A stretch of 64,000 nucleotides of DNA from Fluviicola sp. (lineage in GTDB: Bacteria; Bacteroidota; Bacteroidia; Flavobacteriales_D; Crocinitomicaceae), in contig NVXU02000020.1 in the NCBI GenBank assembly GCA_002734065.2, forward strand, positions 62,001 to 126,000, given 5' to 3'. Under the pieces are notes generated by a model, which had not been told where the DNA came from, searched no databases, and saw nothing but the letters and a program-made list of their open reading frames with translations. A program made the translations under genes and the position numbers. Shown piece after piece: positions 1 through 64,000 of the stretch; position 1 is the first letter of the stretch; each line of letters opens with the position of its first letter.

Positions 1-996
1 TTTCTTGTTAACATATAGTTCATCGTTAATGTCATCAAAAAACAATACATCGACATTGTTAATTTTTATGATTTTATCTCCTTTCTGTAAACCAGCAGCA
101 AGAGCAGGGCTAGACCATGAAATAAACTTCACTAAGTTTTTAGCAACAGGTAAATCAACCGTATCAGCTTCTCGTATAACAGTTAAGTTCAAAAAATCTT
201 TTGTTGATTCCTTAGCTTTTTCCAAAGTAAACTCTCCAAAGACAGCTCCTTCCATTTTGAAAAACTTATCACCTGCCTTTACCCCAATCGTATCTGAGTT
301 TTTTGTTGCTGCAAGTAAGCTAATGCTCGTCGATTGATGCCTCAGTCCAACTGTTGGAAAGATTCCTTCTTCAAACAATTCATAATCCGTTCCTTCGGGT
401 AAGGTTATGATTTCTGTCCTTCCGTCTGCGTGTTCTACTTTTAATTTTCGTTGTTTTCTAATGAGCAGCCCCGCGTTAATGTCTGTATAATTAACCACTT
501 TTTCGTCATTAATTTCAAGAATGTTATCTCCTGATTCTAATCCGAATTTTTGCATGTATGGGTGAATACTCAACCCCGCTTTTAGGTCAGAGGTATGAAT
601 TTGCTCCTCGCCATAACCAAACACTACGAAAATGTAGATTAAAACGCCAACAATGAGGTTAACGACCACTCCACCAATCATTACAATCAAACGTTGCCAA
701 GCTGGTTTTGCTCTAAACTCCCAAGGTTGAACAGGTTGTTCCATCTGCTCTTTGTCCATGGATTCGTCAACCATTCCAGAGATTTTCACGTAACCTCCCA
801 ATGGTAACCAACCGATGCCCCATTCTGTTTCTCCAATTTTCTTCTTAAAAAGAGAAAACCAAGGATTGAAGAATAAGTAAAATTTTTCTACCCGAATTTT
901 GAAATAACGAGCGGTTAAATAATGACCAAACTCGTGTAAAACAACAAGGATAGATAAAGACAGTAATAACTGTGCGGCTTTGATAAGAAAATCCAT
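1..996 (-). CDS. rseP: RIP-type site-2 zinc metalloprotease, RseP-like (partial)
   Basis: The 332 visible N-terminal residues run off the window's left edge; the family is about 440 residues long. An HEFGH zinc-protease motif lies in the first membrane segment (about residues 21-25), and the following stretch ending in GWLPLGGYVKI is typical of RseP. Two PDZ domains follow; the second (WSSPALAAGLQKGD) is near the window edge. The LDG motif that supplies the third zinc ligand should lie outside. The family cuts transmembrane anti-sigma factors or signal peptides inside the inner membrane. The start is the ATG at 996, which gives a normal N-terminus ahead of HEFGH. A TATATTTG -7 box lies about 20 nt upstream on the minus strand. 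The family call is firm; the substrate is unknown. Confidence 0.93.
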   Translation of the reverse strand, partial: MDFLIKAAQLLLSLSILVVLHEFGHYLTARYFKIRVEKFYLFFNPWFSLFKKKIGETEWGIGWLPLGGYVKISGMVDESMDKEQMEQPVQPWEFRAKPAWQRLIVMIGGVVVNLIVGVLIYIFVVFGYGEEQIHTSDLKAGLSIHPYMQKFGLESGDNILEINDEKVVNYTDINAGLLIRKQRKLKVEHADGRTEIITLPEGTDYELFEEGIFPTVGLRHQSTSISLLAATKNSDTIGVKAGDKFFKMEGAVFGEFTLEKAKESTKDFLNLTVIREADTVDLPVAKNLVKFISWSSPALAAGLQKGDKIIKINNVDVLFFDDINDELYVNKK

Positions 997-1029
997 TCAA
1001 TAAAATTTATGCATGCAAATATACGCTAA

Positions 1030-1392
1030 TTAAGCGTTAACGGATGTTAAATCAACATAATCGTTCTGCACAAAATAATCAATGATGGCTTCTTTGATAA
1101 GATGTTGCTGCTCTCTGTCATTGATGGGGGGCAATTGTTTTATCAAGTCAAAGTGCGGCCAATTTTCTTCATCTCTATGCGTGTATTTGTAGTAACCGTG
1201 AGGTTCTAGTAAGGTGCAAATCGCAATGTGCAACACGTCGGTTTTCTCACTTTTAGAGAAATCTTTGTAGCCAATACCGAGTTCATTAACTCCAATTAAG
1301 AATAAAATAATTTGCACATCCATTCCTTCACCAAAATTGGTCTCTAACTCCTTCACGAGCTTTTGAAAACGTAATTCTATATCATGATCCAT
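1030..1392 (-). CDS. Conserved hypothetical protein, 120 aa
   Basis: I do not recognise a named domain. It is a soluble, acidic-to-neutral protein with no signal peptide or membrane segment and appears mainly helical. It contains a central HIAICTLLEPHGYY stretch and a conserved-looking WPHFD motif. It lies 33 bp upstream of, and on the same strand as, the RseP-type protease and may be co-transcribed with it. Proteins of this size and style occur in Bacteroidota as unassigned genes. No function can be supported. Confidence 0.7.
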   Translation of the reverse strand: MDHDIELRFQKLVKELETNFGEGMDVQIILFLIGVNELGIGYKDFSKSEKTDVLHIAICTLLEPHGYYKYTHRDEENWPHFDLIKQLPPINDREQQHLIKEAIIDYFVQNDYVDLTSVNA

Positions 1393-1469
1393 TACGCCAA
1401 AGTTAAGATTATTGGAGTGAAAACTGTTAATTTAATTTTCATTGCTTAACTTGGACAAAAATTACGACG

Positions 1470-2105
1470 ATGAAAAAAACTATTTATTTATTCGCAAGCT
1501 TATTTCTTGCCGCAACAATTACATCATGCGGTTCTTCTGAATCAAATCATGATGACCATGAAGAAGAACACGCTGAACCGATTTGTACTTATTCTTACAA
1601 TGAAGAATCGACAGAATTTGAATGGACAGCGTATAAAACTTCTGAAAAGAAAGGCGTACCAGGTACTTTTAATGAAATTGAAGTAACAAGCGAGAGTTCA
1701 AGCGACCCGCTAGAAGTGTTGAAATCTATCTCATTTACCATGAACACTGCTTCTGTTGAAACGCAGAATGAGGATAGAAATGGAAAGGTTGCAAAGCATT
1801 TTTTCGAGACCATTAACACCGAAAAAATAGAAGGTTCTATTAAATCATTAAGTGAAGATGGAAAAGCAATGATTGAGATTACAATGAACGGAATTTCTGT
1901 CGAAATCGATGGAGAATACGTTCTCAACGGAAGCGCTTTTTCTTTTGAAAGTGTTATCGATGTTTCAGCTTGGAATGCTTTAGCAGGAATTGAAGCGCTG
2001 AATGAAGTTTGTTCAGAATTACACACCGGAGAAGACGGTGTTTCTAAATTATGGACAGAAGTAAAGTTGACTTTAAAAACGAAGTTGAGCAAAGACTGCG
2101 AGTAA
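1470..2105 (+). CDS. YceI-family lipoprotein
   Basis: Residues 1-20 form a lipoprotein signal peptide with lipobox TSC (Cys at about residue 20), so the mature protein should be membrane-anchored. A His/Glu/Asp-rich linker (DDHEEEH) follows. From about residue 38 the sequence (STEFEWTAYKTSEKKGVPGTFNEI) matches the YceI beta-barrel fold, which binds amphiphilic lipids such as polyisoprenoids in the periplasm. The length (211 aa) fits a YceI domain plus linker. It lies 20 bp before the CvpA gene and is probably in the same operon. The ligand is not known, and the acidic-His linker might bind metal. Confidence 0.85.
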   Translation: MKKTIYLFASLFLAATITSCGSSESNHDDHEEEHAEPICTYSYNEESTEFEWTAYKTSEKKGVPGTFNEIEVTSESSSDPLEVLKSISFTMNTASVETQNEDRNGKVAKHFFETINTEKIEGSIKSLSEDGKAMIEITMNGISVEIDGEYVLNGSAFSFESVIDVSAWNALAGIEALNEVCSELHTGEDGVSKLWTEVKLTLKTKLSKDCE

Positions 2106-2125
2106 ATTAAAATATTCTTTGAAAA

Positions 2126-2659
2126 ATGGGTTTTCTCGACATTGCTTTTGCATTTGCGATAGCTTACGGTGCATGGAAGGGGTTTAAAAAAGGATTCGTT
2201 ATCGAATTGTTTACTTTTTTGGCCCTTTTTTTAGCCTTGTATGCGGGAATTCATTTTTCGGATTTTATGGCAGAAATTTTAACCGAGAATTTTAAGTTTA
2301 CGAGTGAATACATTCCAACGATTTCATTTACCGTGATTTTTTTATTGGTCGGAGCAATGGTTTATTTTGCCGGAATTGCGATTGAAAAAGTCGTGAAAGT
2401 GGTGCAATTGAGTTTGCTTAATAAAATTTTAGGAATTGTCTTAGGTATTCTAAAAATGGTTTTTATTCTCGGAGCAATCACACTATTGATTGAATCCTAC
2501 GACGAAAAAGGAGATTTTGTATCAGAAGAAGCAAAGGACAATTCTATTTTTTATCAACCTTTGAAAACAGCAGTTACTTTTGCAATTCCAGCCTTTGAAG
2601 AAAGCACCTTATTTTTGAAGAATACCTTGGTGGAAGGCATAGAGGATGTAGAAAAGTAG
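2126..2659 (+). CDS. CvpA family membrane protein
   Basis: This 177-aa protein has four predicted membrane segments. The N-terminus (FLDIAFAFAIAYGAWKGFKKG) has the hallmark CvpA pattern of a first helix ended by G-x-x-KG and followed by F/IELF. CvpA-like proteins are inner-membrane proteins linked to colicin V production, purF expression and envelope stress, with no established biochemical activity. It is the second gene after the YceI lipoprotein and is followed by prs, which has its own -7 promoter box. Confidence 0.86.
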   Translation: MGFLDIAFAFAIAYGAWKGFKKGFVIELFTFLALFLALYAGIHFSDFMAEILTENFKFTSEYIPTISFTVIFLLVGAMVYFAGIAIEKVVKVVQLSLLNKILGIVLGILKMVFILGAITLLIESYDEKGDFVSEEAKDNSIFYQPLKTAVTFAIPAFEESTLFLKNTLVEGIEDVEK

Positions 2660-2721
2660 TAGGCAGACTACTCAAGTCGAACTTTCTCTGGAAAAACATC
2701 GATAAAACAGACTAAATTCAC

Positions 2722-2729
2722 TAACTTTG
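2722..2729 (+). promoter_or_regulatory. -7 promoter box for prs (TAACTTTG)
   Basis: TAACTTTG matches the Bacteroidota TAnnTTTG consensus and lies 20 nt before the prs ATG. No clear TTG -33 box is seen at the usual distance. Confidence 0.6.
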
Positions 2730-2749
2730 CGCCCTCGAAGAGAAGATTT

Positions 2750-3682
2750 ATGTCAACAGGAGTAAAAATATTTTCAGGGCACGCGTCCAGAGACCTTGCA
2801 GAAAAGGTTGCGGCAAGTTATGGAGTTAGTTTAGGAGACTGCAAAGTAACCGTTTTCAGCGATGGAGAATTTCAACCTTCTTTTGAAGAAACAGTGCGTG
2901 GTCAGGATGTTTTTATTGTGCAATCTACAATGCCTCCTGCCGATAATCTTTTCGAATTATTATTGATGGTAGATGCTGCCAAAAGAGCATCAGCAAGAAA
3001 AATCATCGTTGTTATTCCTTATTTTGGTTTTGCGAGACAAGACAGAAAGGACAAGCCGAGAGTTGCGATTGGAGCAAAACTGGTTGCCAATATGCTCATG
3101 GCTGCTGGTATCGATAGAATTATGACCATGGATTTACACGCCGATCAAATTCAAGGATTCTTTGAAGTTCCCGTAGATCATTTGTACGGTTCCACGATTT
3201 TTCATCCAGAAATAGAAAAAATTAACAACGGGAACTTGATTATGGCTGCTCCAGATGCAGGAGGGACGAAAAGATCAAATTCTTACGCAAAAAGATTAAA
3301 TATTGGTTTGGCCATTTGCCACAAGCAAAGAAGAAAACCAAATGAAATAGCAGAAATGACTGTTATCGGAGATGTTGCAGGCAAAGATGTTATCCTTGTG
3401 GACGATATGTGTGATACAGCCGGAACATTAACCAAAGCCGCAGATTTATTCATGGAGAAAGGAGCATTGAGTGTGAGAGCATTCTGTACACATGCTGTTT
3501 TATCAGGTCCTGCTTATGAGAGAATTACGAATTCATCAATAACAGAGCTAATCGTTACGGACACCATACCACTTAAAAAACCACACGACAAGATTCGAGT
3601 AATCAGTGTGGCCGATTTATTTGGAGATGTGATTCGCAGAATGGTCAATAACCAATCGATTAGTTCACACTTTATAGTATAA
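2750..3682 (+). CDS. prs: Ribose-phosphate pyrophosphokinase
   Basis: The enzyme makes PRPP from ribose 5-phosphate and ATP for nucleotide, histidine and tryptophan synthesis in the cytoplasm. The 310-aa length is standard. Visible signatures are the N-terminal FSGHASRDLAEKVA region, the metal/ATP segment MDLHADQIQGFF, the flexible catalytic loop with KQRRKPNE, and the PRPP-binding loop DDMCDTAGTL. It lies 27 bp upstream of rplY, a common prs-L25 pairing in bacteria that suggests joint transcription up to the terminator at 4381. Confidence 0.97.
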   Translation: MSTGVKIFSGHASRDLAEKVAASYGVSLGDCKVTVFSDGEFQPSFEETVRGQDVFIVQSTMPPADNLFELLLMVDAAKRASARKIIVVIPYFGFARQDRKDKPRVAIGAKLVANMLMAAGIDRIMTMDLHADQIQGFFEVPVDHLYGSTIFHPEIEKINNGNLIMAAPDAGGTKRSNSYAKRLNIGLAICHKQRRKPNEIAEMTVIGDVAGKDVILVDDMCDTAGTLTKAADLFMEKGALSVRAFCTHAVLSGPAYERITNSSITELIVTDTIPLKKPHDKIRVISVADLFGDVIRRMVNNQSISSHFIV

Positions 3683-3709
3683 AACAAACAAACAAATAAA
3701 TAATAAACA

Positions 3710-4360
3710 ATGAAAAAAGCGCAATTGAGCGGTTCGTTAAGAGCGAACGTAGGGAAGAAGGACACTTCGGCACTTAGAAACGAAGGACGTGTTCCTTGTG
3801 TAATTTATGGACAAGGAGAACAAACTCACTTTTCTGTAAGAGGAGTAGATGTACAAAAACTAATTTTCTCACCAGATGTATTTCAAGTTGAAATTGACAT
3901 TGATGGAAAAAAAGTAATGACAATCATTCAAGATATGCAAATGCATCCTGTAAAGGGCATTCCTGTACATGTTGATTTCTTGGAATTAAATGACAAGAAA
4001 AAAGTAAAAGTTAGTCTTCCTTTGCTTTCTACAGGTTCACCAATTGGTGTAATGAATGGAGGTAAGTTAAGTCAACCATACAGAAAACTGAGAGTAGTTG
4101 GACTTCCTGGAGATCTTCCAGAGTTGATCACTATGGACGTTGCAAGTCTTCGTATTGGAGATTCAATTCGTGTTTCGGACATCAATATAAATGGTGTTGA
4201 TTTCTTAGAGCCAGCAGCAGCTGTTGTTCTTGGAGTTAAAATGGCAAGAGGTGCTGTTGACGAAGATGAGGAAGAAGAAGTTGAAGGAGTTGAAGGAGCA
4301 GAAGGAGCAGAAGGTGAAGAAGGAGCAGAAGGTGAAGCTAAAGAAGGATCTGAATCTTAA
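3710..4360 (+). CDS. rplY: 50S ribosomal protein L25/Ctc
   Basis: A 5S rRNA-binding ribosomal protein of the long (CTC-type) form. The N-terminal L25 domain (about residues 1-90: LSGSLRANVGKKDTSALR, RVPCVIYGQGE, VHVDFLEL) is followed by the beta-rich TL5/CTC domain to about residue 180. The last 35 residues are an acidic Gly/Glu/Ala tail built of near-repeats such as GAEGAEGEEG, likely disordered and prone to length change. It lies downstream of prs and ends just before an intrinsic terminator. Confidence 0.95.
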   Translation: MKKAQLSGSLRANVGKKDTSALRNEGRVPCVIYGQGEQTHFSVRGVDVQKLIFSPDVFQVEIDIDGKKVMTIIQDMQMHPVKGIPVHVDFLELNDKKKVKVSLPLLSTGSPIGVMNGGKLSQPYRKLRVVGLPGDLPELITMDVASLRIGDSIRVSDININGVDFLEPAAAVVLGVKMARGAVDEDEEEEVEGVEGAEGAEGEEGAEGEAKEGSES

Positions 4361-4380
4361 ATTGAGTATAGAATTAAAAC

Positions 4381-4409
4381 AAAAGGCTGTCCAATGGGCA
4401 GCCTTTTTT
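4381..4409 (+). terminator. Intrinsic terminator after rplY
   Basis: The stem AAAAGGCTG/CAGCCTTTT, with an inner CC/GG pair and a short AAT loop, is followed by a T run. The stem is flanked by A's on the left, so it can also work on the minus strand for the converging porP-type gene. Confidence 0.88.
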
Positions 4410-4431
4410 GTTTTATAATAAGACATTTGTA

Positions 4432-5478
4432 CTATCTGATTTTTGCCCTAGAACCCTTTACTCCGTTCTGCATATTGTAGCGTAGAAAGACTTCAAAACC
4501 ACCACGTGCATTTGAAACTGGTGTCAAGCTTGATATATTTATATCGTAAGCAAAACCAGCTGAAAACTCAGACCATTCTAGCATTGTTTTAGCAACAAGG
4601 GCGTCGCTCCATCTATGAAAAAGGCCGATAGAAATGAAAAAAGGCTTGATTCTACCTGTTATCTTTGAACCTTCATTAATTGTAAATCGATAATACATAC
4701 CGTAAAGGAACTCTGTACTGGTTTTTTGTCGATTAAAATAAATACCAGGCAATAAAGTTCCGTTTGAATTAGCGAGACCAATTTTCCCGTTTACAAACAG
4801 GGACCAACGCATGTATAATTTTTCGTTTTCATTCTCTATGAAAGAATAGGAAGGGTTGTTAACATGAAAAAACGCAACACCGGCGTTAAAAGAACGGTTA
4901 CTGTTCTGAGTCATATACCCGGAACCTTCATTGTAAGTATATACTAGACCTGCTCCAGCATCTAAAAAAGAAAAGCTAGCATTATTAAATATTTCGTTAC
5001 TCGGCAAACTAGGATCGTAAGCTAATCCGCTGTATTGCGAGCCCCATGTTCCAGAACCTGCTGAAATTGAACGTTGACCAAAACCGCCATATATTCCGAG
5101 ACCAAGTGTATTTCTTCTATCAAGAATTAGGTGGTAAGCAAGATTCAAATTGACATTACTCGTTTTAACTCTATTGTCTCCAGCTTGATCTTGATACAAG
5201 TTCATACCCACCGCAAAAATGCCCTTTTTCATTCTTTTTTTATCATTCAGACGGGCATCAATAGATGCTGCGATAGTATTGTAAGGAGAAGCAACACTCC
5301 GCCATTGAGATCGATAATTGACAATCACTTGCAACGGGGAATTTGCTCCTGTTAAAGCTGGGTTTAAAGTCATCGGAGAGTATTCTACTTGTGAAAAGTG
5401 AACATCTTGTGCTGTTGTATTAAACCCCAGAAGAACAAGGATAATTACAGATATAGATTTTACTAAATTCATAACCAT
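4432..5478 (-). CDS. PorP/SprF family type IX secretion membrane protein
   Basis: A 348-aa outer-membrane beta-barrel-like protein with a signal peptide ending near TTAQ and the family N-terminal motif HFSQ...SPMTLNPALTGA, then NYRSQWR. The sequence alternates hydrophobic and polar residues and ends with the FEVFLRYN strand. SprF/PorP proteins act with the T9SS and are usually encoded next to the large adhesin they help to export or attach. Here the 1437-aa adhesin ends 17 bp upstream on the same strand, so the pair matches the sprB-sprF arrangement. The start could be Met1 or Met3. Confidence 0.93.
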   Translation of the reverse strand: MVMNLVKSISVIILVLLGFNTTAQDVHFSQVEYSPMTLNPALTGANSPLQVIVNYRSQWRSVASPYNTIAASIDARLNDKKRMKKGIFAVGMNLYQDQAGDNRVKTSNVNLNLAYHLILDRRNTLGLGIYGGFGQRSISAGSGTWGSQYSGLAYDPSLPSNEIFNNASFSFLDAGAGLVYTYNEGSGYMTQNSNRSFNAGVAFFHVNNPSYSFIENENEKLYMRWSLFVNGKIGLANSNGTLLPGIYFNRQKTSTEFLYGMYYRFTINEGSKITGRIKPFFISIGLFHRWSDALVAKTMLEWSEFSAGFAYDINISSLTPVSNARGGFEVFLRYNMQNGVKGSRAKIR

Positions 5479-5495
5479 GATTTCTAATTGTTAAA

Positions 5496-8400
5496 TTATC
5501 TTACTAATGTTATATTTCCTGACTCTTCTACAACTGTGCCATCAAAAAGGATAGCGCTGAGTTTGTAGACATAGACTCCTGTGTTCAATAATTTGCCTTT
5601 GTAGTATCCATCCCAACATGTTTCTACAGATTCCGTTTTAAAGACTAATTCTCCCCACCTGTTGTAAACGGAATAGTTCAATTCAGAAATACAACTACCA
5701 TAAACACACAACATGTCATTGTTCAAATCACTATTTGGTGAGAACATATTTGGAACAAATAAATCACCACAAAGAAGGTCAACGACAACAGTGATGCTGA
5801 ATTGACCTGAACATCCAGAAGCGTCAGTCCCTATGACTGTATAGGTGGTAGTAACCGTTGGACTTGCTATTGGATCGGGGCATGTACTGCAACTTAAACT
5901 TGCAGATGGCGTCCAAACATAAGTAGTAGCACCTGATGCAAACAATTGAATAGTTTCTCCAGCTGTAATTGTTGCAGAAACAGGCGTTATTGAAATAGGA
6001 ATACTTCCAACGGTATTAACTGTATAATTTCCCGCAGCTGAACATCCATTTGCATCTGTTACAGTTACATTATATATTCCTCCTAATAAATTAGAAATGG
6101 AGCTTGTTGTTTCTAGTCCTCCCCATAAATAAGTGTAAGGTGAAGCTCCTCCACTTATTGCAAGTGATATATCACCGTTTAATTGTCCGCAGTCTTCGTC
6201 CGTAATAGTTTCAGTAATAAGCAGAGCATTTGGCTCCGCAACAACTATTGTTTCGGCACTAACACAGCCAGCATCGTCCGTAACTGTCACAACGTACGTT
6301 CCTGCAATTAAGTTAGATGCAATAGCACCATTTCCTCCAGTCGGAGCCCAAGAATAAGTGTAAGGGGTCGTTCCTCCAGATGCTTGTACACTTGCTTCTC
6401 CATCTGAAAAACCAAAGCAAGAAACATCTGTCGTTGGTAAAGCAGTTAACGTTGGTCCTCCAACATTTGTAATCGTGAAGTTGATAGTTGATGAGCAACC
6501 GTTTTGGTCTGAAACTACAACGGAGTAGGGTCCAGCAGGAATACTAGTAACTGTTGCAGTTGTTCCTACGTTGGGAGTCCATGTATAGGTCAGAGGACCT
6601 GTTCCTCCCACAACATCTACCGTCGCTGCACCATCACTCGCACCACATGTGGCATCGACAATGTTTGAAGTACTTAAAATAATGTCAGCTGGTTCTAGAA
6701 TATCAACCACAACGTTATCTGTGCATCCATTTCCATCAGTAACTGTTACTGTGTATGAGTTGGGTCCAAGTGTATTCTGCGTTGTTCCTGTTAAACTGCC
6801 AGGCATCCATGAATAAGTCAAAGCACCTGTTCCTCCTGTTGCAGAAACTGTTGCAGAACCATCATTCGCACCAAAACAAGAGACATCAGAAGAAGCATCC
6901 AATGATATCGTTGGCCCGCCAGAAGATGTAATAGCAATTGTAGCTTGGTCTGTACACATATTTTGATCTGTAATAGTTACAGTATAAGTGTTAACAGGTA
7001 AACCGGTTGGATTCGCGATACTGCCACCAGCCGGAGACCAAGAATACGTATAAGAGCCTGTTCCACCAGTTGCTGAAGCTGTAAGTGTTCCGTTGCTCAT
7101 GCCACAGGTCGCAGGAGTTGAGACAGCAGAAGCAATGAGTTCTTGAGGTTCTCCAATGGTAACAGTACCTGAGCCGATACAACCATTAAAGTCTTGAACA
7201 TCGACAGTGTAAACTCCTGCTGAAAGAGCACTTTGGGTTGGACCACTTAAACTTCCTGGTGTCCAGATGTATGCATATGGTGAAGCTCCACCTGTTGCGG
7301 TCACAGTTGCTGCGCCATCAGTTCCTCCAAAACAATTGGGGTCACTTTGTGAGCTTATATTCAAAGTAATTGTTACTCCCGCACATGGGTTGGCTGAACA
7401 TGGGGCAATTACTCCTGCATTATCAAATGTTGTCGTGATTCCATTTCCATCAATTACTTGTATTGGATAACTAGCTGGAGGTGGTGTAGTAACTCCCGTA
7501 GCATATTGAGTCCAAACAGTATCCATTGTTGGGCAATCATTAATATCACAGCCTGTGTAAAAGCCTATAATATATTGAGGTGTTGCAGTTGCACAAGCGA
7601 TACATTCTGCTTCATTGTTAATAGGAGTTGTACTAGGTGTCACAACCCCAGTGTACCATGTGTAAGTTCCATTTCCTACACTTGCTGTTAAGTCACCATT
7701 GGTTTCTGAACAAACTTCGATTACAGTACATGGGTCAACGGTAATAGTAATTGTCTCAGAACCGCAAGGTAAGGTGTAAGTAATAACATGCGAGCCGGCT
7801 CCAGCAACACTAGGATCGAAATTTCCAGAAGCATCAACACCTGTTCCAGACCAAGTTCCACCAGGAGTAGTAGTTATAAGAGGAAAGATTGGATCAGACG
7901 GACAGAATGGACCAACGAGACATATATTTGCATCACAACAAACTAAAGCATATTTGCCGGCGGTTGAAAAATTTAATGATTCAATTCTAGCACCTCTATT
8001 TGATGCTGAACTATTATCCAAAATTGCTCCACCAGCAACCACTTCTCCATTGGAGCTTACACTTACATCGTAAACAGTGAAACCACCAGTCGTATTAATG
8101 GATGATAGTACATTTAAGTTGGCATCAAATTGAACAACTCTGTCCATAGAACCTGCGTAAACGTTTCCGTTAACGTCTACATCAATTCCACTGCAATTAA
8201 CAACTCTACCTCCGATTATTGGAACTGTAGTAGAAGAACCTCCAGGAAGAGGGACAGTGTTCAACAGAACACCGGTTGAAACATTGAATTGTCTTATTTC
8301 ATCGCCATTGTGAACGTAGAAAAAATTATCATTTGCAACGATTGCTTTTAAGCCACCACCGTTTTGATCAGCAGATAGGAAGTTTTCACATTTATACCCT

Positions 8401-9809
8401 AAAGTGGTGTTTGATGTTTGAAAAACGGGTCCGTCTGAGGGACAAGTTCCAATATTTTGATTGATTGCCCCAACTTCTTCGTGAGTGAGGTAAATGTATT
8501 TTGCATTTCGTGAAGAAGAAATGGAACGGACTTCAATGGGGAATGAGCCAAAGACAGCAATCGAGTTCGTGTTGACTGTTGATTGGCCATTGACATTTCC
8601 GTTGACGGGATCGATATCATAAATTACGGCTCTCATCTCAAACAAACTACTTCCTTGTCCAGTTCCACCAACAATTAAGCTAGAATTATCACAGTTAAAT
8701 GTAATTGACCAGAATTCTGTAGACAAACCACCAGGAGTATATGTTCGGTGCCAAATCATTGCGCCCGCTGTACTGATTCTTTCTATTTCTGAACCTGTAC
8801 CTTGTGTAATGTAACTAACACCAGCATCATCGGTAGCAAGTGTCCCCAACCAATCACCATTGATTGTATCCCAAGGAGTGTTGTATTGCCAAATAAGCGC
8901 CCCTAGTGGAGTGTATTTCCGCAAGACCATTGGTAATTCTCCACCAATGGTATATACATTGCCAAGAGCATCAGTTTCTACTTCCCGTGTAAAATCACCA
9001 CCATTAAAAGCAGGTGAAATTATCCAAGGATCAATGATTACTTTTCGAGAATTATCGTAGTCTGCCAATTTAAACGTTAAAATATTATTATTGAATTTAT
9101 ACTTGGATGAGATTACTTGATTAGAATTTTCATAGAAAGTAAAAGGTTTATTCTCAGTTATAGGACCTAAAGAGGTATTGATTTCAAGTTGACCGTTATT
9201 GTTTAATTGAATCTTCGTTTTCTCACCTGTATTCTTGTTTTTAGTAGAGTATTTTATTCTGATATCAGAGGCGTTTGCTCCTGGGTGAAGAATAATATTG
9301 TATTTGATACCACCGTTTTCATGGAGAGTGTACTCGATGTCAATATTGTTATAAATGTTTTTGTAAGTAATTTTCTTGTATCCTTTAACGTTATTAACAT
9401 TTCTTACTTTGTCTGTGATATAGTTTTTAATACCATAGGAGTTATAGTGATTAACTCTATTTTCGGCTACGATTTCAACATTTGGACTTGCATTTAAGAA
9501 CTGAATATTCACAAGCTCACTTAAATTTTTCCGAATAGATCCTGAATCTTGATCTCCATTGATTTTATATTTTTTATATTTTTCGAAACGATAGGTTAAG
9601 CCTTCTTTTGTGAAATATGTGAAAACACTTCCTAATTTCAACGCGAATTTTATTTCATCAGAATTATCCCACCCCCTGTTTTCAAACTGGCCAACATTCT
9701 CAACGAAAGAATAATCCGAAGAAAAAGAAATGGTTTCATTTTTAAAACTCTGAGCCGTGGCGCTAGAAATGAGTAGAAGTGCAAGTAAAAAAGAATAGAC
9801 AACTTTCAT
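5496..9809 (-). CDS. Large T9SS-secreted SprB-repeat surface protein
   Basis: 1437 aa. The signal peptide ends near SSATAQ. Residues of about 33-250 contain FVENVGQFENRGW and resemble the N-terminal domain of Bacteroidota beta-propeller proteins. Residues of about 260-620 look like a repeat-rich propeller, followed by a Cys-rich linker. Residues of about 815-1280 hold six SprB repeats of about 77 aa (C-G-x-x-(D/N)-G ... GG..PYTY.W.P ... Y.VTVTD..GC). An Ig/PKD-like domain and a gliding-motility type C-terminal sorting domain (about 1345-1437; VPNMFSPNSDLNNDML, NRWGELVF) follow. It is probably a cell-surface adhesin exported by the T9SS, with the porP/sprF-type gene directly downstream. The ligand is unknown. 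Confidence 0.93.
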   Translation of the reverse strand: MKVVYSFLLALLLISSATAQSFKNETISFSSDYSFVENVGQFENRGWDNSDEIKFALKLGSVFTYFTKEGLTYRFEKYKKYKINGDQDSGSIRKNLSELVNIQFLNASPNVEIVAENRVNHYNSYGIKNYITDKVRNVNNVKGYKKITYKNIYNNIDIEYTLHENGGIKYNIILHPGANASDIRIKYSTKNKNTGEKTKIQLNNNGQLEINTSLGPITENKPFTFYENSNQVISSKYKFNNNILTFKLADYDNSRKVIIDPWIISPAFNGGDFTREVETDALGNVYTIGGELPMVLRKYTPLGALIWQYNTPWDTINGDWLGTLATDDAGVSYITQGTGSEIERISTAGAMIWHRTYTPGGLSTEFWSITFNCDNSSLIVGGTGQGSSLFEMRAVIYDIDPVNGNVNGQSTVNTNSIAVFGSFPIEVRSISSSRNAKYIYLTHEEVGAINQNIGTCPSDGPVFQTSNTTLGYKCENFLSADQNGGGLKAIVANDNFFYVHNGDEIRQFNVSTGVLLNTVPLPGGSSTTVPIIGGRVVNCSGIDVDVNGNVYAGSMDRVVQFDANLNVLSSINTTGGFTVYDVSVSSNGEVVAGGAILDNSSASNRGARIESLNFSTAGKYALVCCDANICLVGPFCPSDPIFPLITTTPGGTWSGTGVDASGNFDPSVAGAGSHVITYTLPCGSETITITVDPCTVIEVCSETNGDLTASVGNGTYTWYTGVVTPSTTPINNEAECIACATATPQYIIGFYTGCDINDCPTMDTVWTQYATGVTTPPPASYPIQVIDGNGITTTFDNAGVIAPCSANPCAGVTITLNISSQSDPNCFGGTDGAATVTATGGASPYAYIWTPGSLSGPTQSALSAGVYTVDVQDFNGCIGSGTVTIGEPQELIASAVSTPATCGMSNGTLTASATGGTGSYTYSWSPAGGSIANPTGLPVNTYTVTITDQNMCTDQATIAITSSGGPTISLDASSDVSCFGANDGSATVSATGGTGALTYSWMPGSLTGTTQNTLGPNSYTVTVTDGNGCTDNVVVDILEPADIILSTSNIVDATCGASDGAATVDVVGGTGPLTYTWTPNVGTTATVTSIPAGPYSVVVSDQNGCSSTINFTITNVGGPTLTALPTTDVSCFGFSDGEASVQASGGTTPYTYSWAPTGGNGAIASNLIAGTYVVTVTDDAGCVSAETIVVAEPNALLITETITDEDCGQLNGDISLAISGGASPYTYLWGGLETTSSISNLLGGIYNVTVTDANGCSAAGNYTVNTVGSIPISITPVSATITAGETIQLFASGATTYVWTPSASLSCSTCPDPIASPTVTTTYTVIGTDASGCSGQFSITVVVDLLCGDLFVPNMFSPNSDLNNDMLCVYGSCISELNYSVYNRWGELVFKTESVETCWDGYYKGKLLNTGVYVYKLSAILFDGTVVEESGNITLVR

Positions 9810-10161
9810 AGTAGATGTATCGTTTTTGTTAAATGTACAGGTTCATGAAAAAAGAACCATCATTAGTAAGTTTGCAAAGCTAAGTAATAAGGCACGATTT
9901 ATTAGAGGGGGTAACCCCTCAAAAGTGCAACTATTTCAAGAATGATGGGGCATTCAAGTAAATTTAAAGTTGCACTGTTTTACCTAAAAACAGTTTTGTT
10001 GTCCCTTAAAATTAAGAGGATTAAATTCTAGATTGTTTTTGTAAGAGAAAGCACCATAAATAACTCCGACATCTTCAATAGGTATTGAACTTAGATGCAA
10101 TGAGTTATAAACAACACAAAAAAGGAAAAACTATATTTTTGCATTGTTTTTTTCATTCATT
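9810..10161. other. Intergenic region with small inverted repeats
   Basis: 352 bp without a convincing gene, lying between two minus-strand secreted-protein genes. It holds a CAAAGCTA box at 9875-9882 (minus-strand TAGCTTTG, possible -7 box of the adhesin), a GGGG/CCCC hairpin near 9904-9920, spaced inverted copies of AGTGCAACT (9924-9932 and 9968-9976), and a hairpin of ACTGTTTT arms at 9974-9994. None has a clear terminator T run. Confidence 0.4.
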
Positions 10162-13131
10162 CTATTTAATAATCAGTCGTTTTACAATGAACTTATCTTC
10201 GATGAATATTGTAACGGTATAACTTCCGATTGCCAGTTCTGAGACGTTTAATTTTGCTGTTCCTTTCATGTTTTGTTGAATCACAATTTTTCCTTTTGCA
10301 TCGGAAAGAAGGATGTTAAAATCCTCAGGGGCATTGCTAAAGCTAATAAATTCTGTTGCAGGATTCGGATAAACAGAAATTTGTTGAAGAATGATATTTT
10401 CAAGGCTGGCAGTGTTAACATAGCGTTGCCCATCGCTGTTAAACTCATCCATCAATCCTGCATTATTTGTTGCGCGAACGGAGATGAAATAAATTTGATT
10501 GAGAACAGGGCTTGCCAAAACAGAAGAAAAAGTAGCTGTAATTCCATTACTCGACCATGCAACAACATCATCTAGCCCAGCAGCTGTTCCAATAGCAACT
10601 TCATAATTTGCGACAGAAGAATGAATATCATCAATCGACCAGTTCGCTTCTATGGTAGAAATCATGAATGTATCGATATCGGTACTGTTCCCATCGTTGA
10701 TTAAATTCAATGTCGGCGCAGTAAGGTCCACTAAATAAGTCGAAGTAGATGGTGCTGACAAATTGTTTACACTGTCTAAAATAATGGTTTTGATGTAACC
10801 TGACGGAACAGCATTCTCACTCTCAATAGTCATTTCTGAAGTGACAGATATGTTAGCTTGTGAGTTTCTTGTATGATAAACTTGAACATTGTCAAAATTA
10901 ACGGCACAACCTCCAGAGCGTAGTGAAATAAACCCTCCTGAAGTCAAAGGTGTGGTGTCTTGCCATTCAGAATGGAACACATCATCGATAAAAACCTTAA
11001 TCCAACCGGTTGCAGGATTGTAAACTACTTTGCAATTGTAAGTTTGGCCAGCATTAAGCGTTTGAGGAATATAAGACTGAGACGTAAAAACGTTGTTATC
11101 AACCGAGAATATCTCAACAGCATTATCACTTTCTCTCAGGTAGACAAAGTATGAATACCCCCGATTACTCAAATTGGGGTTGTCACAGAAAAAGTGAATT
11201 CCAGCACGTTGGTTAGTACCAGAACTGGTAATTGTTTGGTCCCATTCGTAAAGGTAAATTTCTGAGCCTACTTGTGCTACTGACATATACGTATTAGAAT
11301 TTTGTTCTGCCACATCAGAAAACTGGTAAGCTCCAGCATTCATTGTGAAAGTTCCCGTTACAGGAAACCAATTATTGGCATTGTCTTCAAAAGATTCGTA
11401 AGCAAATCGACTGCTACCGATAGAATGCCAATCATTTTCAGTCATCGCTTTCTCTCCAACAAGATAAAACTTCTCTGCAACACCACTTAAATTGTCGGAA
11501 TCCGTAAAATCAACCGTAAAATCAACTGTTTGCCAAGAAGCATCAGGAATAATAGCTGTTGTCGGAGCTATGGAATCAACCGGGGTAACAATAGGTTCTG
11601 TTATTGAATAAGTAGCATTCCAACCGGGACCTGTTGTTCCACAGTCACTTCTAAATTCTACCACTAAATATCCTCCCGTAGAAGTAATTTGCCCTGGAGA
11701 ATTTGTCCCTGTCCATGTGCCAATAAGCGGATCGTTAATTGAATCGCCATCATAAATGAACAAATCTTCGTAGTCTATTTCGACGTCAAAACTGGTAAAA
11801 TCAACCGTTACACTTGTCGAAGTAGGGGTTCCAAACCTCCAAATCATTCTTTCGTCGTCTTGATAGTTGGCTGTTGGACCTCCAGAATCGAAAAATGTCC
11901 CTGTTAGATTCGTAATATTTGTGAAAGGAGTATCAAAGTTGATTAATCGATAGTATCTCTCCCAATCCCAATTAACACCTGGATCTCCTTTATTAGCATT
12001 CGGAAAATTTTGATGTCCCTTAATTTTTAGGCAAGCCCCTAACGGGTTGGCTCCAATTGTTCCGAGTCCGTAGTACGTTCTTAATGGTGGAATACCATAA
12101 CCGCTATCACAGATATCACGACTTAAGTTCGCAGAAACGTTATACATGACTGTTGTGTACCAAGAAGCGTCGTCAACGTAACCTTCATGTTCGATGCCAA
12201 TTGTATAGGAATTCTCAGTTCCTACATGCCATGCTTTATCAGCTTCCAAGACCATTTGAGTCACTTGCCCATCAGACGATCGGACAATATAATGCCATGA
12301 AACGTTAGAGGCGCAGTTTTGCCCCCAAGAGATTGAACCAGCATACGACCCTTGAGTTGTATGGATGGTTGTTGCAGAAATTGCAGTTCCATTTCTGGAG
12401 CTATAATTACAAGCCGGAGAAGGATTCCAAATGGCAGGACCGTATTCAAGTGTTTTGGTAAGGTTAACTTCAGGGATGTATGCCTCATTATTATCAGAGA
12501 GAATTTGCGTAGGCGTAAAACGAATCTTAGAACTGGATAAAACAGCATAATTATGAATTCCAAAAACATCTTGTATATCAATCGTCTGTTGTGAGAAGTT
12601 GTATTGCTGTGCTTTCTCGGGAGAATTCATGAACTCAAGAACAGAATATACTTGCATGTCTCTTGCCAAATGATTGACAACACCAGAATCTGGAATTTCA
12701 CTCAGAGAATGAACGACTTTTCTGATGAGATAACCTTCTGTTATAAGTCCTCCCAAAAGAATTTCTGCTTGCAGTTTTTGAGAATACGCCTTTGCATAGG
12801 CCATAATTTGATTTGCCGGGGACGACTTCTGCTGTGCAACACTAATCCCTGAAAGAGAGGCAATCAGTACTCCGTTTTCGATAAAGTAATTCTCTCCGTC
12901 GTCAAAAAGTCCCATTATTCCATAAGGGGAAGGTATGCCTACGCATGATTTTTGCGGGTTCTTTAAATGAACCATGTGTGTGTTGCTCCACGCAACGGCT
13001 TCTAAAAGTCCTGCGGGAACGGCTGGATTTGCAACGTATGCATTCTGAAAATCATTTAAGAATGAATTCTGAGAAGTTCCTGTGAAAGAAACGAGCAATG
13101 CTAAGGCAGAGGTAGTAAGTAGTTTTATCAT
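10162..13131 (-). CDS. Secreted N-acetylmuramoyl-L-alanine amidase with CUB domain and T9SS sorting tail
   Basis: 989 aa from the ATG at 13131, chosen because it begins a proper signal peptide (MIKLLTTSALALLVSFTG); an upstream in-frame ATG would add 17 unlikely residues. The amidase_2/PGRP domain (about residues 250-400) has an early zinc-type His in IHTTQG, a substrate-side WHVGTENSYTIGIEHEG, and the later ligands GHQNFP and DPG. A CUB-like domain follows (GGPTANYQDDERMIW, LFIYDGDS), then a jelly-roll-like segment, an Fn3-like region and a type A sorting domain (VYPNPATEFISF to LIIK). It should cut peptidoglycan cross-links outside the cell, for autolysis or against other bacteria. The substrate has not been shown. 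Confidence 0.9.
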   Translation of the reverse strand: MIKLLTTSALALLVSFTGTSQNSFLNDFQNAYVANPAVPAGLLEAVAWSNTHMVHLKNPQKSCVGIPSPYGIMGLFDDGENYFIENGVLIASLSGISVAQQKSSPANQIMAYAKAYSQKLQAEILLGGLITEGYLIRKVVHSLSEIPDSGVVNHLARDMQVYSVLEFMNSPEKAQQYNFSQQTIDIQDVFGIHNYAVLSSSKIRFTPTQILSDNNEAYIPEVNLTKTLEYGPAIWNPSPACNYSSRNGTAISATTIHTTQGSYAGSISWGQNCASNVSWHYIVRSSDGQVTQMVLEADKAWHVGTENSYTIGIEHEGYVDDASWYTTVMYNVSANLSRDICDSGYGIPPLRTYYGLGTIGANPLGACLKIKGHQNFPNANKGDPGVNWDWERYYRLINFDTPFTNITNLTGTFFDSGGPTANYQDDERMIWRFGTPTSTSVTVDFTSFDVEIDYEDLFIYDGDSINDPLIGTWTGTNSPGQITSTGGYLVVEFRSDCGTTGPGWNATYSITEPIVTPVDSIAPTTAIIPDASWQTVDFTVDFTDSDNLSGVAEKFYLVGEKAMTENDWHSIGSSRFAYESFEDNANNWFPVTGTFTMNAGAYQFSDVAEQNSNTYMSVAQVGSEIYLYEWDQTITSSGTNQRAGIHFFCDNPNLSNRGYSYFVYLRESDNAVEIFSVDNNVFTSQSYIPQTLNAGQTYNCKVVYNPATGWIKVFIDDVFHSEWQDTTPLTSGGFISLRSGGCAVNFDNVQVYHTRNSQANISVTSEMTIESENAVPSGYIKTIILDSVNNLSAPSTSTYLVDLTAPTLNLINDGNSTDIDTFMISTIEANWSIDDIHSSVANYEVAIGTAAGLDDVVAWSSNGITATFSSVLASPVLNQIYFISVRATNNAGLMDEFNSDGQRYVNTASLENIILQQISVYPNPATEFISFSNAPEDFNILLSDAKGKIVIQQNMKGTAKLNVSELAIGSYTVTIFIEDKFIVKRLIIK

Positions 13132-13151
13132 GTTGACTTTTAATATCCTCA

Positions 13152-13182
13152 CGAAGATAGGAAAATGAAAAATGGTGTGCAA
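13152..13182 (-). promoter_or_regulatory. Promoter of the secreted amidase gene
   Basis: On the minus strand TTG (13180-13182) lies 20 bp from TATCTTCG (13152-13159), close to the TTG/TAnnTTTG consensus. The start codon is about 20 nt downstream. Confidence 0.55.
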
Positions 13183-13212
13183 GTTTAACTTGTTTTTCTC
13201 TAGGTTTTATGG

Positions 13213-13241
13213 TTGGAAACTCGTTAATTTTGTTAAATTTG
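13213..13241 (+). promoter_or_regulatory. Promoter of the small Lys-rich gene
   Basis: TTG at 13213-13215, an 18-bp spacer and TAAATTTG at 13234-13241 form a full match to the Bacteroidota vegetative promoter, 41 bp upstream of the small ORF at 13283. Confidence 0.65.
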
Positions 13242-13282
13242 AACAGATAGAATAGTTTAAATAACACCAAATATATCACATC

Positions 13283-13387
13283 ATGGCAAAAGGAAAAGAC
13301 TCACAGAAAAGCGTTAAAAAAGAAGCATTAAAAACACCCAAAGAAAAGAAAGCAGAAAAGAGAGCAAAAAAGGCTGCTAAAGGGTAA
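13283..13387 (+). CDS. Very small Lys/Ala-rich basic protein, 34 aa
   Basis: The ORF is ATG to TAA and begins MAKGKDSQKSVKKEALK; it ends EKRAKKAAKG. Nearly half of the residues are Lys or Arg, so the protein is strongly basic and may bind nucleic acid or the ribosome. That function is an inference from charge only. Support for it being real is a full consensus promoter just upstream, a clean ATG, and its location in an otherwise unexplained gap. Similar tiny Lys-rich proteins beginning MAKG occur in Bacteroidota, but I cannot name a family. Confidence 0.6.
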   Translation: MAKGKDSQKSVKKEALKTPKEKKAEKRAKKAAKG

Positions 13388-13453
13388 ATTTCGACTAAAA
13401 AAAGACTGAAATTTGTAATTCAGCGAAATGTCAAATAAATGGTAAAAAGTCCG

Positions 13454-13489
13454 ATTTTTCGCAAAATTCAATTGAATTTTGCGAAAAAT
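13454..13489. repeat. Perfect 36-bp palindrome
   Basis: Arms TTTTTCGCAAAATT and AATTTTGCGAAAAA flank CAATTG, with one more A/T pair at the ends. The same 14-bp arms occur inside psd at 26502-26535. There is no following T run, so a simple terminator role is not supported. Confidence 0.9.
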
Positions 13490-13542
13490 AGCGTTTATTT
13501 GCTTTTTGGAAGTAAAAATAAAGCCCTTAATTTGCGTAAAAT

Positions 13543-13761
13543 ATGACTCCCACAATTCGCCAAAAAATAATTGAAATTTGCAGTGAAAAAATAGAGAAAA
13601 AAGGCGAAAATGTAGGGCTTTCATTCTATGCTTTTTTCGCTAACAAAAACACGAATCCAGAGCTCTTATTAGAGGTTGCAGAATGGTGGATTTTGACACA
13701 TAAATTAGATCATTTTGAAAAAGCGATAAAAGTCAAAAAGATGATCGAAAAAGAAATGTAA
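13543..13761 (+). CDS. Small conserved protein, DUF6500-like, 72 aa
   Basis: A soluble helical protein beginning MTPTIRQKIIEICSEKIEKKGENVGLS, with a conserved-looking core SFYAFFANKNTNPELLLEVAEWWI and HFEKA. The pattern resembles the small DUF6500 family as I remember it, but this is not certain. No signal peptide, membrane segment or catalytic motif is visible. It stands alone between the palindrome and the tandem repeats and is not obviously in an operon. Confidence 0.65.
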   Translation: MTPTIRQKIIEICSEKIEKKGENVGLSFYAFFANKNTNPELLLEVAEWWILTHKLDHFEKAIKVKKMIEKEM

Positions 13762-13780
13762 GTGATTGAAATGCCGAAAT

Positions 13781-13957
13781 CTACAAACAACTTCAGTCGA
13801 AAACTCGAACAGCATTAGCGCATCAAAAACTCTAACAGCGAGTTTACGAGCGCATCTAACTCTTCACTTCTCTCTTCCCCTACAAACAACTTCAGTCGAA
13901 CGCTCGAACAGCGCTAGCGAATCGAATACTCTAACAGCGAGTTTACGAGCGCATCTA
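13781..13957. repeat. Tandem direct repeat, two 78-bp copies 99 bp apart
   Basis: Copies at 13781-13858 and 13880-13957 match at about 71 of 78 positions. Each contains TCTAACAGCGAGTTTACGAG and related blocks beginning TCGAA or TCTAA. The end of the second copy supplies the stop codon of the ygiQ-type gene. Confidence 0.9.
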
Positions 13958-15880
13958 TTCCCCCCTCTTCTCCTTCAACCACTTCGGAACATGTTTCTCC
14001 TCCTTGTGTTGATGATTTCTCTCCGCACCAATTAATCGTTCTGCTAAATCTGCGCGATTTGCCTTCTTCAAAGACTGACGAATGAAGCTGTGATTCTCTC
14101 GCTTGTACCAAAAAAAGAAACGGCGTTGATTGAGTTTTTCTTCTTTTTTCTTGACCGTGTTGTACGGCTTTAATGTATAAGGATGCACGCCAGAATAATA
14201 AATAACCGTCGCAACCGTCATCGGAGTTGGCGTGAAATCTTGCACTTGCTCTAACTGAAAACCCATGTCTTTGGTCTCCGCGGCAAGATTGGCCATGTCT
14301 TCATTGTCGCAACCGGGGTGAGAAGATATAAAATAAGGGATTAATGGTTGATTGAGACCGTGCTTGATAGAAATACGGTCATACGTCTCTTTGAATTTAT
14401 GGAAATACTTAAAAGATGGCTTTCTCATTAATTTTAAAGTCGCGTCAGAAGTGTGCTCGGGAGCAACTTTCAATCGTCCGCTAATGTGCCGCTTAATTAC
14501 TTGCTCAATGTATTCTTCGTGATTGCCGTCTTCATTGTTCTTATTAAAATCATCGACCAATAAGTCGTAGCGAATTCCAGAACCGATAAACGCTTTTTTC
14601 ACACCAGGATGCGCATCTACCTTTCTGTATAAGTTGGTCAAAGGCTTGTGAGAAGTGTCCAAATTACTGCAAATCACAGGATGAATACAGCTCGGGCTGG
14701 AACATTTTGCACAAATACTTTCGTCAATGCCTTTCATTCTGTACATATTCGCAGAAGGACCGCCAATGTCAGAAATGTAGCCTTTAAAATCGGGATGCTC
14801 GACCACTTTATCCACCTCTTTCATGATGGATTTTTCACTTCGAGAAGCAATAAATTTTCCTTGGTGCGCAGAAATGGTGCAAAAACTGCAACCTCCAAAA
14901 CAACCTCTGTGAATGTTGACGGAGAATTTAATCATGTCATACGCAGGAATTGCTCCACGTTTTTTGTATTTCGGATGAGGCAAACGCGTGTAGGGCAAAT
15001 CAAAAGAGGTGTCAATTTCCTTTTCCGTCATTGTTTTGTACGGTGGATTAATCACCAATGTTCGTTCTCCAATTTTCTGCGTAATTCTATCTGCCTGCCA
15101 TTTATTCGACTCCACTTCTATCGTTTTGAAGTTCGCTGCAAATTTTATTTTGTCCTGCAAGCACACTTCATGACTGGATAATTCCAAAGTGTTCCAATTT
15201 TTATTTTTGGGCAAGTTTTCATCACTTTCTTGGATAAATGCCACCTGTTTTAAGGTTCTTAGTCCAGAAAAGGGCACCCCTTTCTTCAGTAATTTCAGAA
15301 TTTCTCTCAGTGGTTGGTCGCCCATTCCGTAAACGAGCAAATCCGCTTTTGAATCTTCCAAAATAGAAGGTCGCAACCGGTCCGACCAATAATCGTAGTG
15401 CGTTACTCTTCTTAAAGATGCCTCAATGCCTCCAATCAAAACAGGAACATCTGGGTAAATTTCTTTGAGAATTTTAGCGTAGGTTTCCGTTGCATAATCA
15501 GGCCTAAATCCCGACATTCCACCTGGAGTATAGGCGTCTGTAGAACGCTTTCGTTTGTTTGCCGTGTAATGATTCACCATAGAATCCATGCAACCAGCCG
15601 TTACTCCAAAGAAATATTTAGGACGTCCAAATTTCTTAAAATCACGCAAATCGTCATTCCAACTTGGTTGCGCAACAATGGCAACGGTGAAACCCTCATC
15701 TTGGATAATACGACCAATTACTGCCGTCCCAAAAGAAGGATGATCGATATAAGCATCGCCCGAAATAAGGACGACATCGACCTCGTCAAAACCGTGTTTT
15801 TCGAGTTCTTTTTTGGTAATAGGCAACCAATCAGTTATTGGACGTTCGTTTAACATGGTGTAAAGGTAAGGAAATTGCAA
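13955..15880 (-). CDS. YgiQ family radical SAM protein
   Basis: 641 aa, the normal size for the YgiQ/UPF0313 family. The N-terminal part (about 1-290) has a B12-binding-like fold (VVLISGDAYIDHPSFG, IEASLRRVTHYDYWSDR). The radical SAM core has the cluster motif CFGGCSFC at about residue 325, then AHQGKFIASRSEKSI. A C-terminal DUF3362-like region (LNQPLIPYFISSHPGC, QDFTPTPMT) follows. Radical SAM enzymes cut S-adenosylmethionine at a 4Fe-4S cluster; the YgiQ substrate is unknown. Its stop codon falls at the edge of the 78-bp repeat. Upstream a TACCTTTA box on the minus strand (15861-15868) may be the -7 element, only about 4 nt ... overlapping the leader closely. Confidence 0.93.
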   Translation of the reverse strand: MQFPYLYTMLNERPITDWLPITKKELEKHGFDEVDVVLISGDAYIDHPSFGTAVIGRIIQDEGFTVAIVAQPSWNDDLRDFKKFGRPKYFFGVTAGCMDSMVNHYTANKRKRSTDAYTPGGMSGFRPDYATETYAKILKEIYPDVPVLIGGIEASLRRVTHYDYWSDRLRPSILEDSKADLLVYGMGDQPLREILKLLKKGVPFSGLRTLKQVAFIQESDENLPKNKNWNTLELSSHEVCLQDKIKFAANFKTIEVESNKWQADRITQKIGERTLVINPPYKTMTEKEIDTSFDLPYTRLPHPKYKKRGAIPAYDMIKFSVNIHRGCFGGCSFCTISAHQGKFIASRSEKSIMKEVDKVVEHPDFKGYISDIGGPSANMYRMKGIDESICAKCSSPSCIHPVICSNLDTSHKPLTNLYRKVDAHPGVKKAFIGSGIRYDLLVDDFNKNNEDGNHEEYIEQVIKRHISGRLKVAPEHTSDATLKLMRKPSFKYFHKFKETYDRISIKHGLNQPLIPYFISSHPGCDNEDMANLAAETKDMGFQLEQVQDFTPTPMTVATVIYYSGVHPYTLKPYNTVKKKEEKLNQRRFFFWYKRENHSFIRQSLKKANRADLAERLIGAERNHQHKEEKHVPKWLKEKRGE

Positions 15881-15925
15881 AGAGTGAATTGCAACTCTGA
15901 AGATTCACTCAGGGCAATTCGATTT

Positions 15926-16588
15926 TTAGAGGTGTGAGATATAAATCTTTCTTGTTAACACTCCTTGGTTTGTTGCAAACTTCAAAAAATAATAGCCGGA
16001 AGAAAGCAATGAAACATCTATAGAAGACAAGTTATAAGCCTCTATTTTTACCATTTTTCCTTGGTAATCTATTAGCTGAATTTCGTGAATTTTTAGATTG
16101 TTTAGGGTGTAAATAGAAATTTTAGAAGCAGCAGGATTTAAAAAGGTGAAGATAGAATTGTCTATGCTTTCTACATCTTCATAATTGCCCAAAACAAGGT
16201 TGGAGTCGATGTTGCAACCTGCGTTAGTTGTGATTGGTTCTTGCGTGTCTATATCAACGTTTAGTATTTCAACACAAACAGACAAGTTATAAACCCCAGG
16301 CGGAATATCTAAAGTAAAGGTGTCTATTCTTTTGCAATAAAAAGCAGGCCAAACACCTAGTACGCTGTATGCAACGTCTAATAGAATGTCATTGCCAGAA
16401 ATTGTAAATGAATAATATGCGGGTGTAGGACATAGTCCACCTGCTCCAAAGTTAAATTCTACTGACTGGATCACTGAAAATTGTGAATTCTCGTAGAAAG
16501 AAGTGTGTGACGCTCCAATATACCCTCCTAATTGACTTGTAGAAATCGAAGAAAGCGATAAGAAAAGAAAAACGAGGAAAACTTTCAT
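15926..16588 (-). CDS. Small secreted protein with T9SS type A sorting domain
   Basis: 220 aa with a signal peptide (MKVFLVFLFLSLSSISTSQ), a Cys-containing beta-rich domain of unknown type (about 20-130), and a C-terminal domain starting at FLNPAASKISIYTL and ending LTRKIYISHL. That tail fits the type A T9SS sorting signal, which is recognised at the outer membrane and cleaved. The mature domain is not recognised. Four Cys residues in the middle may form disulfides. It stands alone between ygiQ and a divergent lipoprotein gene. Confidence 0.82.
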   Translation of the reverse strand: MKVFLVFLFLSLSSISTSQLGGYIGASHTSFYENSQFSVIQSVEFNFGAGGLCPTPAYYSFTISGNDILLDVAYSVLGVWPAFYCKRIDTFTLDIPPGVYNLSVCVEILNVDIDTQEPITTNAGCNIDSNLVLGNYEDVESIDNSIFTFLNPAASKISIYTLNNLKIHEIQLIDYQGKMVKIEAYNLSSIDVSLLSSGYYFLKFATNQGVLTRKIYISHL

Positions 16589-16758
16589 CTATAAATGGCA
16601 AAAAACAGCATACTTTTTACTTTGAACTGTGAATTCATCCAAAGGTAAGAATTCTTTTGAACCCCTGCAAATTGCCTTTTTCAACCCTCCAAGGTAAACC
16701 TCTCGGTCATTTTTCAATTCACCTTACTTTTCATCAAGAAAAACAGGTGTTTTAACGC

Positions 16759-16793
16759 ATCTGCGTAAATCAGCTAAATCTGCGTAATCAGCG
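16759..16793. repeat. Short direct repeat, ATCTGCGTAAATCAGC type
   Basis: Two near-identical units, ATCTGCGTAAATCAGC (16759-16774) and ATCTGCGTAATCAGCG (16778-16793). Intergenic repeats of this style are common in Bacteroidota genomes. The 267-bp gap holding it has no gene. Confidence 0.6.
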
Positions 16794-16855
16794 TTCCATT
16801 TTAAACAATTCACACCTCAAATAAAACAACTGTTTTTACTATCTTTACACCTACA

Positions 16856-17794
16856 ATGAAATACATTTTCTATTCTTTTTTCATTCTGCTCTTATTTTCC
16901 TGTTCTGAAGGAGAAGAAAAAACCTTGCGTTTAACAAAGAAGAAATACCAACCTTTCATTATCAATCTTGCACAAACTTTTTCGGAGAATGAAACAAACA
17001 TGTCCTTCCCAACGTGGTTTGCAGATTCATTGATTAAAGAAAATAAAGTAAGGAAAATCACTCACTACATCTACCCTCACACAAGTAATACTTCAGAAGA
17101 AAGCATCCCAAAAGAGTCTAAAATCTATTCTTTTAACGAAGAAGGAGAGGTTCAAAAAGTAGAAATTGCGCAATTTTACGAATACATAACAGTCGGTTCG
17201 TTGGTATTCGATTATTCTGCAAAAAAAGACCAATACGGATATTCTCCAGTCAGTTTTAAAAGGCAAGACAAAGACATGGACAGTGATTTTGAAGAACAAT
17301 ATGCCATCTATAAAAAGGTAGAGTATTCTGAAAAATTCTTAGTCTATCAGAACGAAGAATCAGGAGACTATTTATTCTATATGTTGCACCGAAAAAATTG
17401 GGGCGCACTCTCGGTAGATTCGATATTAAGTCCAACACCTTCTGACAGAATTATCTTTGGAAGTCCGAAAAAAAGAGTAAAATCCTACCAAGTAGAAAAT
17501 ACAGTGAATGAGTTTAATGCGATTGAGTACAGTTATGATAAATCGAAACGATATCCTGTTGAAATTACGTCTGAACACTTCCCTTTTCGTACAAAAAGAA
17601 CAATAGAATACGATGAAAATGGACTTTGCAGTGGTTTTATTGACTCTACTTTCAGCGGAACGAAATACTTGACCCGAAGACATTCACAATTTGTTTACCA
17701 AGACGGTTTGCCCGTTAAATTAGTCCACGAAAGCAAATCAAACAACGCAGAACAAGGCTTTATTCAGATAGAAGAATTTGAGTATTACTATTAG
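16856..17794 (+). CDS. Hypothetical lipoprotein, 312 aa
   Basis: The signal peptide is followed by lipobox LFSC (Cys at about residue 16), so it should be a lipoprotein. The rest is a soluble, aromatic-rich, beta-type protein. The later part contains text such as YDENGLCSGFIDST and EYSYDKSKRYPVEI, reminiscent of YD/RHS-like or DUF4595-like repeat strands that track parsed sentences of beta hairpins. No catalytic motif is seen. A TATCTTTA box at 16840-16847, 9 nt before the ATG, resembles the -7 element. The function is unknown. Confidence 0.8.
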   Translation: MKYIFYSFFILLLFSCSEGEEKTLRLTKKKYQPFIINLAQTFSENETNMSFPTWFADSLIKENKVRKITHYIYPHTSNTSEESIPKESKIYSFNEEGEVQKVEIAQFYEYITVGSLVFDYSAKKDQYGYSPVSFKRQDKDMDSDFEEQYAIYKKVEYSEKFLVYQNEESGDYLFYMLHRKNWGALSVDSILSPTPSDRIIFGSPKKRVKSYQVENTVNEFNAIEYSYDKSKRYPVEITSEHFPFRTKRTIEYDENGLCSGFIDSTFSGTKYLTRRHSQFVYQDGLPVKLVHESKSNNAEQGFIQIEEFEYYY

Positions 17795-17881
17795 AGCATT
17801 AGAGCGTTGGAGCTTTCGAGAACTTATGTAAAAGAAGGAAGTTTTATTTTAGAATATATAAATCATTAAATCATTGAACCA

Positions 17882-17911
17882 TTGAATCATTAATTAATAC
17901 TCTTATCTTCG
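17882..17911 (+). promoter_or_regulatory. Promoter of the aminopeptidase gene, almost touching the start codon
   Basis: TTG (17882-17884), a 19-bp spacer and TATCTTCG (17904-17911). Only 4 nt separate the -7 box from the ATG, so the transcript probably has little or no 5' leader. Confidence 0.6.
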
Positions 17912-17915
17912 CAAC

Positions 17916-19307
17916 ATGAAATTATCAGAAAGTAAAACACTTAAAAATTCACCATACAGAGTTATCATTGGTGATGCAGAAAATATACCTTCCTCTATTT
18001 CGGCAACGGACAAAAAATTGTTTACTGCTTTTCTTAAGAAAGACGATGATTTTACAATTGTCAACGAGTTAGAGTCCTCAATTTTTTTAGTTAAATCCAA
18101 TAAGGATGCTGAAAAAAACAGAGTTGCAGGAGCTAAAATCAGAAAAGCATTGAATAAAGAGGTTGAAGAAGTTGCATTCTTAGGAGATAAACGACACGCC
18201 TTTGATTTATTGGAAGGTTTTCTATTGACAAGCTATCAGTTCTTGAAATATTTCAAAGACGAAGAAAAAAGAGAATACAAACTAGAGAATATCCTCGTGG
18301 AAGATTCTTTTGGAGACGATGCCATCGAAGAATTATTTGACATCACAACGGCTGTTTTTTGGGCAAGAGACATGGTCAATGAACCTGTTTCTTTCTTAAA
18401 TGCAGAACAATTTGCAGAAGAAATCACAGCGCTTGCAAATGATGCCAACTTAGAGGTTACCGTTTTGGAGAAAGCACAAATAGAGGCCTTGAAAATGGGA
18501 GGACTTCTGTCAGTGAATAAAGGTTCAATTGATCCTCCGACATTCTCTATTATAGAATACAAACCCAAAAAGGCGAAGAATAAAAAACCAATCGTTTTGG
18601 TTGGAAAAGGCGTTGTTTATGACACTGGAGGTTTAAGTTTAAAGCCAACAGCCAATTCTATGGACATTATGAAAAGTGACATGGGTGGTGCGGCAACAAT
18701 GGTTGGAGCAATCTACTTAGCAGCGAAGCAAGAATTGCCTGTGCATCTTATCGCATTGATTCCAGCAACGGATAACAGACCCGGATTAAACGCCTATGCA
18801 CCCGGAGATGTGATAACAATGATGAATGGTTTAACCGTTGAGGTTCTGAATACAGACGCCGAGGGGCGAATGATTTTGGCAGATGCATTGACTTATTCTA
18901 AGAAATTTAAACCAGAATTGGTCATTGACGCGGCGACTTTAACAGGCGCAGCACATAGAGCGGTTGGTGAACAAGCAACGTGCATTATGGGCAATGCAAA
19001 AGACACTTATTTTGAGCAACTCGAAAAAGCAGGGCAAAAATGCTACGAGCGAACCATTACTTTTCCATTTTGGGAAGAATATGGCGAGCAAATGAAGTCA
19101 CCGATTGCGGATTTAAAGAATATTGGAGGTCCTTCTGCGGGAATGATAACGGCAGGCAAGTTTTTAGAAAACTTTGTGACTTCGCCTTACATTCACTTGG
19201 ATATTGCTGGTCCAGCTTGGTTAAACAAAGATTCTGCCTACAGAACAAGAGGCGGATCAGGCGTTGGCGTGAGAATGTTGTATCACTTCTTTAAAAGTTA
19301 TAAATAA
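17916..19307 (+). CDS. Leucyl aminopeptidase, M17 family
   Basis: 463 aa. A variable N-terminal domain (about 1-160) precedes the M17 catalytic domain. Metal and active-site segments are visible: VGKGVVYDTGGLSLKPT (Lys and Asp ligands) at about residues 229-245, KSDMGGAATM, and NTDAEGRMILADAL (Asp, Glu and Arg) at about residues 311-324. The enzyme removes N-terminal amino acids from peptides using two metal ions in the cytoplasm, usually as a hexamer. It overlaps pdxA by one base (TAATG), which points to translational coupling. PepA versus another M17 subgroup cannot be settled. Confidence 0.95.
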   Translation: MKLSESKTLKNSPYRVIIGDAENIPSSISATDKKLFTAFLKKDDDFTIVNELESSIFLVKSNKDAEKNRVAGAKIRKALNKEVEEVAFLGDKRHAFDLLEGFLLTSYQFLKYFKDEEKREYKLENILVEDSFGDDAIEELFDITTAVFWARDMVNEPVSFLNAEQFAEEITALANDANLEVTVLEKAQIEALKMGGLLSVNKGSIDPPTFSIIEYKPKKAKNKKPIVLVGKGVVYDTGGLSLKPTANSMDIMKSDMGGAATMVGAIYLAAKQELPVHLIALIPATDNRPGLNAYAPGDVITMMNGLTVEVLNTDAEGRMILADALTYSKKFKPELVIDAATLTGAAHRAVGEQATCIMGNAKDTYFEQLEKAGQKCYERTITFPFWEEYGEQMKSPIADLKNIGGPSAGMITAGKFLENFVTSPYIHLDIAGPAWLNKDSAYRTRGGSGVGVRMLYHFFKSYK

Positions 19308-20401
19308 TGGAGAAGGTAAAAGAAGCCAAAAAAGAAAAAATCACTCGACCAATTGTGAAAGTTGGCATTTCGATAGGAGATATTAATGGAATAGGTCCTG
19401 AGGTGGTGATGAAAGCACTCAACGACAACCGTTTATTGCTCGATTGCACACCAATCATTTATGCATCCTCGAAGGTGTTCTCTTTTCACAAGAAACAAAT
19501 GGAATTCGATGATTTTAATTTCAACTCTTGTGATTCTGCCGAAAAAGCAATGGACAACAAAGTCAATGTGATTAACATTTGGGAAGATGAAATTACTTTT
19601 GACCTCGGAAAAGCAACAGAATCTGGAGGTAAATACGCTTTTGAGTCTTTAGAACGTGCAACGCAAGATTTAGCATCGGGCAAAATTGATGTTCTGGTAA
19701 CGGCACCGATTAATAAGGATGCAATGGGCAAATCTGGATTCAAATTTCCCGGTCACACAGAATATTTGGCAGACATGTCGGGTCAAGATGAGGCCTTGAT
19801 GTTGATGGTTGCAGATTCACTCCGCGTTGGTTTGGTAACCAGCCACATTCCAATCAAAGACGTTAGTTCTGCAATCACTTTAGACAAAGTTTACGATAAA
19901 ATTGTTGCTTTTAACAGCTCATTGAAGAAAGATTTTGGCATTTCTCGACCAAAAATAGCTGTTTTAGGCTTAAATCCGCATGCCGGTGAGAATGGAAAAA
20001 TGGGAGCAGAAGAAAATGAAAGCATTCACCCAGCTATTGAAAAAGCGAAGAATGAAGGTGTTTTAGCATTTGGTTCTTACCCAGCCGATGGCTTTTTTGG
20101 CTCTTCTGCCAGAGCAAATTTCGACGGAGTTCTTTCCATGTATCACGATCAAGGATTATCGGCGTTTAAAGCCTTATCTTTTGACGAAGGGGTTAACTTT
20201 ACTGCAGGTTTGCCAATTGTTAGAACCTCCCCCGATCACGGAACAGCCTATGACATCGTTGGGAAGAATCAAGCATCAGGAGCATCCATGCGCAATGCGA
20301 TTTACGTGGCAATTGACACTTATCGAAATCATGTGCAAGAGAAAGAAGCAAGCGCAAATTATTTGGAAATAAGTCCGAGAAAGGAGTTTAGGAGAGATTA
20401 G
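19307..20401 (+). CDS. pdxA: 4-hydroxythreonine-4-phosphate dehydrogenase
   Basis: Catalyses NAD-dependent oxidation and decarboxylation in the DXP-dependent route to pyridoxal phosphate. At 364 aa it is slightly longer than the usual 330, owing to N-terminal and C-terminal extensions. The three metal-binding His positions are visible in GHTEYLA (about residue 147), LGLNPHAGENG and MYHDQG, and the N-terminal GDINGIGPEVVMKAL is typical. The start overlaps the aminopeptidase stop. Its pairing with DUF177-rpmF downstream is interrupted by an intergenic hairpin and a new promoter. Confidence 0.96.
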   Translation: MEKVKEAKKEKITRPIVKVGISIGDINGIGPEVVMKALNDNRLLLDCTPIIYASSKVFSFHKKQMEFDDFNFNSCDSAEKAMDNKVNVINIWEDEITFDLGKATESGGKYAFESLERATQDLASGKIDVLVTAPINKDAMGKSGFKFPGHTEYLADMSGQDEALMLMVADSLRVGLVTSHIPIKDVSSAITLDKVYDKIVAFNSSLKKDFGISRPKIAVLGLNPHAGENGKMGAEENESIHPAIEKAKNEGVLAFGSYPADGFFGSSARANFDGVLSMYHDQGLSAFKALSFDEGVNFTAGLPIVRTSPDHGTAYDIVGKNQASGASMRNAIYVAIDTYRNHVQEKEASANYLEISPRKEFRRD

Positions 20402-20447
20402 GCAATAAGAGTAGGGGAGAATGGTCGAGACCTTCCCCGATAATTGC
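20402..20447 (+). other. Nested stem-loop after pdxA
   Basis: Three nested arm pairs are seen: GCAAT/ATTGC (20402-20406, 20443-20447), GGGGA/TCCCC (20414-20418, 20434-20438) and GGTC/GACC around GA. There is no long T run. It may stabilise or end the pdxA transcript; this is inference. Confidence 0.5.
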
Positions 20448-20494
20448 GAAGAAGAAAAAAAACAAAACAATCATTTTTTTATCCATAAAATTAC

Positions 20495-20502
20495 TATCTT
20501 TG
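20495..20502 (+). promoter_or_regulatory. -7 promoter box for the DUF177-rpmF cluster (TATCTTTG)
   Basis: A perfect TAnnTTTG match followed by a C/G run, 38 nt before the GTG start of the DUF177 gene. No TTG is seen at the -33 position. Confidence 0.6.
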
Positions 20503-20540
20503 CGCCCCGTCTTTCACTATGAAAGGCACAGATTGAGAAA

Positions 20541-21107
20541 GTGAAATTAGAAAACGAGTATATCATCCCCTTTGTAGGACTTAAAATTGGGAAACATACA
20601 TTCGATTTTAAAATCACAGACTCGTTCTTTGAAAGCTTTGAGTACTCTATCATTCATAAAGGAAAGGTAAAGGTTGAGTTATTGTTTGAGAAAAAAGAAA
20701 CAATGCTCATTGGTAATTTCACCATCGATGGTGTTGTTGTTATCGATTGCGACCGTTGCAACGATCCTTTGAATGTTGAAATTAGCGGTGAATACCAACT
20801 GATTTATAAATTTGACACGAAACCGTCAGACGATGAATCATTAATTGTTGTTTACCCAGAAGAATACGAAATTGATGTAAAAGAGAACATTCTTGAATTG
20901 ATTAATGTATCTTTGTCCTACAGAAACATTCATCCAGAAGGAGAATGCAATGAGGATTTGATTTCAATTTTAGACGAGTACATATTGGTTACAAGCGATG
21001 ATAATTCTTCAGACAATGAAGATGAAAACATCGAAAATACAGAGGAAGAATACATTGATCCTCGTTGGCAAGCATTAAAAGACTTATCCAAGGGTAAGAA
21101 GAAGTAA
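20541..21107 (+). CDS. DUF177/YceD family protein
   Basis: 188 aa from a GTG start. YceD/DUF177 proteins are encoded just upstream of rpmF in most bacteria and are linked to 23S rRNA accumulation. The conserved CDRCNDPLNVEISGEYQLIYKF segment (about residues 71-92) carries the two family Cys residues. The C-terminus has an acidic stretch and then DPRWQALKDLSKGKKK, matching the DPRWAALKKL ending of the family. The order DUF177-rpmF-plsX-fabH is the classic ribosome/fatty-acid cluster. Confidence 0.92.
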   Translation: MKLENEYIIPFVGLKIGKHTFDFKITDSFFESFEYSIIHKGKVKVELLFEKKETMLIGNFTIDGVVVIDCDRCNDPLNVEISGEYQLIYKFDTKPSDDESLIVVYPEEYEIDVKENILELINVSLSYRNIHPEGECNEDLISILDEYILVTSDDNSSDNEDENIENTEEEYIDPRWQALKDLSKGKKK

Positions 21108-21139
21108 AATAGAGAATAAAAGAATATAAATAAGATAAG

Positions 21140-21331
21140 ATGGCACATCCAAAACGAAAGATCTCGAGAACGAGACGTGACAAGAGAAGAACGCATGTGA
21201 AAGCATTTGCTAATAACATTGCAACATGCCCAACAACTGGACAACCTCATTTATTCCATCATGCTCACTGGCATGAAGGGAAATTATACTACAAAGGAAA
21301 AGTAGTAGCAGAGAAAGAAGTTGCCATTTAA
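21140..21331 (+). CDS. rpmF: 50S ribosomal protein L32
   Basis: 63 aa beginning [16 protein letters not shown], which is the standard L32 N-terminus. It has a Cys at [16 protein letters not shown] but not the four-Cys zinc ribbon of some L32 proteins, so it is the zinc-independent form. It is 32 bp after DUF177 and 23 bp before plsX. Confidence 0.96.
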
Positions 21332-21354
21332 TTGATTACATTTAACCCTTCTTT

Positions 21355-22293
21355 ATGAAGATAGGTATAGATGTATCAGGAGGTGACTTTGCACCAGACG
21401 CAAATATTGCAGGTGCAGTTTTAGCTCGAAAGGAACTTTCGACAGACATTAATATTGTCTTAATAGGCGACCAGGATCAAATCTTGAGTGGCCTTTCTTC
21501 GTTAAACGAGAATGCCGATAATTACGAAATTGTACACGCTCCAGATGTCATTACAATGCATGATCATCCAGCAAGAGCAATCTCGCAAAAACCAAACAGT
21601 TCTATAGCTATTGGCTTTGAAATGTTGGCGGCCAAGAAAATCAATGCATTCGCTAGTACCGGTAACACCGGGGCGATGCTGGTCGGAGCAATGTTTAAAA
21701 TCACAACCATTCCAGGAGTGATTCGCCCTTGTATAACATCTACTCTTCCCGCAATTAATGGCGCAAAATCTATTTTGTTGGACGTTGGTTCTAATGCCGA
21801 TTGCAAACCAGATGTCTTGTACCAATTCGCCGTTTTAGGTTCTTTATACTCTCAAAATGTGTATCAGAATGAAAAACCAAGGGTTGCCCTGTTAAATATA
21901 GGAGAAGAAGCCTCCAAAGGCAATATTCTTACGCAAGCAACGCATAAATTGCTTTCGGAATCAACAGAAGTAAACTTCATCGGAAACATTGAAGGGCGCG
22001 ACATTTTTAATGGTGTTGCAGACGTTGTTGTTTGCGATGGCTTTACAGGAAACATCGTTCTCAAAGAAGCAGAAGGAATATATACTTTGATGCGAAAAAG
22101 AGGAATTCGAGATGAATTTTTTGATAGATTTAATTACGAAAATTACGGCGGAACTCCAGTTTTAGGAGTCAAAGGAAATGTGATTATAGGTCACGGGATT
22201 TCCAATGACATCGCCGTTAAAAATATGATAATTCATTCGTTTGAGGTAGCAAAATCAGGATTGGCTACTAAAATTGGCGAAGCATTTAATTGA
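21355..22293 (+). CDS. plsX: Phosphate acyltransferase PlsX
   Basis: Converts acyl-ACP to acyl phosphate at the membrane surface, the first step of bacterial glycerolipid synthesis by the PlsX/PlsY route. The 312-aa length is normal. Typical segments are GIDVSGGDFAPDANIAGA at the N-terminus, FASTGNTGAMLVGAMFK at about residue 98, and VCDGFTGNIVLKEAEG at about residue 226. It lies between rpmF and fabH, 3 bp before fabH, so it is co-transcribed with them. Confidence 0.97.
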   Translation: MKIGIDVSGGDFAPDANIAGAVLARKELSTDINIVLIGDQDQILSGLSSLNENADNYEIVHAPDVITMHDHPARAISQKPNSSIAIGFEMLAAKKINAFASTGNTGAMLVGAMFKITTIPGVIRPCITSTLPAINGAKSILLDVGSNADCKPDVLYQFAVLGSLYSQNVYQNEKPRVALLNIGEEASKGNILTQATHKLLSESTEVNFIGNIEGRDIFNGVADVVVCDGFTGNIVLKEAEGIYTLMRKRGIRDEFFDRFNYENYGGTPVLGVKGNVIIGHGISNDIAVKNMIIHSFEVAKSGLATKIGEAFN

Positions 22294-22296
22294 AAT

Positions 22297-23286
22297 ATGA
22301 GCAAAATTACAGCAGCAATAACAGGAGTTCAAGGATATGTTCCAGACTATGTTCTAGACAATGAAGAGTTGTCTAAAATGGTCGATACCAATAACGAATG
22401 GATTCTATCAAGAACTGGAATCAAAGAGCGAAGAATCATGAAAAATGGTGCAACTTCGGACATGGCAACAGAAGCTGTTCTTGGTTTGCTGAAGAAAACA
22501 AATACCAAAGCAGAAGACATTGATTTAATTATCGTTGGAACTGTTACCGCAGATTACCCTTTTCCAAGTACAGCAAATATTGTTTGCGATAAAGCAGGAC
22601 TAACTAACGCATGGGGGTTTGACCTAAACGCAGCTTGCTCAGGTTTTATTTACTCGCTCTCAACAGCAACGCAGTTTATAGAAACAGGAAGATACAAGAA
22701 AGTAATCGTGGTGGGAGCTGATATGATGTCAACAATTGTTGATTATGAAGACAGAACAACATGTGTTATTTTTGGTGATGGTGCTGGTGCCGTTTTATTA
22801 GAACCAAATACAGAAGGTCTAGGAATCCAAAATTTCATCCTCGAAAATGACGGAGCAGGAAGAGAATATTTAGTGCAACCTGCGGGTGGATCAGTTTTAC
22901 CTCCGTCAATTGAGACGGTTGAAAAAAGACAACACTACGTAAAGCAAGAAGGAAAGCAAGTATTTAAGTTCGCCGTGACCAATATGGCAGATGTGTCGGC
23001 AAAAATAATGGAAGACAACAACCTGTCTAGCGATGATGTTGATTGGTTGGTTCCGCACCAAGCGAATTTAAGAATCATTGATGCAACCTCAAATAGAATG
23101 GGATTATCCAAAGAAAAGGTGATGATTAATATTCAGAAGTATGGAAACACAACCTCTGGAACCATTCCACTTTGTCTTTGGGATTATGAAAAGCAATTGA
23201 AAAAAGGAGATACACTTATTTTATCAGCATTCGGTGGAGGTTTTACCTGGGGGGCTGTTTACTTAAAGTGGGCGTATAATTCTTAA
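22297..23286 (+). CDS. fabH: 3-oxoacyl-ACP synthase III
   Basis: Starts fatty-acid synthesis by condensing acetyl-CoA or a branched acyl-CoA with malonyl-ACP. At 329 aa it has normal length. The catalytic triad is visible: Cys in LNAACSGFIYSL (about residue 115), His in VPHQANLRI (about 250) and Asn in YGNTTSGTIP (about 281). The N-terminus ITGVQGYVPDYVLDNEELSKMVDT is typical. A chain start specific for branched acyl groups would be usual in this phylum but cannot be read from the sequence. Confidence 0.97.
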   Translation: MSKITAAITGVQGYVPDYVLDNEELSKMVDTNNEWILSRTGIKERRIMKNGATSDMATEAVLGLLKKTNTKAEDIDLIIVGTVTADYPFPSTANIVCDKAGLTNAWGFDLNAACSGFIYSLSTATQFIETGRYKKVIVVGADMMSTIVDYEDRTTCVIFGDGAGAVLLEPNTEGLGIQNFILENDGAGREYLVQPAGGSVLPPSIETVEKRQHYVKQEGKQVFKFAVTNMADVSAKIMEDNNLSSDDVDWLVPHQANLRIIDATSNRMGLSKEKVMINIQKYGNTTSGTIPLCLWDYEKQLKKGDTLILSAFGGGFTWGAVYLKWAYNS

Positions 23287-23316
23287 ACGGAAATACCCTT
23301 AATTACTAAAAATTAG

Positions 23317-23324
23317 TATTTTTG
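23317..23324 (+). promoter_or_regulatory. -7 promoter box for accBC (TATTTTTG)
   Basis: A TAnnTTTG match 22 nt before the accB ATG. It suggests a separate promoter for accBC in addition to read-through from fabH. Confidence 0.5.
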
Positions 23325-23346
23325 ACACATTAAAAACCAGTAGAAA

Positions 23347-23841
23347 ATGAATATTAAAGAGATCCAAGATTTAATCAAATTTGTCGCTAAGTCTGGCGTG
23401 AGTGAGGTTGAAATCGAACAAAAAGATTTTAAGATTGTCATCAAGTCTGATGATAAGAAAAAGAAATTTCAAGAACAAATTGTTGTGCAAGCAGCAGCAC
23501 CAGTTGCTCAAATTGCAGCACCTGTTATTGCAACAGCACCTGTAGTTGCAGAGACACCAGTTGCTACAAGTGCTGCGGCAGAACAAGAAGAAGATTCTAA
23601 GTACATCACAGTAAAATCACCAATGATTGGGACTTTTTACAGATCTTCAACTCCTGAGAAGCCACCTTTTATTGTTGTTGGAGACACCATTAAATTGGGA
23701 GATGCAATTTGCATCATTGAAGCAATGAAGTTGTTCAATGAAATTGAAGCGGAAGTTACAGGGAAAATTGTAAAAGTATTGGTTGATGATTCAACACCTG
23801 TTCAATATGATCAACCATTATTCTTGGTAGACCCTTCTTAA
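23347..23841 (+). CDS. accB: Biotin carboxyl carrier protein of acetyl-CoA carboxylase
   Basis: 164 aa. The N-terminal helical part (NIKEIQDLIKFVAKSGVSEVEIEQ) is followed by a Pro/Ala/Val-rich flexible linker (about 48-85) and the biotinyl domain. The biotin-accepting Lys lies in EAMKLFNEIEAE (about residue 126). It carries the carboxyl group between AccC and the carboxyltransferase in fatty-acid synthesis. It is followed by accC after 73 bp. Confidence 0.97.
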   Translation: MNIKEIQDLIKFVAKSGVSEVEIEQKDFKIVIKSDDKKKKFQEQIVVQAAAPVAQIAAPVIATAPVVAETPVATSAAAEQEEDSKYITVKSPMIGTFYRSSTPEKPPFIVVGDTIKLGDAICIIEAMKLFNEIEAEVTGKIVKVLVDDSTPVQYDQPLFLVDPS

Positions 23842-23914
23842 TTCACTATAAATATTTCTTAAAAGAGTGAATTCATTCATTCTTTTTTGAATTAATCGAA
23901 AAATATAACGAGGC

Positions 23915-25249
23915 ATGTTCAAAAAAATATTGATTGCCAATAGAGGAGAAATTGCATTGCGAATCATTCGTACATGTAAAGAAATGGGTATCAAAACAGT
24001 TGCCGTTTATTCGACTGCTGATAAAGATAGTTTACCTGTGCGCTTTGCAGATGAGGCGGTATGTATAGGTCCTGCGCAAAGTGCACTTTCTTACCTCTCC
24101 ATTCCAAGTGTGATTGCGGCTGCAGAAATAACCAATGCAGATGCTATTCACCCAGGTTATGGTTTCTTATCGGAGAATGAAAAATTCTCAAAAGTTTGCG
24201 AAGAACACGATATCAAATTTATTGGTGCAACTCCCGAGCAAATTGCAGGAATGGGAGATAAAGCCAATGCGAAATCAACGATGCTTAAGGCTGGTGTTCC
24301 TTGTATTCCAGGTTCAAAAGGTTTATTGAAAGATTTGCCTGACGCCATTAAAACAGCTGAAAAAGTGAAATATCCAATCATTCTGAAAGCAACTGCCGGC
24401 GGTGGTGGTAAAGGAATGCGTGTTGTTTGGAAAGTAGAAGACATGGAAGCGGCTTGGGATGCAACAAGAGCAGAATCTGCTGCTGCATTCGGAAATGATG
24501 GCTTGTACATGGAGAAATTCATTGAAGAACCTCGCCACATCGAAATTCAGGTTGCAGGTGACCAATACGGAAATGCAATACATCTTTCTGAAAGAGATTG
24601 TTCCATTCAACGTCGTCACCAAAAACTGGTAGAAGAAACGCCTTCTCCATTTATGACCGATGCGTTGCGTAAGAAAATGGGTGCTGCGGCCATCAAAGCA
24701 ACAAAAGCTGTTGATTACGAAGGAGTTGGAACGGTAGAATTCTTAGTGGATAAACACAGAGAATTTTATTTCATGGAAATGAATACGAGAATTCAAGTAG
24801 AGCATACAATTACGGAGGAAGTGACGAACTATGATTTAATCAAGGAGCAAATTAAATTGGCTGCCGGAGAGAAAATTACAGGGGGCAATTTATTTCCTAC
24901 AATGCATGCAATTCAATGCAGAATCAATGCTGAAGATCCAGATGCGAATTTCAGACCTTCTCCAGGGAAAATTCTGACTTACCATGCACCAGGAGGGCAC
25001 GGAGTGAGAATTGACACGCACGTTTATGCTGGATATGAAATTTCTCCTCATTATGATTCAATGATTTCTAAATTAATTGTTGTTGCACAAACAAGAGAAG
25101 AAGCAATTAAAAAAATGAAACGAGCCTTGGATGAATACATCATTGAAGGTGTGAAAACAACGATACCATTCCATCAAAAGTTAATGGAAGACCCTAAATT
25201 TATAGAAGGAGACTTCAATACAAGCTTTATGGATACGTTTGAATATTAA
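23915..25249 (+). CDS. accC: Biotin carboxylase subunit of acetyl-CoA carboxylase
   Basis: ATP-dependent carboxylation of the biotin on AccB. The 444-aa length is normal. The N-terminus [25 protein letters not shown] is the family signature. The ATP-grasp glycine loop [14 protein letters not shown] (about 159-172) and the catalytic region [25 protein letters not shown] (about 288-312) are intact. It ends at a strong terminator. Confidence 0.97.
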
Positions 25250-25253
25250 ATTG

Positions 25254-25279
25254 AAGGGATGTGAGAGCATCCCTTTTTT
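25254..25279 (+). terminator. Intrinsic terminator after accC
   Basis: The stem AAGGGATG/CATCCCTT with a 6-nt loop is followed by TTTTTT. It closes the fatty-acid cluster. Confidence 0.9.
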
Positions 25280-25290
25280 AATGCAGCAAT

Positions 25291-25662
25291 TTGGCAAAGG
25301 ATAAGACATTAGTGCAGTCTGTGTTAGGACTTAATTGTCCCAACTGCAGAAAAGGAGACCTTTTTACAAAAAAAGGTGTGATTGTCTATTCAGAGATGTT
25401 AGAAATGCCAGAAGAATGTCCAAATTGCAATTTTCATTATGAAATGGAACCCGGTTTTTGGCTCGGTTCGTTATGGACAAGTTACCCTATTATTGTTCTC
25501 ATCGAAGTTCCTTTTTTGTTTCTAGCATTATTTGCAGACGGAGCTATGATTTGGGTTTACTTCGGAGCTATGATTTTATCTTTCTTAGTAGCCTGGCCAC
25601 TGATGCTGAGATTGGGCAGGTCGATTTGGATTCATGTGAATGTGAGGAAGGGCAGCCGATAA
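25291..25662 (+). CDS. DUF983 family membrane protein
   Basis: 123 aa from a TTG start; there is no in-frame ATG before the conserved part and the frame is closed 9 bp upstream. Two CxxC pairs (CPNCRKGDLF and CPNCNFHYEMEPGFWLGSLW) form the DUF983 zinc-ribbon-like motif, and two membrane segments follow (about 55-105). The function of DUF983 is unknown. It is 42 bp before psd, so a shared transcript is likely. The start is the least certain part. Confidence 0.85.
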   Translation: MAKDKTLVQSVLGLNCPNCRKGDLFTKKGVIVYSEMLEMPEECPNCNFHYEMEPGFWLGSLWTSYPIIVLIEVPFLFLALFADGAMIWVYFGAMILSFLVAWPLMLRLGRSIWIHVNVRKGSR

Positions 25663-25704
25663 AAATTTCAAAATCCGAAGATTAATTTCACTACTTTTAC
25701 CCCA

Positions 25705-26580
25705 ATGCAAGAAATTCATTACATTAATAACTCAACGGGCAAAGAAGAAATAGAGAAAGTTCCAGGCAATGGTTTTTTGAATTTTTTGTATGGAGGTAAT
25801 CCTTTTGGGAGAATGTCACTTTGGTTGATGGTGAAACGCAAATATTTTTCGGTTGCATTCGGAAAATACATGAGCAGTTCGCTTTCTAAGAGTAAAATTA
25901 AACCCTTCGTAGAAAAGCACAAAATTGACTTAAACGAGTATCAAAAACAGGAATTTGAACATTTTAATGACTTTTTCTACAGAAAAATAAAGAAAAGTGC
26001 CCGTCCAATCGGCGAAGGAATTGTTTCTCCTGCAGACGGTCGAGTTTTGGTTTTTCCAAAGATTACAGACACGCAAAAATTCTATGTAAAAGGGAGCGAG
26101 TTCAATTTAAAGACCTTTTTACAGAACGAAGAATTGGCAAAAAAATACCATAATGGTTCTATGATGATTGTGCGTTTAGCGCCCGTAGATTACCATAGAT
26201 TTCATTTTCCAGTGAGTGGAATTGTCAGTGAAAGCGTCAAAATTAAGGGTGATTATTACTCTGTTTCCCCCATTGCTCTGCGTCAAAAGGTGGACATCTT
26301 TTTACAGAATAAAAGAGAATATTGCAGCGTTCAAAATGACCAATATGGGGATGTTTTAGTCTGTGATATTGGCGCAACTTTAACCGCAGGAATTCACCAA
26401 ACATACACCCCAAATTCTCGGGTAAAAAAGGGTGATGAAAAAGGATATTTCTCGTTTGGGGGTTCTACGCTAATTGTTCTTTTTGAGGCCGAAAAGGTCG
26501 ATTTTTCGCAAAATTTGATTGAATTTTGCGAAAAAGGGATTGAAACCTTGCTAAAAATGGGTGAGCAAGTTGGGAAATAA
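25705..26580 (+). CDS. psd: Phosphatidylserine decarboxylase proenzyme
   Basis: Makes phosphatidylethanolamine at the inner membrane. The 291-aa protein has the family core: ADGRVLVFP (about 113), MIVRLAPVDYHRFHFPVSG (about 153-171), and the self-cleavage site FSFGGSTLIVLFE near residue 255, where the Ser of GGST becomes the pyruvoyl group. The more usual site is LGST. The last 25 residues are encoded across a 34-bp palindrome (26502-26535) that also occurs between genes at 13454; it supplies FSQNLIEFCEK without breaking the frame. Confidence 0.94.
   Translation: MQEIHYINNSTGKEEIEKVPGNGFLNFLYGGNPFGRMSLWLMVKRKYFSVAFGKYMSSSLSKSKIKPFVEKHKIDLNEYQKQEFEHFNDFFYRKIKKSARPIGEGIVSPADGRVLVFPKITDTQKFYVKGSEFNLKTFLQNEELAKKYHNGSMMIVRLAPVDYHRFHFPVSGIVSESVKIKGDYYSVSPIALRQKVDIFLQNKREYCSVQNDQYGDVLVCDIGATLTAGIHQTYTPNSRVKKGDEKGYFSFGGSTLIVLFEAEKVDFSQNLIEFCEKGIETLLKMGEQVGK
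26502..26535. repeat. Palindrome with 14-bp arms inside psd
   Basis: TTTTTCGCAAAATT and AATTTTGCGAAAAA flank the loop TGATTG. The arms are identical to those of the palindrome at 13454-13489. Confidence 0.9.
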
Positions 26581-26660
26581 GTTCCTTTTTAGAAAGGATA
26601 AATTAGCTAAAACTGAACAGTGCAACTCATTCTTATTATCCTTTTTTTGAACTTCCTATT

Positions 26661-27182
26661 TCACTTTTTATAGCCCATCTTTTTTCGCTTCGTTTTTTTC
26701 TCAACGAATTGATTTAAATAATTGAATATTTTCTCAATTTTTTCATCCTGTGAATTTGTTTTTTGTTTGATGTCTTCAATTTCTGAAAGTAATTCTTGAT
26801 GCTCAGATAAAACCGCTTTCATTTTTGTAAACAATCTTATTATTTGAATATTAACAATGATTGCGTCTTTGCTGTTTAATACACTAGACAACATTGCAAC
26901 TCCTTGTTCGGTGAAAGCCATGGGTGAATATCTTAATCCCATTTTGTCTCCTAAATTGGAGGTCACAATTTGTGACCTCCAATTATTGAACTCTTCTTTT
27001 GTTAACTCAAACATGAAATCATTCGGAAAACGGTAAATATTTCTTCTGACTGCTTGCTTTAATACTTTCGTTTCTACGCCATACAATTCTGCTAAATCTC
27101 TATCAATCATCACTTTTTGATCTCTGACAGTGTAGATTTTGGTCATTATTTGTTCTTGGAGAACGTTTGCTTCTTTATTCAT
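26661..27182 (-). CDS. ORF6N domain protein, copy 1
   Basis: 173 aa. The N-terminal ORF6N domain (about residues 10-110) has IYTVRDQKVMIDRDLAELYGVETKVLKQAVRRN and YSPMAFTEQGVAMLSSVL. A C-terminal coiled-coil-like part (LSEIEDIKQKTNSQDEKIEKIF) follows. ORF6N domains occur in phage antirepressors and in chromosomal copies in Bacteroidota, where they are thought to bind DNA or regulate; the role here is unknown. It is the intact downstream member of three minus-strand paralogues. The codons for WRSQIVTS lie in a 31-bp palindrome (26954-26984). Confidence 0.9.
   Translation of the reverse strand: MNKEANVLQEQIMTKIYTVRDQKVMIDRDLAELYGVETKVLKQAVRRNIYRFPNDFMFELTKEEFNNWRSQIVTSNLGDKMGLRYSPMAFTEQGVAMLSSVLNSKDAIIVNIQIIRLFTKMKAVLSEHQELLSEIEDIKQKTNSQDEKIEKIFNYLNQFVEKKTKRKKMGYKK
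26954..26984. repeat. 31-bp palindrome within ORF6N copy 1
   Basis: AATTGGAGGTCACAA and its exact reverse complement flank one base. It encodes part of the conserved WRSQIVTSN segment. Confidence 0.9.
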
Positions 27183-27279
27183 AGTGGTTATTTTCTTCTT
27201 TAAGTTAAGAAATTAATGAAGAAGATGCACAGATTCAAAGCCTTTTACCAGGGCATTCGTAGTTCAATTACTTTCAAGT

Positions 27280-27788
27280 TCACTTTTTATACCCCACTTT
27301 TTCTCTCTTCATTTTTTGCTCAACGAATTGGTTTAAATAATTGAATATTTGCTCAATTTTTTCATCCTGTGAATTTGCTTTTTGTTTGATGTCTTCAATT
27401 TCTGAAAGCAATTCTTGATGTTCAGATAAAACCGCTTTCATTTTTGTAAAAAGGCGTATTATTTGAATATTTACCGCAATTGCTCGATCACTTTTAAGCA
27501 CGCTTGACAACATGGCAACACCTTGTTCTGTGAAAGCCATGGTAAGATATCTGTTGCCTCCGTAACTTGAGGTCGCAATTTGCGACCTCAAGTTACGGAG
27601 GCAACTGTTAATTCAAACATAAAATCATTCGGAAACCGTTTGATATTTCTTTTGACAGACTCTTTTAGTCTTTTCGTTTCTGCGCCATACAATTCTGCTA
27701 AATCTCTATCAATCATCACTTTTTGACCTCTGATAGTATAGATTTTGGTCATTATTTGTTCAGGGAGAACGGTTGTTTCTTTATTCAT
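27280..27788 (-). pseudogene. ORF6N domain gene copy 2, broken at a 53-bp palindrome
   Basis: The first part (27788-27588) reads MNKETTVLPEQIMTKIYTIRGQKVMIDRD through FPNDFMFELT and then VASVT and a stop. The second part (27591-27280) resumes at RSQIATSSYGGNRYLTMAFTEQGVAML in another frame and ends like the other copies. Relative to copy 3, the 26 bases that encode KEEFYNLR are replaced by 22 bases that are the reverse complement of the downstream LRSQ-TSSYGGN region, giving a net change of -4 and a frameshift. Both halves might be made as separate peptides, since the second part has a TTG at the junction, but a loss of function is more likely. Confidence 0.85.
27553..27605. repeat. Perfect 53-bp palindrome at the break in ORF6N copy 2
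   Basis: Two 26-bp arms (GTTGCCTCCGTAACTTGAGG...) flank one base. The inner 15-bp arms correspond to the palindromes of copies 1 and 3; the outer 11 bp are unique to this copy. Confidence 0.95.
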
Positions 27789-27981
27789 AGTGGTTGTTTT
27801 CTTATTTAAGTTAAGAAAATAGTTGGGAAGATGAAAGTGAAAACTGATATTTTACACACTTTTTTCAATCACAAGAAAAAGGGCTAGCTCTTGAGTATTC
27901 ATAAACGAATGCTCTTTTATTCGTGTGAATTCGCGACAAAAATGAGAATCGATTTATTCTACCTCATGTTGAAGAAACTCT

Positions 27982-28494
27982 TCATTTTCTTTTTGATACC
28001 TGACGTAAATAGACTAAGAGAAAAAGGACTGCTAAGGAGAAAAAGACATAGAATAAGCCTTCCTTTAACGGTTTGAATTCTCTGTCAATGTAGGAGTTTT
28101 TACTTGCTGTAGCTGTGATTTCTTTTACATGAATCTCACAGTCAAATTGGTCTTTTGAATTAATTGAAAAATTAAATTTGTAACTGTTAGGTAAAGCTTT
28201 AAAGCTGGCTACTTCTTTATGACTAGAGTCTAAAATTTTTTCTTCAGTTGTGTTGAGAAAATCTAGCATTGGTGTTGAGGAAAAAGAATAGCATAAATTG
28301 TTCGTCGTGTCCACTAAAGAAAGTTCAATTGTGTACACTCCTTGATAGTTGACATCAAGAGGAAAGACAGCACCATCATAAAGCTTGAAATTAGAATTGT
28401 ACGTCACAATATTTTTATGAATAGTTGAAAAGGCCCCTCTATAAAACACAATACTGAGAGTTAAGAAGACAAGAGTTAAAACTTTGGCAACCAT
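27982..28494 (-). CDS. Hypothetical membrane-anchored protein, 170 aa
   Basis: A hydrophobic N-terminal segment (about 3-22), a soluble beta-rich middle of about 110 residues with Cys residues, and a C-terminal membrane segment (LFYVFFSLAVLFLLVYLRQV) suggest two membrane passes with an external domain. No family is recognised. It lies between ORF6N copies 2 and 3 on the same strand. A TATATTTG box on the minus strand (28527-28534) may be its -7 element. It may be cargo of the ORF6N repeat unit; that is inference. Confidence 0.7.
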   Translation of the reverse strand: MVAKVLTLVFLTLSIVFYRGAFSTIHKNIVTYNSNFKLYDGAVFPLDVNYQGVYTIELSLVDTTNNLCYSFSSTPMLDFLNTTEEKILDSSHKEVASFKALPNSYKFNFSINSKDQFDCEIHVKEITATASKNSYIDREFKPLKEGLFYVFFSLAVLFLLVYLRQVSKRK

Positions 28495-28566
28495 AATTCT
28501 TTATTTTAGTTGGAATTCGTTTTTTTCAAATATAGAGTTTAAAAGAAACAAGGATGAAAAATTTCG

Positions 28567-29079
28567 TCACTTTCTATAACCCATCTCTTTTCTCTTCGTT
28601 TTTTTCTCAACGAATTGATTTAAATAATTGAATATTTGCTCAATTTTTTCATCCTGTGAATTTGTTTTTTGCTTGATGGTTTCAATTTCTGAAAGTAATT
28701 CTTGATGCTCAGAAAGTACAGCTTTCATTTTTGTGAAAAGTCGAATTATTTGAATATTAACGATGATTGCTTCTTTGCTGTTTAATACACTAGACAACAT
28801 GGCAACACCTTGTTCTGTGAAAGCCATGGGGAGATATCTATTGCCTCCGTAACTTGAGGTCACAATTTGTGACCTCAAGTTGTAAAACTCTTCTTTTGTT
28901 AACTCAAACATAAAATCTTTCGGAAAACGGTAAATATTTCTTCTGACCGCTTGCTTTAATACTTTCGTTTCTACGCCATACAATTCTGCTAGATCTCTAT
29001 CAATCATCACTTTTTGACCTCTGATAGTATAGATTTTGGTCATTATTTGTTCAGGGAGAACGGTTGTTTCTTTATTCAT
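28567..29079 (-). CDS. ORF6N domain protein, copy 3
   Basis: 170 aa, intact. It shares the architecture of copy 1: MNKETTVLPEQIMTKIYTIRGQKVMIDRDLAELYGVETKVLKQAVRRN, then LRSQIVTSSYGGNRYLPMAFTEQGVAML, and a coiled-coil-like tail. Its first 40 residues match copy 2 almost exactly, while the middle part matches copy 1, which suggests exchange among the copies. The leader before the start (TAAGTTAAGAAAAT) is also shared among copies. The LRSQIVTS codons form a 31-bp palindrome (28851-28881). Confidence 0.9.
   Translation of the reverse strand: MNKETTVLPEQIMTKIYTIRGQKVMIDRDLAELYGVETKVLKQAVRRNIYRFPKDFMFELTKEEFYNLRSQIVTSSYGGNRYLPMAFTEQGVAMLSSVLNSKEAIIVNIQIIRLFTKMKAVLSEHQELLSEIETIKQKTNSQDEKIEQIFNYLNQFVEKKTKRKEMGYRK
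28851..28881. repeat. 31-bp palindrome within ORF6N copy 3
   Basis: AACTTGAGGTCACAA and its exact reverse complement flank one base. Compared with copy 1 it differs at two positions in each arm, and both changes are matched in the other arm. Confidence 0.9.
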
Positions 29080-29193
29080 AGTGGTTATTTTCTTATTTAA
29101 GTTAAGAAAATATAGATGAAGATGAAAGGGAAACTCATTTTTTATCTATGGATCTGAGGTTGTTTCTTTTATCGGGAGGTTTAATTTGTTACA

Positions 29194-29224
29194 ACAAAAA
29201 AACGCCTTGATTTCTCAAAGCGTT
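29194..29224 (-). terminator. Intrinsic terminator after the pyrophosphatase gene
   Basis: On the minus strand AACGC and TTGA pair with TCAA and GCGTT around a 4-nt loop, with one mismatch, followed by a run of T's. It lies 24 bp past the stop codon. Confidence 0.85.
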
Positions 29225-29247
29225 TCAATATTAAAAAAGTAAGAATC

Positions 29248-31773
29248 TTACTCCGTCTCTTCTGCTGAATCAGTAGAAGAATCTTTTTTACATTCTTTGC
29301 TGTCCTTCTTGCAACATTTTTTCATGTCACCATGACCTACAAAGTTTCCTTCTTCATTAAACATGTTCATACACATTTCCATTTCTTCTGGAGAACATCC
29401 TTTTTCAGTACACATCGCTAGCATTTCTTCTTTGCTCATATCAGCCATCTTGCTCATGTCGCATTTCATTGCTTTCATGTCGCATTTTGCTTCTTCAGAG
29501 TGGCAAGATTTCTTCGCCTCGTGAGGACAAGCTTTCTTGTCTTTCATGCTACATTCTGTTTTCTTCATAGAACACATTCCAGCTTGAGAATAATTCTCGT
29601 TTCCGTGACCGTCACCTAAAATTGGTGCTATAACCAAACCTATCAAACAAGTTAACTTAATTAAGATATTCATTGAAGGACCAGAAGTATCTTTAAAAGG
29701 ATCTCCAACTGTATCTCCAGTGATTGCTGCTTTGTGAGCTTCAGAACCTTTGTAAGTCATTTCTCCGTCAATCATCACACCTGCTTCAAAAGATTTCTTA
29801 GCGTTGTCCCAAGCACCACCAGCATTATTCTGGAAGATTGCCCAAAGAACACCTGAAACAGTTACACCTGCCATATATCCTCCTAACATTTCTGCAATCA
29901 TCAATGTATCCATTCCAAATAGCATTGGCAAAAATGCAATCACTAATGGAAAACCAATCGTTAAGATTCCTGGCAACATCATTTGCTTCAAGGAAGCTTC
30001 AGTTGAAATTGCCACACACTTATCGTATTCTGGTTTTCCAGTTCCTTCCATAATCCCAGGAATTTCTCTGAATTGACGTCTAACTTCTTGCACCATTTCC
30101 ATGGCAGCTCTACCAACCGCATTCATTGCTAATGCAGAGAATACTACCGGTACCATTCCACCAATAAACAGCATCGCTAAAACGGGTGCTTTGAAAATAT
30201 TAATTCCATCGATTCCTGTGAAGGTTACATAAGCAGCAAACAATGCCAAAGAAGTTAACGCTGCAGAAGCAATCGCAAATCCTTTACCTGTTGCAGCAGT
30301 CGTGTTACCCACTGAATCTAAAATATCTGTTCTTTCTCTAACAATAGGATCTTGCTCACTCATTTCTGCAATACCACCTGCATTATCTGCAATCGGTCCG
30401 AAAGCATCAATCGCTAATTGCATAGCCGTTGTTGCCATCATTGCCGAAGCAGCTAGTGCAACTCCGTAGAATCCTGCGAATGCATACGATCCCCAAATTG
30501 CACCTGCAAATAATAAAATTGTTGGGAAAGTAGAAATCATACCCGTTGCTAAACCTGCAATGATGTTTGTTCCAGCACCTGTAGAAGATTGTTGAACGAT
30601 TTTTAAAATCGGTTTCTTGCCTAATCCTGTGTAGTATTCTGTAACAGAAGAAATTCCAGCTCCAACAATTAAACCAATAATTGCTGCTCCAAAGACTCTC
30701 ATAGAAGAAATTTCAACGAGATCTTCTCCAAAGAAGCTCATCATCATAGTTTCTGGAAGCATCCAAGTAATTAATACGTAACACGCTACTGCAACTAATG
30801 CAATTGAAAACCAATTACCTATATTTAAGGCTCTCATTACTTCTTTTTCTTTTGCGTCGTTTGATTTAATTTTCACCAACATTGTACCGATCATAGAAAT
30901 GATGATTCCAACCCCAGCGATTGCCATTGGCAACAAAATTGGTCCCATTCCATCAAAGCCTTCAGTAGCACCATTGTCTCTAATGATGTAATTTCCTAAT
31001 ACCATTGCTGCTAAAACTGTCGCTACGTAAGAGCCAAATAAATCAGCACCCATTCCAGCAACATCACCAACATTATCACCCACGTTATCCGCAATTGTTG
31101 CAGGGTTACGAGGATCATCTTCTGGAATTCCAGCTTCAATTTTACCTACTAGATCAGCGCCAACATCTGCTGCTTTTGTAAAAATTCCACCACCGACTCT
31201 TGCAAACAGCGCAATTGATTCAGCACCTAAAGAGAATCCAGCCAATGTTTCTAAAACGATTGTCATTTTATCCGTAGAAAATGCTTCCCCAGGCTCCATA
31301 AACATATTGTAAAACGCAATAAAGAATAGTGTTAAACCTAAAACGGCTAAACCAGCAACTCCTAATCCCATTACAGTACCACCACCGAAAGAAACTTTTA
31401 ATGCTTGAGGTAAACTTGTACGAGCAGCTTGCGTTGTTCGAACGTTTGTTTTGGTTGCTATACGCATTCCTATATTACCTGCGACTGCAGAGAAAAGAGC
31501 GCCGAAAACAAATGCAACTACAATCATCCAGTGCGTTGAAGGCACAAAATAAGCAACAACAGCAAGAGCAATACTTACTCCGATTACAAAAAACGAAAGT
31601 AATCTGTATTCTGCTTTTAAGAATGCCAAAGCTCCTTCATAGATGTGGTCAGAAATTTCTTTCATCTTACCATCACCTGCGTCTTGTTTCATTACCCAAG
31701 ACTTTTTCACCAACATATATAACAGTCCTATAATGGCAGCTGCAATTGGCATGTAAATTATCATTGATTCCAT
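29248..31773 (-). CDS. hppA: Membrane-bound ion-pumping pyrophosphatase with Cys/Met-rich tail
   Basis: 841 aa; the core to about residue 719 is a normal 16-helix membrane pyrophosphatase that couples PPi hydrolysis to H+ or Na+ export. Seen are the PPi/Mg sites [44 protein letters not shown] (about 193-236; long, hence given by landmark residues only in use), the [16 protein letters not shown] region and [18 protein letters not shown]. At the K+ site the sequence is [10 protein letters not shown], with Ala and Gly rather than Lys and Thr, which points to the K+-dependent class. The final 122 residues (12 Cys, 15 Met, several His) are not part of the family and look metal-binding. Confidence 0.95.
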
Positions 31774-31802
31774 AATTCTTTATTATCTATTTTTAAAGGG
31801 GG

Positions 31803-31833
31803 CAAAAATAGATTTTTCAAAGGTATATTGCAA
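31803..31833 (-). promoter_or_regulatory. Promoter of the pyrophosphatase gene
   Basis: On the minus strand TTG (31831-31833), a 20-bp spacer and TATTTTTG (31803-31810), 30 nt before the ATG. A second box, TACCTTTG, lies at 31818-31825. Confidence 0.55.
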
Positions 31834-32013
31834 GTTTGAGGGGAGAATAATTGCTTTTAGTCCTTATAATGTATAGATGAAATATAGAAAACACGCTTAA
31901 AACTCTTTGCTAAACCGTTAAACGGAATTAAGAAGCGGATAGAAGGTTGTTTTCGCGAGGTTGAATTTTTGCAAATCTTCATTTCTATTTCTTCTATTCT
32001 ACATAGAATAATA

Positions 32014-32021
32014 TACCTTTG
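32014..32021 (+). promoter_or_regulatory. -7 box of the sulfatase gene (TACCTTTG)
   Basis: A perfect TAnnTTTG match ending only 4 nt before the chosen ATG at 32026. No TTG lies at the usual upstream distance. Confidence 0.5.
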
Positions 32022-32025
32022 CCTG

Positions 32026-33903
32026 ATGCAGAATATCAAACATCTTTTTTTACAACTTTTAAAACTGCTATTGTTTTGGGTTTTGGTGTTTGATTTTCAA
32101 AGAATATTGTTTTCTATTCATAACTGGGACAAGTTCCAAGATGTAAGTTGGGGAGATTGGTTCTTAACCTTCTTTTATTCTATTCGCCTTGATATTTCAA
32201 TGGGTGCTTATCTTTGCCTACTGCCTCTTGTTGTGTTGATAATTCGAATTATTCACCCTGCAAAATGGACGAGAATTTTATTTTTTGGTGTTCTGTCGTT
32301 TGAATTAATTATCGTTGCATTTATACATGCCGGAGAAATAAATGCCTATCCAGAATGGAATCACAAACTTACCTCCCGTGTCTTCATGCACCTTTCTAAT
32401 CCAGATGAGGTGTTTAGAACGGCTGATTATGGAATGACCTTCTGGTTTGTTATTTATTCAATTTTAGAATTCGTTTTTGGTTGGAAATTGGCAAAACTCT
32501 TCTTTAAAAAGAGAAAATTAGATACTTCTCAGAGTTTTTTAGTGAGAATTTCTACGTCTGTAATTTTGTTTGCTATTTCGACAATTGGCTTGTTTTTACT
32601 AGCGAGGGGAGGTTGGCAATCGATTCCGATAAATATTGATTCTGCCTATTTTTCTAACAACCATGTCGCGAATGATTTGTCCGTTAATTCAACCTATTAT
32701 TTTGGGAATAGTTATCTTTTATACAACAGAAGCGAGATAGATGATTTAATGCCTGAAATTGACCCAAAAGAGGCAAAGGAAATTGTTGCAGAATTGTATA
32801 ATTACCCAAGAAAGCATGATGTAAGAATTCTGAACAACAACAGGCCGAACATTGTTTTCGTCATTTTAGAAAGTTGGTCAGCGGGGTCTATAGGTTGTCT
32901 AAATGACCAAAACAAAGGAGCTACTCCAAATTTCGATGCGCTAGCAGAAGAAGGACTGCTATTTACCAACATTTATTCGACTGGACACACTTCTGAAATT
33001 GGAAATTCAAGTATTTTTAGTGGAAATCCGGCAATTCCAGAAATTTCTATCTCTCTGCAACCCGAAAAACATCGAAAGTTACGGTCTTTGAATCAAGATT
33101 TTCAAGAGTGGGGATATTCTTCGCATTATATGTTCTCAGGAGACTTAAAATACGGAAACATTGGTGGTTATTTTATGGACCATGGTTTTCAAGATGTAAT
33201 CGATGAAGATGATTTTCCTAATGGCTTAGGAAGAGGGAAGTTGAATTATTACGACGAAGACTTGTACAAGATTTTCATTGAGAGAATGAACAACACCAAA
33301 GAACCGTTCATGCATTGCGCATTTACAGGAAGTACGCATTCTCCTTACGATCATCCAAGTGCAAAAAACCAGACTTGGAAAGGTGAAGAAAAAGACTTTA
33401 TGAATTCTATCATTTATGCTGATGGGTGCATAAATGACTTTCTTGAAGAAGCAAAAAAACAGAAGTGGTTCAAGAACACACTTTTCGTTTTTGTCGCGGA
33501 TCATGGGCATTCCTCGCCTGGGGTAACTTACCCCAACGCCAATGCTTTTTATAGAATTCCTTTGCTTCTTTGGGGAGAACCACTTAAAGATGAATACAGA
33601 GGCAAAAAAATGAACAAAGTTGGTTCGCAAGCAGATTTAGCAGCAACATTGATGGTTCAAATGGATGGTGACGCTTCAAGATACCCATGGAGCAAGGATT
33701 TATTAAATCCGCAGGTTCCAGAATTTGCGTTGCACACAATCATTCGAGGATACGGGTGGGTGACCAATAAAGGAGCGGCCTCCTATCAAATGGATATGCA
33801 AGAATACGTTGATCAGTCATTCTCTGATGAAGATTTGGATGTTGAAATGAAAAAAGGACACGCGTTTTTGACAGAAATTTACGCGGCCTACAAAGAACTT
33901 TAA
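32026..33903 (+). CDS. LTA synthase-like sulfatase family membrane protein
   Basis: 625 aa from the ATG at 32026, chosen because the upstream alternative would lie across the promoter box. The N-terminal part has about five membrane segments (to about residue 215). The extracytoplasmic sulfatase/alkaline-phosphatase fold begins near residue 285 (RPNIVFVILESWSAGSIGC). The nucleophile-type Thr lies in STGHTSEIGNSS (about 328-339), and the metal ligands are in VADHGHSSPG (about 504-513). Members transfer phosphoglycerol or phosphoethanolamine to glycans or lipids at the outer face of the inner membrane. The next gene is a family 9 glycosyltransferase, which fits LPS-type modification. Confidence 0.92.
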   Translation: MQNIKHLFLQLLKLLLFWVLVFDFQRILFSIHNWDKFQDVSWGDWFLTFFYSIRLDISMGAYLCLLPLVVLIIRIIHPAKWTRILFFGVLSFELIIVAFIHAGEINAYPEWNHKLTSRVFMHLSNPDEVFRTADYGMTFWFVIYSILEFVFGWKLAKLFFKKRKLDTSQSFLVRISTSVILFAISTIGLFLLARGGWQSIPINIDSAYFSNNHVANDLSVNSTYYFGNSYLLYNRSEIDDLMPEIDPKEAKEIVAELYNYPRKHDVRILNNNRPNIVFVILESWSAGSIGCLNDQNKGATPNFDALAEEGLLFTNIYSTGHTSEIGNSSIFSGNPAIPEISISLQPEKHRKLRSLNQDFQEWGYSSHYMFSGDLKYGNIGGYFMDHGFQDVIDEDDFPNGLGRGKLNYYDEDLYKIFIERMNNTKEPFMHCAFTGSTHSPYDHPSAKNQTWKGEEKDFMNSIIYADGCINDFLEEAKKQKWFKNTLFVFVADHGHSSPGVTYPNANAFYRIPLLLWGEPLKDEYRGKKMNKVGSQADLAATLMVQMDGDASRYPWSKDLLNPQVPEFALHTIIRGYGWVTNKGAASYQMDMQEYVDQSFSDEDLDVEMKKGHAFLTEIYAAYKEL

Positions 33904-33906
33904 TAT

Positions 33907-33914
33907 TACCTTTG
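33907..33914 (+). promoter_or_regulatory. -7-like box between the sulfatase and glycosyltransferase genes (TACCTTTG)
   Basis: A perfect TAnnTTTG match lying in the 15-bp gap between the two genes, 4 nt before the GTG start. It may be an internal promoter giving a leaderless transcript, or chance. Confidence 0.4.
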
Positions 33915-33918
33915 AGCT

Positions 33919-34890
33919 GTGAAAATTTTAGTTGTTCGGTTTAGTTCTATTGGTGATATTGTTCTCACGACTCCTGTTTTAAGAGGTTTGAAAGAACAAT
34001 TACCCAATGTAGAGATTCACTACCTCACCAAAAAGAAGTTTGCAGTCATTCTGGAGAATAACCCAAGAATAGATCAGCTGCACACAATGGAAAACCACAT
34101 TGACGAACTAATTCCAACACTAAAAAAAGAGAAATTCGACCTGATTGTTGATTTGCACAACAACCTCCGAACAAAAACACTAAAAGCAAAATTAAAACGA
34201 CCTTCCAAAGCCTTTAATAAGTTAAATTGGAAGAAATGGTTGCTTGTGAAGTTCAAAATAAACAAAATGCCGAAAATGCATATTGTAGAACGCTATTTTG
34301 ATACAGTCGCATCGTTGGGAGTGAAAAATGATAGACTTCCATGTGAGTATTTTATTGTGGAGAATGATGAGGTTGACGTTCAACAAGCTCTGAATGTCGA
34401 AGCAAAGAAATTTGTGGCAATCGCGATTGGAGCGCAATTCAAAACGAAGAAAATGCCCAAAGAGCTATTGGTGAAAATCATTTCTCAACTAAACGAACCT
34501 GTTGTTTTGCTCGGTGGAGAAATGGATGCAGACTTCGCCAATGAATTGATTGAGACTTTGCCTGATTCAACGATAAAAAACGCTTGCGGAGGGTATAATT
34601 TAAACCAATCGGCGAGCATTGTGAAGCTTTGCAAACGTCTAATCACCAATGATACCGGGATGATGCACATTGCCAGTTGTTTTGACGTGCAAATAAATTC
34701 TGTATGGGGAAACACCGTTCCAGACTTGGGAATGTATCCTTATTATCCGCAAAACAAGGAGAAATTTTCTATTCACGAAGTAAAAGGATTGAATTGCCGA
34801 CCGTGTTCTAAAATAGGTTTTCAAGAATGCCCGAAAAAGCATTTTGATTGCATGATGAAGCAAGATGCGGGGGAGATCACTCACCCATAA
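33919..34890 (+). CDS. Glycosyltransferase family 9 (heptosyltransferase-like)
   Basis: 323 aa from a GTG start. The N-terminus KILVVRFSSIGDIVLTTPVLRGLK is the GT9 signature, and the sugar-nucleotide site is seen at LITNDTGMMHIASCF (about residues 238-252) and GNTVPDLG. GT9 enzymes add heptose or related sugars to lipopolysaccharide core on the cytoplasmic side. The exact donor cannot be read. The C-terminus has a cluster of Cys residues (LNCRPCSKIGFQECP). It overlaps the converging thioesterase gene by 14 bp. Confidence 0.93.
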   Translation: MKILVVRFSSIGDIVLTTPVLRGLKEQLPNVEIHYLTKKKFAVILENNPRIDQLHTMENHIDELIPTLKKEKFDLIVDLHNNLRTKTLKAKLKRPSKAFNKLNWKKWLLVKFKINKMPKMHIVERYFDTVASLGVKNDRLPCEYFIVENDEVDVQQALNVEAKKFVAIAIGAQFKTKKMPKELLVKIISQLNEPVVLLGGEMDADFANELIETLPDSTIKNACGGYNLNQSASIVKLCKRLITNDTGMMHIASCFDVQINSVWGNTVPDLGMYPYYPQNKEKFSIHEVKGLNCRPCSKIGFQECPKKHFDCMMKQDAGEITHP

Positions 34891-35392
34891 ACAACTTCTT
34901 CAACTCTTCAGCTTCACTCGGCTTCATTTTTCCAGCCAAAATCAAACTCAATTGCTTTCTTCTTAGTGCACCGTCATACCGTTCTTTTTCTTGCTCCGTT
35001 TCTGGAATTAATTTTGGAACTGCAATTGGTCCGCCATTCTGATCCACTGCCACAAAGGTATAAATGGCTTCGTTGCTTTTGGTTTTTTCTCCCGTCACAT
35101 TATCTTCTACAAAAACATCGACAAAAATCTCCATTGAAGAAGAAAATGCCCTTGACACCTTTGCTTCTAAGGTCACAATCGATGCTTGCTTTATCGGCTC
35201 TTGAAAAGACACATTATTAACAGCAGCGGTTACAACAACTCTCTTGCAATGTCTGTGCGCAGAAATACTTGAGATAACATCCATCCAAGCCAATAATTCT
35301 CCACCAAATAAATTACCCAAAGTGTTGGTGTCATTTGGCAAAACTAATTTTGAAGATATGGCAAGTGTTTCTTTTGCTGTTTTTGCTTTCAT
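34877..35392 (-). CDS. Acyl-CoA thioesterase, hotdog fold
   Basis: 171 aa. The hotdog core has LPNDTNTLGNLFGGELLAWMD with the catalytic Asp, followed by SISAHRHCKRVVVTAAVNNVSFQEPI, typical of YciA/ACOT-type acyl-CoA hydrolases. A C-terminal helical part with EKERYDGALRRKQ follows. It hydrolyses acyl-CoA to free acid and CoA in the cytoplasm; chain-length preference is unknown. Its last 14 bp overlap the 3' end of the family 9 glycosyltransferase gene. Its own promoter is at 35407-35436. Confidence 0.93.
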   Translation of the reverse strand: MKAKTAKETLAISSKLVLPNDTNTLGNLFGGELLAWMDVISSISAHRHCKRVVVTAAVNNVSFQEPIKQASIVTLEAKVSRAFSSSMEIFVDVFVEDNVTGEKTKSNEAIYTFVAVDQNGGPIAVPKLIPETEQEKERYDGALRRKQLSLILAGKMKPSEAEELKKLFMGE

Positions 35393-35406
35393 CGAAATGT
35401 TTTTTA

Positions 35407-35436
35407 CAAAATTACAACTGTTTATGCAAGAAACAA
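35407..35436 (-). promoter_or_regulatory. Promoter of the thioesterase gene
   Basis: On the minus strand TTG (35434-35436), a 19-bp spacer and TAATTTTG (35407-35414), 14 nt before the ATG. Confidence 0.6.
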
Positions 35437-35481
35437 TAGTGATTGTGAAACTTTTTTGTGTTAAATTCGAACACTATTATT

Positions 35482-35498
35482 TTAAGGGATGCCCTTAA
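35482..35498. other. 17-bp palindrome in a divergent promoter region
   Basis: TTAAGGG and CCCTTAA flank ATG. It lies between the diverging thioesterase and glycosyltransferase genes, so it could be an operator. That role is inferred from position only. Confidence 0.45.
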
Positions 35499-35521
35499 GA
35501 GCAAAGATTCAATATTAGTAA

Positions 35522-36415
35522 ATGAAAGTTACCGGTTTCTCTTTTGTGAAAAACGCATTGATTTATGACTATCCCGTCGTGGAAGCCATACTCTCAATTT
35601 TGCCCATCTGCGATGAGTTTGTAGTTGCCGTTGGTAAGTCTGATGATGCGACTTTAGAATTAATCAAGGGCATTGCTCCAGATAAAATTAGAATCATCCA
35701 AACCGAGTGGGATGAAAGTTTAAGAGAAGGAGGAAAGGTCTTGGCTGTAGAAACAGACAAGGCTTTTAAAGCCATTTCTGAAGATTCTGATTGGGCATTC
35801 TACATTCAAGGAGATGAGGTTGTGTCAGAAAAGTATTTAGATACAATCAAGTCTAAAATGGAAGAATACAAGGACGTCAAAGAAGTGGATGGACTTTTAT
35901 TTAAGTACAAGCACTTTTACGGTTCTTATGACTATGTTGGCGCCTCTGCTAAGTGGTATCCTGAAGAAATTAGAGTGATAAAAAATGACAAAAGCATCTA
36001 TTCTTACAAAGATGCACAAGGATTTAGAAAAGGGGAGAACGAGAAGTTGAAAGTTGTGCCAATAGATGCGTATATTTACCATTACGGTTGGGTGAAAGAC
36101 CCCAAAGCAATGCAAAAAAAGCAGGAAAATTTCAACAAGCTGTGGCACGATGATGATTGGGTAAAAGAAAACATTATTAGCGCGGATGAGTTTGACTACG
36201 GAAGAGATGTATCGCAATTGGAACTGTTCACGGAAGAACATCCACAGGTGATGAAAGAAAGAATTGATAAAAAAAATTGGAAGTTTGCACACGATATTTC
36301 AATCAACAAACGTTCTACAAAGGACAAATTGAAGAAGATTTTGAAAAAAATTGGAATTGATACGAGTTTTAGAAACTATGAGTGGGCAAAAGTACCGAAA
36401 TCAAGAATTGGATAA
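35522..36415 (+). CDS. Glycosyltransferase family 2-like protein
   Basis: 297 aa. The N-terminus (VTGFSFVKNALIYDYPVVEAI) and EFVVAVGKSDDATLELIKGI fit a GT-A fold, and the acidic metal site is probably QGDEVVSEKYL (about residues 96-106). The C-terminal part is rich in Lys, Trp and Tyr. No membrane segment is clear, so it is likely cytoplasmic. It is the first gene of a tightly packed run (gaps of 1-9 bp) with the phosphosugar isomerase, lipB, serine hydrolase and a hypothetical gene. Confidence 0.85.
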   Translation: MKVTGFSFVKNALIYDYPVVEAILSILPICDEFVVAVGKSDDATLELIKGIAPDKIRIIQTEWDESLREGGKVLAVETDKAFKAISEDSDWAFYIQGDEVVSEKYLDTIKSKMEEYKDVKEVDGLLFKYKHFYGSYDYVGASAKWYPEEIRVIKNDKSIYSYKDAQGFRKGENEKLKVVPIDAYIYHYGWVKDPKAMQKKQENFNKLWHDDDWVKENIISADEFDYGRDVSQLELFTEEHPQVMKERIDKKNWKFAHDISINKRSTKDKLKKILKKIGIDTSFRNYEWAKVPKSRIG

Positions 36416-36416
36416 G

Positions 36417-37415
36417 ATGATGAATACAATGGAAAAATTAATCAGTGCCTTTCCCGAGAATATCACGGAGGCGTTAGCGATTGCCGAAAATGCAACAATA
36501 AGACCTGCTTCTGCAGAAATAAAGAACATCGTTATTTGCGGAATGGGTGGCTCTGGAATAGGAGGAAAGTTAGTTGCAAGTTGGGTAGCAACTGAAATTG
36601 GCGTTCCCGTAGAAGGAGTAAGCGCGTATTCTTTGCCTCATTATGTGAACGAAAACTCGCTCGTTATCGGTTCTTCTTATTCTGGAAATACAGAAGAAAC
36701 TTTAAGTTGCATCGAGGAAGCAATCACCAAAAATGCTCAAATTATTGGCGTTTGTTCTGGCGGTAGAATGCAAGAAATTTGCGAAGAAAACAAATTCGAC
36801 TTTATTTTGGTTCCCGGAGGCAATCCCCCAAGAACGGCATTGGCATTTTCGATTGTGCAACTCTTAAACATTTTCGCAAAATTAGGGTTGACTTCTGCTG
36901 ATAGACTAACAGAAATTGCAAAAGCAAAAGAACTCATCGTGTCAGATGAGCAAGAAATAAAAGCCAAAGCGCATGAATTGGCGGCATTCTTAAAAGGACA
37001 CGTTCCTGTTTTATATGCAGAAACGAAATTTGAAGCCATGCTCGTTCGGGCGAGACAGCAGTTTAATGAGAATGGTAAAATGTTGTGCTGGCACCATACC
37101 ATTCCAGAAATGAACCACAACGAACTCGTTGGATGGGGTGGTGGAGACGAGCGTTTTGCTACTGTTTTCTTCACAACAAAAGACATGCACCGAAGAAATG
37201 CAAAGCGATTGGAAATTTGCAAAGATGTCATCGCAAAGAAGGGCGCAAAGCAAATGGACGTAGAGGCAAAAGGCAATTCTTTCATTGAGCAAACAATTTA
37301 TTTGATAAATTTGGTTGATTGGGCATCTTTGTATCTATCTGATTTAAAGCAAGTTGACCCCATTGACATCGAGGTCATTGACTTTTTGAAAGAATCACTC
37401 GCTAATTTTAAATAA
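36417..37415 (+). CDS. Bifunctional phosphoglucose/phosphomannose isomerase-type protein
   Basis: 332 aa from the ATG at 36417, 1 bp after the previous stop. A longer reading would run into the upstream gene. The SIS domain has IVICGMGGSGIGGKLVASW (about 36-54) and GSSYSGNTEETLSCIEEA, typical of this small PGI/PMI family. The C-terminal PGI-PMI domain has HHTIPEMNHNELVGW and the late IEVIDFLKESLANFK. It interconverts fructose-6-phosphate with glucose- or mannose-6-phosphate, and so could supply sugar nucleotides for envelope glycans. Confidence 0.93.
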   Translation: MMNTMEKLISAFPENITEALAIAENATIRPASAEIKNIVICGMGGSGIGGKLVASWVATEIGVPVEGVSAYSLPHYVNENSLVIGSSYSGNTEETLSCIEEAITKNAQIIGVCSGGRMQEICEENKFDFILVPGGNPPRTALAFSIVQLLNIFAKLGLTSADRLTEIAKAKELIVSDEQEIKAKAHELAAFLKGHVPVLYAETKFEAMLVRARQQFNENGKMLCWHHTIPEMNHNELVGWGGGDERFATVFFTTKDMHRRNAKRLEICKDVIAKKGAKQMDVEAKGNSFIEQTIYLINLVDWASLYLSDLKQVDPIDIEVIDFLKESLANFK

Positions 37416-37419
37416 GAGG

Positions 37420-38115
37420 ATGCAACCAGAAGTGATCTATGAAAACTTGGGGCTAATCGACTACAAAGAAGCCTGGGATTATCAAGAAAAGCTATTCAGA
37501 GCAACGGTGGACCATAAGATTAAAGTCAGAAAAGGTGAATCGACAGAACCGACCAAAAACTACATTCTTTTCTGCGAGCACCCACACGTTTTTACCTTAG
37601 GAAAAAGTGGAGACAAGCAGAATTTATTGCTCAATGAGGAAGCTTTAGAGAAAAACAATGCTTCTTTCTATGAGATTAATAGAGGGGGAGATATTACCTA
37701 TCACGGACCGGGTCAATTGGTGGTTTATCCTATTTTCGACTTGGATTACTTCTTTTCTGACATTCACAAATACTTGCGTTATTTAGAAGAAGCAATTATT
37801 CTAACTTTAAAAGAATATGGAATAGAATCAAGCCGCGTTGATGGACTCACAGGAGTTTGGATAGACGGCGATTTACCAACTGCCAGAAAAATTTGTGCAC
37901 TTGGCGTAAAAAGCTCCCGATGGGTGACTATGCACGGCATCGGATTCAATGTTAATTCTGATTTGAGTTATTTTTCTCACATCATTCCTTGTGGAATCCA
38001 AGATAAATCCGTAACTTCAATGGAGAAAGAACTAGGGAAGAAGCTCAACTTAGAAGAAGTGGGCAATGTTCTCAAAGAGAAACTGTCTTCACTTTTCGGT
38101 TACATCTATATATAA
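37420..38115 (+). CDS. lipB: Octanoyltransferase (lipoate biosynthesis)
   Basis: Transfers octanoyl groups from ACP to lipoyl domains as the first step of lipoate assembly. The 231-aa length is normal. Motifs are GGDITYHGPGQLVVYPIFDL (about 86-105) and the active-site region CALGVKSSRWVTMHGIGFNVN with the catalytic Lys (about 161), then a Cys in HIIPCGIQDKSVTS (about 194). It lies 4 bp after the isomerase gene and 9 bp before the serine hydrolase gene. Confidence 0.96.
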   Translation: MQPEVIYENLGLIDYKEAWDYQEKLFRATVDHKIKVRKGESTEPTKNYILFCEHPHVFTLGKSGDKQNLLLNEEALEKNNASFYEINRGGDITYHGPGQLVVYPIFDLDYFFSDIHKYLRYLEEAIILTLKEYGIESSRVDGLTGVWIDGDLPTARKICALGVKSSRWVTMHGIGFNVNSDLSYFSHIIPCGIQDKSVTSMEKELGKKLNLEEVGNVLKEKLSSLFGYIYI

Positions 38116-38124
38116 ATCAACACT

Positions 38125-39366
38125 ATGAAAGTCATCAAAAAGATAGCAAAACGTTTTGGAATTATTCTATTGGCTATTTTTATAACGGTGAATCTATTTA
38201 TATTGTTGTCAGGACGATTTTACATCTACAAAGGCATTGCAAACACCTATTTTGTTGGAGAAATAAGCCCTACGATCTATGATTTAGACGTCTTTCCGTA
38301 TTCTACCATTAAAACATCGGAGGAAGAATCTATCCTTTTTAAGCATAAAAACATCAATTCGTATCAACTGACAAAAGAGGAGCAAAAATTCATTGATGAT
38401 TACAGAACAAAAGCAGTTTTAGTGTTTAAAAATGACACTCTTCTGTTTGAGCAATACTGGAAAGGTCATACCGAAGAAACAGTTTCTAATTCATTCTCCG
38501 TTGCTAAAACAATGGTTGCAATATTGGTTGGAATTGCAGCGGATGAAGGCAAAATAGAATCACTTGATGAGCCAATTTGCACGTATTTACCAGAATTCTG
38601 TGCTGACGGTAAAGAAAAAATCACAATCCGACACCTTTTGACGATGTCTTCGGGCTTAGATTGGACAGAAAGTGCTAAAAATCCTCTGTCAGACAATGCA
38701 GAATCGTATTACGGAGAAGATTTGTACAACTTAGTCACCAGTCAAGAAGTGGAGTCAGAACCGGGTAAAATTTTCAAGTATCAAAGCGGCAACTCGCAGT
38801 TATTAGGATTCATTATTGAAAAAGCAACAGGCAATGATTTGAGCAGGTATGCAGAAGAGAAATTGTGGAAAAAACTAGGTGCAGAACATGAAGCCTATTG
38901 GAGTTTGGACAAAGAGCAAGGGGACGAAAAAGCATTTTGTTGTATGTATGCAACCGCCAGAGATTACGGAAGATTGGGTATTCTTTTGCTAAATGAAGGG
39001 AAATTCAATGGAAAACAGATTATTCCGAGTTGGTATTACAAAGAAATGATGACACCCGCGCCTTTGGGAACAGAAGATGGCATTCCGAATTACAGATACG
39101 GATTGCATACGTGGATTTATATGGACAATGATTCGCAAGTCAACTATTGCAGAGGAGTGAAAGGGCAATATGTAATTGCAATACCAGATGAGAATCTTGT
39201 CATTGTTAGAATAGGTTCTGCCAAGAAACCCAATTTCAATTTCGAGAAGAACATGCAGAATGATGATCTTTACATCGAAGAAAACAAGTTCAAAGTAGGT
39301 CATTCAACAGGTTTATTTGATTACCTCGACTTGGGTAGAAAGATTCTAAAAAATACAGAGAAGTAA
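38125..39366 (+). CDS. Serine hydrolase, beta-lactamase class C family
   Basis: 413 aa with an N-terminal membrane anchor (about 9-30) and a penicillin-binding-like domain. The active-site SxxK is in NSFSVAKTMVAI (about residue 130), with YQSGNSQ as the second element near 216. A third KTG-like motif is not obvious; HTWIYM/GVKGQY may take its place. Members act as D-alanyl-D-alanine peptidases or esterases in the periplasm. The substrate is unknown. Its position within a lipB run gives no clear clue. Confidence 0.88.
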   Translation: MKVIKKIAKRFGIILLAIFITVNLFILLSGRFYIYKGIANTYFVGEISPTIYDLDVFPYSTIKTSEEESILFKHKNINSYQLTKEEQKFIDDYRTKAVLVFKNDTLLFEQYWKGHTEETVSNSFSVAKTMVAILVGIAADEGKIESLDEPICTYLPEFCADGKEKITIRHLLTMSSGLDWTESAKNPLSDNAESYYGEDLYNLVTSQEVESEPGKIFKYQSGNSQLLGFIIEKATGNDLSRYAEEKLWKKLGAEHEAYWSLDKEQGDEKAFCCMYATARDYGRLGILLLNEGKFNGKQIIPSWYYKEMMTPAPLGTEDGIPNYRYGLHTWIYMDNDSQVNYCRGVKGQYVIAIPDENLVIVRIGSAKKPNFNFEKNMQNDDLYIEENKFKVGHSTGLFDYLDLGRKILKNTEK

Positions 39367-39368
39367 GA

Positions 39369-39797
39369 ATGCGAAAAGATTTAAAAGGACCAAAAGTCGA
39401 GAATATTGGTGTGGCAGTTGTTGAGCAATTCAATGAGGATGGAGAAAAAATCTACAATGTTTACCTTCTCAATTTGAGCAAAGAAATCATCGAAGGCATC
39501 ATGATTACAAGCAAAGGTTACGGACAGAATATAAAAACGGGAGAAAAGATAAAAACATCTACACTTAGACATTCTTTGGAAGTACTTTTACCCAATGAAG
39601 CAGCCAAAATAGAACCTATTATGGAAGATGTTTTTGGCATAGCAAACGAATTTTGGATCAGCTATTGGAGCGATCCTGAAGAGACAGGCCAATTAGTGAT
39701 GTATGACAAGAAATTTATATTTGTACCAGAGTCAATCTCTCCAGAGAACATGAAATTAATCCCTATTCTCGGTGAGAAAGGGGTGATGATTATTTGA
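39369..39797 (+). CDS. Conserved hypothetical protein, 142 aa
   Basis: I cannot name a domain. It is a soluble beta-rich protein (VENIGVAVVEQFNEDGEKIYNVYLLNLSKE, VLLPNEAAKIEPIMEDVFGIANEFWISYW). It has no signal peptide or membrane segment. Proteins like this occur in Bacteroidota, sometimes under misleading names. It is 2 bp after the serine hydrolase and ends the packed gene run. The function is unknown. Confidence 0.75.
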   Translation: MRKDLKGPKVENIGVAVVEQFNEDGEKIYNVYLLNLSKEIIEGIMITSKGYGQNIKTGEKIKTSTLRHSLEVLLPNEAAKIEPIMEDVFGIANEFWISYWSDPEETGQLVMYDKKFIFVPESISPENMKLIPILGEKGVMII

Positions 39798-39847
39798 CCG
39801 TAGAAGTTGAAACTTAAATAACACCAACCATCCGCGTCAATCTCCGA

Positions 39848-39920
39848 ATCTCCAAATCTTGGTCATTGAGCTGACTCTGCTGAGCCTGTCGAAGTATGCC
39901 GAAAGGCCGAATTTCCAAAT
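39848..39920. repeat. Dispersed GAGCCTGTCGAAG-type repeat
   Basis: The segment carries TGCTGAGCCTGTCGAAGTAT and a GCCGAAAGGCCG hairpin, flanked by two CCAAATCT words. The reverse form ACTTCGACAGGCTCAGC is a well-known type of dispersed repeat in environmental bacteria. It lies directly before a promoter. Confidence 0.7.
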
Positions 39921-39924
39921 CTCT

Positions 39925-39954
39925 TTGAATAGTCTGTGTTAAATCGTATATTTG
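39925..39954 (+). promoter_or_regulatory. Promoter of the lipoprotein-mrp-nifU unit
   Basis: TTG (39925-39927), a 19-bp spacer and TATATTTG (39947-39954), 25 nt before the ATG at 39980; a full consensus match. Confidence 0.65.
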
Positions 39955-39979
39955 TAAGAATTCAAACCAAAAAGGAAAA

Positions 39980-40582
39980 ATGTTATCAGTTCTAACCAAT
40001 AAGTTTTTAGTAGTTGTCGGTATTATCGTAACTTCACTTGTTTTCACATCATGTGAGGAAGAAGTAGTGATTAATGACGGTGACATTGAGGTGAATGATG
40101 ATTATTACGAATTTCAAGATTTCAATTTATCCGCATTTGAAATTCCAGCAGTGATTTCCCTTCCAGACGAGACAGCAAATATTGGTGCTTCCACTAAACC
40201 AGAGATAACGCATACAGAGTCTGATATTACTTGGCACATCAAAGTAGGGCAGAACTTCCACTTGCAAATAGAAGATTATGCAGATGTAACTGACCTTATT
40301 GAAGTGGAAAAAAAGGATTTGGCGGATAAAACTTTTTATAACATCAAGTACATTATTGATGAAGAGGATTTAATTCTTTACGAAAGAACGTTGGTTGTGA
40401 AAGGGACGGATAATTCTTCTCCAACTGTAGGAATAGAGCACAAATCATATCACGTTTACGGTCAAAAAATTGTGAATGGTCTAACCTATGAACTTCGATC
40501 AAGAGAAGAAGGTTATGAAAAAATGATCATTGAATTGATGGCAAAATCAATCAAGTCTTTCAAGCCTCTGGTAGAAAGCTAA
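39980..40582 (+). CDS. Hypothetical lipoprotein, 200 aa
   Basis: The signal peptide ends in a lipobox (FTSCEEE, Cys at about residue 25), followed by an acidic linker and a mixed alpha/beta domain (WHIKVGQNFHLQIEDYADVTDLIEVEKKDL). No family is recognised. The next gene, mrp, begins 25 bp later, and both share the promoter at 39925. The function is unknown. Confidence 0.75.
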   Translation: MLSVLTNKFLVVVGIIVTSLVFTSCEEEVVINDGDIEVNDDYYEFQDFNLSAFEIPAVISLPDETANIGASTKPEITHTESDITWHIKVGQNFHLQIEDYADVTDLIEVEKKDLADKTFYNIKYIIDEEDLILYERTLVVKGTDNSSPTVGIEHKSYHVYGQKIVNGLTYELRSREEGYEKMIIELMAKSIKSFKPLVES

Positions 40583-40607
40583 CAACAGTCACTCGACGAA
40601 TAACAGC

Positions 40608-41702
40608 ATGAAATTAACACGCGAAAATGTCTTAGAAGTTCTAGGGAACATCGTAGAACCAGACCTTAAAAAGGACATTGTTTCTGCAAATCTTGTAGAA
40701 AATATTGAAATTGAAAATAATCAATTAAAACTGAAAGTTTATATTTCTAACCCAGCTTTGCATGCTCGCAAGAGAATGACAGAGGCTTTAGACTTTAATT
40801 TAAAAAGAAAGTTCGCAGACATTGAGTTAGAAATAGAGGTTGCTGGAATGCCGGCAGAAGCAAAATCGGCACACCGAAAAATTTTACCAAAGGTTAAGAA
40901 TGTAATTGCAATCGCTTCTGGTAAAGGAGGCGTAGGAAAATCGACCATTACGGCAAACCTTGCCGGTGGACTTCAAAAAGCAGGTTATAAAGTAGGAATC
41001 GTTGACGCTGATATTTACGGCCCTTCAATGCCAACCATGTTTGATGTCGTTGAAGAAAAACCAACAATGATTGATGTGGACGGAACTCCAAAAATCAATC
41101 CTGTTGTTAATTACGGCATTAAAATTCTTTCGATAGGATTCTTCACAGAACAAGACAATGCAGTCGTTTGGAGAGGACCTATGGCGGCAAAAGCAATGAC
41201 GCAAATGTTTACAGATGCGGATTGGGGAGAATTGGATTACTTATTGATCGACTTGCCTCCAGGGACTGGGGATATTCATTTGTCGTTGGTGCAAACAGTT
41301 CCTTTAGATGGAGCAGTGATTGTGAGTACACCTCAAGAAGTTGCATTGGCAGATGCCCGAAAAGGAGTAAATATGTTCAAAATGGACACAATTAACGTTC
41401 CAGTGGTTGGAATTATTGAAAATATGGCTTGGTTTACACCAGAAGAATTGCCTGATAATAAATATTACATTTTCGGCAGAGACGGAGCAAAGAATTTAGC
41501 ACACGGCATGGAGATTCCATTTTTAGGACACGTTCCATTGGTGCAAGGAGTGAGAGAGGCTGGAGACGCGGGAAGACCAGCCGTTTTTCAGGACAGTACA
41601 CCTATCGCAAAAGCATTCGAAGAATTAGTTCGTATCTTTGTCAAAGAAGTGGAAGCTGTAAAAGCGAAAAAGCATACTAAAAAGACGTTACATGCCAATT
41701 GA
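40608..41702 (+). CDS. mrp: Mrp/NBP35-type iron-sulfur carrier ATPase
   Basis: 364 aa. An N-terminal DUF59/MIP18-like domain (about 1-90) precedes the P-loop ATPase. The deviant Walker A motif is IASGKGGVGKST (about 105-116), and other family motifs are DADIYGPSMPTMF, VWRGPMAAKAMTQ and LIDLPPGTGDIH. Mrp/ApbC proteins bind and transfer Fe-S clusters. The CxxC cluster ligands of some members are not seen here. The gene overlaps the nifU-like gene by 11 bp, which fits a shared role. Confidence 0.94.
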   Translation: MKLTRENVLEVLGNIVEPDLKKDIVSANLVENIEIENNQLKLKVYISNPALHARKRMTEALDFNLKRKFADIELEIEVAGMPAEAKSAHRKILPKVKNVIAIASGKGGVGKSTITANLAGGLQKAGYKVGIVDADIYGPSMPTMFDVVEEKPTMIDVDGTPKINPVVNYGIKILSIGFFTEQDNAVVWRGPMAAKAMTQMFTDADWGELDYLLIDLPPGTGDIHLSLVQTVPLDGAVIVSTPQEVALADARKGVNMFKMDTINVPVVGIIENMAWFTPEELPDNKYYIFGRDGAKNLAHGMEIPFLGHVPLVQGVREAGDAGRPAVFQDSTPIAKAFEELVRIFVKEVEAVKAKKHTKKTLHAN

Positions 41703-41952
41703 TAAGAAGGAAATAGAGAAGAAAGTGTTAGTAGCATTGGAACAATTGCGTCCTTTCTTGCATGCGGATAACGGCGACATGGAATTGGTAGAAATTCAAG
41801 ATGATGCAACTGTTGTTGTTCGTTTATTGGGTTCTTGTAGTGATTGTTCTATGTCTATGATGACACTCAAAGCCGGTTTGGAAGAATCGATAAAGAAAGC
41901 AGCTCCAGAAGTAAAGGAAGTTGTGGCAATTAATTTACCAGAGGTGGTTTAG
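41692..41952 (+). CDS. NifU-like Fe-S scaffold C-terminal domain protein
   Basis: 86 aa, a stand-alone NifU C-terminal domain. The core is LRPFLHADNGDMELVEIQDDATVVVRLLGSCSDCSMSMMTLK, with the CxxC pair that holds a 4Fe-4S cluster. The start overlaps the end of mrp, so the two are translationally coupled and probably work in Fe-S delivery. It is the last gene of the unit. Confidence 0.93.
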   Translation: MPIDKKEIEKKVLVALEQLRPFLHADNGDMELVEIQDDATVVVRLLGSCSDCSMSMMTLKAGLEESIKKAAPEVKEVVAINLPEVV

Positions 41953-42008
41953 GTTAGCGTTTAATAATTGAGTGAGAGTAATATAAGAGGATCAAAAAAT
42001 GTAATTTC

Positions 42009-42029
42009 TCATAACTCATAACTCATAAC
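42009..42029. repeat. Heptamer tandem repeat TCATAAC, three copies
   Basis: Three exact units in the gap between the nifU-like gene and a converging gene. A similar TCATCAC heptamer array lies at 45412. Confidence 0.8.
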
Positions 42030-42053
42030 TTAACAAGAATCCACTTCAATACA

Positions 42054-42932
42054 TTACACATTAAAATAATACCTCGTTATCTCATCAGTTCCGTCGTGAA
42101 TTCGAATATAATATTTTCCTTCGTCCCAACCTTTCACGCGCATTGTAAATTTATAGGTCACTTTTCCCGTCTGTGCAGTCATCGACCTTTTTGATATATA
42201 AACACTTTCGCCATTCTCTTTGTAAATATCTTGGTGCACCTGTGCGTTTTTTTTGCAATCAAATTTTAGTTGACCCTTGATGACTACGGTTTCTTGCACA
42301 ATATTTCCTCCAGCATCAACGCTCCTATTTTGAGGCGAAGAAAACCATGTGTTTTTCTGTCCCGTTAATGAAGCCATGAATTTTCTCAACTCTACTGCAC
42401 TTGGATCAACAGCATCAATATTTGAAATGCTCTTTCCATCAGAGATTGCCCAAACGGCATCTTGATAAACGGACTTATTGATCTTCTTTCCCTTCAAGTA
42501 GTTAGAAAGTTTGGTAAAATTAGGGTTCTTGTTCATCGCTATTTTCATTTCATTACCATCAGAAGGACATCTATCGCTGGATTCTGTGCAAAACCCAGCC
42601 AAGAAACCAGTGAATGAAGCATTTGGCTTTAACGCAATAAAATTGTCTTCCAAATGGATTAGCGTTTGTTCTCCATTGTCTTCTGGATGGAAAAGCGTCC
42701 CTGCAGGAACTTTAACTCGTAAATTTGATGAGGTGTTGTTTTTTAGTTGAAAGGAAACGGACTTTCCGTGATATCGTCCAATTGATTTGACATCGGCGGT
42801 AACTTGTTTGCTGCTGATAGCTGTAAAAATATCGACTTCTTTGGTGGTCGGAGAAAAAGTAAAGGCTTGAAGTATTAGAATGGCAGAGAAAACAATTCCT
42901 GCAGCTGTAATTTTGATTGGAGAGATTTGCAT
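42054..42932 (-). CDS. Hypothetical secreted protein, 292 aa
   Basis: The start is set at the ATG at 42932, which begins a hydrophobic signal segment (ISPIKITAAGIVFSAILILQAF); an upstream ATG would add 21 odd residues. The mature part has an Ig-like beta region (SVSFQLKNNTSSNLRVKVPAGTLFHP), a motif QDAVWAISDGKSISN, and a C-terminal beta domain (YKFTMRVKGWDEGKYYIRIHDGTD). Two Cys (FCTESSDRC) may form a disulfide. It is not recognised. It lies downstream of the superoxide dismutase gene on the same strand, separated by a terminator. Confidence 0.72.
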   Translation of the reverse strand: MQISPIKITAAGIVFSAILILQAFTFSPTTKEVDIFTAISSKQVTADVKSIGRYHGKSVSFQLKNNTSSNLRVKVPAGTLFHPEDNGEQTLIHLEDNFIALKPNASFTGFLAGFCTESSDRCPSDGNEMKIAMNKNPNFTKLSNYLKGKKINKSVYQDAVWAISDGKSISNIDAVDPSAVELRKFMASLTGQKNTWFSSPQNRSVDAGGNIVQETVVIKGQLKFDCKKNAQVHQDIYKENGESVYISKRSMTAQTGKVTYKFTMRVKGWDEGKYYIRIHDGTDEITRYYFNV

Positions 42933-42980
42933 GTGTTTGATTTTAAGAATATAACACCGCTTTCTCGTTTTGGTTACAAC

Positions 42981-43014
42981 AAAAAAATGCGACAAGAATC
43001 AACTTATCGCATTT
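42981..43014 (-). terminator. Intrinsic terminator after the superoxide dismutase gene
   Basis: AAATGCGA and AAG pair with CTT and TCGCATTT, with one inner mismatch; on the minus strand the stem is followed by a T run. Confidence 0.85.
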
Positions 43015-43034
43015 AAAAAAAAGGTATTTACAAT

Positions 43035-43634
43035 TTATTTCGCTGCTGCAAAATTCTTCGCAACTTCTTCCCAATTAATTACATTGAAGAAAGCGTTGAT
43101 ATAATCTGGTCTTCTGTTTTGGTAATTTAAATAGTAAGCGTGTTCCCAAACATCCAATCCTAAAATTGGAGTTCCAGCACAACCAATATTCATCAAAGGA
43201 TTGTCTTGATTCGCTGTTGAACAAACTTCTAATTTTCCATCAACAACACAAAGCCATGCCCAACCAGAACCGAATCTTGTTGCTGCTGCTTTTGCAAAGG
43301 CATCTTTAAATTCTGCAAAAGAACCAAAAGCTGCATTAATTGCATCTGCAACTTCTCCAGAAGGTTCACCACCACCATTTGGACTCATTACTTTCCAAAA
43401 CAAATCGTGGTTAAAGTATCCTCCACCGTTGTTGCGCACAGCTGGCATATCAGCACAAGCAGAAAGAATGTCAAGAATAGACTTCCCTTCTAATTCTGTT
43501 CCAGCAATTGCATTGTTCAAGTTGTTGGTATATCCTTGGTGATGTTTAGAATGGTGTATTTCCATTGTTCTTGCATCAATATGTGGCTCTAACGCATCGT
43601 AAGCGTAGGGTAATTTTGGTAATTCAAATGACAT
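43035..43634 (-). CDS. Superoxide dismutase, Mn/Fe type
   Basis: 199 aa, normal length. Metal ligands are His in [12 protein letters not shown] (about 27), His in [11 protein letters not shown], and Asp and His in [21 protein letters not shown] (about 160-170). The word TANQDNPL supplies the Gln placed as in Mn enzymes, whereas no Gln is seen at the Fe-enzyme position, so manganese or cambialistic use is more likely. No signal peptide; cytoplasmic. A TATCTTTG box lies about 30 nt upstream on the minus strand. Confidence 0.96.
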
Positions 43635-43662
43635 AGTATCTCTTATTTAGAATGTTTCTGAA

Positions 43663-43670
43663 CAAAGATA
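43663..43670 (-). promoter_or_regulatory. -7 box of the superoxide dismutase gene
   Basis: TATCTTTG on the minus strand, 29 nt before the ATG; no TTG is found at the -33 position. Confidence 0.5.
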
Positions 43671-43752
43671 AAAAATATTTGTAGATAATGTAGCGTTAGG
43701 ATTTCTCGCTCAAAAATTTTATCTTGTACCAATTAATTAAAACCAAAACACA

Positions 43753-44052
43753 ATGAAAAGAAAATTTATCTTAGGAGCAGTTCTTATTGCAGGATTAGCA
43801 ATGACTGCTTGTACTTCTCAAGAAGAAGCAGATGCTCAAGCAGCAGAATTAGAAAAAGAAATGGATGCAATGTTTGATGGACTTGAAGAGTCTATGGACG
43901 ATGCTATGGATGACATGAAAGAAGAAACTTCTTCTGAAATGGATGAAATGATGGATGACGCTTCAGAAACTATGCATGAGCATGCTGACGATGCGGCTCA
44001 CGACGTTGAGGCAGATATGGAAGATGCGGCAGAAGCATTGAAAACTTTATAG
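43753..44052 (+). CDS. Small acidic lipoprotein, 99 aa
   Basis: A lipoprotein signal peptide with lipobox TAC (Cys at about residue 20) is followed by about 75 residues made almost only of Asp, Glu, Met, Ala, Ser and Lys with heptad-like spacing (EEADAQAAELEKEMDAMF, DDAMDDMK). This suggests a helical, very acidic surface protein. No family is recognised. It has its own terminator downstream, shared with the converging amidohydrolase gene. A role in cation binding is possible but unproven. Confidence 0.75.
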   Translation: MKRKFILGAVLIAGLAMTACTSQEEADAQAAELEKEMDAMFDGLEESMDDAMDDMKEETSSEMDEMMDDASETMHEHADDAAHDVEADMEDAAEALKTL

Positions 44053-44072
44053 AATTTATTTTTCTATAAATG

Positions 44073-44099
44073 AAGGACTGAGAAATCAGTCCTTTTTTT
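44073..44099 (+). terminator. Bidirectional intrinsic terminator with GAAA loop
   Basis: AAGGACTGA and TCAGTCCTT flank GAAA and are followed by TTTTT. Part of the stem is coding for the end of the converging amidohydrolase gene. Confidence 0.88.
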
Positions 44100-45378
44100 G
44101 TTGCGCATATTTTTTCTCGTACTTTTTGTAGAGCTTGTATTGCGAATTTTCTAAGTCGATAAATTGACCATCAATCATTCCCAAAGTGACCTTGTTTGTG
44201 CGCATGTCCAAGGCGTTTCCAGTGGACACAAAAAGCGTTGCAGACTTCCCTTTCTCAATACTACCATAGCTTTCAGAGACACCTGTGATTTCACAACTCC
44301 ACAGACTAACAGCACTTATTGCGTCTTCTTCAGACAAGCCATAGGCCATTGCTGTACCGGCTAAAAAAGGAATGTTTCGTGTGTTCATTGCTTCCATATC
44401 GCCTTGATTTTGAATGCAGAATTTAACACCAGCCGCACTCAGCAAGGCGGGTAATTTATAAGGTAAATCAACGTCATCTTCTTCATTTTCTGGCAAACTA
44501 TGCGGACGAACAAGCATCACTGGAATTTTCGCATCAATGAGTTGTTGAGCAATTAAGTGAGAATCATATCCTCCAATAATCACAGGAAACGCAAGATCAA
44601 ATTCTCTAGAAAAATCGATGGCATCTAACAACTGTTGCAATTCGTTTGCGTGAATATACACTCTTTTCTTTCCCTTAAAACAATGGCGCATTGCTTCCAT
44701 TCGGGCATCTTTTTTATCATTTTTAGTCGTGTTGGCATAGGCTTTTGCCATTCTGAAGAAGGCATAAATTTTATCTTTCTGCTTAGAATAGTCCTTGTTC
44801 AGTGTTTTAGGTTTCGGTTCTGCCCACCAACCTCCGCCAGAAAGACTTGAAGGCCAATTCAAATGAATACCATCAGAAGCAGCGATTGTTGCATCTTCCC
44901 AATTCCATCCGTCCAATTTCATAATAGCAGAACTTCCAGAAATAATGCCGCCACGAGGAGTTGGCTGCGCAAGCAAAACGCCATTCGTTCTTACTGTACT
45001 GATTACCTTAGACTCCACATTAAAAGCGATTTGAGTCCTCACGTGGGGATTAAAAATTCCGACTTCATCAAAATCTTTGGTCGCACGAACCGCATCAATC
45101 TCTGTAATTCCCAAAGTAGTGTTTGGCGCCATAAAACCAGGGTAAATCTGCTGTCCTTTTAGGTCTATAATGGTGTCCCAATCTTCTTTGTCATAGGTAT
45201 AAGCCAAAGAATTCTTAATCAAATCAATCTTGCCATTTTTGATGCCAATCAATGCACTTTGCACCACTTCGCCGTTCCCAACGTGCAGGTTTCCATTTAC
45301 CAATAGAATGTTTTCGTAATTCTGCCCGAAAGAAAAACCCGAAACGGCAATTAATAGTATAATAAGTGTATTTCTCAT
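44086..45378 (-). CDS. Amidohydrolase-family protein lacking metal ligands
   Basis: 430 aa with a signal peptide (MRNTLIILLIAVSGFSFGQ), so secreted or periplasmic. The amidohydrolase frame is clear: ILLVNGNLHVGNGEVVQSALIGIKNGKID, then YPGFMAPNTTLGITE, and the C-terminal SIEKGKSATLFVSTGN. At the place of the usual HxH metal pair (PGxxDxHxH) it has MAPNTTLG, and the later His and Asp ligands are not seen either. It is probably a non-catalytic partner. The 1007-aa amidohydrolase gene starts upstream and ends 89 bp before it, separated by a heptamer array. Confidence 0.82.
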   Translation of the reverse strand: MRNTLIILLIAVSGFSFGQNYENILLVNGNLHVGNGEVVQSALIGIKNGKIDLIKNSLAYTYDKEDWDTIIDLKGQQIYPGFMAPNTTLGITEIDAVRATKDFDEVGIFNPHVRTQIAFNVESKVISTVRTNGVLLAQPTPRGGIISGSSAIMKLDGWNWEDATIAASDGIHLNWPSSLSGGGWWAEPKPKTLNKDYSKQKDKIYAFFRMAKAYANTTKNDKKDARMEAMRHCFKGKKRVYIHANELQQLLDAIDFSREFDLAFPVIIGGYDSHLIAQQLIDAKIPVMLVRPHSLPENEEDDVDLPYKLPALLSAAGVKFCIQNQGDMEAMNTRNIPFLAGTAMAYGLSEEDAISAVSLWSCEITGVSESYGSIEKGKSATLFVSTGNALDMRTNKVTLGMIDGQFIDLENSQYKLYKKYEKKYAQQKKD

Positions 45379-45411
45379 AATTTTTTATTTCCTCTACAAT
45401 TTTGTTTTACT

Positions 45412-45450
45412 TCATCACTCATCACTCATCACTCATCACTCATCACTCAT
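45412..45450. repeat. Heptamer tandem repeat TCATCAC, 5.6 copies
   Basis: An exact array of TCATCAC units between the two amidohydrolase genes. It is likely to vary in copy number by slippage. Confidence 0.9.
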
Positions 45451-45467
45451 TATAACACTATACATTA

Positions 45468-48400
45468 CTAATGATGATTCGCACCCGTTGACATCTCCTC
45501 TCCAATCGTATTACAATGATAATGTCCTTGTTTTTTCTTAATAAATGCTCTTTTTTCGTCTTTCGGTGTCTCGTCAGCCAACATTTTAGAGATAATTCTC
45601 GCTTTTTCGGCTTGATTTCTTTTTCTCAGAAGCAAATCGTTTTCTTGGCTGTAAAGAATTTCGCCATCCACAATTGTGTATTCTACTTTTGCTAAAATCG
45701 ACAATGGATTGTCTGACCAAATAACGACGTCTGCATCTTTCCCCTTCTTCAAACTTCCCATTCTGTCGTCGAGGTGCAATAATTTCGCAGGATTCAAGGT
45801 CACCATTTTCCAAGCTTCAATTTCTGACATCCCACCATATTTCACTCCTTTTGCCGCTTCTTGATTCAACCTTCTACCCATTTCTGCATCGTCAGAATTA
45901 ATGGCAACCACTACACCTTGCTTAGACATAAGTGCCGCATTGTAGGGAATTGCGTCGTTTACCTCAAATTTATACGCCCACCAATCGGAGAATGTAGAAC
46001 CACCAACGCCATGTTCAACCATCTTGTCTGCGAGTTTATAACCTTCCAAAATATGCGTAAACGTGTTGACTTTAAAGCCCAGAGAATCGGCAACGTGCAT
46101 CAGCATATTGATTTCTGATTGCACATAAGAATGGCAGGTGATAAAACGATTGCTTTGCAAAATTTCGCTCAAAGCCTCTAATTCTAAATCAATTCGAGGT
46201 TTGCTGCCTCCGTCTTTCTTAAAATCAGCCATTTCTTTAGCATAGACATTCGCTCTTGTAAAACCGTCAAGATACAATTGCTCGACACCCATTCTTGTTT
46301 GCGGAAAACGAATCTTATTGGCGCTTCCCCAGTTGGATTGTTTCACATTCTCTCCCAGAGCAAACTTGATAAAGTTATCAGCGTTGGGAATCAACATTTC
46401 TTCTGTTGTATGTCCCCATTTTAACTTTATAAGTGCCGATTGCCCACCAACAGGATTTGCAGAGCCGTGCAACAATTGAGAAGCTGTTACTCCGCCAGAA
46501 AGTTGCCTGTAAATATTAATATCGTCCGAATTAATCACATCGCCAATTCTGACTTCTGCAGAAATAGCTTGCCCGCTTTCATTCACACCTTTAGAAATAG
46601 CGATGTGAGAATGTTCGTCAATGATGCCGCTCGTGACATGCTTCCCTTTGGCGTCAATAACCCTTGCACCGTTCGGCGTTCTGTAATTGCCCGTTCCAAT
46701 AAAGTCGATTTTCCCGTTTTTTAGAATGATGGTTGCGTTTTTGACAATGCCTTCTTCCTCATTGGTCCAAAGCGTTGCATTTTCGATGACAATTGTTTCT
46801 GGTTGAGGAATAGAATCAAAACCATACGCCATGTTTGGAAACCAAGAATAATTGAGCGTGTCTTTAACAACAGTGCTTTTCTTCTTCTTTTTAGTGTCTC
46901 CTTTTTTTGTTTTAACGGCCGTCCATTTTACCCATTCTCCAGTTGGCAACATTCCTTCTCCTTCAAAAACGCCAAATTTAGGATTGCTTTTTCCTTGCAA
47001 AGTAACACTCCCAGTCCAAGACGTGTCGGCAATGTTAAATTGAAGGGTAACATTGTTCTCGTTGGCAATTACTTTCATTTTTACGGTAGAATCTTGAAGA
47101 CTTTCTTCACCTTGATATTGGTAGGTCAATTTTCCAGAATATTTGGCAGAATTTCCTTTAATTTCTACCGGAAATTTTTTCTCTTGAATAATGAGGTTGT
47201 ACTTTCCTGCAATGTCATTGTTGACCTTCTCAGCATAGACTTTTTGTTCTCCCAAAATCCAAGATTCTAGGACTTTAGCAGATTCTTCAAAAGGACTTTT
47301 ATCATAGATAATAAAACTTGCAAACTTCCCTGCGTCAAGCGTACCAACGGCTTCGGAGACCCCTGTGATTATCGATGGTTGCACTGTTAATGCGTTCAGA
47401 GCATCTTCTACAGAGAGTCCGTGAAGAATGGCAGACCGTAAGTTTGACCAAAAATCTTTGGCTGTTTTTTGTTGCATAGAGGAGAGGCAAATGTCAATTC
47501 CACGTTGTTTTAGCAGCATGGGATTCATCGGTGCCATTTCCCAATGTTTGAGGTCGCTCAGAGGAATTTGTCGAGAAACATAAGGGTTTTCTACGTCGTA
47601 AGGTTTTGGAAAATTAATAGGTAGAATTAAGGTAGAATTAAGGTCCATTAATTGGTCAATTACCTCGTATTCATTGCCCGAACCGATGTAATTAAAAGAA
47701 AGGTCGAACTCATGGGCAATTTTATTTGCTCGGAGAATTTCTAATTTGTCAGTGGTCGAAAAAATCAATGAACCGTTGAGTTGATTGTTTAAACTTTCCA
47801 AGGATAGATTTTTGTCTTTTGCACTTTCTTTGTACCAAGCAGCGTCGTAAAAAAGTTGCCTCAACAAAGCGATAGACCCCATTTGCGAAGACGGGTAAGA
47901 TTGCCGAGAATTCCCTTTCTTGAAAGAAAAGTAGCTACTAAGTTCTGGATTTGGCAGTAAAGATTTAGCACCATCAGTCAAGGCAACAAAAGCGGCATTT
48001 CCTTGCGCAACACCATCTTGCTGACGGGTCAACGCGTATCCAAACCCCATTTTAATAAGCGCCTCGTTCTTCTTAGCGTCGGAAGTGTAAATGAGATTCG
48101 CATCGACTTCTGGATGAATGGCTTCGTTCCAATAAAAGCTTCCTTTTTTAGACGATTCATATTGCGGACGACCTGTATATGCTTTCTTTTTTAATTCTGG
48201 CATCCCAATATTGGAATTCAATTCGATAAACGCAGGCAAAATTATTTTTCCTTCACAATCTATAAAGACCGCATCTTTTGGTGTCTTTACGCCCTTGCCG
48301 ACATCAATTATTTTGTCGTCTTTGATAAGTAGAGTAGCGTTGTTTACGATTCTCCCAGGAGAAATGTAAATAGTTGCGTTTTTCAAAGCATAATAAGCAG

Positions 48401-48491
48401 GTTTTGAAGTTGCCGCGCCATTATTGGGTTTTATTTGAGAAAAACTGAGCGAAACGAGCAAAGAAAATAAAAGGACGAAGAGAATTCTCAT
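45468..48491 (-). CDS. Two-domain amidohydrolase fusion, 1007 aa
   Basis: The signal peptide (MRILFVLLFSLLVSLSFSQ) marks it as exported. The N-terminal amidohydrolase-like half (about 35-430) has LPAFIELNSNIGMPEL where HxH would be, so it has no metal site. A beta linker (about 435-560) follows. The C-terminal half is intact: GIIDEHSHIAISKG (HSH at about 626), TCHSYVQSE (His), NTFTHILEGYK (His) and INSDDAEMGRR (Asp). It fits the imidazolonepropionase-like group that hydrolyses cyclic or peptide-like amides. It sits upstream of the second degenerate amidohydrolase gene, and the two may form one complex. Confidence 0.88.
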   Translation of the reverse strand: MRILFVLLFSLLVSLSFSQIKPNNGAATSKPAYYALKNATIYISPGRIVNNATLLIKDDKIIDVGKGVKTPKDAVFIDCEGKIILPAFIELNSNIGMPELKKKAYTGRPQYESSKKGSFYWNEAIHPEVDANLIYTSDAKKNEALIKMGFGYALTRQQDGVAQGNAAFVALTDGAKSLLPNPELSSYFSFKKGNSRQSYPSSQMGSIALLRQLFYDAAWYKESAKDKNLSLESLNNQLNGSLIFSTTDKLEILRANKIAHEFDLSFNYIGSGNEYEVIDQLMDLNSTLILPINFPKPYDVENPYVSRQIPLSDLKHWEMAPMNPMLLKQRGIDICLSSMQQKTAKDFWSNLRSAILHGLSVEDALNALTVQPSIITGVSEAVGTLDAGKFASFIIYDKSPFEESAKVLESWILGEQKVYAEKVNNDIAGKYNLIIQEKKFPVEIKGNSAKYSGKLTYQYQGEESLQDSTVKMKVIANENNVTLQFNIADTSWTGSVTLQGKSNPKFGVFEGEGMLPTGEWVKWTAVKTKKGDTKKKKKSTVVKDTLNYSWFPNMAYGFDSIPQPETIVIENATLWTNEEEGIVKNATIILKNGKIDFIGTGNYRTPNGARVIDAKGKHVTSGIIDEHSHIAISKGVNESGQAISAEVRIGDVINSDDINIYRQLSGGVTASQLLHGSANPVGGQSALIKLKWGHTTEEMLIPNADNFIKFALGENVKQSNWGSANKIRFPQTRMGVEQLYLDGFTRANVYAKEMADFKKDGGSKPRIDLELEALSEILQSNRFITCHSYVQSEINMLMHVADSLGFKVNTFTHILEGYKLADKMVEHGVGGSTFSDWWAYKFEVNDAIPYNAALMSKQGVVVAINSDDAEMGRRLNQEAAKGVKYGGMSEIEAWKMVTLNPAKLLHLDDRMGSLKKGKDADVVIWSDNPLSILAKVEYTIVDGEILYSQENDLLLRKRNQAEKARIISKMLADETPKDEKRAFIKKKQGHYHCNTIGEEMSTGANHH

Positions 48492-48578
48492 GAGTTTAAT
48501 TTTGTTTATAGCAACGTGAAAGTATAAAAATAGAATGACTTATGGCAATTCTCTACCAACTAAAACAGGGCAAACGTA

Positions 48579-48649
48579 TTTAGACACGCCTTCGGCTTTA
48601 GAAACGGTCGCTGCGCTTCCTGTTAGACACACTCCTTCATCGCTCTTAG
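48579..48649 (-). repeat. Mosaic repeat, left arm
   Basis: Read on the minus strand it consists of blocks that begin CTAA: AGAGCGATGAAGGAGTGTG, a 21-base block (ACAGGAAGCGCAGCGACCGT, then T) and AAGCCGAAGGCGTG. The last two blocks are identical to blocks in the right arm. Confidence 0.85.
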
Positions 48650-48747
48650 GCTTGGTTGTTGTAAAAAATTTAATTGCTGTTTTGATTTTTTTTTAAAGAA
48701 AACGAACAATCAAAATAACAACTAATCTCGTCGAAGCAGAACTAAGT

Positions 48748-48834
48748 CTAAGAGCGCAGCGGTCTAACAGGAAGCGCAGCGACCGTTTCTAAGAGCGACG
48801 AAGGAGCGTGTCTAAAGCCGAAGGCGTGTCTAAA
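48748..48834 (+). repeat. Mosaic repeat, right arm
   Basis: Read on the plus strand, blocks each begin TCTAA: AGAGCGCAGCGG, the ACAGGAAGCGCAGCG... block, AGAGCGACGAAGGAGCGTG and AAGCCGAAGGCGTG. The order differs from the left arm. Confidence 0.85.
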
Positions 48835-48869
48835 TGCATTTTACTCTACCAACTACTCATCGATTTTCT

Positions 48870-48877
48870 TAGATTTG
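48870..48877 (+). promoter_or_regulatory. -7 box of the cytochrome b-like gene (TAGATTTG)
   Basis: A TAnnTTTG match 12 nt before the ATG at 48890. Confidence 0.5.
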
Positions 48878-48889
48878 CAAATAAAAAAC

Positions 48890-49333
48890 ATGTACAACGC
48901 ATTACTTCATTCTCATTCTGGACTCCGATGGATTGCCTTGATTTTAATCATTGTTGCCATTTTTAACGCGGCAAAATCGCAAAATTCTGGTAAATATCTA
49001 AAGAAAGATAAGATGATTAACCTTTTTGCAATGATTTTCATGCACATTCAGTTACTCATTGGTTTAGGATTGTATTTCATTTCTCCAAAAGTAACTTTCG
49101 TTGATGGTTGGATGAAAGAATCAATGACTCGTTTCTTCGGAATGGAGCACATCCTGCTCATGGTTATTGCCATTGCTATCATAACAATGGGAAGAAGCAA
49201 AGCGGAGAAAAAACTAAAAGGTTCTCGCGATAAGCATAGAAAAATCATGATCAGTTATTCTATTGCATTAATTCTCATTCTGATTTCTATACCTTGGCCA
49301 TTCAGAGAGGCGCTTCATGCAGGATGGATGTAA
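48890..49333 (+). CDS. Small four-helix membrane protein, cytochrome b-like
   Basis: 147 aa from the ATG at 48890, selected because MYNALLHSHSGLRWIALIL is the typical N-terminus; an upstream ATG overlaps the promoter. Four membrane helices are seen, with His residues placed in or near them (LLHSHSG, FMHIQLLIG, MEHILL), as needed for heme ligands. Related Bacteroidota proteins are often labelled cytochrome B. Heme binding is not shown. The hflX start at 49347 follows 13 bp later. Confidence 0.78.
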   Translation: MYNALLHSHSGLRWIALILIIVAIFNAAKSQNSGKYLKKDKMINLFAMIFMHIQLLIGLGLYFISPKVTFVDGWMKESMTRFFGMEHILLMVIAIAIITMGRSKAEKKLKGSRDKHRKIMISYSIALILILISIPWPFREALHAGWM

Positions 49334-49346
49334 AAATAGAAAAACA

Positions 49347-50549
49347 ATGAGTCAAGGACACGTTTTAGTAGATGATAGTGAAGAATCTTGCGTTCTTATT
49401 TGCGTTATCCCACAAGGGACTTCGGAAACACAAGCAGAAGAGTACATGAACGAGTTAGAATTCTTGGCTGAAACAGCTGGAGCTTTCACGAAGAAAAAGT
49501 TTTTTCAAAAGTTATCGAAGCCTGACTCTAAGACCTATTTAGGAAGTGGAAAACTCGAAGAAGTACGAATGTACATCAATGCGAATGACATAGATGTAGC
49601 CATTTTTGATGATGAGTTGTCTCCTTCTCAATTGAGAAATATTGAGAAAAAATTGGAGGTAAAAGTAGTAGATAGAAATATTTTAATCCTCGATATTTTT
49701 GCCAGTAGAGCGAGAACGGCAAACGCCAAAACTCAGGTTGAATTAGCACGATTACAATACATGTTGCCTCGATTAACAAGAATGTGGACGCATCTTGACA
49801 GAGAAAAAGGTGGAATTGGTATGCGAAGTGGTGCTGGTGAATCACAGATTGAGATTGATAGAAGATTGGTTCAAGATAAAATTGCGGCACTTCAAAAGAA
49901 GTTGAAGGCAATCGATAAGCAAAAGGCCGTTCAACGTGGAAATCGAGGTCAATTGGTGCGTGTAGCACTGGTTGGATACACCAACGTTGGTAAAAGCACC
50001 ATCATGAATATGTTGAGCAAGTCCGACGTTTTTGCAGAGAATAAATTATTTGCCACCTTGGACACAACAGTAAGAAAGGTTGTAATTCAGAACTTGCCAT
50101 TTTTGCTGGCAGACACCGTTGGATTTATTCGCAAGTTGCCGCATCAATTGGTTGATTCTTTTAAGTCAACCTTAGACGAGGTTAGAGAATCTGACATGTT
50201 GATTCATGTTTTGGACATTGCTCACCCCAACTTTGAGGACCATTACAAAGTTGTATGTGATACGTTGGCAGAAATAGACAAAACGGATAAACCAATCATT
50301 GTGGTGTTCAATAAAGTGGATGCCTATAATTTTGTTGCCAAAGATGAGGATGATTTAACGCCAATGGAGCCTGAAAATTATTCTTTGGATGACCTAAAGA
50401 AGACATGGATGGCAAAATTGAACGACACCAAGTGTGTTTTCATTTCTGCGGTTGACAAAGGCAATATCGAAGAATTTAAAGAAGTCCTTTACAAAGAAGT
50501 CAAGTTGATTTTTCAGGAAAGATATCCTTACCACAACTTTTTGTATTAG
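49347..50549 (+). CDS. hflX: GTPase HflX
   Basis: 400 aa from the ATG at 49347; an upstream ATG at 49317 would overlap the preceding gene. The N-terminal HflX domain has TKKKFFQKLSKPDSKTYLGSGKLEEV and FDDELSPSQLRNIEKKL. The G domain has VGYTNVGKSTIMNML (G1, about 209-223), DTVGFIRKLP (G3) and NKVD (G4). The middle motif KGGIGMRSGAGESQIEIDRR is conserved in HflX. It binds ribosomes and splits stalled 70S ribosomes. The call is firm. Confidence 0.96.
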   Translation: MSQGHVLVDDSEESCVLICVIPQGTSETQAEEYMNELEFLAETAGAFTKKKFFQKLSKPDSKTYLGSGKLEEVRMYINANDIDVAIFDDELSPSQLRNIEKKLEVKVVDRNILILDIFASRARTANAKTQVELARLQYMLPRLTRMWTHLDREKGGIGMRSGAGESQIEIDRRLVQDKIAALQKKLKAIDKQKAVQRGNRGQLVRVALVGYTNVGKSTIMNMLSKSDVFAENKLFATLDTTVRKVVIQNLPFLLADTVGFIRKLPHQLVDSFKSTLDEVRESDMLIHVLDIAHPNFEDHYKVVCDTLAEIDKTDKPIIVVFNKVDAYNFVAKDEDDLTPMEPENYSLDDLKKTWMAKLNDTKCVFISAVDKGNIEEFKEVLYKEVKLIFQERYPYHNFLY

Positions 50550-50556
50550 AAAATCT

Positions 50557-52824
50557 TTATTTCTGATCTCTCACTAAATGAAGGAAACCATGTCCTTCGA
50601 TGATGTCACCTTTAATTCCGGTTGCTTTATACTTGTAGAAATAAGTCCCTTCATTGGCTTCAGTTCCGCCAGGAGTTAAACCGTCCCAACCGTCTTGTGT
50701 GTTCGGGTTGGTTACTAAATCAATTGTTTTCTCATACATCAAGTTACCCCATCTATTGACAATAGTAACCTCAATACTCACAGCAAATTTCGTTTTGATA
50801 AAGAATACATCATTGCCACCATCGTTGTTTGGTGTAAATACGTTTGGAGCAACCGCCTCTGGAAAAGGGAAGATACAACTTCCGTCATCTTGCACTGCTA
50901 AAGGGTTATAATTTAACCCTTCAGGATCCATACAACCACAAGTGATGATGTCAATATTCAAATAAGCAGTATCTGAACATAAATTGGCATCATAGGCGAT
51001 AAGCATGACCTGTGTCGAACTCGTGTAAGTCTGAGATTGACCGTTTTCGTTAGCAATATTAAGCGTATTTAGATTTCCAAAATCCCAATAGTAAGTAAAA
51101 GTATTAGAACTTGTATTAGAGAAATTAACAGTTAATGGGTCACAACCTGCTGTTGTGTTGGCTGTTAAGCCAGCAGTTGGTGGGTCAATTAGATCCACAA
51201 AAACGCTATCCGTAGCAATACAAACGTCATCTGTTACAGTGAAGTAATACCATCCACTTGGTAAACTATCCATAGCTGTCCCATTTACATCATAGGGACC
51301 AGGTATTGTGTCTGGGCCAGTCCAATTGTAATAAGCCAAATTAAGAACTTGCGTCTGTCCTGAGACGAAAGCTTGGACAACTCCAGTTGGAAGACAATTA
51401 GGTAATTGAATGAAGCCTGTTGGCATTGAAGTAACAGAATCTATGGAGAGAGTTTGGTTAACAATAACTGTCAAAGTATCTTCATTGGTAAAGCCACAGA
51501 AGTCAGTAATAGTAACGTAATAATCAATGGTGTCGTTTGCATTTGCCGGGACCGTTAAGGTACTATTGGTATCGTTGGGTGAAGTGTTCCATAAATAGGT
51601 GTAGGGGGCGACTCCATCCATTCCAACAGAAAACACATCAATAGAGTCTTGTAAACAAAACACAGCGGTATCCTGGGCCAGTATATTGACATTGGGTTGG
51701 TCAAAGAGCCAAATTATACCAGTAGTGATAATTGTATCGCCCGAAGGTAAAATACTTGTAACAGTTAGAATAACGCTCTCATAACCTTCAAAGAATCCAT
51801 CTTGAAAAGCAGAAAAGGGAATCGTTACTTGCGTAGAATCCGGAAGGAATAAAACAGAATCGGGAATCAACGTATAATCGACACCATTTGTAGCCGTTCC
51901 AGTAATCACAACTTCTACATAAAGAGAATCACCTGCTTGACATGAGGGGCGTGTAAAAATAAAATCTGCATCCGTTCCACAACCTTCAAAAATAACAGAA
52001 TCACCAAATAGGCTTGGGTCAATGTTGGTGACAAGAGATAAATCCACAGGAACGGCTTGAAAGCTTCCTCCTTCTAAAAACACACCTGTATCTAAAATTC
52101 CATCTTGTGCATCAGCAATGGCAAATTTGAAACTATATGTAGAATCACAGATAACATTGAACCGAATTTCAATAGGAGTAGTGAAACCATTAAAAGTATG
52201 TCCCACAGGTGTTCCAATGTAATATTGAGGATTCAATCCAGGGTGAATAGTAGAAATAGTAATAGGTTCAGTTGTACCTGGTACAAGTGCCAGATTTTGA
52301 ACATTGTAATTTCCACCAGCAGGGTCGGGACCAGAGATATAAAATCCAAATGCATCATTAAATTGCGTGTTGACATAGGTTAAATATTCTTCTGAAGCAA
52401 AAACGAATCTAAAAATTACAACATCGCCTGTAGGTACGAAATCAAACTCTAATACAGCAGCGTCAAAAGTTGAGGTGATTGAACCTGCATTTGGGTTAGA
52501 AGTCACAGATTGAGCTGTTGCCAATACATCAGCGTCACCAGGACCTCCTAGAGTGGTGCTAGGGTTTCCAGGAGGAGCAATGTCAACAACATTCCCAGAA
52601 GACATAACGACACCAGAATCCAAACCAATATTTGAACCATTCGCATCAAAAAAACCAATTTGCCCGGGAAACCCAGAAAAAGTAATGTTTGATGTTACTA
52701 AACCAGGGCCAATTAGTGTGTTTGTCACCAAACTCGTAGGCGTCGGTGTATTGTCAATAATTATCTGTCCAATAATAGAAGAGTAAATGCCAATTGAAAA
52801 TATAAGTAATGATAAAATTTTCAT
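50557..52824 (-). CDS. T9SS-secreted protein with choice-of-anchor L domain
   Basis: 755 aa from the ATG at 52824, which begins a signal peptide (MKILSLLIFSIGIYSSIIGQ); an upstream in-frame ATG adds 14 unlikely residues. Residues of about 40-235 form a choice-of-anchor L domain (GFFDANGSNIGLDSGVVMSSG, FRFVFASEEYLTYVNTQFNDAFGFYISG). A Calx-beta-like domain (DYTLIPDSVLFLPDSTQVTIPF), a PKD-like part and Ig-like repeats follow. The C-terminal FTPNNDGGNDVFFI, VNRWGNLMYEK and EGTYFYKYKA form a type B sorting domain. It is likely a surface or released protein; its ligand is unknown. Confidence 0.92.
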   Translation of the reverse strand: MKILSLLIFSIGIYSSIIGQIIIDNTPTPTSLVTNTLIGPGLVTSNITFSGFPGQIGFFDANGSNIGLDSGVVMSSGNVVDIAPPGNPSTTLGGPGDADVLATAQSVTSNPNAGSITSTFDAAVLEFDFVPTGDVVIFRFVFASEEYLTYVNTQFNDAFGFYISGPDPAGGNYNVQNLALVPGTTEPITISTIHPGLNPQYYIGTPVGHTFNGFTTPIEIRFNVICDSTYSFKFAIADAQDGILDTGVFLEGGSFQAVPVDLSLVTNIDPSLFGDSVIFEGCGTDADFIFTRPSCQAGDSLYVEVVITGTATNGVDYTLIPDSVLFLPDSTQVTIPFSAFQDGFFEGYESVILTVTSILPSGDTIITTGIIWLFDQPNVNILAQDTAVFCLQDSIDVFSVGMDGVAPYTYLWNTSPNDTNSTLTVPANANDTIDYYVTITDFCGFTNEDTLTVIVNQTLSIDSVTSMPTGFIQLPNCLPTGVVQAFVSGQTQVLNLAYYNWTGPDTIPGPYDVNGTAMDSLPSGWYYFTVTDDVCIATDSVFVDLIDPPTAGLTANTTAGCDPLTVNFSNTSSNTFTYYWDFGNLNTLNIANENGQSQTYTSSTQVMLIAYDANLCSDTAYLNIDIITCGCMDPEGLNYNPLAVQDDGSCIFPFPEAVAPNVFTPNNDGGNDVFFIKTKFAVSIEVTIVNRWGNLMYEKTIDLVTNPNTQDGWDGLTPGGTEANEGTYFYKYKATGIKGDIIEGHGFLHLVRDQK

Positions 52825-52965
52825 AGTCAATAAATTTGTAGTGTCTAATGATGCTAAGACTTTCATTCTTGGATAAAAGTTGCATCACTTTTTAATTTAA
52901 TTACGAATATAGCTTGTTTTTTGCAAATAATGCCGATTTTTGAGGAGTTCAAATAAAAAAAAGCA

Positions 52966-54357
52966 ATGGAAGCAACACAAAAATACATTTCAGAAAACAA
53001 GCAACGGTTCGTTGACGAGTTAATAGATTTACTAAAAATACCATCTGTTTCTGCGGATCCTTCTTTTTCAAAGGATGTATTTGCAACCGCAGAAATGGTT
53101 GCACATCGTTTAAAAGAAGCAGGAGCAGAGAATATTGAAGTGTGTGAAACAGCAGGTTACCCTATTGTATATGGTGACAAAATGATTGACGCCTCCCTCC
53201 CTACAGTTTTGGTCTATGGACACTACGATGTACAACCTGCAGACCCAATTGATTTATGGGATTCTCCAGCTTTTGAACCAGTAATTAAGAAGACGGAAAT
53301 TCACCCAGAAGGAGCCATATTTGCTCGTGGCGCTTGTGATGACAAAGGCCAAATGTACATGCACGTCAAGGCTTTTGAAGCAATGATGGTGGCAGATGAA
53401 CTTCCTTGCAATGTGAAATTCATGATTGAGGGAGAAGAGGAAGTTGGAAGTGAGAATTTGGGCATCTTCGTGCAGAATAATCACGAGCGTTTAACAGCAG
53501 ATGTTATTCTTGTTTCTGATACAGGAATGCTGGCAAATGATGTTCCTTCTATCACTACAGGACTTAGAGGATTGAGTTATGTCGAGGTTGAAGTGACAGG
53601 TCCTAACCGTGATTTACACTCTGGATTGTATGGAGGTTGCGTTGCCAATCCTATTAATATCCTCGCAAAAATGATTGCTTCTTTGCACGATGAGAATAAT
53701 AAAATCACCATTCCAGGATTCTACGATAAAGTGATTAATTTGACAGATGAAGAACGTGCTGAAATGGCAAAAGCACCTTTCAGCAAGGAAGCATATTGCA
53801 AAGCTTTAGACATTGATGAGGTGATGGGAGAAACTGGTTATTCTACGATGGAAAGGGGTTCTATTCGTCCAACATTGGATGTGAATGGGATTTGGGGAGG
53901 TTATATTGGTCAAGGTGCGAAAACCGTAATTGCTTCGCAAGCGTTTGCAAAAATTTCGATGCGATTGGTTCCAGATCAAGATCCAATTGAGATTACAAAT
54001 TTATTTTTAAAGCATTTCGAGTCCATTGCTCCAGTGGGAACAAAGGTTAAAGTTACGCCGCATCATGGTGGAGAACCTGCGGTGACACCTATTGATTCTA
54101 TCGGTTACAAAGCGGCAAGCATTGCGTATGAGAATACCTTTGGTAAAAAACCAATTCCAGTAAGAAGTGGAGGTTCAATTCCAATTGTGGCGATGTTTGA
54201 GAAAGAATTGGGCTTGAAATCGATATTAATGGGCTTTGGATTGGATAGTGATGCTATTCATTCTCCCAATGAACACTACGGTTTGTTTAATTTCTACAAA
54301 GGAATTGAAACCATTCCGCATTTTTTCGTTGCATATACGGAGTTGATGAAAAAATGA
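52966..54357 (+). CDS. M20 family dipeptidase
   Basis: 463 aa. The zinc-binding residues are seen in VYGHYDVQP (His, Asp; about 85-93), GACDDKGQMYMHVKA (Asp; about 122), MIEGEEEVGSENL (Glu-Glu; about 156-158), VSDTG and a late His in SDAIHSPNEHYG. The middle dimerisation domain is VTGPNRDLHSGLYGG. It hydrolyses dipeptides or short peptides with two zinc ions in the cytoplasm; the substrate is not defined. Confidence 0.95.
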   Translation: MEATQKYISENKQRFVDELIDLLKIPSVSADPSFSKDVFATAEMVAHRLKEAGAENIEVCETAGYPIVYGDKMIDASLPTVLVYGHYDVQPADPIDLWDSPAFEPVIKKTEIHPEGAIFARGACDDKGQMYMHVKAFEAMMVADELPCNVKFMIEGEEEVGSENLGIFVQNNHERLTADVILVSDTGMLANDVPSITTGLRGLSYVEVEVTGPNRDLHSGLYGGCVANPINILAKMIASLHDENNKITIPGFYDKVINLTDEERAEMAKAPFSKEAYCKALDIDEVMGETGYSTMERGSIRPTLDVNGIWGGYIGQGAKTVIASQAFAKISMRLVPDQDPIEITNLFLKHFESIAPVGTKVKVTPHHGGEPAVTPIDSIGYKAASIAYENTFGKKPIPVRSGGSIPIVAMFEKELGLKSILMGFGLDSDAIHSPNEHYGLFNFYKGIETIPHFFVAYTELMKK

Positions 54358-54412
54358 TTCAATGATATAATGCTCTAATGATAGAATGTTTCAGTTTACT
54401 AAATAAAAAGCG

Positions 54413-55480
54413 ATGTATAAATTATTTTTCCCATTTCTAGTCATCCTTTTCGTTTCTTGTTCGCAAGAAGAGGAGGTTAAGACTAATGAAAGTATTGAAA
54501 TCACCTTTCAAAGAACGGTAACGAGCGATCACAATCCTGATGTGAATGGAATTGATACAATTATGGTTACAATTGACGGTAATTTGAGCAAAGAATATAA
54601 CTTATATGATTTTAACCACTCTATTTTAAATGCAGAAACAAAAGAAAAAACCTTCTATTATATAGGTATTAATTCGGACACCTGTTATAATATTTTATCT
54701 GACACTATCGACTATAAGATGCAGGAATTACAAGGCAAGAAAGAAATTCTTGGCTATGCTTGTAAAAAGGCAATTTTTACTTCAGTTAAAGATACAATAA
54801 CGGCGTATTATACAGATGAATTATCTGGCAACTTTACTTTTCGACCAGGATTAAAAATTAATGGAACGATATTGGAAATGTATCTTCCAGACCAGTTTGG
54901 TTATAAGAATAACTGGAAAGCCGTCTCCATAGATAATCATTCAAAAACGATGATTAATTATCCAGTTGGTTATTACAATGACGAAGATGAAGACTATTTA
55001 AAGAGAAGAACTGAATTCTGGGAGGAATTGTCTAAGAGTTTGAAATTATTAGAAGTAGGTCAACCGGCACCAATTTTTTCCAGCAGAGATATTTACGGAG
55101 AACTCATTGATCTGGAAAAGCTAAAAGGGAAAGTAGTAGTTTTAAATTTTTGGTTTGTTTCTTGTACAGGCTGTGTTGCTGAAATGCCTGAACTAAATAA
55201 AATTAAAGAACAGTTTCGAGATAAAGATGTTGAATTTATTTCTATAGTTAGCAATTCTAAGAATGACATATTAAAATTTTTACGCAAAAAAGAATTTAAC
55301 TTTAAACATATCTCAGAAGGTGGCTTGCTATGTGTCAAGTATGGCGTAACAGGAAGTCCAACATCAATAATTATTGATAAGGAAGGAAATATTAGTAAAT
55401 TATATTATTTTATGATGGTTGAACCTCACATTGGCTATGATAATTTTGTGGAAGCAATATCAGATGAACTTAACAAATAA
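54413..55480 (+). CDS. Lipoprotein with C-terminal thioredoxin-like (TlpA-type) domain
   Basis: 355 aa. The signal peptide has lipobox VSC (Cys at about residue 16). An N-terminal beta domain of unknown type (about 20-210) is followed by a redoxin domain (about 215-350): GQPAPIFSSRDIYGELIDLEKLKGK, VVLNFWFVSCTGCVAEMPEL with the active CTGC, and the cis-Pro GVTGSPTSIIID. It is likely a periplasmic thiol-disulfide oxidoreductase or reductant carrier. It lies just before the LEA-like lipoprotein gene. Confidence 0.87.
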   Translation: MYKLFFPFLVILFVSCSQEEEVKTNESIEITFQRTVTSDHNPDVNGIDTIMVTIDGNLSKEYNLYDFNHSILNAETKEKTFYYIGINSDTCYNILSDTIDYKMQELQGKKEILGYACKKAIFTSVKDTITAYYTDELSGNFTFRPGLKINGTILEMYLPDQFGYKNNWKAVSIDNHSKTMINYPVGYYNDEDEDYLKRRTEFWEELSKSLKLLEVGQPAPIFSSRDIYGELIDLEKLKGKVVVLNFWFVSCTGCVAEMPELNKIKEQFRDKDVEFISIVSNSKNDILKFLRKKEFNFKHISEGGLLCVKYGVTGSPTSIIIDKEGNISKLYYFMMVEPHIGYDNFVEAISDELNK

Positions 55481-55484
55481 AACT

Positions 55485-56000
55485 ATGAGCATTTCGACAA
55501 ATTTAGACACTGCATTGAACTCATTTCTATATAGGCTCAATGCAAGCAAAATAATCATCATCCTAACTGCATTCTTCTTAGCAACTTCTTGCACATTCTA
55601 CGAGCCAGAATTTCGTGGAGGTGAGAATATAAAAATGGGTAAATTAAATGGTAAAACACTGAAGTTAACCGTTGATGCTGACATCTACAATGAAAATAGT
55701 TTTGCACTCAAAGTGAAACCGTCAACTTTAGACGTCTATATAGAAGATCAGTACATGGGCAAGGTTCATTTGGATAAGAAATTCAAGATGAAACGAAAAT
55801 CAACGACCCGCGTGTCTGCCCCTTTAACATTGACACTTGCGGACGGCGCAATGTTTAAACTATTAGCTCTTGCGAATAAGAAGAACCTGAAAATTCGTCT
55901 ATCAGGAAAAGTAAAAGCGGGTGCTTTTTTCATTTCAAAAAAGATAGATGTCAATGAAGAAAAAACGATTAGCGGCATTAAATCTAAATTGGGACTGTAG
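55485..56000 (+). CDS. LEA type 2-like lipoprotein
   Basis: 171 aa from the ATG at 55485; earlier in-frame codons overlap the previous gene. The N-terminus is long and ends with lipobox LATSC, with a membrane segment before it. The mature part (LKLTVDADIYNENSFALKVKPSTLDVYIEDQYMGKV) looks like the LEA type 2 / water-stress beta-sandwich fold. Such proteins bind or shield lipids or water in the periplasm. The function is inferred only. It is 4 bp after the thioredoxin-like gene. Confidence 0.72.
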   Translation: MSISTNLDTALNSFLYRLNASKIIIILTAFFLATSCTFYEPEFRGGENIKMGKLNGKTLKLTVDADIYNENSFALKVKPSTLDVYIEDQYMGKVHLDKKFKMKRKSTTRVSAPLTLTLADGAMFKLLALANKKNLKIRLSGKVKAGAFFISKKIDVNEEKTISGIKSKLGL

Positions 56001-56056
56001 GCTTCGTGACTTTTAGCACCTCAGTCTCCTCAACCTACAACCCGAGAGCTTTTATT

Positions 56057-57067
56057 ATGAAAAGTAAGCGTAGATGGATTTATTATTTGCTCCTTATTCC
56101 AATTTGTTTTGAGGTGGCATTGCTCGTGTTAGGTTATCGAAGATATACGCCTATTGATTACACCATTACTTCTTCACCCGCTTATTGCCTTTCTCCCGAT
56201 GCAAACTTTGGTTTTGCGTTAAATCCAGGTGAATTTGAAGTGACCATCAACAAAAAACTGACTTATTCTGTCGCGCACACCAAAGATTCACTAAGAGAGA
56301 TTCCTTTTGCACTTTCTGACTCTGCGACAAGAAAAATCTACTTGTTAGGATGCTCTTATACTTATGGAATGGGCGTAAATGATGATGAAAATTTCCCAGC
56401 TTTGATTCAAAAAGCAATGCCGAACACAAAAGTTAAAAATCTCGGCGTTCCTGGACTTGGAACGGTTCAAAGTTATTTACAATTGCAAAAAATGATTTTG
56501 GAGAATGATATTCCAACGACAGTAATTCTCAATTATGCAGATTTTCATGACATGCGCAATGCGTTGACGCCATTCTACCGAGAAAACTTAAAAATTGGCT
56601 TTGAACGATCGAGCAATGAGGTGAAATTGATTATGAAGTCCAGTAGAATTCCCTACATTGAGAAAGTAAACGATGACTTTGTACTCAGCTATTGCAAATG
56701 GAATGATTTATATGAAAACTGGACGTTTAGGAGTGTTTTTGCAAGCGTTAATTTTTTGCAAGCAAAATCGGACCTTTCTCAAGACGAATCGATTCCCAAA
56801 AAAGAGATTACTTTTTATCTTGTAGAAGAGATGAAAAAACTTTGCGAAGAAAACGATATCCAATTCATCATCACTGGAATAACTCAAACAAACGACACGC
56901 AAGCAACGCTAAAAGAGTTTGCAAAAATGGGCATTCAAATTCTTGATATTTCTGTTGATTTAAGCCTTGAAAAATACAACAACATGCCGTATGATAGTCA
57001 TCCGAATAGGTTGACGCATTCGATTTGGGCAGAGAGGGTTTTGGAGGTGATTAAAGATAAAAGATGA
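56057..57067 (+). CDS. SGNH/GDSL hydrolase-like membrane protein
   Basis: 336 aa from the ATG at 56057; a GTG at 56006 would add 17 residues without reason. One N-terminal membrane segment (WIYYLLLIPICFEVALLVL) anchors it. The SGNH block I is LLGCSYTYGMGVNDDENFPALIQ (Ser at about 103), with an Asn/Gly block at GVPGLGTVQSYLQ and the final Asp-His pair at DSHPNRLTHSIWAE. It is probably an esterase or O-acetyl-glycan modifying enzyme facing the periplasm. It overlaps the CHAP gene by 4 bp (ATGA). Confidence 0.82.
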   Translation: MKSKRRWIYYLLLIPICFEVALLVLGYRRYTPIDYTITSSPAYCLSPDANFGFALNPGEFEVTINKKLTYSVAHTKDSLREIPFALSDSATRKIYLLGCSYTYGMGVNDDENFPALIQKAMPNTKVKNLGVPGLGTVQSYLQLQKMILENDIPTTVILNYADFHDMRNALTPFYRENLKIGFERSSNEVKLIMKSSRIPYIEKVNDDFVLSYCKWNDLYENWTFRSVFASVNFLQAKSDLSQDESIPKKEITFYLVEEMKKLCEENDIQFIITGITQTNDTQATLKEFAKMGIQILDISVDLSLEKYNNMPYDSHPNRLTHSIWAERVLEVIKDKR

Positions 57068-57651
57068 AAAAAAGAGTTGCTGTTTTACTGATTTTTCTTC
57101 TCCTTGTTTCAGGGTTGGTGTTTTACATGAACAAAAAGGGCGATTTTAATCCTTCTCATAAAATTGGAGATGCAATTGATAGCCTGAATCATGTCAAAGT
57201 GTTTTACAATGGAGGTGTTAGCAATGTTCAATCACGAAATGTCATTGACGGATACAACCTTGGGCTTAAATACCAATGTGTAGAATTTGTAAAGCGCTAC
57301 TACTTTGAATTTTATAAGCACAGAATGCCAGACACTTACGGTCATGCAAAAAGTTTTTTTGACAAGAACGTTGAGGATGGAAAAGTAAACAAACTAAGAG
57401 GGTTGTTACAATTCGATAATCCAAGTCTTGCAAAACCTCAAGTTGGAGATATACTTGTCTTTGATGCTACTACATTCAATTCATACGGACATGTAGCAAT
57501 CGTTTCTTCTGTGTCTGAAGATGAGATTGAAATTATTCAGCAGAATGCCGGTCCGTTTTCGTCAACTCGCGAGAAGTATCAATTAACGCAAGAATTACAC
57601 CATTATAAAATTGAGAATAAACGAATACTTGGGTGGTTGCGAATGAACTAA
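57064..57651 (+). CDS. CHAP domain amidase-like protein
   Basis: 195 aa with an N-terminal signal anchor (about 4-22). The CHAP domain has LGLKYQCVEFVKRYYFEFY (catalytic Cys at about residue 77), a His at YGHVAIVSSV (about 143) and the FDATTFN turn, and ends QNAGPF. It resembles the amidase part of glutathionylspermidine synthases and cell-wall CHAP peptidases. It probably cuts an amide in the periplasm. The ATGA overlap with the SGNH gene suggests coupling. Confidence 0.84.
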   Translation: MKKRVAVLLIFLLLVSGLVFYMNKKGDFNPSHKIGDAIDSLNHVKVFYNGGVSNVQSRNVIDGYNLGLKYQCVEFVKRYYFEFYKHRMPDTYGHAKSFFDKNVEDGKVNKLRGLLQFDNPSLAKPQVGDILVFDATTFNSYGHVAIVSSVSEDEIEIIQQNAGPFSSTREKYQLTQELHHYKIENKRILGWLRMN

Positions 57652-57675
57652 CCTTCCGAAGCAATGCGCATTTAA

Positions 57676-58935
57676 TCACATCCTCTTCACAAACTCAATC
57701 AACAACTTTGTAATATCCGCATATTCAGCAAAGCTCAACTCCTCGTACGTGTCAAAAATATCATGATAATGACTGTTCTGACCCATTGTATAGATAAATA
57801 TCGCTGGAACTCCTTTTTCGGTGAACCAATAATGATCAGAATTGGCTGCAGGGCCTCTAATTTTCACTTTTGCAAGAAGGTCTAGTTCTTTATTGATTTT
57901 TTGAAGCAAATCGAACTCTTTTTTAAACAAAGTCCCGTTGACAACCGTAACTCCATGCTCGCCACTGCCCATGATGTCTAAATTGACCAAGAATTTTATC
58001 TTTTTCAACTTCAAAAGGGGATGCTCTGTGTAGAATTTAGAACCAACCAATCCTGCTTCTTCTCCAGCAAAAGCAATGAAGAGAATGTTGTATTTCGATG
58101 GATGCTCTTTAAAATATTTTGCCATTGTCAGCAACATTGCCGTACCCGACGCATTGTCATTAGCACCGGGAAAGTGAGTGTCGGCTCCCATTCTTCCTAG
58201 GTGGTCGTAGTGAGCGGTAAATACAATCGTTTCTTTGCACTTTTTTTTGGCTGGTAAATAAGCAATGACATTTTGCGTTTGGTAATTCTCAATGACTTTT
58301 GCATCAACATTCATTTCTAACTGAACCCCTTTTTGGTAGACAGAATCTTGAATTTGAAAATAAGGGAAATACAATTGCTCTCGTCCAACCGACCACGTAA
58401 ATTTCTTATCAACGAGCTCTGCAACGGGCATTAATTGAGCAATTTCGTGCATGATTGGAAGAATTTGCTTCACGGTATCTTTAGATGCTCCAAGAAAATT
58501 AAAGACCATTATTTGACTATTTGGAACGCGCAAAATTTCAGAAATCAACGCTCTCATATAATCTAAATCGAGAATTTGCGCGGCTGACACTTCGGTTGGA
58601 TGCATAGAATATTGCCCACCTTTAGAACTAGGGTTGATGGAGAAATGAAGGCCAGGAACAAGCTGTTTTTCACCTTGACTCAGCGCCATTGCTCCCGGAA
58701 AAGTGTTCACTGACAACTGAAAATCTTGGTAGAAACCGTCGCCGTATGCCTCCGCTCCGATTTTCTTAAATTCTTCTACTAAATAGGCAGCAGCAATTGA
58801 ATCGCCGTGGTTGACATAACCTCTACCGTGAAATTCTGGAGAACACAATTGCTCCGTTATTCTGCGAATTTCTTCTATTTGAGAATTTACAACGGTAGAA
58901 AACCCAATGAAAAGGAGGATGAGGGTGCTACGCAT
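57676..58935 (-). CDS. M28 family metallopeptidase
   Basis: 419 aa with a signal peptide (MRSTLILLFIGFSTVVNSQ), so exported. The M28 metal-binding residues appear as TAHYDHLGRMG (His, Asp), PGANDNASGTAMLL (bridging Asp, Asn, about 259-270), FIAFAGEEAGLVGSKFY (Glu-Glu), NLDIMGSGEHG (Asp) and a late His. The family removes amino acids from peptides with two zinc ions. It overlaps the upstream 255-aa gene by 8 bp on the same strand. Confidence 0.93.
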   Translation of the reverse strand: MRSTLILLFIGFSTVVNSQIEEIRRITEQLCSPEFHGRGYVNHGDSIAAAYLVEEFKKIGAEAYGDGFYQDFQLSVNTFPGAMALSQGEKQLVPGLHFSINPSSKGGQYSMHPTEVSAAQILDLDYMRALISEILRVPNSQIMVFNFLGASKDTVKQILPIMHEIAQLMPVAELVDKKFTWSVGREQLYFPYFQIQDSVYQKGVQLEMNVDAKVIENYQTQNVIAYLPAKKKCKETIVFTAHYDHLGRMGADTHFPGANDNASGTAMLLTMAKYFKEHPSKYNILFIAFAGEEAGLVGSKFYTEHPLLKLKKIKFLVNLDIMGSGEHGVTVVNGTLFKKEFDLLQKINKELDLLAKVKIRGPAANSDHYWFTEKGVPAIFIYTMGQNSHYHDIFDTYEELSFAEYADITKLLIEFVKRM

Positions 58936-59695
58936 ATCGTCTGTTTACAAAAGAAACAAATTCCGTTACTGATTCTTCTTCGGCGTCCCACTCGTGTTCC
59001 GACGCTAAGTCATTGATTTGAGTATTTGCTTCCGCTAAATCATTTTGAGCATCCAATATTTTGACTGCTTCATTAAAAGATTCACTCGAACCGTCAAATA
59101 AATCATTGATGAAACGCAATTTCTCATTCAAACCAAAAGCACCAATTAAAGTGTCAATTTTGGTCCCTATTGAAAAACTGTGTGTTGAACTGTCCGATAA
59201 TTTTAGTTTAGAAACAAAATCTTCAGTTGAAGGAGAATTCACAGGCGCTTCTTCATCAATTTCGATATTCTCTTCTACAATTTCTTGAAGAACCTCTTTG
59301 TTTTCTGAAATGTCGCCCAAAATATCCTGAATAGAAGGAGGAGTTTCTATCTTCATTTCTTCTTCTGTCAATTCAATAAGAGGGTCCTCTTCTTTTGTGT
59401 CATTCTCAACTTCTTCTGATGTTGTAGTGTCGTTTTCAGCTGGATTCCAATCGAAAGGTGCTTCAGATTTTGGGACTTCGAGAGCCTCAGTCTCCAAATC
59501 AGAGGTTTCAAGGCTGGGGGCTGAGGCTCTCGAAGCCCCAAATGCCTTGTACTTCAAAATAATTGATCTTTCATGTATCGACCTCGTAAGAAGTTCTAAA
59601 TCAGTCAGTTCTACGATTGATAAATTTCCTTGCTCCATTTTATCAACCAAGTTTTTCACCTTGTTGATTTGTTCTTTGTATGATTTTAATTCCAT
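58928..59695 (-). CDS. Conserved hypothetical protein with an inserted repeat, 255 aa
   Basis: The N-terminus (YKEQINKVKNLVDKMEQGNLSIVELTDLELLTRSIHERSIILKYKAF) and the C-terminus (IDTLIGAFGLNEKLRFINDLFDGSSESFNEAVKILDAQNDLAEANTQ) look like conserved helical domains found in this phylum, joined by an acidic disordered linker. Residues 52-75 (GASRASAP ... ALEVP) are encoded by a hairpin repeat (59471-59540), which keeps the frame open. No function is known. It lies next to tdk and is divergent from it. Confidence 0.72.
   Translation of the reverse strand: MELKSYKEQINKVKNLVDKMEQGNLSIVELTDLELLTRSIHERSIILKYKAFGASRASAPSLETSDLETEALEVPKSEAPFDWNPAENDTTTSEEVENDTKEEDPLIELTEEEMKIETPPSIQDILGDISENKEVLQEIVEENIEIDEEAPVNSPSTEDFVSKLKLSDSSTHSFSIGTKIDTLIGAFGLNEKLRFINDLFDGSSESFNEAVKILDAQNDLAEANTQINDLASEHEWDAEEESVTEFVSFVNRRYA
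59471..59540. repeat. Hairpin repeat inside a protein gene
   Basis: Arms of 25 bp at 59471-59495 and 59516-59540 match at 22 of 25 positions with a 20-bp spacer. The core is CTTCGAGAGCCTCAG. The GC-rich text differs from the surrounding AT-rich gene. Confidence 0.88.
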
Positions 59696-59921
59696 AATTT
59701 TCTACTTAAAAAAAGCCTTATCCTATTATTTTCCAAATGCTTATTTTTTATCCTCTCAATTCTAGAAAGACTTTTCAACATTTTAAGCAAGTTGCTAACG
59801 AAGTCACTTTTGGCAGTGACAAAATAACGAACTTGGTCGTCAAAGTTACCGAAGAATTTTAAGTTAGAAAGCGTTTATTCTATCTTTTTCTCTTCGTTTC
59901 ATTGTTAATAACCTTGATGAT

Positions 59922-60503
59922 ATGAATATGTTTTTGGAGCACTTCCCTGATGATAACAAACAACATGGTTGGGTAGAAGTGGTGTGTGGTTCAATGTTTT
60001 CTGGAAAAACGGAAGAATTAATTCGCCGTTTGAAGCGTGCAGAATTTGCCAACCAAAAAATATTATTGGTCAAACCAGCAATCGATGATCGTTACCACAA
60101 AGAAAATGTTGTGAGTCATCAAGGGACTTCTTTTACCGCTTTAGCAGTGAAGGATTCGCAAGCCGTTTTGGATATTTGGAAGAAAGAAAAGGTTGTTGCC
60201 ATCGACGAAGCACAATTCTTCGATGCCGGAATAGTTGACGTTTGCAATTCTCTTGCAGAAAAAGGAGTGCGCGTAATTGTTGCAGGTTTAGACATGGATT
60301 TTCAAGGTGTACCTTTTGGACCGATGCCGCAATTATTAAGCATCGCAGAATATGTCACAAAAGTCCACGCAATTTGCCTATCTTGTGGCAGTTTGGCGCA
60401 ATTCTCTCACAGAACGGGGGATGCCAAAGAACAAGTAATGGTCGGCGCTGTGGAGGAATACAAACCTCTTTGTCGATCGTGCTTTAATAAAATCGCACAT
60501 TGA
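59922..60503 (+). CDS. tdk: Thymidine kinase
   Basis: 193 aa, type II thymidine kinase. The P-loop is GSMFSGKTEELIRRLKRAEF (about 22-41), the catalytic/Mg region VVAIDEAQFFD has the active Glu, and the lid zinc is held by CLSCGSLAQFSHR and CRSCFNK. It phosphorylates thymidine to dTMP in salvage. Its stop overlaps the MurF-Alr start by 4 bp. A 6-bp-arm hairpin with no T run lies upstream at 59803. Confidence 0.96.
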   Translation: MNMFLEHFPDDNKQHGWVEVVCGSMFSGKTEELIRRLKRAEFANQKILLVKPAIDDRYHKENVVSHQGTSFTALAVKDSQAVLDIWKKEKVVAIDEAQFFDAGIVDVCNSLAEKGVRVIVAGLDMDFQGVPFGPMPQLLSIAEYVTKVHAICLSCGSLAQFSHRTGDAKEQVMVGAVEEYKPLCRSCFNKIAH

Positions 60504-62782
60504 AACTGAATTATTCATACCAAGAATTAACATCTTTATTGGCAGTTGAAATCAAAAATCATTCTGCTGTAATTCAGTCTATTGAATACGATTCTCGGAG
60601 AATTATTAACGGAGAAAACGTCCTCTTTTTTGCATTAAAAGGAGCATTTAGAAACGGTCACGACTTTATTGATGATGCCTATTCGAAAGGAGTGCGTCAT
60701 TTTGTTGTTTCGAAAAAAAGTGCAACAGCAAAGTTCAAAGATGCGCATGAAATTGTCGTCGAGGATGCCTTAATTGCCTTAGAAAAACTGGCAACTTATC
60801 ATCGGAAGAAATTTAACTACTCAGTCGTTGCGATTACCGGCAGTAACGGGAAAACAACTGTTAAAGAATGGCTGGGGCAGTTATTAAGCGGGAGCAAAAA
60901 TGTGGCAAGAAGTCCAAAAAGTTACAATTCTGTTCTCGGCGTTGCGCTTTCTCTGTTAGAAATGAAACCACAAACAGAAATTGCAATCATCGAAGCAGGA
61001 ATTGGAGAAAAAGGCACAATGCTCCGAAAAATGAAGATGATTCAACCAACTCATGGCATTTTTACGTCTTTCGGGAAGGCGCACAGTGAATTGTTTTCTT
61101 CTAAAGAAGAACATTTTGAAGAGAAAATGAGCTTGTTTCAAGATGTTGAATGCTTTTTTTATCCGGAGAATGCAATTCCGACGTGTAAAAATGGAAAAGC
61201 AGTCGCTGAAAATAATTATTCTGATTTACTAAAGAATTTTAGCTTAAAAGACAGCGCCAGTAGGCAAAATGCACGACTTGCCATTGCGATGTGCAAAGAA
61301 TTTGGACTGTCTGATGATGAAATAAAGGATAGAATAGCAGATCTTTCTCCTTTGGCTTTGCGTTTAGAAAGTTTTGACGGAATAAACGGCAATACTATTC
61401 TCAACGACACTTACAACCTTGATTTAGACTCTTTGGAGCATTCACTTTCTTATCAATTGGCGAATTGCAACGGAAAAAAACGAGTCCTTGTTTTGGGTTT
61501 GCATGAGAAAAACGAAGCAAGAGAACTGGCAATTAAAAGAGTGGTCGCTCAATTCGAGCCGATAAGCTTACATTTTCAATTTCCGAACAAAAAAGTAAAA
61601 ATTGACGAACAGAATTCAAGTATTCTTATCAAAGGAACTCGTTCTGCAAAAATGGAAATTTTAGCACATCAATTGAAGCAGCAAAATCATCAGACTTTCC
61701 TTGAAATTGACCTAAAAGCAATTCGTCATAACATCAATTATTACAAATCGAAAATTGATGATTCTACGCAATTATTGTGCATGGTAAAGGCTTCCTCTTA
61801 CGGTTCTGACGCCAAAACAATGGGCTTGTTTTTAGAACAAATTGGCGTTGATTATTTGGGAGTTGCTTACGTGAATGAAGGGGTAGAATTAAGGAGCAAA
61901 GGTGTGAAATTGCCAATTTTGGTAATGAACTGCGAAGAAAACGCCTTCTCTGAATGTGTTGATAATCAGCTAGAACCAGCAATTTATTCATTGAGGCAAC
62001 TAAATTCTTTCATTACCGAATTGATAGGTTGTGGAAAAACGAACTATCCAATTCACCTAAAATTAGAAACGGGAATGAAGCGCTTGGGCTTTGAAGAAAG
62101 CCAGTTGCCCGAACTCATTGGAATCATCAAGGGGCAACCAGAAATTCGTGTGCAAAGTGTCTATTCTCACTTGGCAGAAAGCGACCTTATTGATTCTCAA
62201 TTTACGAAAGAGCAAATCGCAAGATTTGAGAATGTCAGCAGTCAAATTAAGGAAGAGTTGCCTTACAAATTGATGCGTCACATTCTCAATTCTGATGGAA
62301 TTATCAACTATGCTTCAGCGCAATTCGATTTGGTTCGTCTTGGAATCGGGATGTATGGAGTCACGGAAAACGAAAATCTTCGACAAGCCATTGCTTGGAA
62401 GAGCACCGTTTCTCAACTCAAAGAAATCCGCAAAGGAGAATCGGTGGGTTATGGCAGAGCATTCGTTGCGGAAAAAGACATGACAATTGCAGTGATTCCG
62501 GTCGGTTATGCAGACGGTTTTCGCAGAAGCTTATCGCATGGCGTTGGTGGTGTTTACATTGGTAATCAATTCTGTCCCGTCGTTGGAAATGTTTGCATGG
62601 ACATGATAATGGTCGATGTTACTGAACTCGGGCAGATTAAGACTCTTGAAGCTCGCATTAATTCTGTAGAAATTATTGGAGAACATCAAACAGTTGCTTA
62701 TTTGGCTAGTAAAATGAACACTATTTCTTACGAAGTAATGACGAGTTTTTCCAGTCGCTTGCATAGAATTTATCTCGGATAA
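60500..62782 (+). CDS. Bifunctional MurF-type ligase / alanine racemase fusion
   Basis: 760 aa from a TTG overlapping the tdk stop; Bacteroidota fusions of this type are usually near 810-830 aa. The N-terminal MurF part (about 1-395) has ATP site AITGSNGKTTVKEWLGQLL and SFGKAHSELF, and ligates D-Ala-D-Ala to UDP-MurNAc-tripeptide. Its C-terminal subdomain (from ILNDTYNLDLDSLEHSL) looks shortened. The racemase part (about 400-760) starts FLEIDLKAIRHNINYY, with PLP-Lys in MVKASSYGSD (about 426) and the late GIGMYGV. It makes the D-Ala that MurF later uses, so the fusion links supply with use. Confidence 0.94.
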   Translation: MKLNYSYQELTSLLAVEIKNHSAVIQSIEYDSRRIINGENVLFFALKGAFRNGHDFIDDAYSKGVRHFVVSKKSATAKFKDAHEIVVEDALIALEKLATYHRKKFNYSVVAITGSNGKTTVKEWLGQLLSGSKNVARSPKSYNSVLGVALSLLEMKPQTEIAIIEAGIGEKGTMLRKMKMIQPTHGIFTSFGKAHSELFSSKEEHFEEKMSLFQDVECFFYPENAIPTCKNGKAVAENNYSDLLKNFSLKDSASRQNARLAIAMCKEFGLSDDEIKDRIADLSPLALRLESFDGINGNTILNDTYNLDLDSLEHSLSYQLANCNGKKRVLVLGLHEKNEARELAIKRVVAQFEPISLHFQFPNKKVKIDEQNSSILIKGTRSAKMEILAHQLKQQNHQTFLEIDLKAIRHNINYYKSKIDDSTQLLCMVKASSYGSDAKTMGLFLEQIGVDYLGVAYVNEGVELRSKGVKLPILVMNCEENAFSECVDNQLEPAIYSLRQLNSFITELIGCGKTNYPIHLKLETGMKRLGFEESQLPELIGIIKGQPEIRVQSVYSHLAESDLIDSQFTKEQIARFENVSSQIKEELPYKLMRHILNSDGIINYASAQFDLVRLGIGMYGVTENENLRQAIAWKSTVSQLKEIRKGESVGYGRAFVAEKDMTIAVIPVGYADGFRRSLSHGVGGVYIGNQFCPVVGNVCMDMIMVDVTELGQIKTLEARINSVEIIGEHQTVAYLASKMNTISYEVMTSFSSRLHRIYLG

Positions 62783-62901
62783 TTCTTCTATTTAGAAGAG
62801 GCCCCCCAATATTCGTAAGTTAAAGACATATTTATAAAAATCTAAAATATTGGTAATCAAATTCTTAGGGCTACATTTTAATTTTTTAACAAATAAACGA
62901 T

Positions 62902-62933
62902 ACTAATAGTTGCAGAAATGATAGTAATACTAT
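62902..62933 (+). promoter_or_regulatory. Probable operator of the TetR-type regulator
   Basis: ATAGTAATACTAT (62921-62933) is a 6+1+6 palindrome that abuts the -7 box, and ACTAATAGT (62902-62910) is a second, shorter palindrome that overlaps the -33 region. A repressor there would block the promoter at 62910-62941. Confidence 0.55.
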
Positions 62934-62941
62934 TATCTTTG
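62910..62941 (+). promoter_or_regulatory. Promoter of the TetR-ABC exporter unit
   Basis: TTG (62910-62912), a 21-bp spacer and TATCTTTG (62934-62941), 18 nt before the GTG start. Confidence 0.6.
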
Positions 62942-62959
62942 CATGTAAATAAACTATAA

Positions 62960-63643
62960 GTGAAAAATATTCATATACAAATAGAGGTTAGCAAGGAGTT
63001 GTACACTAAGAATCCTGATTCTTCAGAATTAGGGCGTAAAATAATTTCTAGCAGTATTGAATTAATCAATGAAATTGGTTTTGAATCTTTTACGTTTAAA
63101 AAGCTAGGTGCGACGATAAATTCTCCAGAAAGTTCTATTTATAGGTATTTTACTAACAAGCAAGCACTGCTAATTTACCTTACGAGTTGGTATTGGACGT
63201 GGACTGAATATCGTTTGGTTTTTGCAATGACTATTGTAGCGTCTATAGATGAACGATTAAATAAATGCATAGAAATTCTGACTCAACCTGTAGAGGTTGA
63301 CGATGACATTTCTTATGTGAATGAGATATTGCTCAGCGAAATTATTTTTGCAGAATCGCTAAAAGCTTATCACACTAAAAACGTAGATGAGCAAAATAAG
63401 ATAGGTTGTTTTGAAGCTTACAAGAGTGTAGTTCAGCGGGTAAGTGACATTGTTTTGGAAATACAGCCTGATTTTGAATACCCGCACATGTTAATTTCCA
63501 CAATTATAGAAGGAGCGCATCAGCAAAAGTATTTTTCTGAGCATTTACCAGCCTTGACAGATAAAGTAAAAGATAAAAAAGCAATAAATAGTTTTTATAC
63601 AGAGTTGACTTGGAATTTTTTAAAGTCAACAACAAGAAATTAA
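62960..63643 (+). CDS. TetR/AcrR family transcriptional regulator
   Basis: 227 aa from a GTG start. The N-terminal helix-turn-helix is ELGRKIISSSIELINEIGFESFTFKKLGATINSPESSIYRYFTNKQALLIYL (about residues 24-75; landmark words only), typical of TetR. The C-terminal ligand/dimer domain is not recognised. It lies 10 bp before an ABC exporter gene, so it probably controls that exporter and itself. Palindromes over its promoter fit autoregulation. Confidence 0.9.
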   Translation: MKNIHIQIEVSKELYTKNPDSSELGRKIISSSIELINEIGFESFTFKKLGATINSPESSIYRYFTNKQALLIYLTSWYWTWTEYRLVFAMTIVASIDERLNKCIEILTQPVEVDDDISYVNEILLSEIIFAESLKAYHTKNVDEQNKIGCFEAYKSVVQRVSDIVLEIQPDFEYPHMLISTIIEGAHQQKYFSEHLPALTDKVKDKKAINSFYTELTWNFLKSTTRN

Positions 63644-63653
63644 ATAAAGAAAA

Positions 63654-64000
63654 ATGGACACGAAACGAATAACTCCCGGTCAACGTTTTTGGAGGTTGTT
63701 AAAACCTGACGCAAAAGAGGTGCGAAATATTTATATTTACTCTATATTCAGTGGGCTAATAAGCCTATCACTACCTTTAGGTATTCAAGCGATTGTCAAT
63801 CTCATACAAGGGGGGCAAATGAATTCTTCTTGGATAGTTTTGGTTGTTTTTGTGGTGCTTGGAATCATTATAACAGGTGTTTTACAGATATACCAACTAA
63901 GAATTACAGAGAATCTCCAACAAAAGATTTTTACACGCGCAGCTTTTGAATTTTCATACAGAATTCCACAAATCAAAATGGAAGCTCTATACAAGCATTA
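63654..64000 (+). CDS. ABC transporter, HlyB-like membrane part (partial)
   Basis: 115 visible residues; the gene runs off the right edge. The N-terminus MDTKRITPGQRFWRLLKPD is followed by membrane helices (YIYSIFSGLISLSLPLGIQAIVN, SWIVLVVFVVLGIIITGVLQIYQL). The pattern, and SLPLGIQAIVNLI, match the ABC transmembrane domain of type I export ATPases that lack an N-terminal peptidase domain. The nucleotide-binding half is outside. It lies directly behind a TetR gene; the substrate is unknown. Confidence 0.85.
   Translation, partial: MDTKRITPGQRFWRLLKPDAKEVRNIYIYSIFSGLISLSLPLGIQAIVNLIQGGQMNSSWIVLVVFVVLGIIITGVLQIYQLRITENLQQKIFTRAAFEFSYRIPQIKMEALYKH

Follow-up and report, generated by a model that had tools for sequence, protein, structure and literature searches.

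The purR gene of E. coli is autoregulated by operators located downstream of its promoter, and this repressor resembles the ORF6N proteins, as proposed here, in acting at sites within its own transcription unit. PurR differs in belonging to the LacI family and in having many other targets, and we know of no covarying in-gene site for it. Also to our knowledge, few targets have been described for ORF6N, KilA-N, and Bro-N proteins. Quasipalindrome template-switch mutations constitute a known mutation class (PMC7202029, PMC8794818).

For autorepression by roadblock, the nearest precedent appears by analogy to be C.Kpn2I, the controller protein of the Kpn2I restriction-modification system, which according to the cited text has its binding site in its own coding region and forms an elongation roadblock (PMC6237814). 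The same text suggests that promoter-independent autoregulation may be widespread and that it suits horizontal transfer (PMC6237814). The ORF6N site is likewise located inside the gene's own coding region, in wing codons, and covariation points to its binding. C.Kpn2I, as described in that text, is close to XRE, belongs to a restriction-modification system, and has its motif at or near the gene start (PMC6237814), whereas ORF6N is another domain family with a site in wing codons, widely changing arms, and a residue–base code extending over several phyla. The in-gene site is the feature shared with C.Kpn2I-like systems, and neither the XRE/C-protein family nor restriction-modification neighbors are found: all 60 aligned members match ORF6N, with no XRE-type family among the 14 listed, and none of the five neighboring frames scanned beside the copies matches a restriction-modification family.

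Mycobacteriophage immunity repressors stop elongation at stoperators within the phage genome, and their specificities diverge; the passages cited describe a monomer that binds an asymmetric site and has many sites genome-wide (PMC9283540), whereas the ORF6N site is symmetric and lies in the own gene. Comparable to the ORF6N palindromes are the perfect inverted repeats of up to 284 bp that are kept in the coding sequence of several genes in Nematomorpha mitochondria, for which the abstract names no link to DNA binding (PMC6649704). Among the papers listed by searches of a literature that mostly lies outside the subscription journals, none deals with palindromes inside ORF6N, KilA-N, or Bro-N genes. 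The only text pairing ORF6N with "palindrom-" was a Fusobacterium phage gene list, in the available part of which the word comes from the name of CRISPR.

Three ORF6N copies and the enlarged palindrome of copy 2

The window, which is the whole 64-kb stretch of DNA analyzed, contains three ORF6N copies. Copy 1 (26661–27182, minus strand) and copy 3 (28567–29079, minus strand) are open, encode 173 and 170 amino acids, and both have V40/Q43. They score 123.1 and 128.1 bits with the ORF6N profile PF10543 (cut-off 27.8) and are members of this family, and they stay below the cut-off of the Rha profile PF09669 (22.3 and 21.9 bits; cut-off 29.9). The fragments of copy 2 reach 79.6 and 28.5 bits with PF10543, against the same cut-off of 27.8. 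Four of the five neighboring frames match Pfam families (biotin carboxylase, DUF983, phosphatidylserine decarboxylase, and H+ pyrophosphatase) and one is without a match. In addition, a 170-aa open frame without a Pfam match is located between copies 2 and 3 (27982–28494, minus strand), and a TTCTTAACTTAAA-like stretch, possibly a promoter or leader element, precedes the start codons of copies 1–3 and of the distant copy L004.

The preliminary description had assigned a common inner palindrome of 15 bp to all three copies. Instead, copies 1 and 3 contain perfect palindromes of 31 bp, one with AATTGGAGGTCACAA arms (26954–26984, centered at 26969) and the other with AACTTGAGGTCACAA arms (28851–28881, centered at 28866). 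Both sit at the same codons as the palindrome of copy 2, and their arm sequences differ. With perfect arms of at least 9 nt, only four palindromes are present in the window (53, 36, 31, and 31 bp), the one in copy 2 being the longest. The second longest, a perfect even palindrome of 36 bp at 13454–13489, lies between open frames and could be a terminator.

The palindrome of copy 2 is perfect, odd, and 53 bp long (27553–27605, minus strand, centered at 27579), and it is located exactly where the frame is lost, both as originally reported: in gene sense the frame reads ...FELTVASVT and then meets a stop. The truncated open frame (27588–27788, minus strand) comprises 66 codons plus the stop and retains the predicted helix-turn-helix (K39, R40, E43), while the wing and the C-terminal helices are gone. 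The out-of-frame rest (27280–27591, minus strand) is open up to the original stop. Since this remainder is still open, the event looks recent.

Alignment of the copies, together with the sequence itself, reveals an 11-base block (27595–27605, minus strand) in place of 15 bases of the open form. Base by base, the block is the exact reverse complement of 27553–27563, the outer right arm. The preliminary description was right about the exact reverse complement and the net loss of four bases but not about the size, which it had given as 26 bases replaced by 22; the other 11 bases of that larger block are common to copies 2 and 3. Its proposal that the palindrome grew outward by 11 bp with a −4 frameshift fits the alignment of the three copies, and template switching at the stem still explains the block and the frameshift most simply. 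Across an existing inverted repeat, the new bases reproduce their neighbor exactly as its reverse complement, as expected for a quasipalindrome template switch, and the arm extension with frameshift is of that kind. Copy 2 differs from other quasipalindrome mutations in that the hot spot itself is conserved and is probably a protein-binding site. A polymerase extending the left arm would have copied the right arm through the stem, thereby lengthening the palindrome by 11 bp, losing 4 bases net, and breaking the gene. The outermost base of the block matches a base that is unique to the right arm of copy 2 (GGCAAC, where copy 3 has GGCAAT) and absent in copies 1 and 3, and the template was therefore most likely copy 2's own right arm. 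A later insertion of the KEEF segment was considered and rejected, because E63, a residue encoded in the replaced block, shows at least 90% conservation across an alignment of 60 sequences; the open form of copy 2 is very probably ancestral.

An assembly error at the palindrome would provide a different origin for the copy 2 form, given that long perfect palindromes are difficult for short-read assembly. We consider such an error unlikely, as the edges of the 11-base block are exact, its outer base is the one found only in the copy 2 right arm among the three copies, and the remaining frame is intact.

The 27-bp core of the copy 2 site (27566–27592), delimited by per-position pairing across the family, has 13-bp arms with G at position 4 (TCGCAA) and corresponds to the family-conserved part. 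The extension falls outside these 13-bp half-sites, and the retained core still matches the helix residues of the gene; copy 2 obeys the residue–base code described below (R40/E43, G4). Judged by these comparisons, the copy 2 palindrome is a one-off enlargement of a site that almost all ORF6N genes examined contain. We rejected a programmed or recurring switch: among 266 sites with at least 10 of 12 pairs, a ranking that covers the sites scored before the held-out set, the perfect arms of copy 2 measure 26 nt and the next longest 19 and 17 nt. In-frame stops also occur in the ORF6N copies L015, L034, and L082, so decay of such copies is not rare.

Pairing and the residue–base code in ORF6N genes

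ORF6N genes were collected from relatives and the phylum, from named genome contigs (the best 80 of 588 matches), and from 55 viral contigs. The contig records include Bacteroidota, Chlorobiota, Desulfobacterota-type, Margulisbacteria, Elusimicrobia, Omnitrophota, Acidobacteria-type, and candidate phyla. Two genome surveys detected ORF6N genes in 117 of 395 and 162 of 395 genomes, and such genes were also detected in 21 plasmid and 5 phage records. Regions were taken at 100 places from the first genome sample and 80 from the second, which are a part of the matches, roughly best-scoring first. Nine gap rows and any edge or duplicate rows were left out of the initial site alignment, as were 20 rows from the site-offset search (no anchor column, or at the edge).

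With centers allowed anywhere in an 85-position stretch of wing codons, at least 9 of 12 pairs were found in 287 of 298 ORF6N sites, compared with 8.8% of synonymous shuffles, and 11 sites had no such palindrome in this wide search. Over 22 positions the count was 278 of 298 (shuffles 7.3%); nine of the 20 sites falling below the threshold in this narrow search have a palindrome further 3' in the wide one. At least 10 of 12 pairs were found in the narrow search in 142/159, 74/84, and 50/55 rows of the respective sources. For the 160 representatives, which share less than 75% identity and have no stop in the peptide, pairing averages 10.57 of 12, versus 6.75 in synonymous shuffles; 139 of them have at least 10 pairs, a level reached in ~2% of shuffle draws. 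Taken one by one, 141 pair better than their respective shuffles with p ≤ 0.05, and 124 do so with p ≤ 0.005. The arms vary among the genes yet stay complementary, and the position of the site shifts from gene to gene (0, −2, +12, −3, −6, and others).

Pairing is 0.81–1.00 at positions 2–13, 0.59 at positions 14–15, and 0.07–0.44 beyond, with a mean of about a quarter; the rows of this profile were chosen at 10 or more of 12 pairs, which biases positions 1–12 upward and leaves 13 and beyond unbiased. Position 1 pairs in 0.73, and the very center of the palindrome is therefore free. One subfamily translates this DNA (GGTCACAAATTGTGACC) in a different frame, as LVTNCDRL in place of LRSQIVTSS, and this comparison of genes shows the palindrome to be frame-independent. 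The palindrome lies in codons of the predicted flexible wing of the ORF6N protein.

Covariation between protein columns and palindrome bases was computed for 278 sites (effective number 188), with the 20 of 298 rows below 9 of 12 pairs left out. Outside the palindrome codons, the strongest couplings link residue 43 with positions 4 and 5, residue 40 with position 4, residue 39 with position 7, residue 81 with position 10, and residue 82 with position 8. In copy 3, codons 39–44 (28948–28965, minus strand) encode the recognition helix predicted from covariation and the structure model, and codons 81–82 (28834–28839, minus strand) encode the end of the wing predicted from covariation. At these 278 sites, residue 43 accompanies position 4 as Q with A in 114/118, E with G in 83/86, R with C in 38/46, and K with C in 19/19 cases. 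Moreover, K39 goes with G7 in 167/170, R81 with G10 in 186/189, K81 with A10 in 36/38, and Y82 with G8 in 121/130. If any palindrome of the wing is allowed, the residue 43 rule holds in 121/124 (Q–A), 87/88 (E–G), 39/47 (R–C), and 19/19 (K–C), R43 fitting less well than the other residues.

The rules were also followed in a held-out set of 102 new sites, of which 100 were scored and two had fewer than 9 of 12 pairs; two rows without an anchor and nine loci from the Rha search were left out. The counts for residue 43 are 46/47 (Q–A4), 32/33 (E–G4), 16/18 (R–C4), and 1/1 (K–C4), and those for the other residues are 66/67 (K39–G7), 81/82 (R81–G10), 10/10 (K81–A10), and 54/57 (Y82–G8). As G7, G10, and G8 are common anyway among the 100 sites (73, 88, and 58), residue 43 and K81 carry most of the weight. 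In genes read in the other frame, the residue 43 rule holds in 13 of 17, and in four genes of this group with R43 it is followed by the right half-site only. This comparison of aligned genes shows a residue–base code and covariation of the arms, and it indicates that each ORF6N protein recognizes a site inside its own gene.

The genome of the window contains five ORF6N genes in six profile matches, all with the palindrome and with five different arm sequences. The palindrome is perfect in four of them and has one mismatch within the inner 13 pairs in L003. Read by eye, the five genes fit the code at positions 4, 7, 8, and 10 in 20 of 20 cases. A switch of residue and base occurs at close range inside this one genome, where copy 2 has R40/E43 with G4 and copies 1 and 3 have V40/Q43 with A4. 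In the genus sample, 6 of 33 genomes have an ORF6N match.

Three genes (L071, L077, and L132) have two wing palindromes of different position-4 type. In each, the gene's residue 43 agrees with the 3' palindrome but not with the one at 5', and the three genes correspond to three exceptions to the code (two E with A, one Q with C). Two palindromes 36–42 nt apart within one wing were observed in these genes and in L122, L101, and L153.

A tree was built from 252 of the 278 rows with the trait columns left out. Changes of residue and base on it number 40 and 41 for E/Q at residue 43, 34 and 35 for R or K versus Q, 42 and 31 for residue 39, 28 and 27 for R/K at residue 81, and 50 and 40 for residue 82, all of them inflated by many unsupported branches. 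Well-supported branches provide 5, 1, 4, 4, and 5 independent pairs, respectively. Among these the base follows the residue in a mean of 4.5, 1.0, 3.6, 4.0, and 2.4, and the opposite never occurs; no sign test on these branches is significant with so few pairs (median p 0.125 for 43 E/Q).

The copy 3 model, computed from a 60-sequence alignment (mean pLDDT 83), predicts helices at residues 26–33 and 37–46, a strand at 56–58, a short helix at 61–65, a strand at 84–86, and a long helix at 101–141 that could be a coiled coil. The palindrome codons (about 67–77) mostly fall within a predicted low-confidence loop (residues 71–80, mean pLDDT 56) of this helix-turn-helix fold. A sequence search of the PDB (E up to 1) found no relative, and Foldseek no match to the model at E ≤ 0.001. 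Set against winged helix-turn-helix regulators of the MerR, MarR, and KilA-N/APSES kinds, fold matches of the model are weak (VIA Z 6.6, Ski-like; RacA 5.6; MerR-type 5.3; Mbp1 4.2). Positions 4–7 on opposite arms are ~11 bp apart, or one DNA turn, a spacing that would suit a homodimer with a pair of recognition helices.

Candidate operator and competing explanations

We read the palindrome as an operator of the ORF6N protein inside its own coding sequence, recognized by residues 39, 40, 43, 81, and 82, and put the probability of this reading at roughly four in five. The homodimer would set its two recognition helices (residues 39, 40, and 43), about one turn apart, on positions 4–7 of the half-sites, while the wing ends (residues 81–82) would read positions 8 and 10. 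Because the site lies in codons of the flexible wing, the encoded peptide would be tolerated. In this way, a segment of ~130 bp would hold both the reader and the site that it reads. Physical binding of the site by the protein is what the covariation suggests.

The palindrome could instead act as an mRNA hairpin in attenuation, as an RNase target, or in translational control, with covariation keeping the RNA stem. The calculated folds of −24.0 (copy 3), −23.2 (copy 1), and −49.7 kcal/mol (copy 2), with z of −6.6, −5.1, and −14.8, respectively, are in line with this possibility, and the pair adjoining the center is often unpaired, as in a loop. The mismatches, however, are not those of RNA. Positions 3–11 of 152 of the 160 representatives provide 1368 cells, of which 1258 are Watson–Crick, 15 G–T, 33 A–C, and 62 others, although an RNA stem should favor G–U (binomial p 0.013 for 15 against 33). 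A hairpin also leaves the prediction of bases by residues 39, 40, 43, 81, and 82 unexplained. Since G–U pairs are rare, a hairpin is improbable and was rejected as the main cause; the RNA hairpins are stable, and some RNA effect may remain.

About equally improbable is a neutral, self-perpetuating palindrome, in which arm-to-arm template switching repairs an ancient functionless inverted repeat. The mutation in copy 2 takes just this form, and template switching is described in the cited part of one report as creating and maintaining stems (PMC8794818). The sharp drop in pairing from positions 2–13 to 14–15 and then to about a quarter argues against neutrality, as does the prediction of bases by distant residues. 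Template switching may nevertheless be how both arms change together.

Rickettsia palindromic elements are mobile palindromes that insert into coding genes, and a mobile element of this kind would agree with the shifting position of the site, the tandem palindromes in some wings, and the arrays of varied palindromes that follow some ORF6N genes. It would not account for the prediction of the site by the gene's own residues, and for the core type searched, neither the window's genome nor six further genomes have insertions in many unrelated genes. In the window's genome (3.49 Mb), the GGTCACAANTTGTGACC core turns up in four ORF6N genes and nowhere else when up to two mismatches are allowed, and a related core pattern is confined to ORF6N loci in the six other genomes. 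We thus regard a mobile element as still less probable, and for this core type a dispersed REP-like element was likewise rejected. As the GGTCACAANTTGTGACC-type core occurs only at ORF6N loci in the genomes searched, nothing points to a wider regulon of this type. The least probable explanation, a protein constraint under which the LRSQ-I-VTSS motif is merely encoded by near-palindromic codons, draws on the L-R/K-S-Q-x-x-T-S common to many members at the site and is contradicted by the synonymous shuffles, by the subfamily that encodes LVTNCDRL from the same DNA, and by arms whose two sides change together while the encoded amino acids differ (TSS, TSN, TLE, ASN).

Further ORF6N-type palindromes flank the genes. 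Upstream, 27 second palindromes were found in 26 of 183 genes at −360 to −230 of the in-gene center, which is likely the promoter region, and only five in the further 520 nt upstream. Downstream, at +300 to +530, there are 16 in 7 of 174 genes, in arrays of up to four different types. These flank palindromes fit the code of the gene's own protein no better than chance (upstream 14/27, p 0.085; downstream 8/16, p 0.56), which does not bear out a reading of the upstream ones as second operators; simple autoregulation leaves the flank palindromes unexplained. Other ORF6N proteins may use them as operators, or they may be relics. The second upstream palindrome is often of another specificity than the gene's own. 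Two to four different palindromes follow the ORF6N stop codon in L231, L044, L222, L060, L203, and L025, and some pieces of these arrays resemble wing codons of other genes. L231, L222, and L203 are Flavobacterium records in which apparent polysaccharide genes, named by eye, adjoin.

Related families and possible roles

KilA-N and Bro-N loci were fetched as negative controls and came out positive, so window tiles, locus edges, and TetR_N loci were used instead. Palindromes with at least 11 of 12 pairs in the middle 400 nt are present in 15/30 KilA-N and 15/30 Bro-N loci, compared with 17/23 and 16/28 for ORF6N by the same measure; the negatives give 1/153 (window tiles), 6/258 (locus edges), and 4/30 (TetR_N, the highest of them). 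KilA-N sites center on GAATTC within the motif NPxFKPVEFD, and their arms covary. When viral loci (the best 80 of 121 matches) are included, 76 of 77 distinct KilA-N sites have at least 9 of 12 pairs, and the top couplings, computed on a single small set (effective number 68), involve residues 42, 45, and 46, 26–30 residues upstream. For Bro-N the corresponding values are 58 of 61 sites and residues 46, 50, and 75 (effective number 48, likewise a single small set). Covarying in-gene palindromes were observed in the KilA-N loci L425–L454 and L516–L595 and the Bro-N loci L455–L484 and L596–L650, a few of the palindromes lying away from the shared site (L425, L456, and L457). In addition, dinD of E. 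coli K-12 (L485:5761-6585) has a 10/12 palindrome, the best of the gene (the next scores are 9), at the position that corresponds to a perfect palindrome in some Bacteroidota DinD-type genes. The Rha control search gave one clear gene (L325), in which no odd palindrome of at least 10 of 12 pairs was found, and eight weaker places that overlap or resemble ORF6N genes.

As to the role of the candidate operator, promoter-independent autorepression is most likely, by analogy with C.Kpn2I: the bound protein would block RNA polymerase within its own gene. A role as an immunity group, or as a guard against cross-talk between paralogues, is possible. Tentatively, ORF6N, KilA-N, and Bro-N genes might form a superfamily of self-addressed genes, each with a wing-codon operator read by its own protein through a residue–base code. 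A shared address would then define an immunity group, in which a resident copy silences an incomer of the same address. Rare addresses would escape, leading to repeated specificity switches, and old addresses would persist as fossil palindromes in the wing and in flanking arrays.

If the operator reading is true, the target of each regulator would be readable from its own gene, and specificity would be predictable from four or five residues. Natural covariation would thereby yield a DNA-recognition code and explain a widespread coding palindrome, and the genes would represent ready-made orthogonal repressor–operator pairs. It would also make testable the question of why a regulator keeps its target in its own gene and changes both together so often.
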